Source: Oscillospiraceae bacterium (GTDB lineage Bacteria > Bacillota > Clostridia > Oscillospirales > Ruminococcaceae). Taken from it: DNA of 42,432 bases. Both the position numbers and the translations under genes were made by a program. The first letter of the stretch is position 1. Each line of letters opens with the position of its first letter. The stretch is from the NCBI GenBank assembly GCA_017465665.1, contig JAFTVU010000056.1, positions 1 through 42,432 on the forward strand, written 5' to 3'. The notes beneath the pieces were generated by a model. It ran no database searches. It was given only the letters and a program-made list of their open reading frames with translations, and was not told the origin of the DNA. Below are positions 1 to 42,432 of the stretch, piece by piece.

Positions 1-1
1 G

Positions 2-415
2 GAGCTTACCACGATGGAGCTTTACAGGATACTCCGTGCAAGGGCGGAGATATTCGTGGTGGAGCAGGACTGCGTATATCAGGATCTTGACAACAAGGAT
101 CTGAACGCATGGCACGTCTGGTATGAGGATGAGGACGGCGTTGCGGCGTACTGCCGTGTGCTGGATAAGGGTGTGTCTTATGAGAACGAGGGCTCTATCG
201 GGCGCGTTATCACCGTAAAACGCGGAACTGGTCTTGGCTACAAGGTCATGATGGAGGGCATACGCATCGCAGAGGAGAAATTCGGGCAGACCTCGCTCAG
301 GATAAGCGCTCAGCAGTATGCACAGGGCTTTTATGAGAAGTGCGGCTTTGTGCGCGTATCTGAACCGTATCTTGAGGATGATATCCCACATGTGCAGATG
401 GTGAGGAATTCTTAA
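2..415 (+). CDS. GNAT acetyltransferase, ElaA type (5' partial)
   Basis: This is the C-terminal part of an acetyl-CoA-dependent N-acetyltransferase. The reading frame is open to the window edge with no stop, and the first ATG (14) lies inside the conserved ElaA block, so the true start is outside the window. The RARAEIFVVEQDCVYQDLD stretch matches the ElaA signature (R..VFVVEQ.CPY.DLD). The GRVITVKRGTGLGYKVM segment is the pyrophosphate-binding loop (R/Q-x-x-G-x-G/A), and FYEKCGF is the usual GNAT C-terminal motif. The substrate is unknown. It ends 12 bases before the next gene, which has a strong AGGAGGT-like site, so the two are probably co-transcribed. Confidence 0.85.
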   Translation, partial: ELTTMELYRILRARAEIFVVEQDCVYQDLDNKDLNAWHVWYEDEDGVAAYCRVLDKGVSYENEGSIGRVITVKRGTGLGYKVMMEGIRIAEEKFGQTSLRISAQQYAQGFYEKCGFVRVSEPYLEDDIPHVQMVRNS

Positions 416-427
416 TGGAGGTAAGCC

Positions 428-943
428 ATGTCCACATGGAGCGGAATAAGAGCGAAGCTTGAAAACGACTATCTTGCCCCCTCATTGCGTGGACGCATAC
501 AGTATTTTGCTACTACGTACAGCAAATGTCCAGATCATGAGGGTCGTGCTGCGGTACGTCTTGACGGTGAGGAGATACTGAAAAGCAGCTATTTTGAAAA
601 GATGATCGCGCACAGCCGTGAGTTCCACAAGCTGTATGAGGGAACAGGAAAAAGTTACGGCGAATGCTGGATGCAGGCTTTTGATGAGGCAGTCAACGCG
701 GGCGAGTTCGATCAGCGTGTGTTTTACAGAGCATTTGAGGAGTACGACAACCAAAGCATAGAGCAGAGCCTTGAAAGCACCTGCCCCATCGTGAGGTTGT
801 TTGCTATCCTTGACCGCAGAGTAGGTAAACGCAGGCTGATAAAGCTAAGAGAAAGAATATCAGATGAATTGGATTGGCTGAAGCCGTTCTATCTTCTGCG
901 GTTTGAGGCGGAAGGTATTTCGTACAAAGAGGTGACCGAATGA
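428..943 (+). CDS. SF0329-like family protein of unknown function
   Basis: A 171-residue soluble protein with no signal peptide or membrane segment. From memory of the family, the opening (W.gI+.KLE..LAPSLRGRIQYFATTY) and the late LDRRVGKRRL motif (about residues 129-138) resemble SF0329-type proteins, which are small Firmicute and enteric proteins without an assigned function. The start has a good GGAGG site 8 bases upstream. The stop overlaps the tmcAL start by four bases (ATGA), which indicates translational coupling. No catalytic motif is evident, and I do not assign a function. Confidence 0.75.
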   Translation: MSTWSGIRAKLENDYLAPSLRGRIQYFATTYSKCPDHEGRAAVRLDGEEILKSSYFEKMIAHSREFHKLYEGTGKSYGECWMQAFDEAVNAGEFDQRVFYRAFEEYDNQSIEQSLESTCPIVRLFAILDRRVGKRRLIKLRERISDELDWLKPFYLLRFEAEGISYKEVTE

Positions 944-2094
944 AAACAGCAGCTGTTATCTGTGAATACAACCCGTTCCATAACGGGCACAAATATCAGC
1001 TCGAGCAGACCCGTGCTGCAGGAGCAACACATATCGTTGCAGTGATGAGCGGTAATTTCACCCAGCGCGGTGATGTGGCGATATTCGATAAATACGCCCG
1101 TGCCAGAGCTGCTCTTGAAAACGGAGCAGACCTTGTGCTTGAGCTGCCGACACGCTTCAGCCTTTCGGCTGCGGAGGGCTTTGCAAGGGGCGCAGTGCAG
1201 ATCATTGAAGCGCTGGGCTGTGTTGATATCCTGTCCTTTGGCGCGGAGTGCGGAGATGTGGCGGCGCTCAAGGAAGCGGCAGGCGCGAGTGAATATGCTC
1301 TGCACACTGAGGAGTTTCAGGAGCTTATGCGAAAGGGCAACAGTTTTCCTGCGGCACTTCAGGAGGCGGTGAAAGCATACTATACCGACGATGTCTGCGA
1401 GGTGCTTTCTTCTCCCAACAATACGCTTGCAGTGGAGTATATCAAGGCGCTGGACGATATAGGCAGCATGATACAGCCGTATGCAGTACAGCGCAGCGGC
1501 GCAGCGCATGACAGTGAGGACGAGGATAAGGGCTATGTAAGCGCTTCGCTGATAAGAAAAAAGATAGCAGCAGGCGAGGACTGGTCAGAGCTTGCGCCGA
1601 TGATAAATGAGCCCGCGGCGGATATCAAACGTCTTGAAAGGGCGATACTTGCAAAGCTGAGGACTATGCGCTCAGCCGAGTTTGAGAATATATATGACGC
1701 GGCACAGGGTCTGGGTGAGCGCCTGTATAAGGCGGTCAGAAAGGCTGCAACTCTTGAAGAGCTGTACTTCCTCACAAAGACAAAGCGCTACACTCTTGCA
1801 AGAATACGCAGAGCAGTACTGTGTGCTTTCCTCGATATAGACAAGCGCACGCTGAACGAGCCGCCTGCATATATCAGAATACTCGGCATGAACAGCAGGG
1901 GCAGAGAGATACTCGGTGCGGCACAATGTGGTCTGCCGATAGATACATCTCTTAAGGCACTGATGAAGCAGAGCCGCGATGCTCACCGTCAGGGGGCTGC
2001 GGAGGAGCGTTTCGGGGATGTGTATTCTTTGGCATTTGAAAAACCAAGGCAGTGCGGATATGAGTTCACTGCAAAGCCTGTTATTTTGGATTGA
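940..2094 (+). CDS. tmcAL: tRNA(Met) cytidine acetate ligase TmcAL
   Basis: TmcAL (formerly YlbM) uses acetate and ATP to make N4-acetylcytidine at the wobble position of elongator tRNA-Met. The N-terminus carries the nucleotidyltransferase motif NPFHNGH (residues 11-17, a HIGH-type signature), followed by the family block around GNFTQRGDVAIFDKYARA and ENGADLVLELP. The central YVSASLIRKKI segment corresponds to the ISATxIR motif of this superfamily. At 384 residues the length is normal. It overlaps the preceding gene by 4 bases and is followed 30 bases later by a separately ribosome-sited gene. No feature looks damaged. Confidence 0.95.
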   Translation: MKTAAVICEYNPFHNGHKYQLEQTRAAGATHIVAVMSGNFTQRGDVAIFDKYARARAALENGADLVLELPTRFSLSAAEGFARGAVQIIEALGCVDILSFGAECGDVAALKEAAGASEYALHTEEFQELMRKGNSFPAALQEAVKAYYTDDVCEVLSSPNNTLAVEYIKALDDIGSMIQPYAVQRSGAAHDSEDEDKGYVSASLIRKKIAAGEDWSELAPMINEPAADIKRLERAILAKLRTMRSAEFENIYDAAQGLGERLYKAVRKAATLEELYFLTKTKRYTLARIRRAVLCAFLDIDKRTLNEPPAYIRILGMNSRGREILGAAQCGLPIDTSLKALMKQSRDAHRQGAAEERFGDVYSLAFEKPRQCGYEFTAKPVILD

Positions 2095-2124
2095 TATCAC
2101 ACATAAAATAAACGGAGGAACAAA

Positions 2125-3075
2125 ATGAACAATTACAGCCTTATCGAGTACAAGAATTTCGGAAAATGTATACTTATCGAGAACGAAACCGCAAGCGTCA
2201 TCATTACGGTGGATGTTGGTCCGCGCATCATCTCCTATAAGCTGAAAGACAAGGAGAACATCCTGCTTGAGGATGTGGACCGTGAGTTCTATGAAAACGG
2301 TGAGGAGTTCAAGGCGTATTTCGGAGATACCACATGGTATATCTACGGCGGACACAGACTGTGGAGCAGCCCTGAGAGCTTTCCGCACAGCTATGTGCCT
2401 GATAATGCGCCTGTTCCCTATGTTGTGTGCAACGGTGAGATAAATCTGATGCCGCCTGCCACAAAGACGGGTCAGCAGCACAGCATCATCGTTTCCTTTG
2501 ATGAGGATTTTGAGGGCACATCAAAGCTGAGAGTGGTGCACACCATTGAGAATGTGAGCAAGGCACCTGTGGAGCTTGCTCCGTGGGCAATGACGGTCTG
2601 CTCCGCAGGCGGTGTGGAGATATTCCCGCAGAACACCGCAGATAATGGTCTGCTTTCCAACCGCAGAAATGTATTCTGGAGCTACTCTGATATAAACGAT
2701 GAGCGTTTCTTCCTCGGCAACCGCTACGGCACTCTCAGACAGGTTCCGAAATCCGAGGGCAAGTTCAAGATAGGTATGAACAACGAGGATGGCTGGGCTG
2801 CATATATCAATCACGGTCAGATATTCCTCAAGAATTTTGCTATGAATATAAAGGGAGATTATCCCGATTACGGCTGTAATTTCGAGACCTTTACTAACGG
2901 CATCTTCCTTGAGTGTGAGAGCCTTGGCGAGCTGAAAAGACTCATGCCCGGACAGAAAGCCTCCATCACAGAGGTATGGGAGCTTATTCCCTGTGAGGAT
3001 GAGTTTGATCCGCGCGATGAGGAGAGCATCGACGAATTTGTAAAGAAATACGATCTGCGCAGAAAGAATATCTGA
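2125..3075 (+). CDS. Galactose-mutarotase-fold-like protein (DUF4380-like)
   Basis: A 316-residue cytoplasmic protein. The pattern of an N-terminal DVGPRIISYKLK segment, a central GGHRLWSSPE block (about residues 77-86) and a later ENVSKAPVELAPWAMTV strand region resembles beta-sandwich proteins of the aldose-epimerase/DUF4380 type, which bind carbohydrate. GGHRLW..PE is the most distinctive motif. No signal peptide is present. It lies 17 bases before murL, so it may be co-expressed with the peptidoglycan-precursor pair, but no link to cell-wall sugars can be shown from sequence alone. The start has a GGAGGA site 6 bases upstream. Confidence 0.65.
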   Translation: MNNYSLIEYKNFGKCILIENETASVIITVDVGPRIISYKLKDKENILLEDVDREFYENGEEFKAYFGDTTWYIYGGHRLWSSPESFPHSYVPDNAPVPYVVCNGEINLMPPATKTGQQHSIIVSFDEDFEGTSKLRVVHTIENVSKAPVELAPWAMTVCSAGGVEIFPQNTADNGLLSNRRNVFWSYSDINDERFFLGNRYGTLRQVPKSEGKFKIGMNNEDGWAAYINHGQIFLKNFAMNIKGDYPDYGCNFETFTNGIFLECESLGELKRLMPGQKASITEVWELIPCEDEFDPRDEESIDEFVKKYDLRRKNI

Positions 3076-3092
3076 GCAAAGAAAGGCATACT

Positions 3093-4442
3093 ATGACCCT
3101 TTACGAACAGCTTCGTGAGAAGCACAGAACATTCATATACCACAGCTTTGAATTCCTGAAAGAGGACGATGAAACTGTACTGCAGTTCCACTTTTCCATG
3201 GATGGATATAATTTCTGTCCGCGCTGGAAATTCCCGTTCGATATACCTGTTGATGCGGATAATGACCTTATATCCATGTGCGCGTTTTCTCTCGGCATGG
3301 CGGAGCTTGTTTCCTACTGGAAGTGCGCTTGTCCTCCCGAAGTAGAGGTGCGCTGCGGCGAGCTTTCTGACTGGCAGAAGAACTGGTGGAAGAAGCTGTA
3401 TTTCAACGGTCTGGGTGAGTATTTCTATCGCAACGGCATTTCCACGGATCTTGACAGCTTCATGAATATCAGAACGGTTGGCGGTACTACTGTAGGAACG
3501 CAGCTTTCTGCGTGTGCAAATGCAGGAAAGGGTGTGCTCGTTCCGATAGGCGGCGGCAAGGACAGTGTTGTTTCTGTTGAGCTGCTGAAAAAGCACGGCG
3601 CTGATATCCATCCCTATATCATCAATCCCAGAGGAGCAACGCTCGGCTGCGTTGATGCGGCAGGTATCCCGTCTGAAAAGACAGTGGGCGTGCGCCGTAC
3701 TATCGACAAGACGCTGCTGGAGCTGAACAAGCAGGGCTATCTCAACGGACACACTCCGTTTTCTGCGGTGGTTGCTTTTTCTGCGGAGCTTTTCGCGGCG
3801 ATAAAGGGACTTAAATTCATCGCACTTTCCAATGAGAGCAGCGCAAATGAGCCTTATGTGGACGGAACACAGATAAACCACCAGTACAGCAAATCCACGG
3901 AATTTGAGCGTGACTTCCGTGAATACTGCGAAAAGAGCTTCGGCGGTTACGGAAGATGTCCTGAATATTTCAGCCTGCTTCGCCCGTGGAGCGAGTGGCA
4001 GATAGCAAGGGAATTCGTGAAGCATCCGCAGTATTTCGGAGTGTTCCAGAGCTGCAATCTCGGCAGCAAGACGGATGTGTGGTGCGGCGAGTGTGCAAAG
4101 TGCCTTTATGTCTACATCCTGCTTTCTGCGTTCCTTGACGATGAAACGCTCGTTAAGATATTCGGCTGCAATATGCTTGAAAAGGCAGAGCTTGCGGATA
4201 TGTTCGATGGTCTGGTGCTGGATGGCGAGGATAAGCCGTTTGAGTGCGTAGGTACGCGTGACGAGATACGTCTTTCCCTTGAAATGGCGTTCAGAATGCG
4301 TGGCGCGCAATCGCCAGCGCTGTTAAGACGTTATGTGGGATATCGTGAGATAGGCGGCTTCAATATCCCTGATCTTACAAAATTTTATGACGATGAAAAC
4401 TTCGTCCCCGATGAATTTATCTATCTTCTGAAAGGTAATTGA
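3093..4442 (+). CDS. murL: UDP-MurNAc-L-Ala-L-Glu epimerase, MurL-like
   Basis: MurL enzymes use ATP to epimerise the terminal L-Glu of UDP-MurNAc-L-Ala-L-Glu to D-Glu, replacing free D-Glu made by glutamate racemase. The 449-residue protein has an N-terminal domain, then a PP-loop-like ATP site GGGKDS at residues 153-158, a conserved LRPWSEWQIAREFVKHP segment, and a Cys cluster CGECAKC near residue 340. Overall architecture and length fit MurL as I remember it. The gene directly downstream, one base away, is a MurD-type ligase, which is the expected partner (MurD2). Without this context the PP-loop alone could be mistaken for an ExsB/QueC-like protein. Confidence 0.8.
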   Translation: MTLYEQLREKHRTFIYHSFEFLKEDDETVLQFHFSMDGYNFCPRWKFPFDIPVDADNDLISMCAFSLGMAELVSYWKCACPPEVEVRCGELSDWQKNWWKKLYFNGLGEYFYRNGISTDLDSFMNIRTVGGTTVGTQLSACANAGKGVLVPIGGGKDSVVSVELLKKHGADIHPYIINPRGATLGCVDAAGIPSEKTVGVRRTIDKTLLELNKQGYLNGHTPFSAVVAFSAELFAAIKGLKFIALSNESSANEPYVDGTQINHQYSKSTEFERDFREYCEKSFGGYGRCPEYFSLLRPWSEWQIAREFVKHPQYFGVFQSCNLGSKTDVWCGECAKCLYVYILLSAFLDDETLVKIFGCNMLEKAELADMFDGLVLDGEDKPFECVGTRDEIRLSLEMAFRMRGAQSPALLRRYVGYREIGGFNIPDLTKFYDDENFVPDEFIYLLKGN

Positions 4443-4443
4443 T

Positions 4444-5748
4444 ATGGAATATTCCGTTTTGAAGCCCTTTTTTGAGGGCAGGCGCGCTGTTATCCTCGGC
4501 TTTGGAAGAGAGGGCAGGGTGTGGCTGGATATACTTAATAAGCTAGGCTGCTGCGCTGAGATAGCCATAGCTGATATGAACAAGATAAAGGCGGATGGTG
4601 TGACGCTCCTTTGCGGAGAGGATTATCTTGACCGTGCCAAGGAGTACGATGTCATCCTGCAGTCCCCCGGCGTTATCATCAAGGATAAGCTGACAGCGGC
4701 TGAAAAGGCTAAGATACTCACGCAGACAGAGCTTCTGCTGCGCCTGAAGCCCTGCAGGGTTATTGGTGTTACAGGCACAAAGGGCAAATCCACCACTTCG
4801 TCGCTGATATATCATTTTCTGAAAGCCAATGGCATGGATACCATGCTCATCGGTAATATCGGTGTACCTCCTCTGGAGCGCTTTGAAGAGATGAACGAGA
4901 GCACTGTTGCGGTATGTGAGCTTTCCTGTCACCAGCTTGAATTTGTACAGCATTCGCCCGATATTTCGGTGCTGCTGAATATCTTCCCTGAGCATCTTGA
5001 CCACTATACAGGCTTTGAGGCGTACAAGGCTGCAAAGGAGAATATCTGGCGCTGTCAGCGCGCGGGCGATACAGCTATCGTAAACGTGGATATTGCACCC
5101 GAATGCACGGCAGGCGAGCTGATAACAGCTTCGTTCGGCGGCTGCGGTGATGTGCAGACAAACGGCGAGGATATCAGCCTTTTCGGCAAAGCTATCCCTG
5201 CGGATATGATAAAAACAAAGCTGCTGGGCAAGCATAACATATACAACATTGCAGTTGCTCTTGCGGCAGCAGAAAAAGCAGGCGCGGATATCGATGTATG
5301 CCTGAGTGCACTGCCTGATTTCAACGGACTTGAGCACCGCCTTGAGCGTTTCGCTGTAAAAGATGGCGTGGAATACATCAACGACAGCATCTGCACCATA
5401 CCCGAGGCTGTTATAGCCGCAGTTGAAGCTGTAGGTGGCTGCGATGTGCTGATAATAGGCGGCATGGACAGAAAGATACCCTATGAAAAGCTGATAGATT
5501 TCCTTAATACAGGCGCTGTAAAGAATGTGATACTCCTGCCTGACAGCGGCTGGCGCATTGCAAGGGAACTGGATACTGACAAGATAGGCGTGGTGAAAGC
5601 CATCGATATGGCAGATGCAGTAAAGCTTGCTCATGGCCGTGCAAAAAGCAGGGTAGTGTTAAGCCCTGCAGCTGCAAGCTATGGCTTCTACAAGAATTTC
5701 GAGGAGCGCGGAAAGCATTTCAAGGAGCTTGTGAATGGGATTGAATAA
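4444..5748 (+). CDS. murD2: UDP-MurNAc-L-alanine glutamate ligase (MurD family, probably MurD2)
   Basis: A Mur ligase that joins glutamate to UDP-MurNAc-L-Ala with ATP. The N-terminal Rossmann-like region reads VILGFGREG (17-24), the ATP loop is GTKGKSTT (111-118), and the middle domain has the NIFPEHLDHY motif. The C-terminal domain shows GLEHRLE and YINDSICTIPEA. At 434 residues the length is typical. Canonical MurD adds D-Glu. Because it follows murL with a single-base gap, I infer that this copy is MurD2, which adds L-Glu for MurL to epimerise. Sequence reading alone cannot fix substrate stereochemistry, and it could be the organism's ordinary MurD. Confidence 0.85.
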   Translation: MEYSVLKPFFEGRRAVILGFGREGRVWLDILNKLGCCAEIAIADMNKIKADGVTLLCGEDYLDRAKEYDVILQSPGVIIKDKLTAAEKAKILTQTELLLRLKPCRVIGVTGTKGKSTTSSLIYHFLKANGMDTMLIGNIGVPPLERFEEMNESTVAVCELSCHQLEFVQHSPDISVLLNIFPEHLDHYTGFEAYKAAKENIWRCQRAGDTAIVNVDIAPECTAGELITASFGGCGDVQTNGEDISLFGKAIPADMIKTKLLGKHNIYNIAVALAAAEKAGADIDVCLSALPDFNGLEHRLERFAVKDGVEYINDSICTIPEAVIAAVEAVGGCDVLIIGGMDRKIPYEKLIDFLNTGAVKNVILLPDSGWRIARELDTDKIGVVKAIDMADAVKLAHGRAKSRVVLSPAAASYGFYKNFEERGKHFKELVNGIE

Positions 5749-5803
5749 AACCGATCTTACAGCATAAACTACCTGCGAAAGAACATATTTTCGGAGGTGT
5801 ATT

Positions 5804-6013
5804 ATGACTGACAAGAACGGACTTCACATCACAGCACGCGACAGGCTGCTCATTGCATGGCAGCGTTCAACTGAGTTAGTAAGAGATTATCAGGCGTACA
5901 AGGCGGAAACAGCGGAGGATAAAACGGTATCCGCGAAGTTCGGTGAGTATGCTCATGACGAGGCTATCCACGCGGCAGAGCTGCTGGACATGCTCCACAA
6001 ATACGATCAATAA
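5804..6013 (+). CDS. Small helical protein of unknown function
   Basis: A 69-residue, charged, probably all-helical protein with a clear TCGGAGGTG site before the ATG. The C-terminal EYAHDEAIHAAELLDMLHKY segment has E/H spacing that recalls ferritin-like or rubrerythrin-type helices, but a full four-helix set is not present and I do not claim metal binding. It lies 55 bases after the MurD-type gene and just before a terminator, so it may be the last gene of that run. Confidence 0.6.
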   Translation: MTDKNGLHITARDRLLIAWQRSTELVRDYQAYKAETAEDKTVSAKFGEYAHDEAIHAAELLDMLHKYDQ

Positions 6014-6018
6014 AAATT

Positions 6019-6056
6019 GACCTCCCCATTACGGAATATCCGTCTGGGGAGGTCTT
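6019..6056. terminator. Bidirectional terminator between converging genes
   Basis: A perfect 10-bp inverted repeat: GACCTCCCCA at 6019-6028 and TGGGGAGGTC at 6045-6054. On the minus strand the stem is followed by a U-rich tract (complement of TAAAAATT at 6011-6018), so it best serves the telA-ended operon. On the plus strand only a weak TTGCGTTT follows. It lies between the 69-residue gene and telA. Confidence 0.8.
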
Positions 6057-6099
6057 GCGTTTAAGAATTATGGATCATAAGTGCAGATGATATGACTGA

Positions 6100-7266
6100 T
6101 CAAGCTTTCATGCGTTTCTTGTAATCCTGCTTGATCTGCTCAAGAGTAACAGCGTCCTGCTTGCGTTTCTCGCGAGCCTGATCCTGGATAGCCTGTACCT
6201 CATCGATACCTGTAACGATGGTCTGCCATGTCTGCTGGAGTGTCTCTACCTTGATGGAGGAGCCTGCGGACATAGCTGCGATAGCCTTGCTCTGATCAAC
6301 CGTGTTCTGAGCATTCTTCAGCAGCATCTCGTTTGTCTTTTCATCAAGAGCGTTGAGAGACTCAGCCTGGATGCGCTGTCTCTTCAGCATGATAGCCTGA
6401 GCCAGACCCTGCTTGAATACAGGCATTGTGATGATGAATGCGGAGTTGATCTTTCTTACGAGGTTGAGGTTGGAGTACTCCATAGTCTTCAGCATGGGAA
6501 CGGTCTGGATAGCTACGTTTTCAGCAACCTTAAGATCCATTACACGCTGGTCAAGGATCTCTCTCATCTGCTGCAGGTTGGAAAGATCCATACGGATCGT
6601 GCCATCCTCGGGATTTTCGGCAACCTTAGCCTTGTACTGCTCGATGAAAGCGTCAAGCTCCTTAACAGCCTGCTCACCTGCCATGATGTACTTAACAAGC
6701 TGCTGATAGTAGCCGAGGTTAGCCTCGTACATATTATCCAGCTTTACGTTAGCCTGCTCGATCTCGGATTCGTACTGCTTGAGCTGTACATAGACCTTAT
6801 CGATCTCTGTGCCCATGGTGTTGTACTTGTTGAGGATCTTATCCAGCTTCTTCTTCAGGTTGCCGAACAGACCGGGCTTATCATCCTCAAGCTCCTTGGG
6901 GTCGAACTGCTCCATGATAGCTGCGAGGTTCTTGAGCATAACGCCAGTGTCGTTGATCTGCTCGATGCTCATGGAGTTGAGCACCTGATCGGATGCCTTG
7001 GAGATCTCCTCGGCAGCCTCTGCACCGAACTTTACGATGGTGTTTGCATCATTTACATTGATGGTGCTTACCAGCGCATCGATCTCCTTGCTTGTAGCCA
7101 GCTCCTGCTTGATCTCCTCTGTCTTTACAACGATGTTGAAGTTCTCTACTTCAGCAATCTTCTTGTCGAGCTCTGCGTTTTCGAGAGCAACAGCAGCGTT
7201 GTTTGCAACTGCTCCCACAGCCTCTGCGTTAGCGATCTGTGCGCCGGGTGTGAACTGTAATCCCAT
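6100..7266 (-). CDS. Toxic anion resistance protein, TelA/YceH family
   Basis: A 388-residue TelA-family protein, soluble and almost entirely helical with long heptad-like stretches and no membrane segment. The FGAEAAEEISKASDQVLNSM region and the later ADxxQ-type coiled core match TelA (KlaA/YceH), a family named for tellurite resistance whose molecular action is still unclear. It is the last gene of the Ter-type operon, 6 bases after the YceG-like gene, and YceG-TelA adjacency is seen in Bacillus. The start has an AAAGGA site. The physiological role is more likely envelope or metal stress than tellurite itself, which is inference. Confidence 0.9.
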   Translation of the reverse strand: MGLQFTPGAQIANAEAVGAVANNAAVALENAELDKKIAEVENFNIVVKTEEIKQELATSKEIDALVSTINVNDANTIVKFGAEAAEEISKASDQVLNSMSIEQINDTGVMLKNLAAIMEQFDPKELEDDKPGLFGNLKKKLDKILNKYNTMGTEIDKVYVQLKQYESEIEQANVKLDNMYEANLGYYQQLVKYIMAGEQAVKELDAFIEQYKAKVAENPEDGTIRMDLSNLQQMREILDQRVMDLKVAENVAIQTVPMLKTMEYSNLNLVRKINSAFIITMPVFKQGLAQAIMLKRQRIQAESLNALDEKTNEMLLKNAQNTVDQSKAIAAMSAGSSIKVETLQQTWQTIVTGIDEVQAIQDQAREKRKQDAVTLEQIKQDYKKRMKA

Positions 7267-7272
7267 AGTTTT

Positions 7273-9459
7273 TTATCCTTTCCTGAACAGCTTTCCGAAA
7301 AATCCGCTGTTTTTTTCATCGGAGGGAATCTTTAATTTCGGAACCTCCATGTTGTACAGAAATTCATTCATGGTGTGCTCCTCAAAGGCGCGGCTGTCCA
7401 CGAATGTTTCAAGGTTTTTATACCCTGTGGGGGTATAGATAAGTATATCAAAGCCGAGGAGATTGCACAGCACTGTATGGATACATTCCTCCAGTGTGAA
7501 CGTCGCCTCCACGACATCAATATAGACGAGCTTTGGTATCTGCTTTGTGAAATCAAAGCGCTGGAGTATCTTCAGCAGCTCCTTGTCAAGACCCAGACCG
7601 TAATGCAGTATGCTGCACATCAGGTCATCGCCCTCCAGCTTTATATATCCGCTGTCTGCGGTTTCCTGCAGCTTATACAGGATAAGATCCTGCAGCCTGT
7701 CAGGCAGGTAGCTGTATCGGTTCAGCGGAGAAGCTTTCAGCTTTTCGATATCTATCTGACCGTTGCGGTAAAAGCTGCGGTATGCTGTGAGATCAAGGCT
7801 TCCGTCAGGTGCGGGCTTGTCCTCCTTGATGCGGAGTATGGTCTCGGGTGTCAGACGCGAGCGTACCTCATCCCAGTATTCGTCCTCATCTCCGTTGCGG
7901 ACGCCGCTTATCTTGGCGAAGATGTTCGGCACGCTTACGAGATTGCCGTTTACCGCAAAGCCTGTGCGGAATTTGGATTCATGCTTCCACAGTATACCGA
8001 TCTCCTCAAATGTGGTCTTAAGTGTTATCGCCTGAGAATTGGGGAACTGGAAGTTGCGGAATATTCCCGCGTCGCCGTTGTACAGCATGGTATCCAGCTC
8101 GCGCTCTGCGGAGTATGCTACTGTAGCCATGGTCATCTTGACGGGCTTGTCGGGATATTTTCCGCTCTCCTTTGAAAGGGGAAGCTCGAATATCTGCATT
8201 CTGCCGTCTGTGTTCTTATCCATGGTCATATCCAGCATGTTTTTGTTGGGAGTGATGTATACCACGTCAAAGCCGCAGCGTGACATGAAATGCAGGAAGA
8301 ACAACTCTGCCTGAGATATATCTCCGTAGTAGAGTATCACGGGGATATCCTCATACTGTACTGCGTATTTTCTTCCCTGTGTGCAGCGGTACAGCCATGT
8401 CACCAGCTTTGAACCGTAGTTCTTTGCAACGGTGGGGTTGCCTGTTTCTGCAAAAAGTGAGTTCAGCATTTCGCGGAGACTGCTCTGCGCCAGTGCGGTA
8501 CGCACAGGATCGCCATTCAGCTTTATCAGCAGTGAAAGTGCGTCTGTCATATCGCCTATACTCTGCGGAATGCTGCCGAGCGCCTTTGTTTCTTCCACAT
8601 CGGGATTATCGAGAGTTTTTTCAATAAAGATGAGCTGCTTGTTGAGCCCTGCGAAGCTCTCCTTGAATTTCAGCAGCATGTTTGTGTACACAGCTTCCTC
8701 GTCATAGCCTATCAGCGCTGCGAAATATACAGGTATCTCGCAGTTTTCGGAGAATACGCCGCCGCGGTTCAGTACGCGCTTCTTGTGGGAGGTGATGTAA
8801 TCCTCAAACAGACCTGCTGCGGTGGTATCAGCTCTGACCACGGTATCGCCGTATTTTTCAGCGGAAGCTCTTATGTTGCTGAGCTGGGTCTCCTTGCTGA
8901 GGTCTATCGCAGAAAAATCTATATCCACAGGCTCATGCAGAGCACCATCATGGGTATTTACTTCGTCTTTTTCGGAAAACGCATCAAAGTTTTCATCATC
9001 ATCGTAAGGAACATATATGATATCTATGCCTGCCGCTTTCATAGCGCACATGAAATAAAGCTCGCGCAGCGTTGCGGTGCCCATGAACATCAGCCTAACA
9101 GGTGCGGTATCCAGATATTTCAGAAGCCAGCACAATATAACAAAGTACGTATTGCGCTTGTTGCTGCCGCAGTTCTGGACTGCCTTGGCAATGATCGCGG
9201 ATACGGCCGCACTGTCGCACTTTATGCGCTTCTGCTTCAGCCAGGTGTCAAGTCCCTGCTGTATCATTGCGGGATCCTCGTAATTCGATGCGGTGAACGG
9301 CTCCGCTGCGGATATCTCGCCTATTGTGGCAAGCGGAAGTGCGCTTTCAAAAAACAAGCCGCGCTTTTGTACCGAAATATAATTATCTATCAGGAAGCTG
9401 CGGAAAACGTCAGTGTTTTCGTAGCCGATATATCTGTTGAATTCGCATTTTCCTGCCAT
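7273..9459 (-). CDS. YceG-like Ter-system component
   Basis: A 728-residue soluble protein resembling the Bacillus YceG family, a putative component of Ter-linked modules with no proven activity (distinct from MltG/YceG of Gram-negatives). Landmarks include repeated VMFMGTATLRELYFM- and VILYYGDISQAELFFLHFMSRCGFDVVYITP-type segments, each followed by a predicted Rossmann-like strand-helix. They read like two related nucleotide- or sugar-binding halves. The C-terminus ends in a helix-rich region. It sits 19 bases after the TerD fusion and 6 before telA, so it should be made with them. Catalytic residues are not identifiable by eye. Confidence 0.85.
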   Translation of the reverse strand: MAGKCEFNRYIGYENTDVFRSFLIDNYISVQKRGLFFESALPLATIGEISAAEPFTASNYEDPAMIQQGLDTWLKQKRIKCDSAAVSAIIAKAVQNCGSNKRNTYFVILCWLLKYLDTAPVRLMFMGTATLRELYFMCAMKAAGIDIIYVPYDDDENFDAFSEKDEVNTHDGALHEPVDIDFSAIDLSKETQLSNIRASAEKYGDTVVRADTTAAGLFEDYITSHKKRVLNRGGVFSENCEIPVYFAALIGYDEEAVYTNMLLKFKESFAGLNKQLIFIEKTLDNPDVEETKALGSIPQSIGDMTDALSLLIKLNGDPVRTALAQSSLREMLNSLFAETGNPTVAKNYGSKLVTWLYRCTQGRKYAVQYEDIPVILYYGDISQAELFFLHFMSRCGFDVVYITPNKNMLDMTMDKNTDGRMQIFELPLSKESGKYPDKPVKMTMATVAYSAERELDTMLYNGDAGIFRNFQFPNSQAITLKTTFEEIGILWKHESKFRTGFAVNGNLVSVPNIFAKISGVRNGDEDEYWDEVRSRLTPETILRIKEDKPAPDGSLDLTAYRSFYRNGQIDIEKLKASPLNRYSYLPDRLQDLILYKLQETADSGYIKLEGDDLMCSILHYGLGLDKELLKILQRFDFTKQIPKLVYIDVVEATFTLEECIHTVLCNLLGFDILIYTPTGYKNLETFVDSRAFEEHTMNEFLYNMEVPKLKIPSDEKNSGFFGKLFRKG

Positions 9460-9478
9460 TGTTATCTGAGTCCTTTCA

Positions 9479-10696
9479 TCAGTTCATTACCTCTATGCCG
9501 TAGCTGCCGCAGAGTGTGGCGAGCCCCGGCTGGTATCCCCAGCCTGTGGCGGATATCTTCCATTCGCCCTCGTAACGGTAGAATTCCGCTGCGATGACTG
9601 TTGGCGCATTTCCGATGTTGTACATGCTGTAGGATATTCTTTCCCTGCCGTGGGAGGATATCTTCATCACGGGAGCTTTTACGCGGCTGAAATTCATCTG
9701 TGCATTGCCGCCGTAGATGGAGTATACCATAACTATTCTTGATATTCTGTCATCTGTCTTGTTCAGATCTATGCTGATATGATTATCGGCGGCGTCATGG
9801 GTCACGCTTCCGTCAGGCGAACAACCGTTACCGAAGAATACCAGACATTTTATATCATAAGCCTTGCCTGTATCGTCCAGCAAAAACACATACGGGTCTA
9901 TCTCTGCACCGCCGTTATCTGCACAGCTGAAGCTGATATCACATCTGCTGCCGATGTACGGCAGCAGAGATATCCTCTGCAGCTTTCGTATTTCAAGCAG
10001 GGGAAGCTCCTGCGGCTCTATATCTATCCTGTTGTTTTCGGTCACAGACAGCGCTGTGCTTTCCGATTGGGCGATGAAATCGCCTGCGGTCAGCCTCCAG
10101 CCGTTTACAGGCGCGGCGTCTGTAACAGGTCTTCCTGTGACATATATGCGCCTTGTGAACTGCGATCTTACAAAAACCTCTGAAAACAGGTGATATACCG
10201 AACCAAATCCGTTTACAGTTACAGTAACTTCATTATCGCCTGGCTGAAGCTGTGAGGGAGAGAAGCTGAGCCCTGCAGTGGAGCAGCATATCTCTGCCGC
10301 TACAGGAACTGTCATCCTTATCGTATATGTGCTCTGCTTATCAGCTGCAAAGCTGCCGAGATCAAGCGTACGCGGTATCTCAAAGCGGATATCCTCCGCG
10401 CCGAAGCCGCGGACAGCGCCGAACACCTCAACGCTTCTGATCTCCGCAGGGTAGGAGGCAAGCAGCGCGTAATCGTTCATCCTGCCGCCTGTATTCTCCA
10501 GACGAAGTCCCTCCAGAGTGACACCCTGAGAGGAGACCACGAGCACGTTTCCGCGCTTAGCCCAGATGGTGGTATTATTGCCGATTATGTGCAGCGGCTT
10601 TGTGATATATACAGGCCCCTCAAACTCGCCTGCGGGAAGTGTTAATGTTCCGCCTGCGGGCGCGCGGGATATTATATCGTTAAGAGCATCCGCCAT
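9479..10696 (-). CDS. Beta-helix and TerD-domain fusion protein
   Basis: A 405-residue protein in three parts. Residues 1-80 begin like a right-handed parallel beta-helix (PAGGTLTLPAGEFEGP, then IGNNTTIW and GVTLEGLRLENTGG turns). The middle (about 90-250) looks beta-rich and Ig-like. The last 150 residues form a TerD/CABP domain, with a SIDLNKTDDRISRIVMVYSIY core and an EFYRYEGEWKISATGWGY end. TerD domains bind calcium and underlie tellurite, phage and colicin resistance phenotypes. No signal peptide is seen, so the beta-helix is presumably cytoplasmic. It is fourth in the Ter operon. The N-terminal extension is unusual for TerD. Confidence 0.85.
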   Translation of the reverse strand: MADALNDIISRAPAGGTLTLPAGEFEGPVYITKPLHIIGNNTTIWAKRGNVLVVSSQGVTLEGLRLENTGGRMNDYALLASYPAEIRSVEVFGAVRGFGAEDIRFEIPRTLDLGSFAADKQSTYTIRMTVPVAAEICCSTAGLSFSPSQLQPGDNEVTVTVNGFGSVYHLFSEVFVRSQFTRRIYVTGRPVTDAAPVNGWRLTAGDFIAQSESTALSVTENNRIDIEPQELPLLEIRKLQRISLLPYIGSRCDISFSCADNGGAEIDPYVFLLDDTGKAYDIKCLVFFGNGCSPDGSVTHDAADNHISIDLNKTDDRISRIVMVYSIYGGNAQMNFSRVKAPVMKISSHGRERISYSMYNIGNAPTVIAAEFYRYEGEWKISATGWGYQPGLATLCGSYGIEVMN

Positions 10697-10725
10697 CTGC
10701 GCCGTCCTCCGTTTTAGTTTTTATA

Positions 10726-12216
10726 TCAGCTCTCGTTGTTAAGAGTCATCGTTATTTCCGCAAGCATACCGTTCAGGCTGTCAGACATACGGAGTACAGC
10801 TCCGTCTTTCAGCTCCACGGCATTTCCTTTGGGAACAAGACGTCCCGCAGGGGATATGAGCCCATTTATCGTGTTGTTGACAAGCAGCCATTTGCCGTCG
10901 TGCTTGCAGATGTATGCACGCATTAGCGCGTCTGCCTTTTCATCATTGTGGACGGTTGAATATACATGCCAGTCAAACAGCGCCAGATTATCATAAGCGA
11001 ACACCTCGCTCTTTTCTCTGAAAATACCGCTCTTTCCGCGTACCTCGCTCTTGAGCGCAATACGGATGACAGGCTCTGAATATCGTGTGCCGCAGAACGG
11101 GCAGACAGGCTCGTTCTCATCTCTTAGTATGAACCATTTTCTGCTGCAGGCTTCGTTTGAGCAGGGCAGCAGCCTGTTCCATGCACGAAGCAGCTCTCTT
11201 TCCCATTCCATTGCTGTAGGGCGTTCCTCGGGACGATGAAGTCCGTCCACGAAAGCACGTAGGAACAGCTCCTCCAGTCCTTTGGAGAGCGATTGGATTG
11301 TTACATCAAGATCGGGAGGACGATTGCTGTGATCCTCCGGATGCTCGATAAAGGTAGCAGAGGGACCCATTGCAAGAAAATCATCCTTTTCCGCGGATTC
11401 CGTGCTGTATATCTTAGGGCCTATCAGCGGATGCCTCAGGAACAGATACTCATAAATAAGCACGGGCATCGCATGAAGATCTGTAAGCGCACTGGGCAGT
11501 GTTTTGCGCGGATCGTTCACGCCGTATTCCATCGTTTCAATGACCTCGGGCGCGATATATCCGCGTGTGCCGCAGACCTCGGGCAGATACTTGTTCGGAA
11601 CTACCAGAGAATCTATGTCTATTACAACAGACGAGCCTGTTTTCGGGTCTATCAGTACATTGTTGCAGGAAAGATCGGAGTGTGCCAGACCTGCCTGATG
11701 CAGACGTCTTACAGAGCGTGCAAGCCCTATTGCGGCTTTCAGCATCATGCGGAAATCACCCAGCTCGCTCGGGTTGAGATACTTCCTGTTCCTGCCTGTA
11801 AACCAGTTGCTCTTTTTATCCTTGCCTGTCAGCCTCAGGACTGCCGAAGCACCCTCGCCGAAAAAGAAATTATCAGGGTAGGTGGGGCAGACGATGCCGA
11901 ACTCGGGATATTTGATTATACCAACAGGCCAGCAGAACTTCCTGCTGAAATAATCTGCGGTCTTTTCGGTGTTGCCCTGAGCGCCGCCCGCGTTTTCGGC
12001 ACGGGTAGGATTGTATATACCCACTATCGTTCTGATGCGATCCTGCATCAGAGGATCGGCGGCGTCCTTGGGGTTATTGAAGAACTGTACCGCATATCTC
12101 CTGTCAGGTGTGAAAAAGGTGTGCTTCATACCGCCGCGCGGAGGATTATCACGGTAGACATATTGAATTTTCTCGCCGCTTTCCAGCATGGCGTATCTGA
12201 TCTCACCGCTGTTCAT
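10726..12216 (-). CDS. Protein kinase with zinc ribbon and FHA-like C-terminus (TerY-P triad)
   Basis: A 496-residue Ser/Thr-type kinase. The catalytic loop is HSDLSCNN (residues 179-186, with D181 and N186), the metal-binding Asp lies in IDID (D202), and the activation segment ends GTRGYIAPE (APE 222-224). A four-Cys zinc ribbon follows (C352, C357, C372, C375). The last 110 residues look like an FHA domain (NNTINGL...VPKGNAVELKDGAVLRMS), which would bind phosphothreonine. It is flanked by a PP2C phosphatase and a vWA protein, the defining trio of the TerY-P module described for Ter systems. It is cytoplasmic, with no membrane segment. Confidence 0.88.
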   Translation of the reverse strand: MNSGEIRYAMLESGEKIQYVYRDNPPRGGMKHTFFTPDRRYAVQFFNNPKDAADPLMQDRIRTIVGIYNPTRAENAGGAQGNTEKTADYFSRKFCWPVGIIKYPEFGIVCPTYPDNFFFGEGASAVLRLTGKDKKSNWFTGRNRKYLNPSELGDFRMMLKAAIGLARSVRRLHQAGLAHSDLSCNNVLIDPKTGSSVVIDIDSLVVPNKYLPEVCGTRGYIAPEVIETMEYGVNDPRKTLPSALTDLHAMPVLIYEYLFLRHPLIGPKIYSTESAEKDDFLAMGPSATFIEHPEDHSNRPPDLDVTIQSLSKGLEELFLRAFVDGLHRPEERPTAMEWERELLRAWNRLLPCSNEACSRKWFILRDENEPVCPFCGTRYSEPVIRIALKSEVRGKSGIFREKSEVFAYDNLALFDWHVYSTVHNDEKADALMRAYICKHDGKWLLVNNTINGLISPAGRLVPKGNAVELKDGAVLRMSDSLNGMLAEITMTLNNES

Positions 12217-12220
12217 TTCG

Positions 12221-13435
12221 TTATTCCTTTGCGTTCAGTTGAATTATCACCAGTGTGCGGTCATCGAAGCTGCCGCGTTCGTTGTAGTTATCCAGCCAGG
12301 TCATCAGGCGTTCCTCCTGAGTTTCTCCGTGGCTTATTCCGTATGCGTCCAATGAGTGGCATTTCAGCGAGCCGCGTCTGTTCCACAGCGCATCTGTATC
12401 GCAGCTGTCGGAAAGGAGCTGCTTTGCATACTGCAGCGCGATCTGCTCTCCGTTTTCTGAAACGGCAGGATAGCTGATCGGCTTCGGTGGCTGCTTGATA
12501 GGCACTATTCCTATCATGGGGAGAGCGCCATTGAGACAAAGATCGATATACAGGCGCTTCATCATCGGGGAAGCAGGGTAGTAGTCATCCGCAACTCCGT
12601 CCGTCATCAGCATCACTATATCGGATGTGCCGCGGCTTATCCTTGTTCTTCCTGCTATCGACGCTGTTTCGGCGGTCTTTTCCGTAAGGAATTCGGTCTC
12701 GCCGGAAAATGCGCCGCTGTCAGCCACTCCGAGAAGTCTGAGGCAGTCATCCGCTTTTGTTTTTGTATTGAGCGCGCAGATACAGCCATCTCCTATCTGA
12801 GCGGTAACTATAAGGTTTTCACGCTTTCCGTGAACTTTGAGAGGTATCACCACCGCCGCAAGAAAGGTGCAGGACATATCCTGCAGTTCAGGGTTTCTGT
12901 TTAATAGCTTTATGACGTTCTCATCGTTATACAGATCTTTGAGATGCTCTATCGTATCGTCAAATGCGTGGCGCGCAGAGCGCTGTATAAGCTCTGCGAC
13001 CTTTCCGCAGGCGGACATGAACTCGTTTGCGGAAAGCTCGGCAGCGAGATCGTTTTTGATCTGCGGTTCGGTTTCGAGTAGTTCTGTAAGCTCGTCATGA
13101 AGAAATTTCTGAGCGCTCTGGCATGCAACTCTTGCACCTATGCGTGCAAGCGGCTTAGAGCCTGCACCGTCAGATACGACAGCAATGATGAAGTCATCGG
13201 AGGAGGAAAGTTCATACCAGTCATCGCAGTTGGAACCATCATGCTTATGCTTTTTGCCGCGTACTCTTGCAGCAATGATCTCTCCGCCCTTTGCGTACAT
13301 GTGCTCACACGCTTTTTCGTCGTGCGGCTCAACGCTCTGATCTTCTATGGGCTTGTATTTCCAGATGGAGGCAGTATGCTCCATGACCTCATGGTCAGTG
13401 AGCTTCTGTTCCACTTTTGTGATATCGTCTTTCAT
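12221..13435 (-). CDS. PP2C-family protein phosphatase (TerY-P triad)
   Basis: A 404-residue metal-dependent Ser/Thr phosphatase. Metal-binding Asp motifs are visible: NCDDWYEL followed by VVSDGAGS (residues 88-93), an IGDGCICAL block in the middle, and MLMTDGVADDYYP near residue 275. The N-terminal 45 residues are an extension rich in His, Lys and Glu. It should reverse phosphorylation by the kinase encoded 4 bases downstream. Together with the vWA gene upstream it forms the TerY-P phosphosignalling triad. The ribosome site is a weaker GGTGG, which may lower its level relative to the vWA protein. Confidence 0.88.
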   Translation of the reverse strand: MKDDITKVEQKLTDHEVMEHTASIWKYKPIEDQSVEPHDEKACEHMYAKGGEIIAARVRGKKHKHDGSNCDDWYELSSSDDFIIAVVSDGAGSKPLARIGARVACQSAQKFLHDELTELLETEPQIKNDLAAELSANEFMSACGKVAELIQRSARHAFDDTIEHLKDLYNDENVIKLLNRNPELQDMSCTFLAAVVIPLKVHGKRENLIVTAQIGDGCICALNTKTKADDCLRLLGVADSGAFSGETEFLTEKTAETASIAGRTRISRGTSDIVMLMTDGVADDYYPASPMMKRLYIDLCLNGALPMIGIVPIKQPPKPISYPAVSENGEQIALQYAKQLLSDSCDTDALWNRRGSLKCHSLDAYGISHGETQEERLMTWLDNYNERGSFDDRTLVIIQLNAKE

Positions 13436-13447
13436 ATTACCACCACA

Positions 13448-14089
13448 TTAAGGTACGATAACGAAGCCCTGAGGTGGAGGAGGAAGCTGTACAGCTTCTC
13501 CAGGTTTTGCTTCAATGCTCTTGGAGGAAGCCTTGATGGAGCCTGATACCCATGCGAAGAACTGTGCCATATCGCCTGCAGTAAGATTGTTCATCATCAG
13601 GACATTGGGTGTTATCTTCTTGAGCGTGGCGGTGTTTGCGTTAGCACCTGCCGCACAGGCTATGATATTGCCTGCGGTAACAGTCTTAAGCTCCTCGATA
13701 CCTGCGTCAAGATCGTCTGTGGGTGCACCATCGGTAAGGATGAACACCAGTGGCTTCCAGTCGCCTTTCTGGGTCGGGGTGGAAGTGCGTACTTCCTCGC
13801 GGATGCACTGTGCAAGAACATGCAGAGCGCCGCCCAGCGCAGTAGGACCAGAAGCGGTAAGCTGTGGCTCCTTGAAGAGCAGCAGCTCTGTCAGGGGAGT
13901 GATCTGACGAGCCGAAGCGTCAAAGGTGATAACGGAAAGGCAAGCAGTTTCAAGCGCCTGAGGATCGCCCTTGAGCTCCGAAAGGAGAGCCTTGATGCCC
14001 TGCTTTACAGCCTCGATAGGCTCGCCTGCCATGGAACCTGAGCAGTCCAGCAGCAGATATACGGGAAGTCTTCTTATATAATCAGCCAT
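13448..14089 (-). CDS. terY: von Willebrand A domain protein, TerY-like
   Basis: A 213-residue single-domain vWA protein. The metal-ion-dependent adhesion site is intact: DCSGS at residues 15-19, the Thr in SGPTALGGAL near 84, and the Asp of LTDGAPTDD near 118. TerY proteins are cytoplasmic and are thought to scaffold Ter complexes through Mg-dependent contacts. It is the first gene of the six-gene operon and carries the best ribosome site (GGAGG), which suggests the highest expression. The end (residues 190-213) is a Pro-rich tail. Confidence 0.92.
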   Translation of the reverse strand: MADYIRRLPVYLLLDCSGSMAGEPIEAVKQGIKALLSELKGDPQALETACLSVITFDASARQITPLTELLLFKEPQLTASGPTALGGALHVLAQCIREEVRTSTPTQKGDWKPLVFILTDGAPTDDLDAGIEELKTVTAGNIIACAAGANANTATLKKITPNVLMMNNLTAGDMAQFFAWVSGSIKASSKSIEAKPGEAVQLPPPPQGFVIVP

Positions 14090-14154
14090 ATTAAACCTCC
14101 GATAAACGTGTAATATGTTTTTGCATATTATTTGGAATATATTGATACATTATA

Positions 14155-14183
14155 ATTATATATCAAAATCAGATGGCTGTCAA
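14155..14183 (-). promoter_or_regulatory. Perfect consensus sigma-A promoter of the Ter operon
   Basis: On the minus strand TTGACA (14183-14178) and TATAAT (14160-14155) are separated by exactly 17 bases. Both hexamers match the sigma-A consensus at all positions. Transcription would begin near 14148 and give a leader of about 60 bases. A stress operon with such a strong promoter probably needs a repressor or is constitutively on. No operator is obvious. Confidence 0.85.
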
Positions 14184-14216
14184 TATATAATAAGTAAGCA
14201 GTGTGTGAATAATAGA

Positions 14217-14249
14217 TAAAAAATCGGCGGTGCATACATCGCACCGCCT
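14217..14249 (-). terminator. Rho-independent terminator of the tRNA cluster
   Basis: Stem GGCGGTGC (14226-14233) with GCACCGCC (14241-14248) and a 7-base loop. Read on the minus strand it is followed by a run of six U (A tract at 14218-14223). It lies downstream of the tRNA-Gly gene and just before the Ter promoter, insulating the two units. Confidence 0.88.
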
Positions 14250-14310
14250 GAAAACGTTATCAGAAAATGGGCAAAAAAAACGCCGTGAATACTTCCACGA
14301 CGAATTTATC

Positions 14311-14386
14311 TGGAGCGGATTACGAGGCTCGAACTCGCTACCTCCACCTTGGCAAGGTGGCGCTCTACCAGATGAGCTAAATCCGC
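14311..14386 (-). tRNA. tRNA-Gly (GCC)
   Basis: A cloverleaf is readable on the minus strand: acceptor GCGGATT pairs with AATCCGC, the D arm is GCTC..GAGC, the anticodon loop TTGCCAA lies between CCACC and GGTGG, and the T loop is GTTCGAG. The CCA end is encoded. It is the third tRNA in the transcript. The discriminator base is U. Confidence 0.95.
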
Positions 14387-14389
14387 ATT

Positions 14390-14466
14390 TGGCGACCCGG
14401 ATGGGACTCGAACCCACGACCTCCGCCGTGACAGGGCGGCGTTCTAACCAACTGAACTACCGGGCC
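14390..14466 (-). tRNA. tRNA-Asp (GTC)
   Basis: A 77-base cloverleaf with encoded CCA. The anticodon loop CTGTCAC sits between CCGCC and GGCGG, giving anticodon GTC. The T arm GTGGG-TTCGAGT-CCCAT is standard. It is three bases from tRNA-Gly and is part of the same precursor. Confidence 0.95.
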
Positions 14467-14483
14467 GTTGGGAAAAGGAAATT

Positions 14484-14559
14484 TGGTGGGAGTTACAGGG
14501 CTCGAACCTGTGACCCTCTGCTTGTAAGGCAGATGCTCTCCCAGCTGAGCTAAACTCCC
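14484..14559 (-). tRNA. tRNA-Val (TAC)
   Basis: A cloverleaf on the minus strand with acceptor GGGAGTT/AACTCCC, anticodon stem TCTGC/GCAGA around loop CTTACAA (anticodon TAC), and an encoded CCA. It is the first gene of the Val-Asp-Gly cluster, about 40 bases downstream of the cluster promoter. Confidence 0.95.
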
Positions 14560-14604
14560 ATTACATTCCTTTGTCATCAATTTGTTTTCCCTGACGACTT
14601 CTCT

Positions 14605-14633
14605 ATTTTACACCAAACGTCCTGTTTTGTCAA
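14605..14633 (-). promoter_or_regulatory. Sigma-A promoter of the tRNA cluster
   Basis: TTGACA (14633-14628), a 17-base spacer, then TAAAAT (14610-14605) on the minus strand. The predicted start is near 14598, which leaves a short leader before tRNA-Val. Confidence 0.82.
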
Positions 14634-14748
14634 CACCTTTTTTGAAATATGTTGATTTTAACAAAAGTTTTTTGATTTTTCGAGAAATATTGTTGCGTTT
14701 TCATAAGTGCTTGCGCTTTTTGCTTTTTTACTAGCACTATTTGTCATT

Positions 14749-14829
14749 TATAATACTTCCGAACGAACGCATAATATTATTGACTGATATCGAAATATCA
14801 GCATATTTATTCGGAGACATAGCTCTCCG
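14749..14829 (+). promoter_or_regulatory. Promoter and palindromic leader of the DUF378 gene
   Basis: A TATAAT hexamer lies at 14749-14754 with no good -35 box. A second candidate is TTGACT (14780-14785), 17 bases from a weak ATATTT. Its spacer contains a perfect 7-bp inverted repeat, CTGATAT/ATATCAG (14784-14801). Just downstream a hairpin CGGAGA/TCTCCG (14812-14829) precedes the ribosome site. The palindrome could be an operator or an RNA hairpin. The 14634-14748 stretch upstream is very AT-rich and I see nothing else in it. Confidence 0.45.
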
Positions 14830-14855
14830 CCAACCGTTTAAGGGAGGGAAGTTCA

Positions 14856-15065
14856 ATGATGGACAAAATTGCACTGACCCTGCTCATCATCGGCGGTCTT
14901 AACTGGGGCCTTGTAGGTATCTTCAGCTTTGATCTGGTCGCATGGGCATTCGGAGGTCAGGGTGCTGCTATCAGCAGGATAGTATATATTCTGGTGGCAC
15001 TGTCTGCGGCGTGGTGTATCTCGCTGCTCTTCCGCAGAAACGCTGTCACGGCAGAAGAGGTTTAA
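14856..15065 (+). CDS. DUF378 small membrane protein (YuzA-like)
   Basis: A 69-residue protein with two membrane helices (about 5-28 and 38-60). The IGGLNWGLVGIFSFDLVAWAFG motif is diagnostic of DUF378, a widespread family of unknown function. The ribosome site is AGGGAGGG, 10 bases upstream. The gene is monocistronic, with its own leader and a terminator immediately after it. Confidence 0.9.
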   Translation: MMDKIALTLLIIGGLNWGLVGIFSFDLVAWAFGGQGAAISRIVYILVALSAAWCISLLFRRNAVTAEEV

Positions 15066-15070
15066 ACATC

Positions 15071-15108
15071 AGCAGACCGATGCTTAATGTCGGTCTGCTT
15101 TTGCTTTT
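15071..15108 (+). terminator. Rho-independent terminator after the DUF378 gene
   Basis: A perfect 10-bp stem, AGCAGACCGA (15071-15080) with TCGGTCTGCT (15090-15099), a 9-base loop, then TTTGCTTTT. It isolates the DUF378 gene from the RNA gene downstream. Confidence 0.9.
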
Positions 15109-15221
15109 CGTTCGGGTGTAAATTTATTACATAATTAGCAGATGCTTTTCAAATCATTTACAAATGCACATATCGATAATTGTGCAAATAGTATAAAAAT
15201 AATAAATTATAAAAAAACTTA

Positions 15222-15250
15222 TTGACAAAATTGCTAAATCACGTTATAAT
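15222..15250 (+). promoter_or_regulatory. Perfect consensus promoter of the candidate small RNA
   Basis: TTGACA (15222-15227), a 17-base spacer and TATAAT (15245-15250), all twelve hexamer bases matching. The predicted start is near 15257. No open frame follows before a strong terminator, so the promoter appears to drive a non-coding RNA. Confidence 0.85.
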
Positions 15251-15256
15251 ATAGAC

Positions 15257-15386
15257 AAATAAATGGTCTGAGTTAAATCTCCGTTCATTTGTTTTGTTTA
15301 GTTGTCTCCTTTCTTTTGTTCTACACATAATTATTATTTTACTTTGCGAAGCGTTTCGCACCGGAGCCGTAAGGCTCTTTTTTTTT
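15257..15386 (+). ncRNA. Candidate small non-coding RNA, about 130 nt, ending in a terminator
   Basis: The transcript predicted from the consensus promoter contains three structured parts. First is a 5' hairpin pairing 15255-15266 with 15281-15292 (12 positions, one mismatch and one G-U). Next is a pyrimidine-rich, poorly structured middle (15293-15344) with a CUCCUUUCUUUUG stretch that could base-pair with Shine-Dalgarno sequences. The 3' end has two hairpins: TGCGAA/TTCGCA (15345-15360) and GAGCC/GGCTC (15364-15377), followed by nine U. The only ATG is followed at once by a stop codon. It does not fit 6S, tmRNA, SRP RNA or a riboswitch that I recognise. A leader role is less likely because the next gene has its own promoter. 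Confidence 0.65.
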
Positions 15387-15407
15387 GCTAATTTTCACAT
15401 AAAGTAC

Positions 15408-15436
15408 TGGAAATGCGGCGCAAACTGTGGTATACT
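15408..15436 (+). promoter_or_regulatory. Extended -10 promoter of the M16 peptidase run
   Basis: TATACT (15431-15436) is preceded by TGG, forming an extended -10 element. The -35 candidate TGGAAA (15408-15413), 17 bases upstream, is poor, as is usual for extended -10 promoters. It lies downstream of the small RNA terminator. Confidence 0.55.
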
Positions 15437-15539
15437 AATATATAAGTATTGCTATTAGCATTAATGAACATACATACAGAAGAGGTGTATTGATATTTAC
15501 GAATATAAAGAGATCGGCGAGGGTATACGCTTCAGCCGT

Positions 15540-16769
15540 ATGACGGACAGCAGATTCAAGGTGAACCGTATCGCAGTAAGCTTTTATACAGATATCGATG
15601 ATGGTCGGCACACCCGTGCGGATTATGCTATGATACCGTATATCCTTGTGGACAGCTGTGCGAAGTATCCTGATTATTCTCAGCTCAGTATGCGCTTTTC
15701 GGAGCTTTACGGCGCTTCAATGTCAGACAGCACATCTATAATGGGTGATGTCCGTGTGAGCACCCTTGCAGTGACTTCGATTGATGACCGCTTTGCTCTC
15801 GAGGGCGAGAAGATCGAGCGTGATTCCTGCCAGCTCCTGCTTGATTGCCTGCTTGATCCGCTCATGGAGGACGGGGCTTTTTCCGCTGAGACCACAAGGC
15901 TGATGCAGGGTGAGCTTATTGATGCCATAGACAGCGTTATCAACGATAAACGCAATTATGCAGCACAGAAAGGCGCGGAGAATGCTTACTGTGGTGAACC
16001 GTGGGGCCTTTCCATTCAGGGAACTCATGAGGAAGCGGAGAAAGTTACTCCGCAGTCCGTTTACGGAGCTTATCAGCATATGCTTGAGCATGGCCGCATT
16101 GAGATATTCGCAGTAGGCTACAGTGATTTTGCCGAGAGCGAGAAGCTCCTGACAGAAGCTTTTGCGAAGCTCACAAGAAGAGATATCTGTGTGCCATCCT
16201 GCAAGCCCAGTGCAGTGAAGCCTGAGCCGCTTTGCGTATCCGAGGATATGCAGATGCAGCAGGCGGTAATGCGTATGTACTTCAAGGCTCCCGACATGGA
16301 GGACAGATTTGCAGGCGCGCTGCTTTCAATGGTTCTTGGCGGAATGACCACATCACGCTTTTTCACTAAGATACGCGAGGAGCAGTCGCTGTGCTATTAC
16401 TGCAGCTGCTTTTCCAATCGTTTCAAGCGCGTCATCACCGCTTATGCGGGAGTTGACAGGCAGAACGTAGAGCGAACAAAATCAGCTGTGCTTGCGGAAT
16501 TCCGTGACGTATGCGAGAACGGTGTAAGCGAGGACGAGCTTTCAAGAGCAAAGCTGGAGATCATAAATGACGCAAAGTCTGTTTATGACGGTGTGAACGC
16601 TATCGCTTCCTGGTATACATCCCAGCTGATGGATGACAAGATACTCACGCCCGAGGAATATATCGCGGAGATACAGAAAGTGACTCCCGAAAGAGTTCAG
16701 GCGGCGTGCAGAAGATATTCACTGGATACTGTATTCACTCTGATGCCGGAGGTAAGCGATGATAGATGA
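15540..16769 (+). CDS. M16-family peptidase homologue, inactive-type (YmfF-like)
   Basis: A 409-residue M16 (insulinase/pitrilysin-like) subunit. It lacks the HxxEH zinc motif; the equivalent N-terminal region has none. It is therefore likely the non-catalytic partner of the next gene, as in Bacillus YmfF/YmfH. The C-terminal half keeps the M16 substrate-binding pattern (TSRFFTKIREEQSLCYYCSCF). Coordinates use the first canonical ATG. However, the frame is open upstream and encodes a family-like YEYKEIGEGIRFSR segment after an AGAGGTG site, so the true start may be an ATT at 15495. The stop overlaps the next start by 11 bases. Confidence 0.85.
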   Translation: MTDSRFKVNRIAVSFYTDIDDGRHTRADYAMIPYILVDSCAKYPDYSQLSMRFSELYGASMSDSTSIMGDVRVSTLAVTSIDDRFALEGEKIERDSCQLLLDCLLDPLMEDGAFSAETTRLMQGELIDAIDSVINDKRNYAAQKGAENAYCGEPWGLSIQGTHEEAEKVTPQSVYGAYQHMLEHGRIEIFAVGYSDFAESEKLLTEAFAKLTRRDICVPSCKPSAVKPEPLCVSEDMQMQQAVMRMYFKAPDMEDRFAGALLSMVLGGMTTSRFFTKIREEQSLCYYCSCFSNRFKRVITAYAGVDRQNVERTKSAVLAEFRDVCENGVSEDELSRAKLEIINDAKSVYDGVNAIASWYTSQLMDDKILTPEEYIAEIQKVTPERVQAACRRYSLDTVFTLMPEVSDDR

Positions 16770-18024
16770 GATCAGAAGCTCCCGCATAGGGGAGAAATGC
16801 TGTAAATATGTACACAGCAGCGGAGTGACTGTCTGCCTGTGCCCGATGGAGGGCTACTCTACCGTGAACGCACAGTTTGCGGTGAAGTTCGGCTCTGAGG
16901 ATAACCGTTACCGTATAAACGGCGGTGATATCGTTACTATTCCCGATGGTACAGCGCATTATCTGGAGCATAAGCTGTTTGAAAGTCCCGAAAAGGATGC
17001 AATTGCGCTGTTTGCGGAGACAGGTGCATCCTGCAATGCAGGAACATCATACGACAGCACCACATATTATTTCACCTGTGCCGATAACTTTGAACGTAAT
17101 CTGGAGATACTTCTGGATTTCGTGCAGCATCCGTTCTTCACTCCCGAAAATGTGGAGAAAGAGCGTGGCATAATCGGTCAGGAGATAACAATGTATCAGG
17201 ACAGTCCGGGCTGGTGCGTGCTGATGGAGCTGCTCAAGGGCGTATACAAGGAAAATCCTATAAAGACGGATATAGCAGGTACGATAGAGAGTATCGCAGA
17301 GATAACCGATAAGACTCTTTATGATGTATATAATGCTTTTTACAATCCATCCAATATGTATATAAGCATTGCAGGCAATTTTGATGTGGATAAGGCTATC
17401 GAGGTGTGCGAGCGCTGTTTGCTTCCAAGAACTCCCGAAAAGCTGGAGACTATTCAGCATACTGAGCCTTACGAGGTAGTAACTCACAGAACAGCAACAA
17501 AGATGCCTGTTGCAAAACCGCAGTTTGCCATCGGCTTCAAGCGTCCCGATGCAGACGGTAAAGAGGCGCTGGATGAATATGTCTACTATAATATGCTGGT
17601 GGATATCATTTTTGGAGATACCTCGGAGTTCTACAAGCGTATGAGAGACTGCGGGCTGCTGAATGACGCGTTCCGTGTGAGCGTGTTCATGGGCAGAGGC
17701 TATGTCCTGCCGCTGGTAACGGGTGAATCGGACGAGCCTGACAAGGTCTTCGAGGAGATGAAGAAGGAGCTGCGTAAGTTCAAGGCTGCTCCTCCCGACA
17801 AGGAGATATACGGACGTATCAAGAAGCAGACCTACGGCTCTGTTGTTCGCGGCTACAACAGCACCGAGACTGTATCTCAGTATATGATGGACGCGCTGCT
17901 TGCAGGGCTGCCGCCGTATTCTCTTGTGGATGCTGCGGCTGACGCAACATACGAAGAAATGTGCAGAAGACTTCAGATACTGGATGAGGAAAACTCCTGC
18001 ATTGCAATAATCGACCCTATCTGA
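16759..18024 (+). CDS. M16-family zinc metallopeptidase (YmfH-like)
   Basis: A 421-residue zinc peptidase. The inverted zinc motif is H67-Y-L-E70-H71, with downstream acidic ligands expected in the ERGIIGQEI segment (about 135-143). The rest follows the M16 two-domain repeat. It probably forms a heterodimer with the preceding HxxEH-less protein. The substrate is unknown. The start has a GGAGG site at 16749-16753, inside the upstream gene. No signal peptide is present. Confidence 0.92.
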   Translation: MIDEIRSSRIGEKCCKYVHSSGVTVCLCPMEGYSTVNAQFAVKFGSEDNRYRINGGDIVTIPDGTAHYLEHKLFESPEKDAIALFAETGASCNAGTSYDSTTYYFTCADNFERNLEILLDFVQHPFFTPENVEKERGIIGQEITMYQDSPGWCVLMELLKGVYKENPIKTDIAGTIESIAEITDKTLYDVYNAFYNPSNMYISIAGNFDVDKAIEVCERCLLPRTPEKLETIQHTEPYEVVTHRTATKMPVAKPQFAIGFKRPDADGKEALDEYVYYNMLVDIIFGDTSEFYKRMRDCGLLNDAFRVSVFMGRGYVLPLVTGESDEPDKVFEEMKKELRKFKAAPPDKEIYGRIKKQTYGSVVRGYNSTETVSQYMMDALLAGLPPYSLVDAAADATYEEMCRRLQILDEENSCIAIIDPI

Positions 18025-18040
18025 CGGAGGTAAAACACAA

Positions 18041-19186
18041 ATGACGGCATTACTCACAGCGGTCAATTCGGTCACTACAGAGCTTGAGATCGAATTTCCC
18101 AATCTTTTTAATGGAACAGCGATAAGCTATTACAGAGGCTTTGAGCTGTTCGGTATATCCATCTACTGGTATGGAGTGCTCATCACACTGGGCGTTATCC
18201 TCGGATATACTTACGCGCACATGCGCTGCAAGCAGTTCGGACTGGATAAGGAAAGAATGTTTGATGTGGTATTCGCGGCGCTCATCGGAGGATTTTTGGG
18301 CGCGCGTATATATTACTGCGTATTTACCACGCTGGATCCCAATTCAGGCAAGGATTACAACTTCATAACCATGTTCACTACTATCCGTGACGGCGGACTT
18401 GCCATTTACGGCGGTATCATCGGCGCATTCCTTGTGGGAATAGTTATGTGCAAGCTGCGTAAGGTCAATATCCGCGCAATGTTCGATATGGCTTCGCTTG
18501 GATTCCTTATCGGTCAGTGCATCGGCAGATGGGGCAATTTTGTTAATCAGGAGGCATACGGTGCTGTTGCTCCCGAGGGCTATCTTCTCGGCATGACGGG
18601 TACGATAATCAGCAGCAAGGTAGAGGCTGGTGCGGTGGTGCATCCCTGCTTCCTGTATGAGAGCATGTGGTGTCTGCTGGGCTTTGTACTGCTTCACTTC
18701 TACTCCAAGAAGCTGCGTACCTATGACGGAGAGATATTCCTGCTGTATATCGCATGGTATGGTCTGGGACGTGCTTTCATAGAGGGACTGCGTACAGACA
18801 GCCTGATGATTGGCGCTACTGATATCAGAGTATCTCAGGTGATCGCAGCCGTTACTTTCGTAGTGGCAGTGGTGCTGTTCATCGTGTTCAAGATACTCAC
18901 AGAAAAGAAGAATATCCCTCTGTGGGTGAACTCCGAGGGCTGGACGGAGATGCAGGAGCAGTACCGTCTTGAGGAGGAGAATAAAACCGCAAAGAAAAAG
19001 GCTAAGGAGAATGAGCAGGCAGAAAGCATACTTGCCGCAGACGCAGATGATATTGATGAGATATCTGACGACGAAGTGACCGATGAAGATGAAGCAGATG
19101 AGGTCACTGAGGAACAGGATCACGCTCCCGAAGAGGAGATAAACGAAGATATTAATGAAAATGACAACGAAAGTGAGGACAACTGA
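18041..19186 (+). CDS. lgt: Prolipoprotein diacylglyceryl transferase Lgt with acidic tail
   Basis: Lgt moves diacylglycerol from phosphatidylglycerol to the lipobox Cys of prelipoproteins. Seven membrane helices are readable. Signature segments include [25 protein letters not shown] and the [13 protein letters not shown] motif. The enzyme core ends near residue 285. A further 95 or so residues follow, first Lys/Glu-rich then very acidic (repeated [13 protein letters not shown]-type runs) to the C-terminus. That tail is cytoplasmic by topology and is absent from standard Lgt (about 260-290 residues). It should process the two lipoproteins encoded near 24 kb. It sits between the M16 pair and folD. 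Confidence 0.95.
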
Positions 19187-19187
19187 T

Positions 19188-20027
19188 ATGGCAGCACAGA
19201 TCATCGACGGAAAGGCAGTTTCTGCAAAGGTAAAGGAAGAGGTAAGACAGGAGATCGAGCGTGAGGGTCTCGAAGTAGGTCTGGCGGTAGTTATCGTAGG
19301 TGACGATCCTGCAAGCCGCGTGTATGTAAACAACAAGAAAAAGGCTTGCGAGGTATGTGGTATCAAGAGCTATGAGTACGCGCTTCCTGCTGAGACTACA
19401 GAGGAGGAACTGCTGGAGCTGGTTGATACTCTCAACGCGGACAAGAACGTAAACGGTATCCTTGTACAGCTTCCTCTGCCAAAGCATCTTAATGAGGAAA
19501 AGGTGATAGAGCGTATCAGCCCTCTGAAGGATGTTGACGCTTTCCACGCAGCTAATGTCGGCAAGATAATGATCGGTAACTATGCGTTCCTGCCCTGCAC
19601 TCCCGCAGGCTGCATGGAGCTCATCCACAGCGCAGGTATCGATGTAAGCGGCAAGGAGTGCGTGGTGATCGGTCGTTCAAATATCGTAGGCAAGCCCATG
19701 GCTATGCTGCTGCTGCATGAGAACGGTACAGTTACAGTATGCCATTCCCGTACAAAGGATCTCAAGGAAGTATGCCGCCGTGCGGATATCCTTGTAGCGG
19801 CAGTAGGCAGAGCGAACTTTGTTACTGCTGATATGGTTAAGGATGGCGCAGTAGTTATCGATGTGGGTATCAACCGCACAGAGGATGGCAAGCTTTGCGG
19901 CGACGTTAAGTTTGACGAGGTTTCCGAAAAGGCTTCCTTTATCACTCCTGTACCTGGCGGTGTTGGCCCTATGACTATTGCAATGCTGATGAAGAATACT
20001 GTTATGGCTAAGCGCATCCAGGGCTGA
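19188..20027 (+). CDS. folD: Methylenetetrahydrofolate dehydrogenase/cyclohydrolase FolD
   Basis: Bifunctional FolD converts methylene-THF to formyl-THF. The start chosen is ATG 19188 ([15 protein letters not shown]), which aligns with the family N-terminus. An in-frame ATG 33 bases earlier lies inside the acidic lgt tail and is less likely. Visible motifs are [29 protein letters not shown] and the NADP loop [15 protein letters not shown], with [13 protein letters not shown] at the end. It spans 279 residues, the normal length. The stop overlaps the start of a small membrane protein gene by one base. Confidence 0.95.
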
Positions 20028-20203
20028 TGAAGAATAACGCAAAGCCCTTTCTGAAAAACGCGGTGCTGCTTACTGTGATACTTGGTATCATCATCTTTTT
20101 CATGCCCGAATGGGGTGTGGCTCAGGTGATAATAGTGCTGCTTGTTGCTTCGCTTGCAGGTGGTCAGTGGGCGTTATGGGTGTATATGAGAAAGAGCAGA
20201 TAA
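20027..20203 (+). CDS. 58-residue two-helix membrane protein
   Basis: A short open frame starts at the ATG of the TGATG junction with folD and ends at TAA 20201-20203. It encodes 58 residues: a basic N-terminus ([11 protein letters not shown]), a hydrophobic helix (about 12-26), a short MPEWG turn, a second helix (about 31-53) and a basic end (YMRKSR). Charge distribution predicts both ends inside. The one-base overlap with folD implies translational re-initiation. No family is recognised. Confidence 0.65.
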   Translation: MKNNAKPFLKNAVLLTVILGIIIFFMPEWGVAQVIIVLLVASLAGGQWALWVYMRKSR

Positions 20204-20282
20204 TATTTCTGATATTACCATAAAAATCATAGATGTGGATCGTATATCATTTATACAGGCATGTTGTAACCCGAAAGAATAA

Positions 20283-20336
20283 CATCGGGGCAGAGAACTC
20301 ACCCCGATGAAAGGTGTGTTTTCTGCCCCTTTATAT
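20283..20336. terminator. Terminator region with two mutually exclusive stems
   Basis: Two 8-bp stems share the same GGGG. CATCGGGG (20283-20290) pairs with CCCCGATG (20302-20309), and GGGGCAGA (20287-20294) pairs with TCTGCCCC (20322-20329), the latter followed by TTTATATTT. The second is a plausible plus-strand terminator after folD. The first would prevent it. The region also lies just past the mazF stop on the other strand. Confidence 0.6.
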
Positions 20337-20360
20337 TTGATGTCAGAATTGCATGATGTT

Positions 20361-20702
20361 TTATAGTCCGAAGCTTACGGAAAGAGCGCTGTTCACCTGC
20401 GACATCGCGTCACTGTCCAGCTCGCCCATGCGTTCCTTGAGACGCCGTTTATCCAATGTACGCACCTGTTCGAGAAGCACCACCGAATCCTTTGCAAGAC
20501 CGCAGGCGGAGGCGTTTAGCTCGATGTGCGTCGGCAGCTTGTTTTTTTCTTTCTGGCTTGTTATAGCAGCGGCAATGACGGTGGGACTGTGCTTGTTTCC
20601 TATGTCGTTCTGGACTATCAGTACAGGTCTTACGCCGCCCTGCTCTGAGCCTACCACAGGGCTCAGATCCGCATAATATATTTCCCCGCGTTTTACTAAC
20701 AT
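20361..20702 (-). CDS. mazF: MazF/PemK-family endoribonuclease toxin
   Basis: A 113-residue MazF-type mRNA interferase. It opens with [31 protein letters not shown], the family signature, followed by [10 protein letters not shown] and a LPTHIEL strand. Length and motifs match active EndoA/MazF proteins. A MazE-type antitoxin gene is normally directly upstream. Here the 160 bases upstream contain only the divergent dgt control region. The antitoxin must lie elsewhere, be replaced, or be absent. An AAAGGA site precedes the start. Confidence 0.93.
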
Positions 20703-20731
20703 TTTGTAACCATTCCTTTCGCAGTTTTCCT

Positions 20732-20805
20732 GATATTCACAGAGGGCTTTGTCACATATATTATTGTCTTTCGTAAATTGAGTTATTCAATACTCTGTGA
20801 ATATC
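20732..20805. repeat. 13-bp inverted repeat between mazF and dgt
   Basis: GATATTCACAGAG at 20732-20744 and its exact reverse complement CTCTGTGAATATC at 20793-20805 are 48 bases apart. Each copy reads toward its own gene as CTCTGTGAATATCA. The dgt-side copy overlaps a likely -10 (TATCAT at 20802-20807, with TTGAGT at 20778-20783). This suggests a shared operator pair. A further 8-bp palindrome, GGGATATT/AATATCCC (20824-20846), lies just before the dgt ribosome site. Confidence 0.6.
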
Positions 20806-20862
20806 ATTACATTTTATTCCCGTGGGATATTTATTGTTAATATCCCGCAAAAGGAGAAGATC

Positions 20863-22290
20863 ATGCCCGAACTTTCATGGGATAAGCTGCTCTCGCCCAA
20901 GAGAAGCAGAGAATTTGTCCGCGTAAATTCTGATGATGTGCGTTCTGAGTTCCGCAAGGATTATCACCGCATAATCGGCAGTGCGTCGTTTAGACGTCTG
21001 CAGGATAAAACGCAGGTATTTCCTCTTGACAGGGGAGATTTCGTCCGCACAAGGCTTACGCATTCGCTGGAGGTCTCCTCCTTTGCAGGCTCGCTCGGAG
21101 ATACTGTGTTCCGCAGGCTGCAGCAGACAGGATATGCTGAGATAACGGCAGAAGTCCGTGAGGCATGCTGCGATATCCTTGAGTGTGCGGGGCTGGTGCA
21201 TGATATCGGTAATCCTCCTTTCGGGCATTTCGGTGAGTACACCATCCGTGAGTGGTTCAGTACACATCTTTCCGAGCTGAGCTATCTCGGAAAGCCTGTA
21301 GACAGCCTGCTTTCTGACAGAATGAAAGGCGATCTGCTGAACTTCGAGGGTAATGCACAGGCTCTGCGTGTGCTGACCAAACTGCATTATCTTATCGATG
21401 AGCACGGTATGAATCTCACCTATGGCTTGCTCAATACGATAATAAAGTACCCTGTGACATCGCTTGGTATCGACAAGAAAAGTGGAAATATCAAGGATAA
21501 GAAGATGGGCTATTATCTTACTGAGGACTCCCTTTACCGTGATATAGTGTCTGCTACGGGTGCAGTTGATTGTCGCTATCCGCTGACGTTCCTGCTGGAG
21601 GCGGCGGACGATATTGCCTACAAGACTGCGGATATAGAGGATGCAGTCAAGAAAGGCATGATTAGCTATCAGCAGCTTCTGGATGAGCTGCACAGCGAGC
21701 GTTTTGTCTCACGCTGTGAGAATGAAGCTCAGCGTGAAATGCTTGAACTTGCAGCGGATAAGCTGATGCACTGCCGCGAAAAGGCTGAAGCAAAGGGTAT
21801 GCCCTCGCCCGAGGAGAATGCGGTGCAGAACTGGATAGTCGCAATGCAGGGCAAGATGATCTACGCTGCATCAGATGCATTCGTGGATAATTACACAGCT
21901 ATAATGAACGGCTGCATGACAAACGAGCTGCTGGCAGCTTCTTCTGTGGCTGTGCTGGCGTATGCACTCAGTGATATTGCGTACAGATACGCATTCCAGT
22001 CAAAGGAGATACTGAAGATAGAGCTTGCCGTAGGCAATATGATGGATTTCCTGATGGAACGGCTGACAGGCGCGGCACTCAGGTTTGAAACTCCGCAGCA
22101 GCGCATTACAGACAGCAAGATGATATCTGTGATATCAGAGAATTACCTCAAGATATGCCGCATGGAGTGCGAGGGTAGATCTGAGGCAGAACAGGCGTAT
22201 CACAGGCTGATGCTTGTTACTGATTATATCTGTGGCATGACGGATGGCTTTGCAAGAGAGCTTTACCGCGAGATAGCGGGTATTTCATAA
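20863..22290 (+). CDS. dgt: dGTP triphosphohydrolase family protein (HD domain)
   Basis: Dgt hydrolyses dGTP to deoxyguanosine and triphosphate. HD-domain metal residues are seen in LTHSLEVSSFAG and CAGLVHDIGNPPFGHFGEYT, and the ADDIAYKTADIEDAVKKG block is typical of the family. The start was chosen at MPELSWDKLLSPKR, which has an AAGGAGA site 6 bases upstream. An earlier in-frame ATG (20797) lies in the inverted-repeat control region and lacks a site. The product is 475 residues. It is divergent from mazF. Confidence 0.93.
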   Translation: MPELSWDKLLSPKRSREFVRVNSDDVRSEFRKDYHRIIGSASFRRLQDKTQVFPLDRGDFVRTRLTHSLEVSSFAGSLGDTVFRRLQQTGYAEITAEVREACCDILECAGLVHDIGNPPFGHFGEYTIREWFSTHLSELSYLGKPVDSLLSDRMKGDLLNFEGNAQALRVLTKLHYLIDEHGMNLTYGLLNTIIKYPVTSLGIDKKSGNIKDKKMGYYLTEDSLYRDIVSATGAVDCRYPLTFLLEAADDIAYKTADIEDAVKKGMISYQQLLDELHSERFVSRCENEAQREMLELAADKLMHCREKAEAKGMPSPEENAVQNWIVAMQGKMIYAASDAFVDNYTAIMNGCMTNELLAASSVAVLAYALSDIAYRYAFQSKEILKIELAVGNMMDFLMERLTGAALRFETPQQRITDSKMISVISENYLKICRMECEGRSEAEQAYHRLMLVTDYICGMTDGFARELYREIAGIS

Positions 22291-22312
22291 TTTGGTTTGG
22301 AGGGTGTATTAT

Positions 22313-22987
22313 ATGGAAGAGATGGTAAGATACCGCAGTGAGACTGAAAAGGTGCTCAATAAGGGCGAATTCAAGTGCGCTTATGATCGCGAGATGATAT
22401 ATCTGGCGATAATCGGTGCGATACTGGTCGTATCACTTATAGTTGTATTACCTGTTATATTTTACATTGTAAGTTTTATGGGAAGACGAGGTCGCTTAGA
22501 TGCTTTAATCGTAATGCTGATACCGTTCTATCTCATTTTTGGTTCGCTTTTTGCTATTATATTGAACGGACGTACCTGCCATTATGACGCAGGTGAAAAG
22601 GAATTCATCATAACAGGTCCCGGCAAACGCAAAGAGTTCTTCTATTACGATGATGTGCAGGATATCCGCACCGAGGAGCTGAAGCTGTTCGGAAAGAAGC
22701 GAGGATACATCGTGACTGTTACAACGGGCGTCCGTGATATTGAGTACCGTTACATATTCGGTAAGAACAAGGTGTTCACAGGAATAGACGGTACGCCGTT
22801 CTATTATCTTGGTCTCAACAGCGGTCTGTATGTGAAAACTCGTCCGAATCTGGATAATAACATGGATACTAATGATATCAATATGATGTTTGAAAGTATG
22901 ATGGTGGAGCAGATCACCAGGAAAAATATTAATGCTACTGAATCAGATGGTATGACAAGTATGAATCAGATAAGGAGAGATATATGA
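22313..22987 (+). CDS. Membrane protein with PH-like cytoplasmic domain, paralogue 1
   Basis: A 224-residue protein of unknown function. It has two membrane helices (about 27-52 and 62-83), then a beta-rich domain: HYDAGEKEFIITGP, EFFYYDDVQDI, a basic YIVTVTTG strand and a TPFYYLGLNSGL end. This fold pattern resembles bacterial PH-like domains. ATG 22313 is preferred because GGAGGG lies 9 bases upstream. The next gene is a clear paralogue, sharing an x-GE-x-x-F-x-ITxPxxxKExFYYxDV core, and overlaps it by four bases. Both follow dgt and precede the lipoprotein/rSAM genes on the same strand. Confidence 0.75.
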   Translation: MEEMVRYRSETEKVLNKGEFKCAYDREMIYLAIIGAILVVSLIVVLPVIFYIVSFMGRRGRLDALIVMLIPFYLIFGSLFAIILNGRTCHYDAGEKEFIITGPGKRKEFFYYDDVQDIRTEELKLFGKKRGYIVTVTTGVRDIEYRYIFGKNKVFTGIDGTPFYYLGLNSGLYVKTRPNLDNNMDTNDINMMFESMMVEQITRKNINATESDGMTSMNQIRRDI

Positions 22988-23652
22988 GCGAGGATAAGGC
23001 TCTCATTACCCGAAAAGGTACATTTAAATGCATAAGCAAGGCAGCGGATCTCTTTTCCGCACTGCTTGTTGTGGGGCTGTTTTTTATTGCGGCGATATTT
23101 CTGTTGTCCTTAATAAATTTCGGAGAGGATATAAATATGATGCTTCGCCGTGCAGCGGCAATATGTATCATCATGGAAGGAACGTTTGCTGCTATACGTG
23201 TTATGCTCTCTCTTGGACGGGAATACACATATGAATCAGGCGAGAGTGACTTCGTTATTACAGACCCCAACGGAGATAAGGAATATTTCTATTACACTGA
23301 TGTATCAGCGGTGGAGTATGCTCCCATCTATAGCAGAAAGACAATTGTCGGATATACGGTGAAGATAGCTTCAGGAATACGTATGGTGAACTACCGCTTC
23401 GTTTTCGGTGCGAATGCGGATAATAAATCTACCGCAGCTACACCGTTCTATTGCCTTGAGGTCAATTCGGGTCTGCGTGAGCCTGAGGAATTCGGAGTGG
23501 ACAAGGAGCAGATCATGGCTCAGTTTGAGCGTATGCAGAAAAGCCAGAAAGCGGAGAAGAAAAAAAGCACACGCGCACAGCGTGAAAAGGAATTGCTGGA
23601 AAGCATCCAACAGGAAAATGCACAGTCTGAAAGCCCTAAAGATGAAGAATAA
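22984..23652 (+). CDS. Membrane protein with PH-like cytoplasmic domain, paralogue 2
   Basis: A 222-residue paralogue of the preceding protein. Two membrane helices (about 23-45 and 53-76) are followed by the same beta-rich core (YESGESDFVITDP, KEYFYYTDVSAVEY, GYTVKIASGIRMVNYRFVFG, TPFYCLEVNSGL). It differs by a C-terminal basic coiled-coil tail rich in Lys, Glu and Gln (about 175-222). The start overlaps the upstream stop (ATGA). Function unknown. The tandem duplication suggests a heteromeric membrane complex, which is inference. Confidence 0.75.
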   Translation: MSEDKALITRKGTFKCISKAADLFSALLVVGLFFIAAIFLLSLINFGEDINMMLRRAAAICIIMEGTFAAIRVMLSLGREYTYESGESDFVITDPNGDKEYFYYTDVSAVEYAPIYSRKTIVGYTVKIASGIRMVNYRFVFGANADNKSTAATPFYCLEVNSGLREPEEFGVDKEQIMAQFERMQKSQKAEKKKSTRAQREKELLESIQQENAQSESPKDEE

Positions 23653-23700
23653 CGCAACCATTACGTTGGTTTAACGGTTTTATTATTAAGAGGTGATGAT

Positions 23701-24027
23701 ATGAAGCCGAAAAAAGCTATACTTACATTAGCGGCGGTAACTGCGCTGTTCAGTGCAGGCGGCTGTGATCTGAACAACAACGTATGTGTATACGGTCCAC
23801 CGCCTGATGATTACACCACGAAGCCTCGTCCTACAGCGGTGCAGACTACCACATTCGATCCCGCTCAGAATATCCCTGAGGAGGTTTATGGTCCGCCGAT
23901 AGATTTCAGTGAGACTGTGGAGCTTACAGCGGAGGACACGTCTGATACCGAGGATCATACAGATGAAACAGCAGAAACATCCGACACTGCCGAAACGGCA
24001 GATACAGTTGATTCAGAGGAGGAATGA
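23701..24027 (+). CDS. Lipoprotein with two VYGPP motifs (rSAM-associated), copy 1
   Basis: A 108-residue secreted lipoprotein candidate. A basic N-terminus and hydrophobic stretch lead to SAGGC with the lipidation Cys at 22 (a weak lipobox, Ala at -3). The mature part has VYGPPPDDY at 30-38 and VYGPPIDF at 62-69, then an acidic Thr/Asp/Glu-rich tail (75-108). Repeated VYGPP in tandem with a downstream radical SAM/SPASM enzyme fits the rSAM/lipoprotein arrangement I recall from gut bacteria. The motif is a likely modification site, by inference. The stop overlaps the next gene region; an AGAGGTG site precedes the start. Confidence 0.8.
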   Translation: MKPKKAILTLAAVTALFSAGGCDLNNNVCVYGPPPDDYTTKPRPTAVQTTTFDPAQNIPEEVYGPPIDFSETVELTAEDTSDTEDHTDETAETSDTAETADTVDSEEE

Positions 24028-24029
24028 GC

Positions 24030-24272
24030 ATGAAGAAGTTTCCGAAGAAGATAGCCGCCGCAGCAACATTATTTGCGGCAACGCTTAACCTTAACGGCTG
24101 CGTTTACGGCCCGCCGCCCGAGGATTATGATGAGCAGCAGAGCATCCCTTACGGATACAGGGATGAATACTCGCCTGAGATAAACGTGAATCAGAACGTA
24201 TATGGTCCGCCGCCATCTATGGAGGATGCGGAAGAAAACAACGATACCAACGGAGACAGTATAAATGAATGA
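24030..24272 (+). CDS. Lipoprotein with two VYGPPP motifs (rSAM-associated), copy 2
   Basis: An 80-residue lipoprotein. A good lipobox LNGC places the lipidated Cys at 24, and VYGPPPEDY begins at the very next residue (25-33). A second VYGPPP is at 57-62. The tail is acidic and Asn-rich. It differs in sequence from copy 1 but keeps the motif and spacing, so the motif is what selection has kept. ATG 24030 is chosen over ATG 24024 because AGGAGG (24017-24022) is 7 bases away. It overlaps the rSAM gene by 8 bases. Confidence 0.8.
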   Translation: MKKFPKKIAAAATLFAATLNLNGCVYGPPPEDYDEQQSIPYGYRDEYSPEINVNQNVYGPPPSMEDAEENNDTNGDSINE

Positions 24273-25332
24273 GGTCAAGACAGAGCATCTTAAAATGCTT
24301 GCTGAATACAAAGAAAAGCTGATGAAAGAGCCTAAGCTGAAGTTCCTTTTCCTGGAGCTTACCATGCGCTGCAATGAGAATTGCCTGCACTGCGGAAGTC
24401 ACTGCAATGATGTGCAGAGCGAAGAACTGGATGAATACACGATCATGGGATTTCTCGATAAGATAAAAAAGGATTTCGGCACTGAGGACACCATGCTTTG
24501 TGTTACAGGCGGAGAACCGCTGCTTCGCAGGGAATTTTTCGATATCATGACTTATGCACACAGGCTTGGATTTCGCTGGGGTATGACAAGTAACGGAATA
24601 CTCATCAACGATATGACGGCAAAGCACCTTGCAAGAGCTGGTATGAGCACGATTTCTGTCAGCATTGATGGCCTTAAGGACACTCATGACTGGTTCAGAA
24701 GAACTCCTAAGGGATATGCCAAGGCAATGAAAGGCATCAAGGCGCTTGTGGATAACGGAAGCTTTAAGCATGTGCAGATCACTACTGTTGTACACAAGAG
24801 GAATATTGATGAGCTTGAAGAGCTTTTCAGGATAGTGTCAGAGGCAGATGTGGATTCCTGGCGTGTCATCAACATCGAGCCTATAGGCAGAGCAAAGCAG
24901 CATCCCGAGCTTCTGCTGGACGATGATGATTACCGTACCCTGTTCAATTTCATAAAGGAAAAGCGAGAAAAGGGCTTCCCTGTGCAGTACGGATGTACTC
25001 ACTATCTCGGTCTGGATTATGAGCGTGAGGTGCGCGATTGGTATTTCCTCTGCAATGCAGGTATATATACTGCCAGCATTATGGCGAATGGTGATATCGG
25101 CGCATGTCTTGATATTGAGCGCAGACCCGAAACTATCATGGGAAATATCCTTACCGATGATTTCACAGAGGTGTGGAAGAACAAGTTCGAGATATTCAGA
25201 AAGCCCCTTGCCGATATGAATGAGAAGTGCTCCGCGTGTGAATCCAAGCAGTTCTGCGGCGGTGGCTCCTGTCATAGCTGGGATTATGATAACAATGAGC
25301 AGCAGGTATGCTTCAAGGATGTTTTATTCTGA
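24265..25332 (+). CDS. Radical SAM/SPASM enzyme, probable maturase of the VYGPP lipoproteins
   Basis: A 355-residue radical SAM enzyme. The SAM cluster is C36-x3-C40-x2-C43, and VTGGEPLLR forms the GGE motif. The TIM-barrel core continues through SVSIDGLKDTHDWFRR. From about 265 to the end there is a SPASM domain with many Cys, including C322, C325, C331, C336 and C349, enough for one or two auxiliary 4Fe-4S clusters. SPASM enzymes usually modify ribosomal peptides or proteins. The gene begins inside the second lipoprotein gene, so coupling is tight. No transporter or protease is adjacent, consistent with a substrate exported as a lipoprotein. Confidence 0.88.
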   Translation: MNEVKTEHLKMLAEYKEKLMKEPKLKFLFLELTMRCNENCLHCGSHCNDVQSEELDEYTIMGFLDKIKKDFGTEDTMLCVTGGEPLLRREFFDIMTYAHRLGFRWGMTSNGILINDMTAKHLARAGMSTISVSIDGLKDTHDWFRRTPKGYAKAMKGIKALVDNGSFKHVQITTVVHKRNIDELEELFRIVSEADVDSWRVINIEPIGRAKQHPELLLDDDDYRTLFNFIKEKREKGFPVQYGCTHYLGLDYEREVRDWYFLCNAGIYTASIMANGDIGACLDIERRPETIMGNILTDDFTEVWKNKFEIFRKPLADMNEKCSACESKQFCGGGSCHSWDYDNNEQQVCFKDVLF

Positions 25333-25340
25333 TACATCAA

Positions 25341-25374
25341 AAGGGCGGATAATATCCGCCCTTAAAATTTTGTT
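25341..25374 (+). terminator. Rho-independent terminator after the rSAM gene
   Basis: AAGGGCGGAT (25341-25350) pairs with ATCCGCCCTT (25354-25363), followed by AAAATTTTGTTT. It closes the lipoprotein/rSAM transcript and precedes the purD promoter. Confidence 0.85.
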
Positions 25375-25380
25375 TACATA

Positions 25381-25409
25381 TTGCAATAAAGCTGAAATTA
25401 TGCTAAAAT
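25381..25409 (+). promoter_or_regulatory. Sigma-A promoter of purD
   Basis: TTGCAA (25381-25386), a 17-base spacer and TAAAAT (25404-25409), each with one mismatch or two from consensus. The leader is short (about 36 bases), leaving no room for a purine riboswitch. Confidence 0.75.
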
Positions 25410-25451
25410 ATAAGAGTATTATTTTATTATCCCGAAAGGAATTATCGAATC

Positions 25452-26729
25452 ATGAATATTTTAGTTGTAGGCGGCGGCGGTCGTGAGCATGCGATCATCA
25501 CTGCACTTTCCAAGTCACCTAAGGTAGAGAAGCTGTATGCGGCTCCCGGTAACGGCGGTATCTCAAAGCTTGCTGAGTGCTTCCCTGTAAAGGCTACCGA
25601 TATCGATGGAATGCTGGAGCTTGCAAAGAAGCTGCAGCCTGATTATGTTTTCGTTGCTCCTGATGATCCCCTTGTTCTCGGTATGGTTGATAAGCTGAAC
25701 GAGGCTGGCTTCAAGACCTTTGGCCCTCGTGCAAATGCCGCTATCCTTGAGGGCAGTAAGGTGTTCTCAAAGGCGCTGATGAAGAAGTACAATATCCCCA
25801 CAGCAGGCTACGAGACCTTTACCGAGGCTGATAAGGCTATCGAGTACATAAAGACGCAGAACAGCTATCCAGCAGTTATCAAGTGTGATGGTCTGGCTCT
25901 GGGTAAGGGCGTTATCATCGCAAAGGACTTTGAGGAGGCTAAGGACGCTGTAAACTCCATGCTGCTGGATGGCAAGTTCGGCGCTTCTGGCAGCGAGATC
26001 GTTGTAGAGGAGTTCATGACTGGCCCCGAGGTAACTGTTCTTGCATTTACAGACGGCAAGACCGTAAAGCCTATGATATCCTCCATGGATCACAAGCGTG
26101 CTTATGATAACGACGAGGGTCTGAATACAGGCGGTATGGGTACTATTGCTCCCAATCCCTGCTATACCGATGCTTTCAAGGCTGAGTGCATGGAAAAGAT
26201 CTTCAAGCCCACTATAGAGGCTATGCAGGCTGAGGGTCGTCCTTTCAAGGGCTGTCTGTACTTTGGTCTGATGCTCACACCCAACGGAGCTAGAGTTATC
26301 GAGTACAACTGCCGTTTCGGTGATCCTGAGACACAGGTAGTACTTCCTCTGCTGGAGACCGACCTTGTTGATATCATCGAGGCTATCTGGGAGGAGAAGC
26401 TGGATACTCTTGATATCCAGTGGAGCGATAAGGCTTGTGCGTGCGTTGTAATGGCAAGCGGCGGCTACCCTGAGAAGTATGAGACAGGCAAGGAGATCAC
26501 AGGTCTGGATGAGAATGGTCAGTCCGAGCTTGCGTATGTTTACCATGCCGGCACAAAGCTGGAGGATGGCAAGTTCCTCACAGCAGGTGGACGTGTTCTG
26601 GGCGTTACCGCAACAGGTGAGTGCCTGAAGTGCGCGCTTACACAGGCTTACAAGGCTGTGGAGACAATCAGCTTTGAAAAGGCTCATTACAGAAAGGATA
26701 TCGGTCAGAGAGCTCTCAAGGGCTGCTGA
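25452..26729 (+). CDS. purD: Phosphoribosylamine-glycine ligase PurD
   Basis: PurD (GARS) joins glycine to phosphoribosylamine with ATP, the second step of purine synthesis. It opens MNILVVGGGGREHAI, the family signature. The ATP-grasp segment includes PAVIKCDGLALGKGV, VVEEFMTGPEVTVLAF and GARVIEYNCRFGDPETQVVLPLL, and the end is KDIGQRAL. The length is 425 residues, normal. It is monocistronic here, with its own promoter and terminator and no other pur genes in view. Codon use and motifs look ordinary. Confidence 0.97.
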   Translation: MNILVVGGGGREHAIITALSKSPKVEKLYAAPGNGGISKLAECFPVKATDIDGMLELAKKLQPDYVFVAPDDPLVLGMVDKLNEAGFKTFGPRANAAILEGSKVFSKALMKKYNIPTAGYETFTEADKAIEYIKTQNSYPAVIKCDGLALGKGVIIAKDFEEAKDAVNSMLLDGKFGASGSEIVVEEFMTGPEVTVLAFTDGKTVKPMISSMDHKRAYDNDEGLNTGGMGTIAPNPCYTDAFKAECMEKIFKPTIEAMQAEGRPFKGCLYFGLMLTPNGARVIEYNCRFGDPETQVVLPLLETDLVDIIEAIWEEKLDTLDIQWSDKACACVVMASGGYPEKYETGKEITGLDENGQSELAYVYHAGTKLEDGKFLTAGGRVLGVTATGECLKCALTQAYKAVETISFEKAHYRKDIGQRALKGC

Positions 26730-26750
26730 TACTGAGCTTTGAATAGTATT

Positions 26751-26782
26751 GACCGCACGTAAATGCTACGTGCGGTCTTTTT
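26751..26782 (+). terminator. Rho-independent terminator of purD
   Basis: GACCGCACGTA (26751-26761) with TACGTGCGGTC (26767-26777), a perfect 11-bp stem with a 5-base loop, then five T. Confidence 0.92.
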
Positions 26783-26813
26783 GTGATAATATCTTACGTT
26801 TTCGGCAGAAAAC

Positions 26814-26842
26814 TTGCAAAAAATGCATATATGTGGTACAAT
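26814..26842 (+). promoter_or_regulatory. Promoter of the permease/kinase fusion gene
   Basis: TTGCAA (26814-26819), a 17-base spacer and TACAAT (26837-26842) preceded by TGG (extended -10). An AGGGGGAGG ribosome site follows shortly before ATG 26875. Confidence 0.75.
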
Positions 26843-26874
26843 TTAATATATGACTAAAAAAAGGGGGAGGATAA

Positions 26875-28392
26875 ATGGAGTACTTCTGGTTTATACTGGC
26901 TGCGGCGCTTGCAGGTATCGGAACGGGTCTTGCGGGACTATCCGCGGCTACTGTAATGGTGCCTATCCTCATTGTAATGTGTCCGTCCTTTTCGGGTGAA
27001 GCAGGAGCATATCAGGCGACTGCGGTGGCGCTGGCATCTGATGTACTGGGCTCAGCGTTTACGGCAGGGATCTATATAAAGCATAAGAACATCGATCTAA
27101 AACGCGGCTGGCTAACGATGGTGTGTATTCTCACCATGTGTACTATCGGAAGTATCGTGGCATGGATGGCAGGAAATGTCGTGCTTGGCAGCTTTACGCT
27201 GATACTCACATTCTGTATCGGAATACGCTTTCTCGTCAAGCCTGAGACAAAAAGCAGAGATATTGCGATAAACAACGGCAAGCTCACAAAAAAAGGTATA
27301 TTCTTCTCGCTCTTTTTCGGTCTGACTATCGGCTTTGGCTCGGGCTTTATCGGCTCGGGCGGCGGAATGACCATGCTTGTGGTGTTTACTGCTTTGCTTG
27401 GTATGGAGCTGAAGCCTGCCGTGGGAACAAGCACGTTCATCATGACGTTTACGGCGCTGATTGCTTCGGTTTCGCATATGCTGATAAATCCTGCTATCGT
27501 GACAGAACGACTGGATGCGCTCATTATATGTATTGTTACCGCAACTCTGTTCTCTATCATATCGGCACAGTTTGCCAACAAGGTAAACAACCGCACTGTC
27601 GGTCTTGTGACAGGCGTGGTGCTGACTATACTTGGTGCGGTGATGATAGTTCTGAATTACCGCGAGTTTTTCATCGAGAGCGGTCTGCTGCTTGAAACAG
27701 CGGTGTGCTTCGGCAAATATCTGCTGTTCATCATACCTGCGGCTATAGTACTGCTTGCGGCAAAGCTGATATTCAAGCCTGACGGTGTGCTTTTCAGAAA
27801 GCTGCTGCACGGTGCGGCGTTCCTTTCGCCTGTGGTGATAATGCTGCTTACGGATAACTGGCTTGCGGCGGCTCTGGCACTGGCGCTGTTTGCGGCTGTG
27901 GTGTATCCCGTGCTTGCGTTTGCGGAGCGTTTCCGAGGCTACTCTGATCTGCTGACGGAAAAGAAGCAGGGAGAGATCAAAAAGAGCTTACTGCTGCTGT
28001 TCCTTTCGGACGCAGTGATAGTCGCAGTGTTCTGGGGCTTTTTCGGGGAGATGTACATAGCCGCCGCGGGAATACTGATGTGGGGCTTCGGTGATGCGGC
28101 TGCGGCGCTCATAGGAAAGCGCTTCGGAAAGCATAAGACGGGTATGAAATTCGCTGACCCTAACAAGACCTGGGAGGGCACAGGCGCGATGTTTGCGGTG
28201 TCGCTCATTGTAGGCGCGGCGGTGCTTCTGCTTGTATCGGGAGCGGCGTGGTATTACTGCCTTATTGCAGCGGCGGCAGCATCCGTATTCGGCGCATATA
28301 CCGAGCTTGTTTCAAAGGGCGGCAACGATACCGTGACAGTTCCTGCTGTGAACTGCGTGGTGCTGCTCATCTTACATTTGATATTCAGATAA
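26875..28392 (+). CDS. Fusion of TauE/SafE permease and polyprenol/diacylglycerol kinase-like domain
   Basis: A 505-residue polytopic membrane protein in two parts. Residues 1-265 form a TSUP (TauE/SafE) permease, with the GIGTGLAGLSAATVMVPIL start and the GFGSGFIGSGGGMTMLVVF repeat motif, and TSTFIMTFTALIASVSH. Residues 270-505 resemble CTP-dependent lipid-alcohol kinases of the phytol/dolichol kinase type: GFGDAAAALIGKRFGKHK, NKTWEGTGAMF and ELVSKGGNDTVTVP. TSUP proteins export sulfite or organosulfur anions; the other part phosphorylates prenols. I do not know this fusion. A frameshift joining two genes is unlikely because both halves read cleanly in one frame. Confidence 0.8.
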   Translation: MEYFWFILAAALAGIGTGLAGLSAATVMVPILIVMCPSFSGEAGAYQATAVALASDVLGSAFTAGIYIKHKNIDLKRGWLTMVCILTMCTIGSIVAWMAGNVVLGSFTLILTFCIGIRFLVKPETKSRDIAINNGKLTKKGIFFSLFFGLTIGFGSGFIGSGGGMTMLVVFTALLGMELKPAVGTSTFIMTFTALIASVSHMLINPAIVTERLDALIICIVTATLFSIISAQFANKVNNRTVGLVTGVVLTILGAVMIVLNYREFFIESGLLLETAVCFGKYLLFIIPAAIVLLAAKLIFKPDGVLFRKLLHGAAFLSPVVIMLLTDNWLAAALALALFAAVVYPVLAFAERFRGYSDLLTEKKQGEIKKSLLLLFLSDAVIVAVFWGFFGEMYIAAAGILMWGFGDAAAALIGKRFGKHKTGMKFADPNKTWEGTGAMFAVSLIVGAAVLLLVSGAAWYYCLIAAAAASVFGAYTELVSKGGNDTVTVPAVNCVVLLILHLIFR

Positions 28393-28395
28393 ACT

Positions 28396-28428
28396 AACGG
28401 CGCTCTGATGGGGTTTCAGAGCGCCGTT
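28396..28428. terminator. Terminator between converging genes
   Basis: A perfect 13-bp stem, AACGGCGCTCTGA (28396-28408) with TCAGAGCGCCGTT (28416-28428), and a 7-base loop. U-richness is modest on both sides (ATGTTATT on the plus, TAGTTTATC on the minus). Confidence 0.8.
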
Positions 28429-28431
28429 ATG

Positions 28432-29562
28432 TTATTTGAGGGGATAGATAGTGCCGTTTATTTCAACAGCGTCTATCTCGGAGATGTCAAAGGCAGCTAT
28501 GTTGCCGTTTAGATCTCTGTACATACAGGTGAAGTTGATTTCAATGATTGCATCCGTAAGTACCGTTGCACTGGTAGTAATAGATGAATTCAAAAACGAT
28601 ATTCCGTTATAATTGTGGAGATATGGCTGTATTATTCCGACTGTTTTGCCATCCTTTATCAGTCTGAATGTTTCATTTCCGATGCTTAACGAATAGGCTT
28701 CCTCCGATTCATCGACGGCTAATCTGAAAGTAGCTCCCGCGCAGTTCAGCTTGCTTTCTGCCACATAAGCTTTTACGGTTGTATCGGATGCGGTGTCAAG
28801 CTCAAATGTCTGTTCGGGGTTGGCTATTGTTCTGCTGACGAGTGCTTCATCGGAGGTTTCATAACCGAACTGCACACGCACATCTATCGGCAGTAGCAGA
28901 GTGTGGGAGTTGGTATCATTGTCCATACAATGGATATTGCTGAACAGCAATACTACCTTGCCCTGTTCGGCATAGTGATCCTTTATCAGATCGAAATAAA
29001 TATCAAGGTTACCGTTCTCGTTTAATACGAACTCGATGGTAGAGGATTCAATGCCCTCTAAATACTGATATCCCGTACCGAGTGAAACTGCTTCCCATTT
29101 CCAGGGGAATAGTGTTCTGTTGCCCTGTGTGAGATCAGGCAGGGGATTCACAAAGCTATCGGCAACAGGCATGCCATCCTTGCGTGATAATTCAATACAG
29201 CCGATTATCGTGCCGCTGTCGCTGATAACGGCTTTCAGTTCTGCATTGTAATTATCATCAGACACCTGTGTAACTACGCTATCAACGTTGGCGAGTATCT
29301 TTCCTGCTACCATGTCATTTTCCGCTGCAATATGCCGTGAGAATATCGCTTCAAAATCGATAAGCCCCGTAGCCGCTGCCGCAGTGACTCCTGCACCGAG
29401 GATGCACACCGCCGCACACGCTGCAATGACAGGCTTTTTTATATTGAATTTTTTGGTTTGTTTATTCATATTTTCCGCCTTTCTGAGAACATCCGCGATG
29501 ATCTCATCGTCGCTCCGCACAGGAGTAACGTTATCGAAAAACTCATTCACTCTATTTTTCAT
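28432..29562 (-). CDS. Membrane-anchored anti-sigma-like regulator 1
   Basis: A 376-residue single-pass membrane protein directly downstream of an ECF sigma gene. The cytoplasmic N-terminus (1-42) includes a short VRSDDEIIADVLRKAENM helix. A membrane helix covers about 43-65, and the rest is an extracytoplasmic, beta-rich domain (DUF4179-like in layout). It probably holds the sigma factor inactive until a surface signal arrives. No zinc-finger HxxxCxxC motif is seen, so it is not a classic ZAS protein. ATG 29562 with AAAGGAGGA is chosen over an upstream frame extension. It overlaps the sigma gene by 11 bases. Confidence 0.75.
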   Translation of the reverse strand: MKNRVNEFFDNVTPVRSDDEIIADVLRKAENMNKQTKKFNIKKPVIAACAAVCILGAGVTAAAATGLIDFEAIFSRHIAAENDMVAGKILANVDSVVTQVSDDNYNAELKAVISDSGTIIGCIELSRKDGMPVADSFVNPLPDLTQGNRTLFPWKWEAVSLGTGYQYLEGIESSTIEFVLNENGNLDIYFDLIKDHYAEQGKVVLLFSNIHCMDNDTNSHTLLLPIDVRVQFGYETSDEALVSRTIANPEQTFELDTASDTTVKAYVAESKLNCAGATFRLAVDESEEAYSLSIGNETFRLIKDGKTVGIIQPYLHNYNGISFLNSSITTSATVLTDAIIEINFTCMYRDLNGNIAAFDISEIDAVEINGTIYPLK

Positions 29563-30028
29563 ACTCTTCCTCCTTTGAGAGCATTTCCCTGAGCTGCTTT
29601 CTTGCACGGGAGAGCCTTGTCGTGACCGCAGATACCGTCATCCTGCACAGCTTCGCTATCTCCTTAACGGAGTAGCCCTCGTAGTAATAGAGATATATCA
29701 TGCTGCTCTGTTCAGGCTTAAGGCGCGTTATGTATTCCGCGATACCGCCTGCTTCGGGCGGAGCTGTGGGGATATCTGTTATAAGCTCGTTCCTGAGGCG
29801 TCTTGCGCTTGACTTCAACATGTCCTTGCAGAGATTTATCGTCACCCGTATCAGCCATGCTTTCATGTTCTGCTCTGTTTCAAAGACTATCTCGCAGCAG
29901 TACAGCTTCAGAAATGCATCCTGTACGATATCCTCTGCATCCTCTCGGTTACGCACATAGCTGAACGCTAAACGGAACATGGATGTGTGGTATTTCCGCA
30001 CATAGCCGCTTAAAGTATCTGCATTCAC
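29552..30028 (-). CDS. ECF RNA polymerase sigma factor 1
   Basis: A 158-residue group IV sigma factor. Region 2 reads FRLAFSYVRNREDAEDIVQDAFLKLY (core binding and -10 recognition) and region 4 reads YYYEGYSVKEIAKLCRMTVSAVTTRLSRARKQLRE (helix-turn-helix for the -35). The start is a GTG (30028) 5-6 bases after GGGAGGTG. The TTG 15 bases earlier would place that site inside the gene. It is paired with a membrane anti-sigma-like protein. It probably recognises its own promoter, see 30070-30097. Confidence 0.9.
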   Translation of the reverse strand: MNADTLSGYVRKYHTSMFRLAFSYVRNREDAEDIVQDAFLKLYCCEIVFETEQNMKAWLIRVTINLCKDMLKSSARRLRNELITDIPTAPPEAGGIAEYITRLKPEQSSMIYLYYYEGYSVKEIAKLCRMTVSAVTTRLSRARKQLREMLSKEEEYEK

Positions 30029-30069
30029 GTTTTCACCTCCCAATGGTGTATAAAAGCGCTTTCATGTAA

Positions 30070-30097
30070 TAGACGAATCAAGATCGGAAAATGTCAC
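30070..30097 (-). promoter_or_regulatory. ECF-type promoter candidate upstream of sigma factor 1
   Basis: On the minus strand GTGACATTTT is followed after 12 bases by CGTCTA. An AC-containing -35 with a T tract and a CGTC -10 is the usual form of ECF-dependent promoters, which suggests autoregulation. No good sigma-A promoter is visible in this stretch. Confidence 0.45.
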
Positions 30098-30118
30098 CGT
30101 TTTTTGTGTTTTCCTTGC

Positions 30119-30161
30119 TGAAAAATTGAAAAGGCTGCCGCTTCTGTGAACGACAGCCTTT
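30119..30161 (-). terminator. Terminator after the GGDEF/EAL gene
   Basis: AAAGGCTG (30130-30137) and CAGCCTTT (30154-30161) form the stem. Read on the minus strand it runs into TTTTCAATTTTTC. It lies 14 bases past the stop of the sensor gene. Confidence 0.75.
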
Positions 30162-30174
30162 ATGGGAGGTCAGA

Positions 30175-32721
30175 TCATCCGATAGCTCTTGAATTTGCTA
30201 CCATCTTATCCATGAACTCTCTGTCACGCAGAGGTCTTCCGTAGAATGTGCCCTGCACGAGATCGATATCGTATTTGTTGATGTTCTCGAAGATAGCAGG
30301 ACTGTCAACGCTGCGTGCGCATACAGTGATGTCCTTTTCATGGGCAAGGCGTATCACAGAGCGCAGGAACGAAGCGGATACCGCGTCGTCGTTGAAGCGA
30401 GTGCTGCGTATCTTTATGGTGCGTACCGCAGGGTTTTCCAGCGGTGCAACGGTGAAATAGCTGCCGCCCGTATCGTCTGCAATGACGTTCACGCCTATCT
30501 TTGCCATCTGCTGCAGGAACATATTGCCTGTGTACAGAGTGCGAGCGCCCTCGGATACGGATATGCTGACTGCGCTTGGCGGCAGGGAGTATTCAAGCAG
30601 TGCGCCGCGCAGCGCTTCGATGCTTATCTCGTTATTAAGGATGTTTTCGGGGATAGCAAAGCTTACGCGGAACTGGCTCACGCCGCTCTCGCGTACAGTG
30701 GCGCAGAATTCGCATATCTTATCCACCACATGACGGTAAAGGTCTTTGGACAGACCGAGCTGATCGATTATAGGCTGGAACTGCTCTCGCGGAACGGTCA
30801 TGTCCTCGTTTTCCCAGTAGAGGTTAGCCTCGCAGCAGTGGAGCGCGCCTGTATGGATATCTATAACAGGCTGATAGAGGAAATAGAAGCCGCTGAAGTC
30901 ATTATCTGCCGACTGGGCGATGAGCTTTTTAATGAGCTGATTGCTTCCGAGCTGCTCCTCAAGACCCTCGGAGTAGAACGCGGCATCCTGAAGATTCTGT
31001 TCCTTGGCAAGACGGAGAGTTTGTGTTGCAGCATTCATGCAATGCTCGATATCCGATGAATCATCGGGGTACAGTGTAACTCCTGCGAACACCTGCAGGC
31101 GCTGTTCGTTCTGGTGCAGATACCATGGCGAGCGGAACTTGCTGAGGATTATCTGAGCGAACTGGCGCGCTTCCTCGCGGTCAGCACCGCTGAGCGTTAT
31201 CATAAGTATATCGTTGCTGAAACGGTAAACGGTCTTTTTAGCGGAGCAGGGAACAGCCGAGATGTACTCCGCAAAGCTCTTGAGCACATCATCCGCATAT
31301 TCACAGCCGTAGACCTCTGAAATAGATTTGAGATTGGATATCTCGAATGCAATGATCGCGCCGCGCTTGCCCTCGCGTATCTCGATGGGGAAATCACGCT
31401 CAAGCATTATGCGGTTTGGTATGCCTGTATCGGTATCGTAATATGCTATACGTTCAAGGCGTGCCTGCGATGTGGCAAGCTCATCCTCCATAAACAGCTT
31501 GTAGATTATGGTGGAGAGTATCTGGGTGATGTTTTTCAGCAGCTTGCGCTCACGGTTGGACCAGTTGCGTCCGCTTGTCTTTGCTGTGTAGACTATAACT
31601 CCGTCATCTGTGCCGCTGTTGTAGGTGCGTACCATTGCACAGCTGAGGTTTTTGCCATCATGGTCTGCCTGCATGGTCTTTCTGTCTGTGCAGACGATGC
31701 CGCTGTAATCAAGCTCGTCAGCCAGTTCGGGAATACGCTGGGTGTTGCAGACGATCGGCAGCAGCATTCCCGAAGCGTCCCAGCCAAATACCTTTATATC
31801 GCCCTCTCCGTAGTTACAGAACATCATATCCGAAAGCGCGAAATATTCCTTGATGAGCGGAATGATGCCTGTGATGGCGGTCTTGGTATCGTTGCTGTTG
31901 AGTATCAGGGAATGGATGTTATTTACAAGTATCTGATCCTCAAAGTTCTGACCAAGCAGCTTGTTTGCATTCTGGGAGTTTTCCATCTCCTCCGCAAGCA
32001 CAACATAGGAGTTTGCTACTGCGGAAACGGTGTTCACCATCGTTTCCAGCAGCTGGGCATGGTTATCCACTACATCCTGTGAATTTGCGGCGATCACCCA
32101 GGATGCCAGAGCCTTATGGCGCACGCGTATGCTCTTTTTGCGCTGATAATCCATCCTGCCGAGGTTGAAGCTCTTATCCTGCTTGCCTGTGGCAAAGATG
32201 GTCCTGCCGTTGCTGTCTATTATAGCGGAGTACAGCCCATCTATATGCACAAAAGGATTCTGTATGCGGATGAGATAATCCTCACCCAGCACATCGGATA
32301 ATGTAAAGCCGGCGTTGTCAGAGAGATTTGCGGCATGCTTCTTTCTGAAACGGCGCAGTACAGCATCATCCGTATCGCAGTCAAGGTAATCCGATACGTT
32401 GAACATCATACCATCGATGCTTTCAAGAACGCCGCTGCTGCCGTTGTGGGCAGTTCCTGTTATATAGTACCAGACGTGGTCGTTACCTGTTTTCAGACGG
32501 GAATGTACCTTTATCTCACGGGAGGAGCCGTTCACTATGTCATTGATGACTTCGCAGAAAGGCTGATAATCATCGGGATGTATGATATCGCTGAGCTTTA
32601 TCATGCACTCATCGGAAAAAGGATTTGCGCCCGAAAGTATCTCGGCAGGGAAGCCAAGACTGTATTTCATGCTGTACGCAATATTGCCGCTGCCTGCGAC
32701 AGCTCTTTCAAGCTGAGTCAA
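30175..32721 (-). CDS. PAS-GAF-GGDEF-EAL sensor with degenerate active sites
   Basis: A soluble, 848-residue multidomain protein: a PAS-like region (about 10-115), a GAF-like region (about 250-410), GGDEF (about 425-580) and EAL (about 595-848). The GGDEF signature is replaced by FSNDILM, so cyclase activity is unlikely. The EAL signature reads EANLYW, and the usual N, E and KID residues are altered (SFAIPENIL, ISVSEG, IKIRSTRF), although DD is kept in IADDTGG. It looks like a nucleotide- or protein-binding receptor rather than an enzyme. TTG 32721 is chosen because AGAGGTG lies 6 bases upstream. The GTG nine bases earlier is part of that site. Confidence 0.88.
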   Translation of the reverse strand: MTQLERAVAGSGNIAYSMKYSLGFPAEILSGANPFSDECMIKLSDIIHPDDYQPFCEVINDIVNGSSREIKVHSRLKTGNDHVWYYITGTAHNGSSGVLESIDGMMFNVSDYLDCDTDDAVLRRFRKKHAANLSDNAGFTLSDVLGEDYLIRIQNPFVHIDGLYSAIIDSNGRTIFATGKQDKSFNLGRMDYQRKKSIRVRHKALASWVIAANSQDVVDNHAQLLETMVNTVSAVANSYVVLAEEMENSQNANKLLGQNFEDQILVNNIHSLILNSNDTKTAITGIIPLIKEYFALSDMMFCNYGEGDIKVFGWDASGMLLPIVCNTQRIPELADELDYSGIVCTDRKTMQADHDGKNLSCAMVRTYNSGTDDGVIVYTAKTSGRNWSNRERKLLKNITQILSTIIYKLFMEDELATSQARLERIAYYDTDTGIPNRIMLERDFPIEIREGKRGAIIAFEISNLKSISEVYGCEYADDVLKSFAEYISAVPCSAKKTVYRFSNDILMITLSGADREEARQFAQIILSKFRSPWYLHQNEQRLQVFAGVTLYPDDSSDIEHCMNAATQTLRLAKEQNLQDAAFYSEGLEEQLGSNQLIKKLIAQSADNDFSGFYFLYQPVIDIHTGALHCCEANLYWENEDMTVPREQFQPIIDQLGLSKDLYRHVVDKICEFCATVRESGVSQFRVSFAIPENILNNEISIEALRGALLEYSLPPSAVSISVSEGARTLYTGNMFLQQMAKIGVNVIADDTGGSYFTVAPLENPAVRTIKIRSTRFNDDAVSASFLRSVIRLAHEKDITVCARSVDSPAIFENINKYDIDLVQGTFYGRPLRDREFMDKMVANSRAIG

Positions 32722-32788
32722 ACCTATCACCTCTTTGGTATATCGTTAAATCATTGTCAATGTAATTACACAATAATTTATTATTGCT

Positions 32789-32818
32789 ATTGTATATATT
32801 TTATCATAAAACTTTCAA
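32789..32818 (-). promoter_or_regulatory. Promoter of the GGDEF/EAL gene with overlapping palindrome
   Basis: On the minus strand TTGAAA (32818-32813), an 18-base spacer and TACAAT (32794-32789). A 16-base palindrome, CAATAATTTATTATTG (32771-32786), covers the predicted start site, a usual position for a repressor site. Confidence 0.5.
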
Positions 32819-32882
32819 CATTTCAAGTGCTTTTTTGTAATTTTTATTAGATTTTCACATAAAATTTCTGAGTTGCGCAGAA

Positions 32883-32911
32883 AAAAACGGACCTTGCGAA
32901 AGTCCGTTTTT
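32883..32911. terminator. Terminator downstream of the second sigma/anti-sigma pair
   Basis: AAAAACGGAC (32883-32892) pairs with GTCCGTTTTT (32902-32911). Both flanks carry A or T runs, so it works in either direction. The 32912-32975 stretch up to the anti-sigma stop holds nothing I recognise. Confidence 0.88.
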
Positions 32912-32975
32912 CGGTAGCCGTCTTTATATCTTATGCGGCGTATGGATATAAAATGCTGTATGACAGCCCCAATCA

Positions 32976-33842
32976 TTACATTATGCGTGCGTAGCCACCG
33001 ATCATCTCTCCGTCCTTTATCAGCACGAGATATTCATCATGGTAGAAATCAAGCTGATATTCAGTGCCATCGGGCGCTGTGAGGAGCTTTGTGCGAATGC
33101 CGTCTGTGAACGTGTTTCCGCTGCCGTCATCGATGTAATCGAACCGGATACCGTCAACATATATCGTCCATGTATCGGCGCTTATTTCAAACGGCATATC
33201 TTCTTTGGAAAGAAATACATCCTTTGCGTGAGCTTCGGAGGTGTCGTTCAGAGTAGGTAACTCATTCCTGACTGCATCGGTGACATCTGATGTCTCGCAG
33301 ATAAAAGGATCTTCGGAGGTATAGTCCGCAATGATATCTTCATCTTCTGCAGCCTCTGCATCGTTTGCCGTTATACTCTTTTCGTTTTCGGTGACGGTTG
33401 CCGCACCTGCAGCAGGAGAATCAACGTTTTCCGCTGCGTCTGCAAAGTAATCAAACACGCTGTCAGCATTGTCCTGAGCACATTCCATCGCGGTGTCATC
33501 AGCGTAATCTGCGCTGTCGCCCTGTACTGAATATGTTGTCTCGGCTTCGGCCGCCGTATCGCTATCCTGTGCGATATAGGTAGCTGAAGGAGATGCCGCG
33601 GCGCAGTCCTCGGCAGCGGTCTCAAGCGTATTATCCATGCGCGGAGCAAGCCTTATTATGCCCACTGCAATAACAGCACAAGCTGCCACCGAGCCGCCTA
33701 TATAAGCGATCTTTTTGAATGGGATCGCTTTTTTAACAGGAGCGTTTATCTGCTCCATGATGTTTTTTGTCATACGCTCCATAGCCTCGGCGGAGGGAGT
33801 CATGACTTCTGCCTGCTTTTTATATTCTTCTCTGAAATCCAT
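32976..33842 (-). CDS. Membrane-anchored anti-sigma-like regulator 2
   Basis: A 288-residue single-pass membrane protein. The cytoplasmic N-terminus (1-44) includes a TPSAEAMERMTKNIMEQI helix, the membrane helix is about 46-66 (IAYIGGSVAACAVIAVGII), and a long acidic Ala/Asp/Glu/Ser-rich linker (about 70-200) leads to a small C-terminal domain (about 215-288, YVDGIRFDYIDDG, EYQLDFYHDEYLVLI). It should restrain the sigma factor encoded just upstream, with which it shares one base. No zinc motif is seen. Unlike regulator 1, the outer domain is small and the linker very acidic. Confidence 0.75.
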   Translation of the reverse strand: MDFREEYKKQAEVMTPSAEAMERMTKNIMEQINAPVKKAIPFKKIAYIGGSVAACAVIAVGIIRLAPRMDNTLETAAEDCAAASPSATYIAQDSDTAAEAETTYSVQGDSADYADDTAMECAQDNADSVFDYFADAAENVDSPAAGAATVTENEKSITANDAEAAEDEDIIADYTSEDPFICETSDVTDAVRNELPTLNDTSEAHAKDVFLSKEDMPFEISADTWTIYVDGIRFDYIDDGSGNTFTDGIRTKLLTAPDGTEYQLDFYHDEYLVLIKDGEMIGGYARIM

Positions 33843-34369
33843 CAGAAATCAACCTCCTTAAGCATAGGCTTCAGCATATCGCGGGCGCGGCTGAGCTGTG
33901 ATTTTACTGTTGCTTCGCGGATGCCTGTCGCCTTGCTTATCTGGGCAACGGACATATCCTCGAAATAGAAAAGATGAATTACGGTACGGTATTTTTCGGG
34001 GAGCTTCATCACTGCGGACATAACGGCGTTTTTCTGCTCAATCTTGTCGATATCGCCATCGCTGCCGGGAATATCGCCCTGTTCCTCCATGTTATCCAGA
34101 CCCTCATCGGACGCGCGGTGTCTGTACCATGCAGAGGTCACAAGCGTTTTTGTGCAGTTGATGGCACAGCGTATGAGCCATGCCTTGCGGTGCTCCTCAT
34201 CGTTGTAGCTGATATCCGCACGGAAGTACTTCATAAACACCTCCTGAGTGATATCCTCTGCTTCGTGGGTGCTGCCAAGGCGCGAGAAAGCTATCCTATA
34301 CACCATAGGCATATAGAATTTCATCACCTCTTCAAAGCTCTCGCTTGTTTTGAGCGACATTGTGTCCAT
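33842..34369 (-). CDS. ECF RNA polymerase sigma factor 2
   Basis: A 175-residue group IV sigma factor. Region 2: MVYRIAFSRLGSTHEAEDITQEVFMKYF. Region 4: LPEKYRTVIHLFYFEDMSVAQISKATGIREATVKSQLSRARDMLK. The linker between them (about 85-105) is acidic. ATG 34369 has GGAG 9 bases upstream. It overlaps its anti-sigma partner by one base. Regulatory repeats lie upstream (34411-34442). Confidence 0.92.
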   Translation of the reverse strand: MDTMSLKTSESFEEVMKFYMPMVYRIAFSRLGSTHEAEDITQEVFMKYFRADISYNDEEHRKAWLIRCAINCTKTLVTSAWYRHRASDEGLDNMEEQGDIPGSDGDIDKIEQKNAVMSAVMKLPEKYRTVIHLFYFEDMSVAQISKATGIREATVKSQLSRARDMLKPMLKEVDF

Positions 34370-34410
34370 AGCAATTATCTCCGTCCGAATTCATAAGTAA
34401 AACCAAACAT

Positions 34411-34442
34411 GTTACAAAAAGGTTGCAAAATGGTTACAAAAT
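34411..34442. repeat. Three direct repeats GTTRCAAAAW at 11-bp spacing
   Basis: GTTACAAAAA (34411), GTTGCAAAAT (34422) and GTTACAAAAT (34433) start exactly 11 bases apart, one helical turn, about 40-70 bases before sigma gene 2. On the minus strand each reads TTTTGYAAC, which resembles an ECF -35 (TGTAAC). They may be stacked sigma-binding elements or an activator array. Confidence 0.6.
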
Positions 34443-34451
34443 TTTTTCAGA

Positions 34452-34907
34452 TCACTCTCTGCTTATAAAATGCTCTATCCCGTCGGATATATCCGTTATT
34501 TTTTCTTTGATGAATTCGGGATAGATGTTAATTGTTTTCACATTTTCAAGCTCAGCCCATTCGAACAGCACGCTTGCGCCGCTTTTCTGCGAGCCGAACT
34601 TTTCGTAAGGGAAGCCCTCGCCGCATTCAGCAAGAAAATAGAACGTGACAGTGTGGTTATCCGTGCCGCGGCTGCTCCAGAGGTTCTCGTCCACCCATAT
34701 CAGGCGTGTGTTGGTTATGTGTACGCCCGTTTCCTTGCGGAATTCACGCACAAGAGTTTCTGAGGCTGTACTGCCTGCACTGACTCTTACCGCAGGCAGA
34801 GCAAATTCCCTGCCTGAGCGCTGCACCAGTACGCGGTCATTATCTATAAGTACCGCCGCCGCGCGGAAAGTGCATACCTTGTCGCCTTGCCTGAAATGCC
34901 AGTCCAT
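34452..34907 (-). CDS. Nudix hydrolase-like protein with partly degenerate Nudix box
   Basis: A 151-residue Nudix-fold protein. The box aligns as LPAVRVSAGSTASETLVREFRKETGV. Compared with the consensus, the leading GG is AV, the EPGE-type acid is Ser, and the REFxEE core reads REFRKE, which keeps two catalytic acids. Activity may be reduced or altered. The substrate is unknown. It is last in the ten-gene run, 49 bases after the deaminase gene. Confidence 0.8.
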   Translation of the reverse strand: MDWHFRQGDKVCTFRAAAVLIDNDRVLVQRSGREFALPAVRVSAGSTASETLVREFRKETGVHITNTRLIWVDENLWSSRGTDNHTVTFYFLAECGEGFPYEKFGSQKSGASVLFEWAELENVKTINIYPEFIKEKITDISDGIEHFISRE

Positions 34908-34956
34908 ACGTCATTCTCCTTGCTGTGATGTTTGTCGGGATATTTGTGAAATGTAT

Positions 34957-35580
34957 TCAGAAGCGTGCCGAAAGCTCGTTGAACACTGTTTCGGCGGATA
35001 TATCAGTAAGAGTACGTGAGAAGAAGTTCTCGTCAAAAAGCTGCAGCGCTGCGTCAACGCCAAGCTTGTTGTAGAATGAAAAGTCCGCCAGCATGCGCTG
35101 CTTTTTGCCCTCATCGGTGTTGTACAGAAGCTCGCGTATTGTCTGGAACGCACGCTGCATATCGCCGAGCTCGTCTTCTCTCCATGTCACTTTGATGCCT
35201 TTGTTACGTGCGAAATCGCTCAGTTCTATCAGCTTCATGGCGCCACCGAAATCATCGCGTGCAGCTATCTCCACATTCCTTATATGACCCATCACCAGCG
35301 TTCCCATGCACATTATGCAGGGTTCAAGTCCCGCGTAGAGCGTATATGTCTTGGGATAGGGGAATCTGCTTACGTCAAGGTTGCGTATTGCTTCTGCCTC
35401 TGCATGGGCGGTGGCAGGATTGGGCACATTGCACTCGGATATCTGGTTGCGACCCTCGGAGAGGATGTTCCCGGCATTATCCGCTATGACCGCCGCAATT
35501 GCTTTGCTGCCCTCGCATACGGATATCCATTCAAGCTCGAATATGCGCTGCCAGTGTTTCGGGAGATCGGAATAATTCAT
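34957..35580 (-). CDS. Nucleoside/cytidine deaminase-like protein
   Basis: A 207-residue zinc-dependent deaminase of the CDA/TadA superfamily. The zinc site is HAEAEAI (His ligand and catalytic Glu) and PCIMC (two Cys). The region ahead (AIAAVIADNAGNILSEGRNQ) is the standard substrate-pocket strand. About 60 extra C-terminal residues follow the domain, longer than TadA, so tRNA deaminase is not assigned. The substrate is unknown. It lies 12 bases from the metalloprotease gene. Confidence 0.88.
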   Translation of the reverse strand: MNYSDLPKHWQRIFELEWISVCEGSKAIAAVIADNAGNILSEGRNQISECNVPNPATAHAEAEAIRNLDVSRFPYPKTYTLYAGLEPCIMCMGTLVMGHIRNVEIAARDDFGGAMKLIELSDFARNKGIKVTWREDELGDMQRAFQTIRELLYNTDEGKKQRMLADFSFYNKLGVDAALQLFDENFFSRTLTDISAETVFNELSARF

Positions 35581-35592
35581 GTGCCGCTCCTT

Positions 35593-36075
35593 TCAAAAAA
35601 TATACAGAAACAGGATGGTATTAATAAGAACGTTGAGTGTGGCTGCAATCACCAATATTCCCTTTGAACATTTCAACGTGCGTTTGAGTCCATATACATC
35701 GCCAAAGTCGAATACTGCAGCAAGTAGAAAGTGTGCGCTGTCAGTAACCAGAAAAATGCCGGCTGCTATCATAAAGAATAGCTTTATATATCCCGCTGGA
35801 ACAAGTATAAAAACAACGGTGAAGATATACGCAAGTATATTTGTTCCGATAAAACCTGCAGCGGATATGAATGCCCACTTTTTGGCTACAGGAGCGGTAT
35901 CAAAATCAGGTTCGTTACGGAAAAACACCTTTGTGCCTCCGTTGTAGGTAAGCCACTGTATGCGTGTGATCTTTTCTCTGCACATCACTGCAGCAAGGAC
36001 ATGGGATAATTCATGCGTGATATGCTGAAGTACAGCACAGATGATTATGTAACAGATGAGGACAAAATTAATCAT
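35593..36075 (-). CDS. Membrane-embedded HExxH metalloprotease-like protein
   Basis: A 160-residue protein with about four membrane helices. H-E-L-S-H lies in the first helix (QHITHELSHVLAAVM, about residues 17-31), and DSAHFLLAAVFDFGD near 112-126 could supply the third zinc ligand. This layout resembles small M50/site-2 or DUF3267-type proteases, which cleave membrane regulators. Two anti-sigma-like membrane proteins encoded in this window would be conceivable substrates, but nothing here shows that. One base separates it from the fumarase gene. Confidence 0.75.
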   Translation of the reverse strand: MINFVLICYIIICAVLQHITHELSHVLAAVMCREKITRIQWLTYNGGTKVFFRNEPDFDTAPVAKKWAFISAAGFIGTNILAYIFTVVFILVPAGYIKLFFMIAAGIFLVTDSAHFLLAAVFDFGDVYGLKRTLKCSKGILVIAATLNVLINTILFLYIF

Positions 36076-36076
36076 T

Positions 36077-36922
36077 TTATATCACTTCATGAGCATGCCT
36101 TGTAACATGGCATCCGATGTTCACAGCCACAGGGAGACCTGCGATGTGTGTTGCGCTCTTTTCGATGTTGACATACAGCGCGGTAACAGTACCGCCAAAG
36201 CCCTGAGAGCCTATGCCGAGCTTATTGATAGCGGTGAGCATATCCTGTTCCATCAGCGCGTAATCGGGATCGGGATTGCGCTGGGCGAGGTCACGGCAGA
36301 GTGCCTTTTTAGCAAGATATGCGCTGTATTCGAAATCGCCGCCTATACCAACTCCCACAACGATAGGAGGACAGGGGTTGCTTCCTGCAAGGGATACCGT
36401 TTCCGTCACAAAATCAATGATATCCTGTCTGCTTGCAGAGGGTGTGAACATTTTAAGGCGGCTCATGTTCTCGCTGCCGAAGCCCTTTGGTGCTACTGTC
36501 AGGCTGATCTTATCACCCTCTACTATCCTTGTGTGTATGACGGCAGGTGTATTGTTGTTGGTGTTCTTGCGGTCAAGCAGGGGATCGCCTACTATGGAAA
36601 GGCGCAGTCTGCCCTTTACATATCCGTCAGCGACGCCTGCGTTCACTGCGTCCTCGAAAGCTCCGCCGATGATATGCACATCCTGTCCTATTTCCGCAAA
36701 GATGACAGCCATGCCTGTATCCTGACATATCGGCACGCCCAGCTCGTCCGCACAATCTATGTTGCTTACGATATCGCCAAGTACGCTTTTTCCGAGGGGA
36801 GATTCCTCCTTGTCTATGCAGGAGCTTATACATTCTTTCATGCCACAGGGCAGGTGGAGATTAGCCTCTATACAAAGTCGGCTGATAGTTTCAGTAATAA
36901 GCGAAGCGTTTATCTCACGCAT
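36077..36922 (-). CDS. fumA: Fumarate hydratase class I, alpha subunit (TtdA/FumA N-terminal type)
   Basis: A 281-residue iron-sulfur hydro-lyase alpha subunit. It has PICQDTGMAVIF (cluster Cys and dehydratase signature), PAVIHTRIVEGDKISLTVAPKGFGSENMSRLKMF and VVGVGIGGDFEYSAYLAKKAL. Class I two-subunit fumarases or L-tartrate dehydratases need a separate beta subunit. None is next to it in this window. The downstream gene is a membrane protease, so beta must be encoded elsewhere. Fumarate and tartrate activity cannot be told apart here. Confidence 0.92.
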   Translation of the reverse strand: MREINASLITETISRLCIEANLHLPCGMKECISSCIDKEESPLGKSVLGDIVSNIDCADELGVPICQDTGMAVIFAEIGQDVHIIGGAFEDAVNAGVADGYVKGRLRLSIVGDPLLDRKNTNNNTPAVIHTRIVEGDKISLTVAPKGFGSENMSRLKMFTPSASRQDIIDFVTETVSLAGSNPCPPIVVGVGIGGDFEYSAYLAKKALCRDLAQRNPDPDYALMEQDMLTAINKLGIGSQGFGGTVTALYVNIEKSATHIAGLPVAVNIGCHVTRHAHEVI

Positions 36923-36942
36923 GATATCATATCCTTTCAGAA

Positions 36943-37578
36943 TTAATCGGGGAGTATTCCGCGCTTGTTTGCGTCATCCAGAAGTGCAAATACATAATCG
37001 TGCAGAGTTTCAGAACCCTCACCGAGGCGCTCGTTGCGCTTCTGCACCTGATGCAGATGTATTCCGTGCTCTTTCCACGAAAGTCCGTTGCGGCTGAGGT
37101 TAAGAAGCAGCGGCTGTATACGGTCCATCACTGCGGCAAATCTGGCTTCGGCAGTGTCCTGCCGTTCAAATTCCTCCCAGAGTGCACGGTATTCTGCCTG
37201 CTGCTCTTCGGGAAGAAGTCCGAACAGACGGTCGGCCGCTTTCAGCTCGCGTTCAGCTTTGGTGGAGTTGCCCGCTTCGTCATAGCAGTAGGTATCGCCT
37301 GCGTCTATCTCCACGATGTCGTGCACAAGCACCATTTTCATCGTTTTAAGCACGTCTATAGGCTCGTTGGAGTATTCCGCCAGTATGCAGGTGAAAAGTG
37401 CCAGCGAAAAGCTGTGTTCCGCATCGTTTTCACGGCGCGGATACGGCTCGGTAACATTGCTGTGTTCGGGCATGGGCGGAAGATCGTCCATGCGCGTATA
37501 GGTCTGGCGGTACATATTTTTTAGCTTGTCCGCCTCCATAAGAAAGCTGAGCTGCGCTTCAAGTCTTTGCAGATCCAT
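36943..37578 (-). CDS. HD-domain phosphohydrolase, YfbR-like
   Basis: A 211-residue HD-domain protein. It has ENDAEHSFSLALFTCIL for the first His, then KMVLVHDIVEIDAGDTYCYD for the His-Asp pair and downstream residues. This pattern is typical of 5'-deoxynucleotidases such as YfbR, or of related HD hydrolases. The start was placed at MDLQRLEAQL because AAAGGAGC precedes it. A 20-residue upstream extension reads into the previous gene and looks spurious. Confidence 0.88.
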   Translation of the reverse strand: MDLQRLEAQLSFLMEADKLKNMYRQTYTRMDDLPPMPEHSNVTEPYPRRENDAEHSFSLALFTCILAEYSNEPIDVLKTMKMVLVHDIVEIDAGDTYCYDEAGNSTKAERELKAADRLFGLLPEEQQAEYRALWEEFERQDTAEARFAAVMDRIQPLLLNLSRNGLSWKEHGIHLHQVQKRNERLGEGSETLHDYVFALLDDANKRGILPD

Positions 37579-37589
37579 GTTATGCTCCT

Positions 37590-38327
37590 TTATATCTTTT
37601 TGCAGCCGATCTCGACCCATGCAGGGCGGAAGCCGCATTTAAGTGCGATGTTCCATGAATGCAGGTTTGATAGGCTGGTGCCGTAGAACGGGATATCACC
37701 ACGCTGTTCTACAGCAATTTTCAGTATGTTTACAAGATACGCTCCCACGCCATTTGAACGGAACTGCGGCAGGACGTCTATACCTATCTGCTGCCAGCCT
37801 TTTGCATCCTCGGAGCAGCCTGCCATTCCTGCAAGCTCTCCATCCACATAACCGCAGACAACAAGAGTATCAGGGCGGTGTGGGAGAAATTCAGAGCATA
37901 TAGCGTTCGGGAAACGTTCGTCGCCGTAAAATCTGTGGATATCTTTACCCTCATACCATCTTGTTTCGATTTCAGTATGTATATCAGCAGATACGTGCGG
38001 CAGAAACATGTGATAGCTCTGCGAAAGCGTGTAGCCGTATTTGTTCAGTTCCTTTTCCAGCGGAAGCAGGTTCGGCAGTTCAAACAGCCAGTGACCTGTT
38101 TTGTCAGCAGACCACTCACGCAGAAAATCGTGCAGACGTTCATCTGCGGTGATCACTGCGTTTGCGCCAATAGTAGCCATGTGGAAGAAATACGGCTCCT
38201 GCTGATACATCCTGCGCCCATCGTGGAGGACGGGCGCAGTGATCATGTTTTCGTTTTTGTCAAAGTCCTCGGGGGAGCAGTTAAGCTCCGTCGAGAGCAG
38301 CATTTTTAGTTGTTCGTAATAAGTCAT
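37590..38327 (-). CDS. GNAT N-acetyltransferase with N-terminal extension
   Basis: A 245-residue protein. The GNAT domain is C-terminal (about 135-240): DTLVVCGYVDGELAGMAG, IGIDVLPQFRSNGVGAYLV (CoA loop) and SNLHSWNIALKCGFRPAW. The first 130 residues form another domain, perhaps a degenerate GNAT half. Substrate unknown. It overlaps the amidohydrolase gene by four bases, so the two proteins may be functionally linked. Confidence 0.88.
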   Translation of the reverse strand: MTYYEQLKMLLSTELNCSPEDFDKNENMITAPVLHDGRRMYQQEPYFFHMATIGANAVITADERLHDFLREWSADKTGHWLFELPNLLPLEKELNKYGYTLSQSYHMFLPHVSADIHTEIETRWYEGKDIHRFYGDERFPNAICSEFLPHRPDTLVVCGYVDGELAGMAGCSEDAKGWQQIGIDVLPQFRSNGVGAYLVNILKIAVEQRGDIPFYGTSLSNLHSWNIALKCGFRPAWVEIGCKKI

Positions 38328-39535
38328 AGTTTAAGGATCTGTTCGGATAATTCGCCTGTGAAGAATCTGATATTTCCGTTTATTGCAACAAGGCGGGCGG
38401 ATGCCGCAAGATCAAGCGGATCGCCGTTAAACAGTGAAAAATCAGCCTGCTTGCCAACCTCTATACTGCCCAGTTTGTCGGAAAGTCCCAGTATCTCGGC
38501 AGGGTATATCGTGATACCCTTCAGCGCTTCCTCCCTTGACAGACCGCCCTTTACCGCAAGAGCGGCAGTGAGGGGAAGATACTGTATTGGAGTTTCGGGA
38601 TGATCGGTGCAGATAGCGCACTTTATGCCCTCTGCAGCCAGTGCGGCAGGAGTTGCTATGCCGTGGTTGCGAAGCTCGGGCTTGCCACGGTCGCCGAAAA
38701 GCGGACCAACCACAACCTTAGGGGAGTCCTCAGAAAGCTCATCCGCTATAACTGCGCCATCGGTGCAGTGGATAAGCACATAGTCAAGATCGAACTCCTT
38801 TGATAATCTGATGGCAGTGAAGATATCATCTGCACGGTGACAGTGGAAGTGCGCCTGCAGCTTATTTTCCTTGGCGAAGAGGGGCAGCAGAGCCTCACAC
38901 TTTATATCAAGATCAGGCTCGGAGACCTCGTCGTCAGTGCCTTTTAAACGCTCGTATTCCCGCTTGTCCGCAAGATAGCGCTTTGCCTTCATCAGCTGCT
39001 CACGGATTATTGCGGCGGTAGCCATACGGGTCACAGGTGTTTCGTTGCGGTCGTTATAGGTATTCTTCGGGTTTTCTCCCAGTGCAAATTTTATTGCCGC
39101 AGGGGACTTTACTATCAGCTTGTCCACACGCTTGCTGCCGCTCGTACTCATAACAACAAAGCTGCCGCCGATGGGGTTCGCAGAGCCAACACCTGTGCAG
39201 ACAGTGGTAACTCCTGCCCACAGCGCATCCTTGAAGCAGTCGTCCATGGCATTTATGCTGTCGATAGCACGCAGATGTGGGGTAGAGGGGTCTGTGTCCT
39301 CGTTGCCGTCCTCGCCCTCAAAGGTGAGTCCGTCATCCCACATACCGATGTGGCAGTGAGCGTCAATAAAGCCGGGGTACATAGTCAGCCCCTTGCCGTC
39401 TATCACCTCGTCGATAGTGTATACATAATCCGCCATATCGCCTATCTCGGTGAATACGCCGTTGTCAAAGCGGACATAGCCGTTTTCGTAGTCCTTATCG
39501 GACATGGTTTTTATCTTTACGTTTGTGATTACCAT
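38324..39535 (-). CDS. Metal-dependent amidohydrolase
   Basis: A 403-residue amidohydrolase of the imidazolonepropionase-like group. MYPGFIDAHCHIGMW has the HxH metal pair, QAHFHCHRADD and VLIHCTDGAV carry downstream His ligands, and CTDHPETPIQ has the catalytic Asp. The C-terminal IEVGKQADFSLFNGDPL is typical for closing the beta-sandwich domain. The substrate is unknown. The gap to aroK is 11 bases. Confidence 0.9.
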   Translation of the reverse strand: MVITNVKIKTMSDKDYENGYVRFDNGVFTEIGDMADYVYTIDEVIDGKGLTMYPGFIDAHCHIGMWDDGLTFEGEDGNEDTDPSTPHLRAIDSINAMDDCFKDALWAGVTTVCTGVGSANPIGGSFVVMSTSGSKRVDKLIVKSPAAIKFALGENPKNTYNDRNETPVTRMATAAIIREQLMKAKRYLADKREYERLKGTDDEVSEPDLDIKCEALLPLFAKENKLQAHFHCHRADDIFTAIRLSKEFDLDYVLIHCTDGAVIADELSEDSPKVVVGPLFGDRGKPELRNHGIATPAALAAEGIKCAICTDHPETPIQYLPLTAALAVKGGLSREEALKGITIYPAEILGLSDKLGSIEVGKQADFSLFNGDPLDLAASARLVAINGNIRFFTGELSEQILKL

Positions 39536-39546
39536 TTGATGTTCCT

Positions 39547-40062
39547 TTATATCGTTCCGTGTTCTTCAAAATACTTTGCCAGCTTGATTATCTCGGTGCA
39601 GATGATTATATCTCTTGCGTTGCCGTTCACCATGCACATGCTGTTGCGTTTGTATATCTCAGAGCGCTTGTTGTACAGCTCCTCCAGCTGCTCTTTTGTG
39701 TTGTTTACCACAAGAGGACGGTTCTTGTCGTTCTTTATCCTCATATAGCAGTTCTGGAATGAGGTGTTGATGTAAACGGAAAGTCCGCTTTTGCGTGCAA
39801 ATTCCGCTGTGCTGTCGTTGATGAGCGCGCCGCCGCCTGTTGCTACGATGTAGCCGTCGGAAAGCTCGCGGATGTATTTTGCTTCCAGTTCACGGAAGTG
39901 TGGTTCGCCGTACTGTGCGAAGATGTCGGGGATGGACATACCCTCGCGCTCGACTATCACCGCGTCAAGGTCCACAAGAGTTCTTCCTGTCATCCGTGCC
40001 AGCATTCGTCCTATGTGGGATTTGCCGCAGCCCATGAAGCCGCAGAGGTAGATGGAATTCAT
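39547..40062 (-). CDS. aroK: Shikimate kinase
   Basis: A 171-residue shikimate kinase. The P-loop is GCGKS (11-15), DLDAVIVEREG contains the substrate Asp, and VATGGGALI is the shikimate-binding GGG. The lid has NRPLV. It phosphorylates shikimate in aromatic amino acid synthesis. It overlaps aroE by four bases, so consecutive steps are co-translated. Confidence 0.95.
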   Translation of the reverse strand: MNSIYLCGFMGCGKSHIGRMLARMTGRTLVDLDAVIVEREGMSIPDIFAQYGEPHFRELEAKYIRELSDGYIVATGGGALINDSTAEFARKSGLSVYINTSFQNCYMRIKNDKNRPLVVNNTKEQLEELYNKRSEIYKRNSMCMVNGNARDIIICTEIIKLAKYFEEHGTI

Positions 40063-40910
40063 ACCAGCGCCTCCATATCGGAAATGAGCTTGTCTATATC
40101 AGCCTTATTGTAGGATGCGCCGTCCCATATCTCGTGTGCCGCAACCGCCTGAAGCACCAGCATCGCCATGCCTGTCATAGCCTTTGCACCTTTTTCGCGG
40201 GCGGTCTTTGCAAGCAGAGTTTCCTTGGGATTGTATATTGCATCGAACACGAATTTCACATGATCAAGTATCTCAGGTGTACAGGGCATCCTGTCGGACT
40301 TGGGATACATACCAACGGGGCAGGCGTTCACAAGCAGATCTATCTCAGGGATATCGCCGCCGAAATCATCTGCACACAGAGCGCCGTTGTTTATGAACAC
40401 TATACGTACATCCGCATCGGGCTTCTTTGCCTTTATCTCAGATACCGCCTGCTGTGCAAGTGCCTCATCGGATCTCAGTGCTGCGATGGTGAGCTTGCCT
40501 CCGCTGAGAGCTGTTTCTATAGCCATCATTCTGCCTACGCCGCCGCAGCCGATGAGCAGAACATTGGAACAGAAAGATGCTCCAAGCATATCGATGGATT
40601 TTGTAAAGCCCATAACATCTGTGTTGTAGCCCACTTTTTCGGAGCCGTTCGCAACGCAGTTTACAGAGCGGTAGCGTTCTGCGCCCTCAGAAAGCTTATC
40701 GCAGTAGCCTATAATTTCCACCTTATGGGGTATAGTAATATTGAAGCCGTCCAGCGAACGCAGGAACTCATGCTTGTCCGTAAGCTCCTCGGGAGCTATA
40801 TCATAGAGCTGATAATCAACGGTCTCGCCGCTCAGCTCAAAAAGTCTTGTGTGTATCTGAGGGGACAGTGAATGTCCCAGAGGATGTCCTATTAAACCGA
40901 ATTTCCGCAT
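40059..40910 (-). CDS. aroE: Shikimate dehydrogenase
   Basis: A 283-residue NADP-dependent enzyme reducing 3-dehydroshikimate. It has GHPLGHSLSPQIH (shikimate Ser), NITIPHKVEII (catalytic Lys), NCVANG and GYNTDVMGF, and the nucleotide loop LIGCGGVGRMMAIE. GMAMLVLQA closes the domain. Normal length. Its start is three bases after fabD. Confidence 0.97.
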   Translation of the reverse strand: MRKFGLIGHPLGHSLSPQIHTRLFELSGETVDYQLYDIAPEELTDKHEFLRSLDGFNITIPHKVEIIGYCDKLSEGAERYRSVNCVANGSEKVGYNTDVMGFTKSIDMLGASFCSNVLLIGCGGVGRMMAIETALSGGKLTIAALRSDEALAQQAVSEIKAKKPDADVRIVFINNGALCADDFGGDIPEIDLLVNACPVGMYPKSDRMPCTPEILDHVKFVFDAIYNPKETLLAKTAREKGAKAMTGMAMLVLQAVAAHEIWDGASYNKADIDKLISDMEALV

Positions 40911-40913
40911 TGC

Positions 40914-41837
40914 TTATCCTTTCAGTGCTTCAAGAGCCTTTTCAAGAGTCTCGTTATTTTCAATATTTACAGCGTTTGCTCCCTTGAAAGTCTTCTTTAC
41001 AAGACCTGTCAGAACCTTGTTGGGACCGAGCTCAACGTACGCTTCGATTCCTGCTTCGTTCATTGCGTTCATCTCGTCCACGAACTTAACGGGCGAGCAG
41101 ATGTGCGCCGCAAGATAGGAGGGCATATCGGAGAAGTCATCCAGCTTTCTGCCGTAGAGGTTAGCATAAAAATCGCACTGGGGAGCCTTGAAATCAAAGC
41201 CTGCAACTGCTGCCTTGAATTCCTCGGCAGCGCCTGCCATCAGCTTTGTATGGAAAGCAGCAGAAACAGCAAGCTTCACGCAGCGCGCTTTCATAGCGGA
41301 GAGCTTTTCGATAGCCTCGTCGATAGCTGCGGACTCGCCTGCGATAACGGTCTGCTCGGGGCTGTTGTAGTTTGCGGGAGCTGCAAAGCCGTTTACTTCT
41401 GAGAGCACCTTTTCGATGGTCTCGTTATCGGAGCGCAGGATAGCTGCCATCGCGCCGCCTGTTGCCTCAGCTGCCTTTGCCATAGCCTCGCTTCTGAGCT
41501 TGATGGCCTTGTAGGAATCCTCAAGGGAAAGCATTCCCGAAGCGTACATTGCGGCATACTCGCCGAGGGAGTGACCTGCAACGGCACAGTTTTCGATGCC
41601 GTTCTCACGGGCTGCGGTCAGTGCAATAAGAGAAGCAGTGAATATAGCAGGCTGGGAGAGTCTTGTCTGAGCAAGCTCCTCAGGGGTAGCCTCATTGATC
41701 TTCTTCATCAGGTCAAAGCCCATGATGTCGCTTCCGCATTCAAGTATCTGCTTTGTGGCGGAATACTTTTCGACAAGCTCAGCGCCCATGCCGGGGTACT
41801 GACTGCCCTGTCCTGAGAATAAAAATACTGTTTTCAT
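40914..41837 (-). CDS. fabD: Malonyl-CoA:ACP transacylase FabD
   Basis: A 307-residue FabD. It has FSGQGSQYPGMG at the N-terminus and the catalytic GHSLGEYAA with Ser90. The partner His lies in SAAFHTKLM near 197. It loads malonyl groups onto ACP. It is first in the ten-gene minus-strand run and divergent from fabH. The start has a TTGGAGG site. I could not assign its promoter firmly. Confidence 0.97.
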   Translation of the reverse strand: MKTVFLFSGQGSQYPGMGAELVEKYSATKQILECGSDIMGFDLMKKINEATPEELAQTRLSQPAIFTASLIALTAARENGIENCAVAGHSLGEYAAMYASGMLSLEDSYKAIKLRSEAMAKAAEATGGAMAAILRSDNETIEKVLSEVNGFAAPANYNSPEQTVIAGESAAIDEAIEKLSAMKARCVKLAVSAAFHTKLMAGAAEEFKAAVAGFDFKAPQCDFYANLYGRKLDDFSDMPSYLAAHICSPVKFVDEMNAMNEAGIEAYVELGPNKVLTGLVKKTFKGANAVNIENNETLEKALEALKG

Positions 41838-41942
41838 GTTGTTTATACCTCCAAAAATGAATAATTTACAATAAAATAGTGTATATTTGCCCTTGAAAAT
41901 CGACTTTTTTAGAGATTTGTGGAAAAAATCCTTTTAAATCTG

Positions 41943-41971
41943 TTGACAAAAAGATGAATATAGGGTAAAAT
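41943..41971 (+). promoter_or_regulatory. Sigma-A promoter of fabH
   Basis: TTGACA (41943-41948), a 17-base spacer and TAAAAT (41966-41971). The leader is about 90 bases and contains a CATGA-AA-TCATG palindrome (41987-41998). I see no match to known FapR or FabT sites. Confidence 0.8.
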
Positions 41972-42066
41972 ATAAATGTATGTTTGCATGAAATCATGTG
42001 TAACTGTATTTTCACGACACATATCATTATACATTATCTCGCAAATAAAATCAAGGAGTATTTTTG

Positions 42067-42432
42067 ATGAACGGAATAGAGATCATCGGAACAGGCAGCT
42101 ATGTTCCCGAATTTATTGCGGACAATAACAAGTTCGCGGATTTTCTGGATACCTCGGATGAGTGGATAACTCCCCGTACAGGCATCAAGGAACGCCATAT
42201 CATGACGGATAAGCCTAATCACTTCATGGCTACGGAAGCGGCAAAGAAAGCTCTTGAAAACGCAAAGGTGGATGCAAAGGATATCGATCTTATCCTCGTT
42301 TCCTGCTGCACGCCCGATTTCTTCTATCCGTCCATGTCCTGTCTGGTGCAGATAGGAATAGGTGCGGATAATGCGGCTTGTCTTGATGTGAACAGCGCGT
42401 GCACAGGCTTTATTTCGGCTATGGATGTGGCA
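42067..42432 (+). CDS. fabH: Beta-ketoacyl-ACP synthase III FabH (3' partial)
   Basis: The first 122 codons of FabH, which starts fatty acid synthesis by condensing acetyl-CoA (or a branched acyl-CoA) with malonyl-ACP. The family opening IEIIGTGSYVP, SDEWITPRTGI and DVNSACTGF are present, with the active-site Cys at 112, the same number as in E. coli FabH. An AAGGAG site precedes ATG 42067. The frame runs to the window end without a stop. A fab cluster probably continues beyond it. Confidence 0.95.
   Translation, partial: MNGIEIIGTGSYVPEFIADNNKFADFLDTSDEWITPRTGIKERHIMTDKPNHFMATEAAKKALENAKVDAKDIDLILVSCCTPDFFYPSMSCLVQIGIGADNAACLDVNSACTGFISAMDVA

Follow-up and report, generated by a model that had tools for sequence, protein, structure and literature searches.

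The accessible parts of the published work describe X-Tyr-Gly as the splicease motif, at which PlpXY excises tyramine (PMC10533398, PMC11002830), with X variable and the Tyr-Gly pair fixed (PMC10533398, PMC11002830, PMC10373908). PlpXY is further described in the available text as needing no leader and as able to act at several sites per precursor (PMC10533398, PMC10373908). Spliced ketoamides are reported, in the portions available of two papers, as inhibitors of proteases (PMC10373908, PMC11117315), and according to the accessible text of a 2022 review, natural spliceotides had yet to be isolated and had no known role (PMC8868522).

A further model of interest, TIGR04133 (rSAM/lipoprotein), is listed at NCBI as a hypothetical equivalog with no named reaction. 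MftC acts at the C-terminal Val-Tyr of its precursor and uses MftB, and SuiB, SkfB and CteB are SPASM enzymes that form cross-links or thioethers. The window analysed here, a 42,432-nt stretch (C15:1-42432) of a 2.87-Mb genome in 155 contigs, carries a radical SAM/SPASM enzyme gene together with two genes for short VYGPP proteins. The enzyme probably edits the backbone of these partners at the motif, perhaps by cutting out the tyrosine.

Organization of the locus

An earlier note on this DNA had described two short lipoproteins with two VYGPP motifs each, four in total, overlapping a SPASM gene, and both the open reading frames and the Pfam matches agree with this description (Table 1). The start of lipo2 lies on the stop of lipo1 (ATGA, a 4-nt overlap), and lipo2 overlaps the enzyme gene by 8 nt. 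The lipobox-like sites are AGGC-D and LNGC-V, the lipoprotein status of lipo1 and lipo2 being judged by eye. The motifs of lipo1 stand in the contexts C-VYGPPPDDY and EE-VYGPPIDF and its tail is acidic and Thr/Asp-rich; in lipo2 the first motif is immediately 3' of the lipobox-like Cys (LNGC-VYGPPP) and the second VYGPPP lies in the C-terminal half. Written as a degenerate DNA pattern, VYGPP matches the genome at exactly four places, all at lipo1 and lipo2, and the same pattern read backwards has no match across the 2.87 Mb. Each of the four copies is spelled differently in DNA, which argues that constraint at the protein level, not fresh DNA duplication, maintains them.

Table 1. Features of the YGPP locus, in window positions
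Feature	Position	Strand	Description and basis
lipo1, 108 aa	23701..24027	+	Secreted lipoprotein-like partner with two VYGPP; ORF reading
VYGPPP motif 1 (lipo1)	23788..23805	+	Translation and DNA pattern match
VYGPP motif 2 (lipo1)	23884..23898	+	Translation and DNA pattern match
lipo2, 82 aa	24024..24272	+	Lipoprotein-like partner with two VYGPPP; ORF reading
VYGPPP motif 3 (lipo2), adjoining lipobox-like Cys	24102..24119	+	Translation and DNA pattern match
VYGPPP motif 4 (lipo2)	24198..24215	+	Translation and DNA pattern match
Radical SAM/SPASM maturase, 355 aa	24265..25332	+	PF04055, PF13186
Intrinsic-terminator-like hairpin 3' of enzyme gene	25341..25363	+	10 pairs, then AAAATTTTGT; consensus match only

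The enzyme is a radical SAM/SPASM protein, with CxxxCxxC in its radical SAM domain (Pfam match 9e-22) and a SPASM domain (3.8e-8), both over cut-off. The cluster motif CxxxCxxCGS is formed by C36, C40 and C43, the SPASM cysteines are C263, C281, C322, C325, C331 and C349, and the N-terminal extension is too short for an RRE. In the AlphaFold2 model (mean pLDDT 88.9) the nearest folds found with Foldseek/VIA include, among the matches listed, SuiB, SkfB, anSME, ChlB and CteB, and the titles of the CteB structure entries name a thioether.

A pair of related membrane proteins, neither with a Pfam match over cut-off, is encoded 5' of the locus (22292-23652). The pair is kept beside the locus in the same-genus genome G017 at 51% and 40% identity, and the folD- and mazF-like neighbours are 97–99% identical; by this sequence comparison the membrane-protein stretch is fast-changing. 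The names folD, mazF, dgt, purD, FtsW- and UvrA-like, FHA-like and zinc-ribbon were assigned by eye. An empty-site comparison through the purD-like gene was unproductive, the other window genes being absent from the 4.4–5.3 kb before that gene in three relatives. No PlpY-like gene lies in the interval from the membrane-protein pair to the first gene past the terminator, or among the conserved neighbours of at least 70 aa at 81 loci.

Pairing with YGPP proteins and conservation of the motif

GTDB species genomes were scanned with an alignment of three enzymes; 280 relatives were confirmed, and the best 80, at 60–75% identity, were examined. By record name these best 80 of 280 comprise 52 Ruminococcus and 79 Bacillota, strains of R. 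flavefaciens are among them, and many titles name ruminant guts. The earlier note had proposed a search for VYGPP proteins next to SPASM genes across genomes, and a same-strand YGPP frame does adjoin the enzyme at 79 of these 80 loci, upstream in 75 and downstream in 4, with a gap of at most 100 nt in 74 and at most 300 nt in 78. At the 80th (L104), on a contig edge, the frame that reaches the enzyme ends ...ALVYGSPPV. The note had also named homologues that occur without such lipoproteins as evidence against its reading, and half of this is seen: relatives lacking a lipoprotein do occur, but each of the 80 loci examined has the motif or a near variant.

Around a second centre, the genome of L080, the enzyme was found in 4 of 116 genomes, three of them new, with a YGPP partner in all four. 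When neighbouring genes of at least 70 aa were clustered (613 genes at 81 loci), the sole widely conserved family was that of the YGPP partners, with 88 genes at 65 loci and YGPP in 85 of these genes; no third conserved operon gene appeared, the next clusters reaching at most 11 of the 81 loci and being housekeeping-like by eye.

Presence and absence also agree among 43 genomes of the same genus, three of which hold the enzyme at E <= 1e-25. The VYGPP pattern occurs four times in the window genome, seven times in G017, twice in G046 and once in G003, always at the enzyme locus or its remnant. The remaining 39 genomes have four matches in three genomes, none in a gene of this kind; these, in G042, G055 and G007, were dismissed as out of frame with a long gene or as lying in 66- and 40-aa frames. 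VYGPP is found in a partner-type gene only in the 4 of 43 genomes with the enzyme or a remnant. The G017 orthologue (L010) has the same upstream gene order and a lipo1 expanded to six VYGPP motifs, and what is left in G003, a decayed remnant, has a YGPP lipoprotein in frame with the last part of the enzyme. In the decayed remnant at L022:1465-1809 the YGPP lipoprotein is fused in frame to the last SPASM part, indicating that the system can be lost by deletion.

The partner set comprises 126 frames from 80 loci (79 relatives and the window) chosen for at least one YGPP, a selection that biases the counts by one motif per frame (126 of 328). Tyr-Gly is observed 456 times in these frames, against about 66 expected from composition. 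Tyr occupies its place in 328 of 329 xGPP, with Phe never in its stead, and of 330 YxPP 328 have Gly. Residue X is mostly small and aliphatic, with Val in 213, Leu in 58, Ala in 27 and Ile in 13 of the 328, a pattern that agrees with the published XYG rule of a variable X and a fixed Tyr-Gly. The prolines are swapped more often (13 YGAP, 13 YGPA, 8 YGPM). Apart from X (64% Val), none of the positions up to 12 residues from the motif is above 42%. The analysis supports the earlier view that the motif is the conserved part. The YGPP-coding 12-mers at the 80 loci, 324 in all, have 63 different DNA spellings. A frame may hold up to six copies, a [FY]DPxxN spacer recurs, and the approximate repeat consensus is [FY]DPxxNxxxxVYGPPExF.

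To call the partners lipoproteins, as the note had done, is too narrow. By crude expressions a lipobox-like site is found in 70 of the 126 frames and is missing from 56, and a dockerin-like repeat is found in 45; an earlier expression gave 53 lipobox-like and 31 dockerin-like. Ten chosen partners compared with Pfam gave Dockerin_1 over cut-off in six and the lipoprotein transferase Lgt with a YGPP tail in one. This diversity of partners, from lipoproteins and secreted dockerin proteins to a tailed Lgt, singles out the motif as what they share. Dockerins join proteins to cellulosome scaffolds, and some of the R. flavefaciens partners are probably cellulosomal.

Unusual partners were also seen. 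An Lgt (PF01790, 6e-77) with a C-terminal TVYGPPEMM tail is encoded directly 5' of a YGPP lipoprotein and the enzyme at L061:2509-3558, and a membrane protein (by eye) at L052:2761-3495, on the minus strand, has CVYGPPPDDYY together with acidic repeats towards its C-terminus and appears to be a membrane-anchored partner. At L054:945-3123 an FHA-like protein (by eye) with VLYGCPNAD near its C-terminus, an unusual, cytoplasmic-looking partner, lies 5' of a related enzyme whose C-terminal extension is long.

Relationship to TIGR04133, PlpX-type and mycofactocin enzymes

The best model for the window enzyme is TIGR04133, at 293.9 bits against a curated cut-off of 425, and the two share a clade with support of 97/98 and 96/95; the enzyme is a sister group of TIGR04133 and a non-member by the curators' rule. 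At the three TIGR04133/TIGR04134 loci read (two Bacteroidota, one Treponema) the enzyme likewise adjoins a lipoprotein, with YG-x-P at most about 15 residues from the lipobox-like Cys in 3/3, but there a single YG-x-P is followed by longer sequence, whereas the partners of the window system carry repeated YGPP. At the Treponema locus (L137:3532-3921) the lipobox-like Cys itself would take the X position of X-Tyr-Gly (TSC-YGMP). The TIGR04134 model has no match in lipo1 or lipo2, its best score in the genome being 12.3 bits, elsewhere, and identity of the window lipoproteins with TIGR04134 was rejected, 0 of 41 genomes scoring above cut-off.

After TIGR04133 the next-best named models are those of the haem-type enzymes AhbD (150 bits) and NirJ2 (142); the MftC model gives 113 bits. 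TIGR04103 (PlpX) gives 106.3 bits against a cut-off of 725, lower than AhbD and NirJ2. The TIGR04133 model in turn scores PlpX-type enzymes at 152–185 bits, MftC at 108 and NirJ at 85, and a TIGR04103 enzyme on a Nostoc plasmid scores slightly higher with AhbD (154 bits) than with TIGR04133 (152). No PlpX-named structure is among the 50 fold matches listed for the window enzyme, and no entry of that name is among the PDB sequence matches of the window enzyme (8) or the Nostoc enzyme (7).

In the alignment, G44, S45, T174, W199, A210, E253 and R257 are shared by the YGPP, PlpX-type and TIGR04133 enzymes and seldom occur in the 11 rows of other radical SAM proteins; G44 and S45 directly follow the cluster motif. 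A signature of CxxxCxxCGS with W[RQ]x..PxG[RN], its residues chosen post hoc from this alignment, occurs in 84/84 YGPP, 3/3 TIGR04133 and 1/1 L054 frames and in nine of the ten frames of PlpX-type loci; the exception is L151's second radical SAM gene. Two of the 32 'other' frames carry it, but these are the window and G017 enzymes retrieved again (L168, L183), which leaves 0/30 true others. The enzymes of L157-L159, outside that alignment, all carry CGS and count among the positives. An expression for E253/R257 is weaker (82/84 YGPP, 3/3 TIGR04133, 4/10 PlpX-type, 5/32 others).

The window system resembles PlpX systems in that a radical SAM/SPASM enzyme adjoins an X-Tyr-Gly protein, with CxxxCxxCGS and W..P.G[RN] in both enzymes. 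Multiple motifs per precursor and a dispensable leader are also features of PlpX in the published work, as far as its accessible parts go (PMC10373908, PMC10533398). It differs in having no Nif11/NHLP leader, in candidate substrates that are secreted or lipidated repeat proteins, in its TIGR04103 score far under cut-off and in having one SPASM cysteine fewer: the fourth of the PlpX-type enzymes is missing, and window C336, one place on, is unconserved. In the first tree the window and PlpX-type enzymes form a clade with support of 52/85. A second tree is without this clade; AU p is 0.456, with two alternatives at 0.15 and 0.17. Shared descent of the two to the exclusion of other SPASM families is possible, as are the alternatives, which the AU test does not reject. 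For these trees 21 YGPP-type or L054 loci were tried, of which four gave no row (L050, L109, L147, L148), and 4 of 12 'other' loci gave rows. Over 69 conserved columns PlpX-type enzymes match 57–67% and MftC 59%.

An XYG peptide lies beside six of the nine PlpX-type enzymes read. The Nostoc enzyme adjoins a Nif11 peptide ending ALYGLPPELF, which in sequence looks strikingly like the LYGPPExF repeats of the YGPP partners; other peptides at such loci contain TAYGIARP, LAYGVPIHG, VMYGTGV, MLYGGAM, KPYGVAI and QPYGAG. The remaining loci have VYAGP (YAG) in one case and no clear XYG peptide in two (L151, L158). The GDL-motif/DUF1843 systems (TIGR03913) also have PlpX-type enzymes by short peptides, with [LP]YG in 3 of 6 read, but the peptides there are short, stand in tandem and bear the motif close to the N-terminus, and YA or YM takes the place of YG in the other 3. 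Mycofactocin shares with the window system a SPASM enzyme and a Val-Tyr in the precursor, the MftA read ending GVY; it differs in that the CGS/W signature residues are missing from the MftC row. An mftB gene is annotated next to the MftC gene at the locus read.

A proposed splicing mechanism and its alternatives

Each of the four VYG copies in the window partners, like the 328 YGPP of the 126 frames, has the form X-Tyr-Gly and would be a candidate site of the enzyme. The earlier note named no proven chemistry for the motif and overlooked the X-Tyr-Gly splicease motif described in the accessible parts of PMC10533398 and PMC11002830. It had suggested modified or cross-linked Tyr or Pro; in our analysis excision of the tyrosine appears likelier than a Tyr or Pro cross-link, since X-Tyr-Gly is a published splicease motif and the prolines are the more variable part.

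We put at roughly 0.55 the probability that the window encodes a leaderless, RRE-less splicease-like system. That PlpXY needs no leader makes a leaderless substrate feasible; the low TIGR04103 score, the deep-tree result, the lack of a neighbouring PlpY and the one SPASM cysteine fewer keep the estimate at this level. The radical SAM/SPASM enzyme would bind its partners in the cytoplasm at the [FY]DPxxNxxxxV-Y-G-P-P-(E)x-F repeats, and a partner would then be exported through its signal peptide and be lipidated or, in R. flavefaciens, probably docked to the cellulosome via its dockerin. The surface would bear a number of electrophilic ketoamides in which P1 is Val, Leu or Ala, and these would most plausibly inhibit serine or cysteine proteases, the weakest step of the proposal. 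A keto group preceded by one of these residues would be suited to proteases of the elastase or subtilisin type, and from this our first guess at a role is that surface proteins or the cellulosome are protected; a possible second role is covalent attachment by way of the ketone.

Tyrosine may instead be kept, the enzyme forming, for example, a C-C or ether cross-link from Tyr to the Val before it or the Pro after it, or oxidizing Val or Pro. We consider this unlikely, though the strongest of the alternatives. It is consistent with SuiB, SkfB and CteB being among the closest solved folds in the matches listed, with the 113 bits and 59% of conserved columns that relate the enzyme to MftC, and with the Val-Tyr end on which MftC works. 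However, Gly is as fixed as Tyr (328/330) and the prolines vary, a Tyr-Pro link is not obviously Gly-dependent, and the CGS/W signature is common to the PlpX-type enzymes and not to the MftC row.

YGPP could equally be a recognition tag. That it is a docking tag or structural module only, with the enzyme acting on another residue of the partner or on a haem-like cofactor, seems to us improbable, and more so than a modification that keeps the tyrosine. The rank of AhbD and NirJ2, both of the haem pathway, after TIGR04133 would fit such a role, as would a binding repeat of up to six copies per frame with a recurring [FY]DPxxN spacer. Against this, conservation near the motif is limited to X, even though partners differ, and the YGPP partners are the only widely conserved neighbour family.

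The reading of the genes as plain operon neighbours with no functional link, and of the motif as an effect of chance or composition, draws on nothing beyond the general risk of taking operons for pathways and is very improbable, being already strongly contradicted by the 79/80 co-occurrence, the matched presence and absence in the 43 genus genomes and the 63 spellings among 324 12-mers.

On the splicing interpretation, rumen and gut Clostridia might decorate lipoproteins and cellulosome-bound dockerin proteins with encoded arrays of alpha-ketoamides, made by a splicease without leader or RRE; we advance this wider picture tentatively, at somewhat less than even odds. If true, it would give ribosomal beta-amino acids a natural role as fixed parts of the cell surface, not as released peptides, and the TIGR04133/TIGR04134 pair would perform the same chemistry at one site, merging the reaction of TIGR04133 and the natural role of spliceotides into one testable question. 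Cultured hosts such as R. flavefaciens would each offer several candidate substrates, some with dockerins, and the enzymes could become compact one-enzyme tools for putting reactive ketoamides into proteins. The pairing of the enzyme with YGPP proteins was not found described in the literature searched, which lay mostly outside subscription papers and outside the survey of Scott et al. (2022, Chem), reportedly the key one on spliced peptides and proteins; that literature held no paper joining radical SAM with YGPP, none on TIGR04133/TIGR04134 and none on R. flavefaciens with radical SAM and RiPP, and a single paper joining XYG with radical SAM.

The YAG case among the PlpX-type loci (L055:795-2520) has its enzyme 3' of a zinc-ribbon-like protein (by eye) with the repeats VYAGPEYF, VYAGPDMM and VYAGPQYF, where Y-A-G in place of Y-G may represent a second motif class.
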